From contig JAJXYI010000626.1 of assembly GCA_021780625.1 (NCBI GenBank), positions 1 through 8,876 of the forward strand: a stretch of 8,876 nt of DNA, in the 5' to 3' direction. Source of the stretch: a bacterium (GTDB taxonomy: Bacteria > Verrucomicrobiota > Verrucomicrobiae > Opitutales > Opitutaceae). Below, piece after piece: positions 1 through 8,876 of the stretch. How positions within the stretch are numbered: position 1 is the stretch's first letter; each line of letters starts with the position of its first letter. The notes below the pieces were generated by a model. That model made no database searches and was not told where the DNA came from. It saw only the letters and a program-made list of their open reading frames with translations. A program made the position numbers and the translations under genes.

Positions 1-7
1 CTCCACC

Positions 8-565
8 ATGGCGTTCACCCAACTCGATTCCACGCCCGCGCTGGTCGTCATTGACCTCCAAAAGGGCATAGTCGCTCTGCCAACCGCCCGTCCCGCCGAG
101 GGCATCGTCGCCAATGCGGCCGCTCTCGCCCGCGCCTTTCGCGAACGCGGGCTGCCGGTGATCCTGGTCAACGTCGCAGGACGCGCTCCGGGACGCACCG
201 ATGCGACCTTCAATTTTTCACCTCCCCCCGACTGGGCCGAGCTCGCGCCGGGCCTGGGCGCCCAGCCGACCGACCTGCGCGTGACCAAGCTCCAGGTGGG
301 CGCCTTCTACGGCACCGCGCTCGAGTTGATCCTACGGCGCTGCGGAGTCACCCAAATCGTGCTGGCGGGCATCTCCACGAGTTTCGGCGTCGAGTCGACG
401 GCCCGTGCCGCGTACGACCAGGGCTACAACGTGGTTTTCGCTGAGGACGCGATGACGGATCGCGATCCCGCCTGCCACCAGCACAGCGTCGAGAAGATCT
501 TTCCACGTATCGGCCAAGTGACGACGAGCGAGCGGATCCTGGCGGCGTTCGCCTCAAGGCCCTGA
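8..565 (+). CDS. YecD-like isochorismatase-family hydrolase
   Basis: A 185-residue single-domain protein of the isochorismatase-like cysteine hydrolase fold, predicted to be cytoplasmic. The first beta strand carries the family Asp (ALVVIDLQ, D16), and K94 sits in the VTKLQVGAFYGT segment as the catalytic Lys. The third catalytic position, normally Cys in TN-x-CVEST, reads STSFGVEST, so Gly127 replaces the nucleophile. The same Gly is found in E. coli YecD, as I recall its sequence, and the GAFYGT-LEL-LRR and FPRI segments also match YecD well. True isochorismatases (EntB, PhzD) likewise lack the Cys. The substrate is unknown; amidase chemistry that needs a thiol is unlikely. The ATG at 8 opens the conserved N-terminus, and only 7 bases lie upstream, so no promoter can be judged. 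It converges with the thioredoxin gene across a 25-bp gap and shows no evident link to the respiratory genes. Confidence 0.9.
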   Translation: MAFTQLDSTPALVVIDLQKGIVALPTARPAEGIVANAAALARAFRERGLPVILVNVAGRAPGRTDATFNFSPPPDWAELAPGLGAQPTDLRVTKLQVGAFYGTALELILRRCGVTQIVLAGISTSFGVESTARAAYDQGYNVVFAEDAMTDRDPACHQHSVEKIFPRIGQVTTSERILAAFASRP

Positions 566-590
566 CGCCTGGAGGCCGGTTCACTGCGGC

Positions 591-1142
591 TCATTTCTCC
601 GCCAGGAGCGCGTCGAGGTCGGCCTTGACCTGATCGGGCGAGATCATGCCGACGTACTCGCGCGCGATGCGGCCGTGCCGGTCGATGATCTTCGTCACCG
701 GAATGCCCGTGACGTCGGCTGCGATCGCGCTGCCCGGCTGGGCCATCGCGACCGGATACTCCATCCCGTACTTCTTGACGAACGGACGCACGACGTCGGG
801 GCCGTCCTGGTCCATGGAGAGTCCGATGAACGAGACGCCCTTTGGCTCATAGGCTGCGGCTAGGCGAACCAGGTCGGGCGTCTCCGCCCGGCAAGGCGGG
901 CACCAGGTGGCAAAGAAGTTCACCAGCACCACATGCCCCCGCTGAGCGGAAAGGCTCCAGGTTCCGCCGGCGAGCGTGGAGACGGTAAAATCGGGAGCCG
1001 CAGCACGATCCGCGGGCGCGACAGCGTTGACCGCCTGCTGGGCACGGCGCGAGAGAATGCGGTTGATCGCAAAGAGACCGATCACGGCGATGAGGATCAG
1101 GCCGACGGTGCGGAAGAGATTGAGGCGGGAGTCGGAGGACAT
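591..1142 (-). CDS. membrane-anchored TlpA/ResA-type thiol-disulfide oxidoreductase
   Basis: A 183-residue thioredoxin-fold protein. Residues about 11-29 form one hydrophobic helix (uncleaved signal anchor) after a short N-terminus with two Arg, placing the rest in the periplasm. The AhpC/TSA-Redoxin-like domain starts near residue 48 (APDFTVSTL). The redox motif W80-C81-P-P-C84 follows NFFAT, and the cis-proline is P148 in TGIPVTK. The WCPPC motif and membrane anchor fit TlpA/ResA/CcmG proteins, which reduce disulfides, often on apocytochrome c or copper-binding proteins. It lies just beyond the terminator of an operon encoding a c-type cytochrome, so a role in heme attachment is plausible, but the terminator suggests it is transcribed separately. 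I see no clear Shine-Dalgarno before the ATG at 1142. The exact partner protein cannot be read from the sequence. Confidence 0.9.
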   Translation of the reverse strand: MSSDSRLNLFRTVGLILIAVIGLFAINRILSRRAQQAVNAVAPADRAAAPDFTVSTLAGGTWSLSAQRGHVVLVNFFATWCPPCRAETPDLVRLAAAYEPKGVSFIGLSMDQDGPDVVRPFVKKYGMEYPVAMAQPGSAIAADVTGIPVTKIIDRHGRIAREYVGMISPDQVKADLDALLAEK

Positions 1143-1350
1143 GGGATCCGGGAGTGGTAGTTATTCTGAGCCGGCGAACGGCTGACTTAATCTAACCAGA
1201 TAGGCGCCGGGCACACGGACAAAGTCGACTTTCCGCGAAACACCGTGATCGAAGGCCGGGCGCCGACACGAGGCTAGGCGTTTCAATCTGAGGCACGCGA
1301 TGAACCGACGGAAGACCGGGAAAACAAAGGCATGGAAAGTCCGACGATTG
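1143..1350. other. intergenic region upstream of the thioredoxin gene
   Basis: About 200 bp between the respiratory operon terminator and the thioredoxin start. I see no convincing gene. It should contain the minus-strand promoter of the thioredoxin gene, but I find no well-spaced -35/-10 pair. It holds the palindrome described separately at 1221-1232. Confidence 0.4.
1221..1232. repeat. 12-bp perfect palindrome AAAGTCGACTTT
   Basis: A self-complementary 12-mer, with CGG (1216-1218) and CCG (1233-1235) as further arms offset by two bases on the left. It lies 79 bp upstream of the thioredoxin start. A dyad like this could be an operator, but no known regulator motif is recognised and the function is unassigned. 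Confidence 0.3.
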
Positions 1351-1389
1351 AAAACTCAAAGCCCCGGAGTCAGTCGGGCCCCGGGGCTT
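1351..1389 (-). terminator. rho-independent terminator of the respiratory operon
   Basis: On the minus strand a perfect 9-bp stem AAGCCCCGG/CCGGGGCTT (plus-strand arms 1359-1367 and 1381-1389, 13-nt loop) is followed by a T-rich tail, TGAGTTTT. It begins 18 bp after the stop codon of the CydA-like/cytochrome c gene. On the plus strand no T run follows, so it acts for minus-strand transcription. It separates the operon from the thioredoxin gene. Confidence 0.85.
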
Positions 1390-1407
1390 CAGTGCCAGAC
1401 GGCAAAC

Positions 1408-2751
1408 TTAACGCTTCGAGAGCGTCGCGAGGTAATCGCCGAGGTCGCTGACCTCCTGCGGCGTGCCGGCGAGGGGCGGCATGAACGCGTGGTAGGGCGA
1501 ATCGGGCTTCGCCTCATGAAGGATCCGCAGCAGGCTTCCGATCGCCTCGCGGTCGCGGCCGGCCAGCAGACGGGTCATGGACCGATAGCCGTCGACGGTG
1601 TGACAGGCCATGCATTCGCCCCGGAAGATGGCCTGCCCTCGCGCGAGGTTCTCCGGTCCCTTGTCCGAGGTCCACATCGAGTGGGTCAGGTATCCGTCCT
1701 TGTTGAACCGGGCCACGTCGTAGTTGCGCACGCCGTTTGAATACATGTGCTCCCCGATCACATACGGTTTGCGCAGCATTTCGCGGGCGTATTCGGCCGC
1801 GGCGGTCGTCACCAGCGCCAAAACAAGGATCGACAGCGCATGGCCGAAGCCGAAATCCCGGGCCGAGCGCCAGGCGAAGAAATAGACCACACCAGCGATC
1901 GTCGCGGAGGTCATCACGATCACGAGCACGGTCCGGGTGACCTGGGTGAACATGCCCGTGCCGATCGTGGACATGCCAAACGAGAGCAGTTCGCGCTGGG
2001 CCGCCGGGACGCGATAGAGGTACCACGCGAGGAGGAAGGGCAGAGCGATGAACGAGGGGACCAGCCACTTCGCGCTCCAGCGAACGAGCTGGGCCTTCAG
2101 TTCGGCGCGGTCCTCCTCCATGCGGCTCGAGGTCACCAGGGCCCACACACCCGCAAGGGAGAAGCAGACCACCGTCCGCAGGAACAGGCTTGGCCAGTAG
2201 GTCGGATTGAAGAAGGCCTCCCAGAACCGGCCGGCCTCCTGGCCTGTGCCCGCGACCGCCAGCCATGCGGCGCCCGGGGTCAGCATGAAGGTCAGGATGC
2301 CGTTGATGATCACGAGCGTGAACAGGGAGGCGACGGCATAGACCCAACCCACCGCGAGGTGCAGTTCGTCGGACACGCGGCCCCACGTGTAGTAGTACAC
2401 CGCGGCGGCCGAGAGCTCGACGAGGAAGAACACCCACTCGATCGCCCAGCCGAAGACGAAGTTGTGGATCAGCGTGCTCGTGGCCTCGGGGTTTGCGAGT
2501 CCGATGGCAAACCAGATACCGACGCCCGACACGGCGCCGAAGACGCCCGTGAGGATCAGGAAGAACCTCGAGTGTGCGCGCAGCGGCTCCAGCCACTCGC
2601 GCCGCCCCTGCTTCAGCGCCTTGCGTTCGGTGAGCGGGAGATAAAGCCCTCCGCCGACGGCGAAGTGCGAGATCATGATGTGGAAGATGGCGATCAGACC
2701 GATGACCCAGCCCGAGCCCAGATACGGCACATTCCAGAAAGGATAGTTCAT
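1408..2751 (-). CDS. CydA-like (cytochrome bd subunit I-like) protein with C-terminal cytochrome c domain
   Basis: 447 residues. About eight membrane helices (roughly 12-36, 62-84, 96-121, 132-157, 187-208, 228-246, 270-293, 303-321) match E. coli CydA helices 1-8. H24 in helix 1 (IFHIMISHF) fits the H19 position of the high-spin heme. WAIEW-VE (E105, E112) fits the E99/E107 region, although with one residue less between them. EYAREMLRKPYVIGE (320-334) fits the segment around GRQPW. R192 occupies the place of b558 ligand H186, and V275 appears to replace M393. The Q-loop between helices 6 and 7 is only about 20 residues. Instead of helix 9 there is a class I cytochrome c domain: C380-M-A-C383-H384 with likely distal Met424 (AFMPPLAG). 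Eight helices with N-out topology would place the heme c in the periplasm. Likely role: terminal reductase subunit fed by cytochrome c. It starts 18 bp after cytochrome b, without a clear Shine-Dalgarno. The family call is firm; the electron acceptor is inferred. Confidence 0.88.
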   Translation of the reverse strand: MNYPFWNVPYLGSGWVIGLIAIFHIMISHFAVGGGLYLPLTERKALKQGRREWLEPLRAHSRFFLILTGVFGAVSGVGIWFAIGLANPEATSTLIHNFVFGWAIEWVFFLVELSAAAVYYYTWGRVSDELHLAVGWVYAVASLFTLVIINGILTFMLTPGAAWLAVAGTGQEAGRFWEAFFNPTYWPSLFLRTVVCFSLAGVWALVTSSRMEEDRAELKAQLVRWSAKWLVPSFIALPFLLAWYLYRVPAAQRELLSFGMSTIGTGMFTQVTRTVLVIVMTSATIAGVVYFFAWRSARDFGFGHALSILVLALVTTAAAEYAREMLRKPYVIGEHMYSNGVRNYDVARFNKDGYLTHSMWTSDKGPENLARGQAIFRGECMACHTVDGYRSMTRLLAGRDREAIGSLLRILHEAKPDSPYHAFMPPLAGTPQEVSDLGDYLATLSKR

Positions 2752-2769
2752 GACAGCAGTGGTTGGGGG

Positions 2770-3849
2770 TTAGAGGACGGCGTAGCCCCAGATGGTCGTC
2801 ACCAGGAGGATGCCAAGCACCACGAAGCCAAACCACGTGGCCTGGCGCCCGCGCCTGCCGGGGCGGGTGTCGGGATCGAACAGCGGTATCAGGAACCAAA
2901 GCACAAGGCCCAGGGTGAAGAGCACCATGCCCGCCCCCTCGCCCGCAGATCCGGGGAACCAGCGTCCGAAGAGCTTCAGGACCTGGAAGGAGCTCATGAA
3001 ATACCACTCCGGATGGATACCCGCGGGCGCTGGCTTGAGCGCGTCGGCGGCGCTGCCGAGGTCCCAGGGGAAGATCGCGGCCATGACCGCGAGCGCATTC
3101 AGCGCGATCAGCCACATCGCGAGATCCTTCATCAGGAAGTTCGGGAAGAACGGCACCGTCTTGCGCTGCGCCACGGGCTTATTCTGCTCCGAGGGCGGGA
3201 GCGCATTGCCGTGCCTCTGGACCAGCCACAGGTGGAAACCAAGGAGCGGCACGAAAAGCGCCGGAAGGATCACCACATGCAGCGCGAAGAACCGCTGCAC
3301 CGTGAAGGCGGTCACGTCCGGTCCGCCCCGAACGATGTCGCCGATCTTCGAGCCGATGAGCGGCAGCGAGGTGGGAATCTCGAGGCCGACCTTCGTCGCG
3401 AAGTACGCGAGCGTGTTCATCGGGAGCAGGTATCCGCTGAAGCCGAACACGAGCGTGAGCAGGAGCAGGATCATCCCCGACCACCAGCCGAACTCCCTCG
3501 GATTCCGATAGGCCTTCATGAAGAACACCGAGAACATGTGCACGAAGATGGCGGCGATCATGAGGTTCGCCGACCACGAGTGCGCCGAGCGGATGAGCCA
3601 TCCGAAATGGATCTCATAGGTGATCTGCCGCACCGACTCGAAGGCGTCGGGGCCGGGCCGATAGTACACGAGCAGGAGCACGCCGGTCACCGCCTGCACG
3701 AGGAACAGGAACAGCGAGATGCCTCCCCAGTAATACCAGAACGACTGACGGTGCTGGGGCACGGTCTTGTGCTTGGCGAAGGCCATGAGCTCCGAAAGCC
3801 CGAGCCGCTCGTCGATCCAGGAAAAAGCCGAATTGGATTTTTGGTTCAT
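2770..3849 (-). CDS. cytochrome b of a bc/b6f-type menaquinol-oxidising complex
   Basis: 359 residues, seven membrane helices: a four-helix cytochrome b6-like half and a three-helix subunit-IV-like half in one chain. Heme ligands are H90 and H104 (x13 spacing) in helix B, and H191 and H206 (x14 spacing) in helix D; the x14 spacing is typical of b6f and Firmicute-type cytochromes. The Qo-site motif P280-E-W-Y283 is intact. IHFGWLIRSAHSWSAN is strikingly close to chloroplast b6. The b6 cysteine that holds heme ci (FYCLGG) is Tyr40 here (WYYWGG), so a covalent heme ci is not expected. The ATG at 3849 was chosen because AAAGGAG lies 6 nt upstream and the start falls 14 bp after the Rieske stop; a longer open frame upstream overlaps the Rieske gene and is not coding. 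It works with the Rieske protein to oxidise quinol, probably menaquinol, at the membrane. Confidence 0.95.
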   Translation of the reverse strand: MNQKSNSAFSWIDERLGLSELMAFAKHKTVPQHRQSFWYYWGGISLFLFLVQAVTGVLLLVYYRPGPDAFESVRQITYEIHFGWLIRSAHSWSANLMIAAIFVHMFSVFFMKAYRNPREFGWWSGMILLLLTLVFGFSGYLLPMNTLAYFATKVGLEIPTSLPLIGSKIGDIVRGGPDVTAFTVQRFFALHVVILPALFVPLLGFHLWLVQRHGNALPPSEQNKPVAQRKTVPFFPNFLMKDLAMWLIALNALAVMAAIFPWDLGSAADALKPAPAGIHPEWYFMSSFQVLKLFGRWFPGSAGEGAGMVLFTLGLVLWFLIPLFDPDTRPGRRGRQATWFGFVVLGILLVTTIWGYAVL

Positions 3850-3863
3850 GTGGGGCTCCTTTC

Positions 3864-4349
3864 TCAGACGCGCGACACCTTCACGTCGCCCTTGTCGACC
3901 GTCACCTTGTACGCCGTGAGCGGGCGCGGGGGCGGTCCGTCGATGTTTTTGCCGGTGTAGGCGTTGTATACGCCGCCGTGGCAGGCGCACTTGATGAGGT
4001 CCGCCTCGGGATGGTACTGGACGGTGCAGCCCAGGTGGGTGCAGACCGCGGTGAGCGCGACCCACTTGCCGTCCTTGTGGTGGATCAGCACCGCGGGATG
4101 GGCGCCGAACTTGAACATCAGCGCCGTGCCCGCGGGAAGGTGCTCGGCGTCCTTGAGCGTGACCTCCGACACGGCGGCCTCGGCGGCCTCCATCTCGGCG
4201 GGCGACGTCAGGTAGCGGTAGACCGGATAGCCTATCGCCGCCGCATAACAGGCGCCGACGGCACCCACGGCCAGCTTCACGAATCCGCGCCGGGAAAGCG
4301 CCTCGTCGGAGGATTCCATTGTGTTTGAATTTCCGGATACGTCGTTCAT
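3864..4349 (-). CDS. Rieske [2Fe-2S] protein of the quinol-oxidising complex
   Basis: 161 residues. A Tat signal, S19-R-R-G-F-V-K25, precedes a hydrophobic helix (about 26-47) that anchors the protein, so the cluster domain is folded in the cytoplasm and exported. Box 1 is C103-T-H105-L-G-C108 and box 2 is C121-A-C123-H124-G-G. Cluster ligands are C103, H105, C123 and H124; C108-C121 is the expected disulfide. The Ser that follows CHG in high-potential Rieske proteins is Gly126, while the Tyr two residues later (Y128) is kept, which predicts a lowered potential suited to menaquinol. The ATG at 4349 overlaps the stop of the upstream membrane gene (ATGA) and has GGGAG 6 nt before it, so translation is probably coupled. 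Electrons from quinol pass through this cluster, probably to the fused cytochrome c at the end of the operon, since no cytochrome c1 is encoded here. Confidence 0.95.
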   Translation of the reverse strand: MNDVSGNSNTMESSDEALSRRGFVKLAVGAVGACYAAAIGYPVYRYLTSPAEMEAAEAAVSEVTLKDAEHLPAGTALMFKFGAHPAVLIHHKDGKWVALTAVCTHLGCTVQYHPEADLIKCACHGGVYNAYTGKNIDGPPPRPLTAYKVTVDKGDVKVSRV

Positions 4350-5473
4350 GGGAGGCTCCCTTCCGACTGCGTCTTTGCACGCGCCATCACCGAGACCAGC
4401 CAGGCCAGCGCGCCGAGGCCTGCGACGAAGACCACGAAGAACACCGCGACCACGGACCAGTTGGTCACCACGACGCGGTCCCAGACATTGAATCCCTTCG
4501 CAGCGAGCGTGAGATCGCGGAGGCCATCGCGGAACAGCGTCCAGGCGGCGATCGTAAGCACCACCAGCAGCGCACTGCCGTAGGCCGCGACCGAGGACCT
4601 GGGACGGGCGACTGCAGCCCAGGCTCCGAAGAGCAGCACCCCGGCGGCCAACACGGTCCAGGCCAGCCGGCAGTCCGCATAGACCGCGTTCGAGCCAAGC
4701 GCCTCGCGCAGCGATGGGGCGAGCGAACCGAGCAACATGACGCCGACCGCGCCCTGGGCCACGATTCCGATCACGGCCAGGCGGCCGCCAAGCCCCGACA
4801 GATGCCGAGCGAGGGCGGCCTCGATGGATTTCCTCGAGGAGATCCACACCATCCACAGGCCCGCGACCCACACGCCGCCCGCCATCATGAAAAGCCAGCG
4901 CGGCAACTCCGTGGGGTCATGGGGCGGCAGGTGAAGCCCGACGGACGACGCCTCGTACATCGACCGCCAGACCTCGGGTCGAAGCATGAGGGTCATGTTC
5001 ATCGTGTAGATCCGCGCGATGCCCCCCGCCAGCAACCAGGCGAGCCCGCCGATCCACCACACCGCCCTCCCCTGCTCCGTCCCCTTGGCGAAGCGGTACA
5101 GCAGCCAGTAGCAGGCCATCAGCAGGAAGATCACCGAGATCCAGTACACGCCGATCAGCACGCTGCTCGTGTACAGGGCGCGGCCGTAGAGCACCTGGGA
5201 GAACAGCAGAGGCGGCACACCCAGGTTGATCACATAGGTCATCACGATCGGCATGCGCCTCGCGAGCGCCGCCGACGCGCCCAACTGGAGTTCGGAGCCC
5301 GGCGTCCCGCGTCGGAGCACTCCGGCGAGGTTCAGGAAGATCGCGGCGAGGAGCCCTCCGATGAGGACCTCCACGGCCACGAAGTGAAGCGACAGCGTCA
5401 GCACGTGCAGGCCCTTGAAGAGCCACACCGGTGCCGGCAGCGGGATCGGATCGACAGCTGGAAACGTAGTCAT
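4346..5473 (-). CDS. polytopic membrane protein, possible second subunit of the bd-like complex
   Basis: 375 residues, about nine hydrophobic helices (roughly 17-50, 77-96, 103-127, 136-157, 191-212, 229-252, 268-288, 296-314, 335-362). I do not recognise a named family. The first helix (LSLHFVAVEVLIGG, H30) resembles CydA helix 1 around the H19 heme ligand, and ARRMPIVMTYVINLGVPP (71-88) recalls the start of CydA helix 2, so it may be a divergent bd-superfamily subunit filling the place of CydB. Other notable residues are H23, E35, H181 and H185, the last two in a Pro-rich loop. There is no CxxCH motif. It overlaps the Rieske gene by 4 bp, which argues for a shared complex. The ATG at 5473 was preferred over a GTG at 5524, which would overlap the Rrf2 gene and add a 17-residue tail; neither has a clear Shine-Dalgarno. 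The gene is certain, the function is inferred. Confidence 0.85.
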   Translation of the reverse strand: MTTFPAVDPIPLPAPVWLFKGLHVLTLSLHFVAVEVLIGGLLAAIFLNLAGVLRRGTPGSELQLGASAALARRMPIVMTYVINLGVPPLLFSQVLYGRALYTSSVLIGVYWISVIFLLMACYWLLYRFAKGTEQGRAVWWIGGLAWLLAGGIARIYTMNMTLMLRPEVWRSMYEASSVGLHLPPHDPTELPRWLFMMAGGVWVAGLWMVWISSRKSIEAALARHLSGLGGRLAVIGIVAQGAVGVMLLGSLAPSLREALGSNAVYADCRLAWTVLAAGVLLFGAWAAVARPRSSVAAYGSALLVVLTIAAWTLFRDGLRDLTLAAKGFNVWDRVVVTNWSVVAVFFVVFVAGLGALAWLVSVMARAKTQSEGSLP

Positions 5474-5514
5474 GGCGATGATGGGGTATGGAACAAAGTC
5501 GAAGAGGCTGGCGC

Positions 5515-5988
5515 TCAGGCGCACGCGACGCGGCGTCTGGCGGGGGCCGGGTGAAGGGCGCGGTGGGCGAGCGCGTGGCCAGGGGTGTTTCGGGCGAGCA
5601 GGTCGAACCGGGACGCGGCGAGACTCTCGCGAAGCGCGCGGTCGGCCTCACACCACACACCCTGGATCGGACACCGGGACGCGAGCGGGCAGCCCTTGCC
5701 GCCATGAGTGCAGCGGTTGAGCGCGATGCGTCCCTCCATCGCCTCCACGATGTCGAGCAGCGAGATCTCGTTCGCGGGCCGGGCGAGTCGCAGCCCTCCG
5801 GAGGCACCCCGGACCGTCTTGAGGATCCCCGCCTTCACGAGACTCCCGACCAGCCGGCGCACGAAGGGCAGCGGCATTGCGCGGGCCTCCGCGACCTCGC
5901 GGATCGAAACCTGCGCGTCGCCGTCGACGGCCGCCAGGTGGAGCACCAGCCTCGCTGCGTAATCGGTATGTCGTGCGATCGAGAGCAT
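5515..5988 (-). CDS. Rrf2-family transcriptional regulator with a four-cysteine Fe-S motif
   Basis: 157 residues. The N-terminal winged helix-turn-helix of Rrf2 proteins is clear (TDYAARLVLHLA, then IREVAEARAMPLPFVRRLV at 29-47, then VRGASGGLRLAR). SLLDIVEAMEG precedes the sensor loop. Cysteines are at C93, C100, C106 and C113; IscR/NsrR proteins use three Cys about 5-7 apart for a [2Fe-2S] or [4Fe-4S] cluster, so the first three fit and C113 is extra. Members of this family sense Fe-S status, NO or redox state. About 30 C-terminal residues rich in Arg, Ala and His look non-conserved. It is the first gene of the respiratory operon, 41 bp before the membrane-subunit gene, and probably controls that operon and itself. 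A perfect palindrome lies 24 bp before its start codon. The signal it senses cannot be told from the sequence. Confidence 0.92.
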   Translation of the reverse strand: MLSIARHTDYAARLVLHLAAVDGDAQVSIREVAEARAMPLPFVRRLVGSLVKAGILKTVRGASGGLRLARPANEISLLDIVEAMEGRIALNRCTHGGKGCPLASRCPIQGVWCEADRALRESLAASRFDLLARNTPGHALAHRALHPAPARRRVACA

Positions 5989-6011
5989 TGACGGGCATAG
6001 GTGACAACCCC

Positions 6012-6023
6012 GGTAACATTACC
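6012..6023. promoter_or_regulatory. candidate operator GGTAA-N2-TTACC
   Basis: A perfect inverted repeat, GGTAACATTACC on the plus strand, ends 24 bp before the Rrf2 start codon. Position and symmetry suit an operator for the dimeric Rrf2 regulator acting on its own operon. It does not match the IscR or NsrR consensus as I know them, so the assignment rests on location only. Confidence 0.4.
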
Positions 6024-6193
6024 TCGTCGATCACAATTCGAGCTCCGGAGGCATCCACCATCCTTCCCAGCGGAATTCCCCATTGCCCTGGGAGACCCAT
6101 TCTTGCGACTGCAACGCAACGGCGTCTCAGTTCGCTCTCGCGACGGCCCTCAAGAGGACGGGATATCGGCCCCCAAATACCCGATTTCTTGAA

Positions 6194-6205
6194 ATTCTAA
6201 TTTTA
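6194..6205 (-). promoter_or_regulatory. possible -10 elements in an AT-rich patch
   Basis: On the minus strand this patch reads TAAAATTAGAAT, containing two overlapping candidates for a sigma-70 -10 box (TAAAAT and TAGAAT). The -35 region upstream is poor (for example ATGCCG at 18-bp spacing). If used, it would start the Rrf2 operon with a leader of nearly 200 nt. Weak evidence. Confidence 0.2.
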
Positions 6206-6251
6206 GGAATAAGCCGGCGGCATATCTTTTCCCCGAAAGTCCGGACAGGGG

Positions 6252-6923
6252 TCAGCCCGCGTCGGGCCGCTTCGGGATACCGGGCTCCGAAGGGAAAGGG
6301 GCGAACAGCGACACGGCCTCGCCGCGCGAGCTCACATGCAGCTTGTGGTAGATCCGCCGAACATGGGTATTGATCGTTCCAATACTGAGTCCCAGCAGGT
6401 CCGCCATCTCCTTGTAGGCGAGTCCACGGGCCAGGAGCCTGAGGATCTCCAGTTCGCGCGCCGACAGGTCCTCCACCCGTCCGTGGTTCGGCTCCTGGGG
6501 CTTCTTCTGGAACCACTGGACGACCTTGCGCGCGATGTAGCTGTTCATCGGCGAGCCGCCGGCGTGTACCTGGCGAATCGACGCGAGCAGCTCCTCGCGG
6601 GGCGTCTGCTTCATAAGATAACCGGAGGCTCCGGCGGTGAGCGCGTCAAAGATGTGGTCGCTGTCCTCAAAGACGGTGAACACCACGAACTGGGTCTCGG
6701 GCATCGCGGCCTTGAGCTGGCGCACGCAGGTGATTCCGCTCTGTCCGGACAGATTGATGTCGACGAGCACGACGTCCGGCCTGTGGGCCGGCAGCAGGGC
6801 GATCGCGCCCTCCACGCTCTCGTGCTCGCTCACGAACTTGAGCCCATGGTCGTGCGCGATCCAGTCGGCAACCAGGGAACGGACGCCTGCGTCGTCCTCG
6901 ATGATGGAAACGGAGATGCTCAC
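6252..6923 (-). CDS. NarL/FixJ-family response regulator
   Basis: 223 residues. The receiver domain (about 3-120) has the acidic pair D10/D11, the phosphorylation site D55 (VLVDINL), T83 and K105 (YLMK). After a linker, the LuxR-type DNA-binding domain (about 152-205) shows LSARELEILRLLARGLAYKEMA and a recognition helix in IGTINTHVRRIYHKL. The start is a GTG at 6923; no ATG lies nearby, and this start gives the expected strand-1 sequence. No clear Shine-Dalgarno is visible. The gene follows the sensor kinase stop by 27 bp, so the two are almost certainly cotranscribed and form a two-component pair. Targets are unknown. The respiratory operon begins 263 bp downstream on the same strand and is one candidate, by proximity only. 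Confidence 0.95.
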   Translation of the reverse strand: MSISVSIIEDDAGVRSLVADWIAHDHGLKFVSEHESVEGAIALLPAHRPDVVLVDINLSGQSGITCVRQLKAAMPETQFVVFTVFEDSDHIFDALTAGASGYLMKQTPREELLASIRQVHAGGSPMNSYIARKVVQWFQKKPQEPNHGRVEDLSARELEILRLLARGLAYKEMADLLGLSIGTINTHVRRIYHKLHVSSRGEAVSLFAPFPSEPGIPKRPDAG

Positions 6924-6950
6924 GGTAGTAGGGGGGAAAGACGCGGGGTT

Positions 6951-8876
6951 CTAGCGGTTCACGGACTTCCAGGGGAATGAAAAGACGACCGTGAAACCGG
7001 GGTCCTGCGATTGGCGCAGTTCCACCGAGCCGCCAAGTTGCGCGAGCCGGCGTCGCATGCTGGCCAGGCCATTTCCAGACGCGATCCGGCCCTCCTGCGC
7101 CACGGGTGCCGCCCCCAGGCCCGAGCCGTTGTCCGCGACAACAAGCCGCCCGCCCTCCGGTCCAGCCTCCAGCGAGATCGTCACCTCGGTGGCCCCCGAG
7201 TGTTTAACCACGTTGTTGAGCGCTTCCTTGTACGCCAGAAACAGGTTGTGTCGGGCATCCGAGTGAGGTCGCCAGGGCGGGATCTCGAGGGGGAAATCGA
7301 ACCGGCACCGGATGCCGGCCGTCCTCAGGAAATCCTGCGCGTACTTCTCGAAGTAATTCACGAGCGACTCGAGCGTGTCGTGCTTGGGATTCACCGCCCA
7401 GACGATCTCGTCCATCGCCTTCGTCACACCGCGTGCCGTCTCGTAAATCCGCCCGAGGCCATCCTGGGTCTTGGCGGGGTCCCCGAGGTCCCGGCGCACC
7501 GTCTCGCACAGCATCGTGATCCGGGTCAGATGCGCGCCGAACTCGTCATGCATGTCGTTGGCGATGCGAGCGCGCTCGGAATCGATCGACCGCTCGAGCT
7601 CCAATCGCTCCAGGCTTCGCAGCAGCTTCACCCGGGCGCGGTTCCAGACCAGGGCCACCGTGGCCAGGACGAAGAGCCCGGCGAGCGTGAGCCTGAACCA
7701 CAGGGTCTGCCAGACAAACGGCCGGACCGTCAGCGCAACCTCCGCACCGCCGAGGTTCCAGACGTTGTCGTTGTTTGCCGCAAGGACCCGGAACGTGTAG
7801 CGCCCGGGAGGCACGTAACTGTAGATTGCATACCGCTCCGCCCTGGCCTGCTGCCAGTCGGAGTCGAGGCCAGCGAGCCGGTACTTGAATCGGACAAGAC
7901 TGGGATCCGCAAAGCTCAGTCCGGTAAACTTGAATTCGATCCGATGGCGTCCCGGAGGCACGACCACCGGACGGCGAACGGCGCCGTTGGGGGTCACCAC
8001 CCGACCGTCGATCCGCACCGACTCGATCACGACCGGGGGGACCTGCGTGTTCAACGCGACATCGGACGGGTCGATGATGGCGAGGCTCTGGTCCATCGAG
8101 AAGACGAGGCGGTCGTCGGCGGTGCGGCAATTGCCGCCCTGCTGGGAGGGCGAGCAGATGAGGCTGCCGAGACCGTCATTGCGGCCATAGCTGAGGCAGT
8201 CGACCTGCCCCAATTGTCCGTCCGCACATGCGTTCAGCTGGCGTTTGCTCACCCGGATGATTCCGGCGCCCGTGCTCATCCAGAGATAACCGCGTCCATC
8301 ATCCTCGATCTGCGATACCGTCGCGTCGGCCAGGCCGTTGGCCGGCAGGATGGCGGAGAAACGCCCGTCCTTGAGCCGGTCGAGTCCGCCGCCTTTCGTC
8401 CCGATCCAGAGCGCGCCATCTTTATCGCGATAGAGTCCCTTGATGTAGTCGCTGGAGAGTCCGTTGCGCGTCGTGTAGCGCACGACCTTGCCCGATCGGA
8501 TGCAGCCGAGTCCCTCGCCGTCGCAGCCAACCCAAAGCGTCCCATCGGGATCCTCGAGCACGGACTTCACGTGAAGCAGGGTCGGTGCGGTCCTGGACTC
8601 CATCCAACGGATCCTGCCGTTGTCGTAATGCACCAATCCGCGGACGCCCCCGATCCAGAGTCCTCCGTCGCGTGCGGGAACGATCGTATTGATGGGTGCG
8701 GGCAGTTGGTCGGACCCTGGCGCCGCGTGGATTCTCCCGTCGCTAAGGATATCCATGCCCAGCCAGTTTCCGATCCACACGGTGCCCTTGGGATCCTCGT
8801 AGACGGTCCAGACGTAGGCGTTCTGCATGCCGTCCTCCAGGCTGTAATTGCTCCAGCGCCCGTCTTTGTCCAAATG
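6951..8876 (-). CDS. sensor histidine kinase with Reg_prop beta-propeller sensor (5' partial)
   Basis: At least 642 residues are visible; the gene runs past the window edge, and the TTG at 8873 is most likely internal rather than a start. Numbering here begins at that codon. At least five Reg_prop repeats of the D-G-x-L-W-x-G type occur (near residues 30, 70, 111, 153, 195), so this is the end of a periplasmic propeller. A Y_Y_Y domain (about 315-385, ending in YTFRVLAANNDN) leads to one membrane helix (about 391-410). The cytoplasmic part has a HisKA_3 dimerisation domain with phospho-acceptor H442 (ANDMHDEFGAHL) and a HATPase_c domain with N box (ALNNVVKHS), D581-N-G-S-G and N601-G-L-x-S-M. 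Such kinases phosphorylate NarL-type regulators, and the partner gene lies 27 bp downstream. The signal is unknown; in Bacteroidetes related hybrid sensors read polysaccharide fragments. The sensor region contains six cysteines. Confidence 0.93.
   Translation of the reverse strand, partial: HLDKDGRWSNYSLEDGMQNAYVWTVYEDPKGTVWIGNWLGMDILSDGRIHAAPGSDQLPAPINTIVPARDGGLWIGGVRGLVHYDNGRIRWMESRTAPTLLHVKSVLEDPDGTLWVGCDGEGLGCIRSGKVVRYTTRNGLSSDYIKGLYRDKDGALWIGTKGGGLDRLKDGRFSAILPANGLADATVSQIEDDGRGYLWMSTGAGIIRVSKRQLNACADGQLGQVDCLSYGRNDGLGSLICSPSQQGGNCRTADDRLVFSMDQSLAIIDPSDVALNTQVPPVVIESVRIDGRVVTPNGAVRRPVVVPPGRHRIEFKFTGLSFADPSLVRFKYRLAGLDSDWQQARAERYAIYSYVPPGRYTFRVLAANNDNVWNLGGAEVALTVRPFVWQTLWFRLTLAGLFVLATVALVWNRARVKLLRSLERLELERSIDSERARIANDMHDEFGAHLTRITMLCETVRRDLGDPAKTQDGLGRIYETARGVTKAMDEIVWAVNPKHDTLESLVNYFEKYAQDFLRTAGIRCRFDFPLEIPPWRPHSDARHNLFLAYKEALNNVVKHSGATEVTISLEAGPEGGRLVVADNGSGLGAAPVAQEGRIASGNGLASMRRRLAQLGGSVELRQSQDPGFTVVFSFPWKSVNR

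Follow-up and report, generated by a model that had tools for sequence, protein, structure and literature searches.

The window, by which we mean the whole 8,876-nucleotide stretch of DNA that was analysed, carries a run of five genes on one strand, beginning with an Rrf2-family regulator and ending with a gene that we call CydA-c (Table 1). From Rrf2 to CydA-c, the intergenic gaps by coordinates are 41, -4, 14 and 18 bp, and the overlap between memA and the Rieske gene is an ATGA at positions 4346-4349. An initial annotation of this DNA had described five same-strand genes with gaps of at most 41 bp, such an overlap and a terminator behind the last gene, and all of these are found. The hairpin behind CydA-c folds at -32.6 kcal/mol (z -2.97, segment 1335-1410) and is a likely terminator, although it is absent from the list produced by a strict terminator scan. 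A TlpA-like gene at 1142-591 was rejected as a member of the operon: tlpA matches occur in only 2 of 80 loci, both lacking Rieske/cytochrome b. A chance arrangement is excluded, because the same arrangement recurs in other genomes.

Table 1. Features of the gene run, from its first gene to the hairpin
Feature	Coordinates	Strand	Description
Rrf2-family regulator	5515..5988	-	First gene of run; PF02082, E 5e-32
memA	4346..5473	-	375 aa; 9-helix CydA-type paralogue, proposed CydA' subunit
Rieske [2Fe-2S] protein	3864..4349	-	PF00355, E 1.2e-13; TIGR01409 TAT signal above cut-off
Cytochrome b, fused b6/subunit-IV type	2770..3849	-	PF13631/PF00033/PF00032, N and C parts
CydA-c	1408..2751	-	Cyt_bd_oxida_I (residues 15-205) and Cytochrom_C (370-445), Pfam
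Hairpin, likely transcription terminator	about 1359..1389	-	GC-rich, behind CydA-c, partly U-rich tail

Conservation of the four-gene order

The order memA-Rieske-cytochrome b-CydA-c on one strand is found in 51 of 54 near-relative loci with cytochrome b, the remaining three being cut by contig ends, and the median gaps in this order are -4, 7 and 21 bp. Across 51 operons, that of the window included, the pairwise distance matrices of the four proteins are correlated (r 0.77-0.89; highest permuted value, 0.38), so the four genes were inherited together. These data bear out the earlier proposal that the Rieske, cytochrome b and CydA-cytochrome c genes form a unit. Inserted genes occur in some loci: L025 has a short-chain dehydrogenase gene separating Rieske from cytochrome b, L002 has one for a 23S rRNA intervening-sequence protein ahead of CydA-c, and L022 and L031 also carry insertions. 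Rough ORF clustering over the 80 loci gave no further gene family in more than 8 of them, apart from one that is apparently antisense to the operon.

The Rrf2 gene does not belong to the conserved set. A relative detected by phmmer lies directly upstream in 4 of the 54 loci (L012, L016, L022 and L025), on the opposite strand, and another lies ~2.6 kb downstream in L041. The window's Rrf2 protein has three cysteines in NRCTHGGKGCPLASRC and is probably an Fe-S or redox-responsive repressor; its scores against models of IscR, RirA and NsrR are below their cut-offs.

In samples of three phyla, cytochrome b adjoins all 40 family matches of at least 670 bits, a cut-off picked after the scores were known. 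Among the matches scored in these samples (at most 5 candidates per genome in part of the searches, so that misses are possible), 91 of 136 have no cytochrome b next door; 83 of the 136 were entered in the tally, and the other 53, from Acidobacteriota and below 492 bits, were compared by eye, which revealed no cytochrome b match on the same contig. Homologues routinely apart from Rieske/cytochrome b, which the initial annotation had named as evidence against its reading, are thus found in the wider family, though not in the window's own clade, and the 91 uncoupled matches indicate that CydA-c and memA can work without cytochrome b. CydA-c is followed by memA, with no Rieske/cytochrome b in the available DNA, in 24 of the 80 loci, two of which (L070 and L076) have less than 500 bp of upstream DNA available. 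By eye, one locus (L062) adjoins cbb3-like genes; the same gene clusters occur in L058 and L073.

Two loci depart from this pattern. In L053, Rieske is fused to memA and cytochrome b is absent from the 13.3 kb of the locus, which lies on a long branch inside the operon clade; L056 has all four genes, yet falls in the other clade. We rejected a single origin of the association: three changes are required on the tree, whose deep branch has low support (89/25), so that either gain or loss of Rieske/cytochrome b would fit it. PF00115 proteins (the haem-copper oxidase family, to which NO reductases also belong) occur in all 16 genomes tested, and another cytochrome b is present in 14 of the 16. The operon is therefore an extra branch.

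Features of the bd-like and Rieske/cytochrome b subunits

CydA-c is modelled with the CydA fold and eight transmembrane helices. A profile alignment equates its H24, E105, E112, E324 and R327 with H19, E99, E107, E445 and R448 of E. coli CydA; we take H19, E99, E107 and E445 to be active-site residues, and their four counterparts are invariant in 82 of 82 CydA-c rows. Fold and active-site residues together are features of the cytochrome bd superfamily. In a stretch where the alignment is of low confidence, R192 replaces the haem b558 ligand H186 in all 82 rows, and position 275, at the place of M393, is not Met in 81 of 82 (Met in 1). The Q-loop is gone, with helices 6 and 7 joined by 22 residues and the K252/E257 stretch unaligned. 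By this comparison, CydA-c keeps the residues of the di-haem site, whereas the two haem b558 ligands and the Q-loop have been lost; this fits the initial annotation, which had pointed to bd-superfamily branches with c-type haem and without quinol-binding features. Of the features of quinol-oxidising bd oxidases (qOR), the Q-loop, the H186/M393 ligands and the CydB partner are all missing from the oxidase module.

The memA gene had been annotated only as encoding a membrane protein. The gene is present as described, but its identity was missed. MemA has no Pfam or NCBIfam match, and a direct sequence match to E. coli CydA failed; however, it matches the CydA-c profile, its best fold matches are CydA chains, and there is a weak profile match to Geobacillus CydA (E 0.36). 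These results point to a diverged CydA-type paralogue, that is, a second bd-superfamily subunit, such that the oxidase module would resemble a CydAA' pair. Assignment as CydB was rejected, there being no sequence match to E. coli CydB and CydA chains being the best fold matches. H30, the retained counterpart of E. coli CydA H19, is the only active-site counterpart that is certain in memA, and in our reading of the alignments no Glu is conserved where E99/E107 would lie. F195 probably occupies the position of the histidine that ligates haem b558. This position is H in all 22 rows without Rieske/cytochrome b and in 1 of 51 rows with them; the exception, L056, means that it is not a perfect marker of operon type. 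The memA family is large (2148 relatives scored), and of 120 relatives listed, all that carry a name are called "hypothetical protein", with no Pfam domain in any of the 120.

The Rieske protein has a TAT-like N-terminus and a CACHGG motif, and C103, H105, C121 and H124, together with C108/C123, are invariant in 53 of 53 rows. Cytochrome b, whose best solved match is cytochrome b6 (6rqf_I), has haem ligands H90/H104 and H191/H206 and a PEWY motif at 280-283, all invariant in 54 rows. The intact Qo motif supports the earlier reading of these proteins as a quinol-oxidising unit. Position 40 of cytochrome b is Y in 50 of 54 rows and F in 4, whereas cytochrome b6 has Cys there; this Cys35, whose place is taken by Y40, is presumably the haem ci residue. 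The b6f haem ci Cys is absent from all 54 rows.

The C-terminal cytochrome c domain of CydA-c contains C380-x2-C383-H384 and M424, all four of which are invariant in 82 of 82 rows. Outside the four genes, a same-strand CxxCH ORF within 2 kb of Rieske-cytochrome b was found in none of the 54 operon loci but in 18 of 19 control loci carrying other Rieske/cytochrome b genes, with equal windows for both sets and full flanks in 46 of the 54; at 4 kb, one operon locus has such an ORF (L031, 185 aa). The fused domain, which the initial annotation had placed on the electron path, is the only c-type cytochrome in the operon and the sole candidate for the missing cytochrome c1/f or other c-subunit. In this domain, all 54 operon rows keep R390 and R399, and 53 of them keep Y420; in the 28 non-operon rows, R occurs at position 390 in 6, W takes position 399 in 22, and position 420 is mostly gapped. 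These residues form a candidate Rieske-docking face. With eight helices, the cytochrome c domain would be outside if the N-terminus is outside, as we take it to be in CydA.

A possible route from quinol to a bd-type site

The computed gene order and its conservation, the folds, the kept and lost ligands, and the lack of another c-type cytochrome gene suggest a dedicated complex III/terminal-oxidase unit as the probable product of the operon. At its Qo site, cytochrome b would oxidise a quinol, perhaps menaquinol, and one electron would be recycled to the quinone pool by way of both b haems, constituting a Q-cycle. The other would pass to the Rieske cluster and directly to haem c in the fused periplasmic domain of CydA-c, a domain that would stand in for cytochrome c1/f. 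Haem c would then deliver it to the CydA-c core, whose di-haem (b595/d-like) site would most likely reduce O2, with memA taking the place of CydB or CydA'. The more specific possibility of an obligate, stable III-IV supercomplex with a CydAA'-type terminal module, in which the Rieske head docks on the oxidase's cytochrome c domain, haem c replaces haem b558 as the entry point and Q-cycle proton translocation is gained, is more tentative, with a little less than an even chance in our estimation. Overall, the initial interpretation stands in part: the conserved unit, the Qo motif, the loss of the quinol site and the fused domain as the operon's only c-type cytochrome favour it, the wider family without adjoining cytochrome b speaks against it, and it overlooked what memA is. 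Points against the dedicated-unit proposal are likewise the 91 of 136 uncoupled matches, loci L053 and L056, the low-confidence mapping of H186 and M393, and the PF00115 proteins and additional cytochrome b of the tested genomes.

Another explanation is that two ordinary modules are merely co-regulated, such that Rieske/cytochrome b reduces a soluble cytochrome c pool that feeds CydA-c/memA as a plain cytochrome c oxidase. The 24 of 80 loci that have CydA-c and memA without Rieske/cytochrome b would fit this explanation, as would the cbb3-like genes beside L062, the clusters shared by L058 and L073, and the PF00115 proteins in all 16 genomes. However, coupling is strict inside the clade (all 40 matches of at least 670 bits), the operon lacks the c-type cytochrome gene that 18 of 19 control loci have, and the cytochrome c domain shows operon-specific conservation of residues, so that we consider mere co-regulation unlikely.

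The acceptor could also be NO or peroxide instead of O2, in a detoxification branch under an NsrR-like Rrf2 sensor. This idea draws on the position of Rrf2 as first gene in the window (with IscR, RirA and NsrR scores below cut-offs) and on the PF00115 protein in every genome tested, but Rrf2 is directly upstream in just 4 of 54 loci, the retained CydA-c residues match the O2 site of bd oxidases, and a Q-cycle complex would presumably be needless for detoxification; it seems quite improbable. Least probable, and in our view very much so, is that CydA-c/memA no longer reduces a gas and serves as a membrane haem conduit or anchor between Rieske and another acceptor. Loss of both b558 ligands in CydA-c and the lack of a conserved Glu at the E99/E107 places in memA could suggest such a role, but H24, E105, E112 and E324 are invariant in 82 of 82 rows, and rough ORF clustering gave no candidate family in more than 8 of 80 loci beyond the apparently antisense one.

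The operon shares features with several known systems. Like bc1/b6f complexes, the operon has the four haem b His, PEWY and the Rieske ligands, but unlike them it has no cytochrome c1/f or other c-subunit gene of its own (0 of 54 loci, 2 kb). In the actinobacterial bcc-aa3 supercomplex, electrons move from Rieske through a bound cytochrome c to the oxidase with no soluble carrier; the same is proposed here, although the terminal module is bd-type and itself carries the cytochrome c. In the OR-C family, the CydA homologue carries a c-type haem. Excerpts of papers that give the classification of Murali, Gennis and Hemp 2021 place this family in the cytochrome bd superfamily, with a CydA homologue lacking the quinol site (PMC13189123, PMC10839748), and CydA-c is likewise a CydA homologue without that site and with a c-type haem motif.

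Other parallels are drawn from excerpts of published work. OR-N/CydAA' enzymes of Nitrospinota and Nitrospirales have two CydA-type subunits, as does our operon, and a proposed cytochrome c donor, and OR-N5 genes lie directly downstream of alternative complex III (PMC10839748, PMC12342949); here, the partner is instead Rieske/cytochrome b, and cytochrome c is fused to the CydA core. A Nitrospira moscoviensis region combines complex III with a bd-like oxidase, for which its authors proposed a III-IV supercomplex (PMC6606698). As excerpted, that region has several c-type cytochrome genes, whereas the operon has no separate one and keeps four genes in fixed order across phyla. In Melainabacteria, petB/petC near an O2 reductase were read as a III/IV combination (PMC6349859), which resembles the Rieske/cytochrome b6 arrangement here, but the oxidase described there is a type C haem-copper enzyme and not bd-type.

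Enzymes of the bd type without a quinol site are already in print, and the operon adds to such known families. The general description of cytochrome bd is that of a quinol oxidase independent of complex III. Should the dedicated-unit proposal hold, a bd-type oxygen site would be driven through a Q-cycle complex, with an energy gain absent from ordinary bd oxidases, in a system spread over Verrucomicrobiota, Acidobacteriota, Armatimonadota, Planctomycetota and others. The large unnamed memA protein family would gain a function as well, and the electron donor of bd enzymes lacking a quinol site would become testable with one defined operon.

The operon and its recurrence

Successive gaps from Rrf2 to CydA-c (a CydA-like core with a C-terminal cytochrome c domain) are 41, -4, 14 and 18 bp, which bears out the compact, overlapping same-strand run of five genes described in the initial annotation. 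A hairpin lies 3' of CydA-c, the last gene of the run, and is absent from a strict terminator scan. CydA-c clusters with Verrucomicrobiota on the tree, and among organism-named relatives of memA (a CydA-type paralogue) the nearest, P0005, belongs to an Opitutaceae bacterium; the window thus probably derives from Verrucomicrobiota. Also within the window are a two-component pair, whose sensor kinase runs to the window end, and, downstream of the operon, a gene of the TlpA/ResA-like type, which can take part in c-type cytochrome maturation; it is not a conserved neighbour.

Features in the window and in three other loci
Sequence	Feature	Coordinates	Strand
Window	Rrf2	5988-5515	minus
Window	memA, 375-aa membrane protein	5473-4346	minus
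Window	Rieske	4349-3864	minus
Window	Cytochrome b	3849-2770	minus
Window	CydA-c	2751-1408	minus
Window	TlpA/ResA-like thiol-disulphide oxidoreductase	591-1142	minus
Window	Propeller/Y_Y_Y/HisKA_3 sensor kinase and LuxR-type response regulator	6252-8873	
L053	memA-Rieske fusion	4282-5991	
L062	Two tandem CydA-c genes and memA, with the genes ahead of them	1-8419	
L110	Second Rieske/cytochrome b of a Thermochlorobacteriaceae genome	3962-5724	

A contig scan with CydA-c confirmed 301 relatives, and among the best 80 loci of these, 54 have cytochrome b and Rieske genes alongside. The one-strand order memA, Rieske, cytochrome b, CydA-c is found in 51 of the 54; in the remaining three (L004, L005, L032) the contig starts inside or just ahead of Rieske. 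The three gaps of the four-gene run are at most 50 bp in 48/51, 47/54 and 45/54 loci, respectively, with an additional gene or gap within the operon at L002, L022, L025 and L031, and a split into several frames at L057. These operon loci span Verrucomicrobiota, Acidobacteriota, Armatimonadota, Planctomycetota, Omnitrophota, Sumerlaeota and Hydrogenedentota, and include one Thermochlorobacteriaceae bacterium and one Melainabacterium.

Among the other 26 loci, one of which (L051) is truncated, CydA-c is followed by memA in 24, and sequence searches of the available DNA of those 24 found neither Rieske nor cytochrome b. Thus, over the 80 loci, memA accompanies CydA-c in both groups, but Rieske and cytochrome b in only one. 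L053 encodes a 569-aa memA-Rieske fusion directly ahead of CydA-c, with no cytochrome b in its 13.3 kb, and its row falls on a long branch within the operon clade. Upstream of the tandem genes of L062 are cbb3-type-like oxidase, Mrp/ApbC-like and NifU-like genes (judged by eye), and L058 and L073 have gene clusters in common with this locus.

Genome samples, which contain several genomes already found by the contig scan, gave CydA-c matches at 1e-40 or better in 9 of 288 genomes of the G001 phylum (taken as Verrucomicrobiota), 66 of 297 of the G008 phylum (Acidobacteriota) and 55 of 291 of the G014 phylum (Armatimonadota). Cytochrome b adjoins 45 of the 136 matches, including all 40 that score at least 670 bits, a cut set after the scores were known. 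Below it lie five adjacent matches (240 to 640 bits, one partial), whose scores are intermingled with those of non-adjacent matches, which reach 627 bits. The link to Rieske/cytochrome b proposed initially is therefore countered by the wider family, whose members are routinely found apart from these genes, but not by the window's own clade.

Predicted quinol oxidation and a proposed route of electrons

In 54 rows of cytochrome b, the PEWY motif (280-283) is invariant, and so are the His pairs 90/104 and 191/206, whose partners stand 13 and 14 residues apart, respectively, counting those in between. Among solved structures it matches cytochrome b6 best, and the haem ci Cys position holds Y or F in 54/54. 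In Rieske, six residues do not vary over 53 rows. All 53 carry G at the site where bc1 Rieske proteins have S, and this replacement, read with earlier work on such clusters, suggests a low-potential, menaquinol-type cluster.

No same-strand CxxCH ORF of at least 60 aa lies outside the four genes within 2 kb of Rieske-cytochrome b in any of the 54 operon loci (46 with full flanks), and at 4 kb there is one, in L031 (35 with full flanks). Controls, counted in equal windows, were 19 of 20 other cytochrome b matches (the weakest, G014:C11, was omitted), all from operon-bearing genomes except G082. CxxCH is present in 18 of the 19, inside the cytochrome b frame or close by. The only control lacking a same-strand CxxCH ORF in its fetched flanks is L110, from the same genome as operon locus L024.

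In the simplest route, electrons would pass from quinol at the Qo site through Rieske to haem c of CydA-c, and then to the di-haem site and the acceptor, with the second electron recycled via the b haems. Three residues of the cytochrome c domain, R390, R399 and Y420, are almost fixed in operon rows and mostly missing in others (R390 is kept in 6 of 28), and are a candidate docking face. Position 195 of memA is His in 22/22 rows without Rieske/cytochrome b; of the 51 operon rows, 50 have F, L, Y or M there and one has His. The distance of His195 from the NP/DP motif equals that of H186 in E. coli CydA, and a low-spin haem ligand has possibly been lost from memA of the operon group. In the other group, a low-spin haem in memA may fill the role that Rieske and cytochrome b have here.

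Published relatives and respiratory context

In two papers (PMC13189123, PMC10839748), the bd superfamily is already divided into qOR, OR-C and OR-N, with the quinol site as hallmark of qOR, the quinol-oxidising bd oxidases. Precedents are alternative complex III with OR-N5 downstream (PMC12342949), Nitrospira complex III near bd-like oxidases (PMC6606698) and Melainabacteria petBC near an O2 reductase (PMC6349859). Passages of PMC8951039, PMC11707229, PMC12569097 and PMC7618691 contain nothing on a memA-Rieske-cytochrome b-CydA-c operon. Literature searches showed no recognisable account of it in titles and abstract openings, weak evidence of its absence from print, and the source paper of the classification may already mention the clade.

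All 16 operon-bearing genomes tested encode PF00115 proteins (the haem-copper oxidase family, NO reductases included), while 6 have a canonical CydA and 14 another cytochrome b match. The operon is an additional branch, which perhaps serves low O2.
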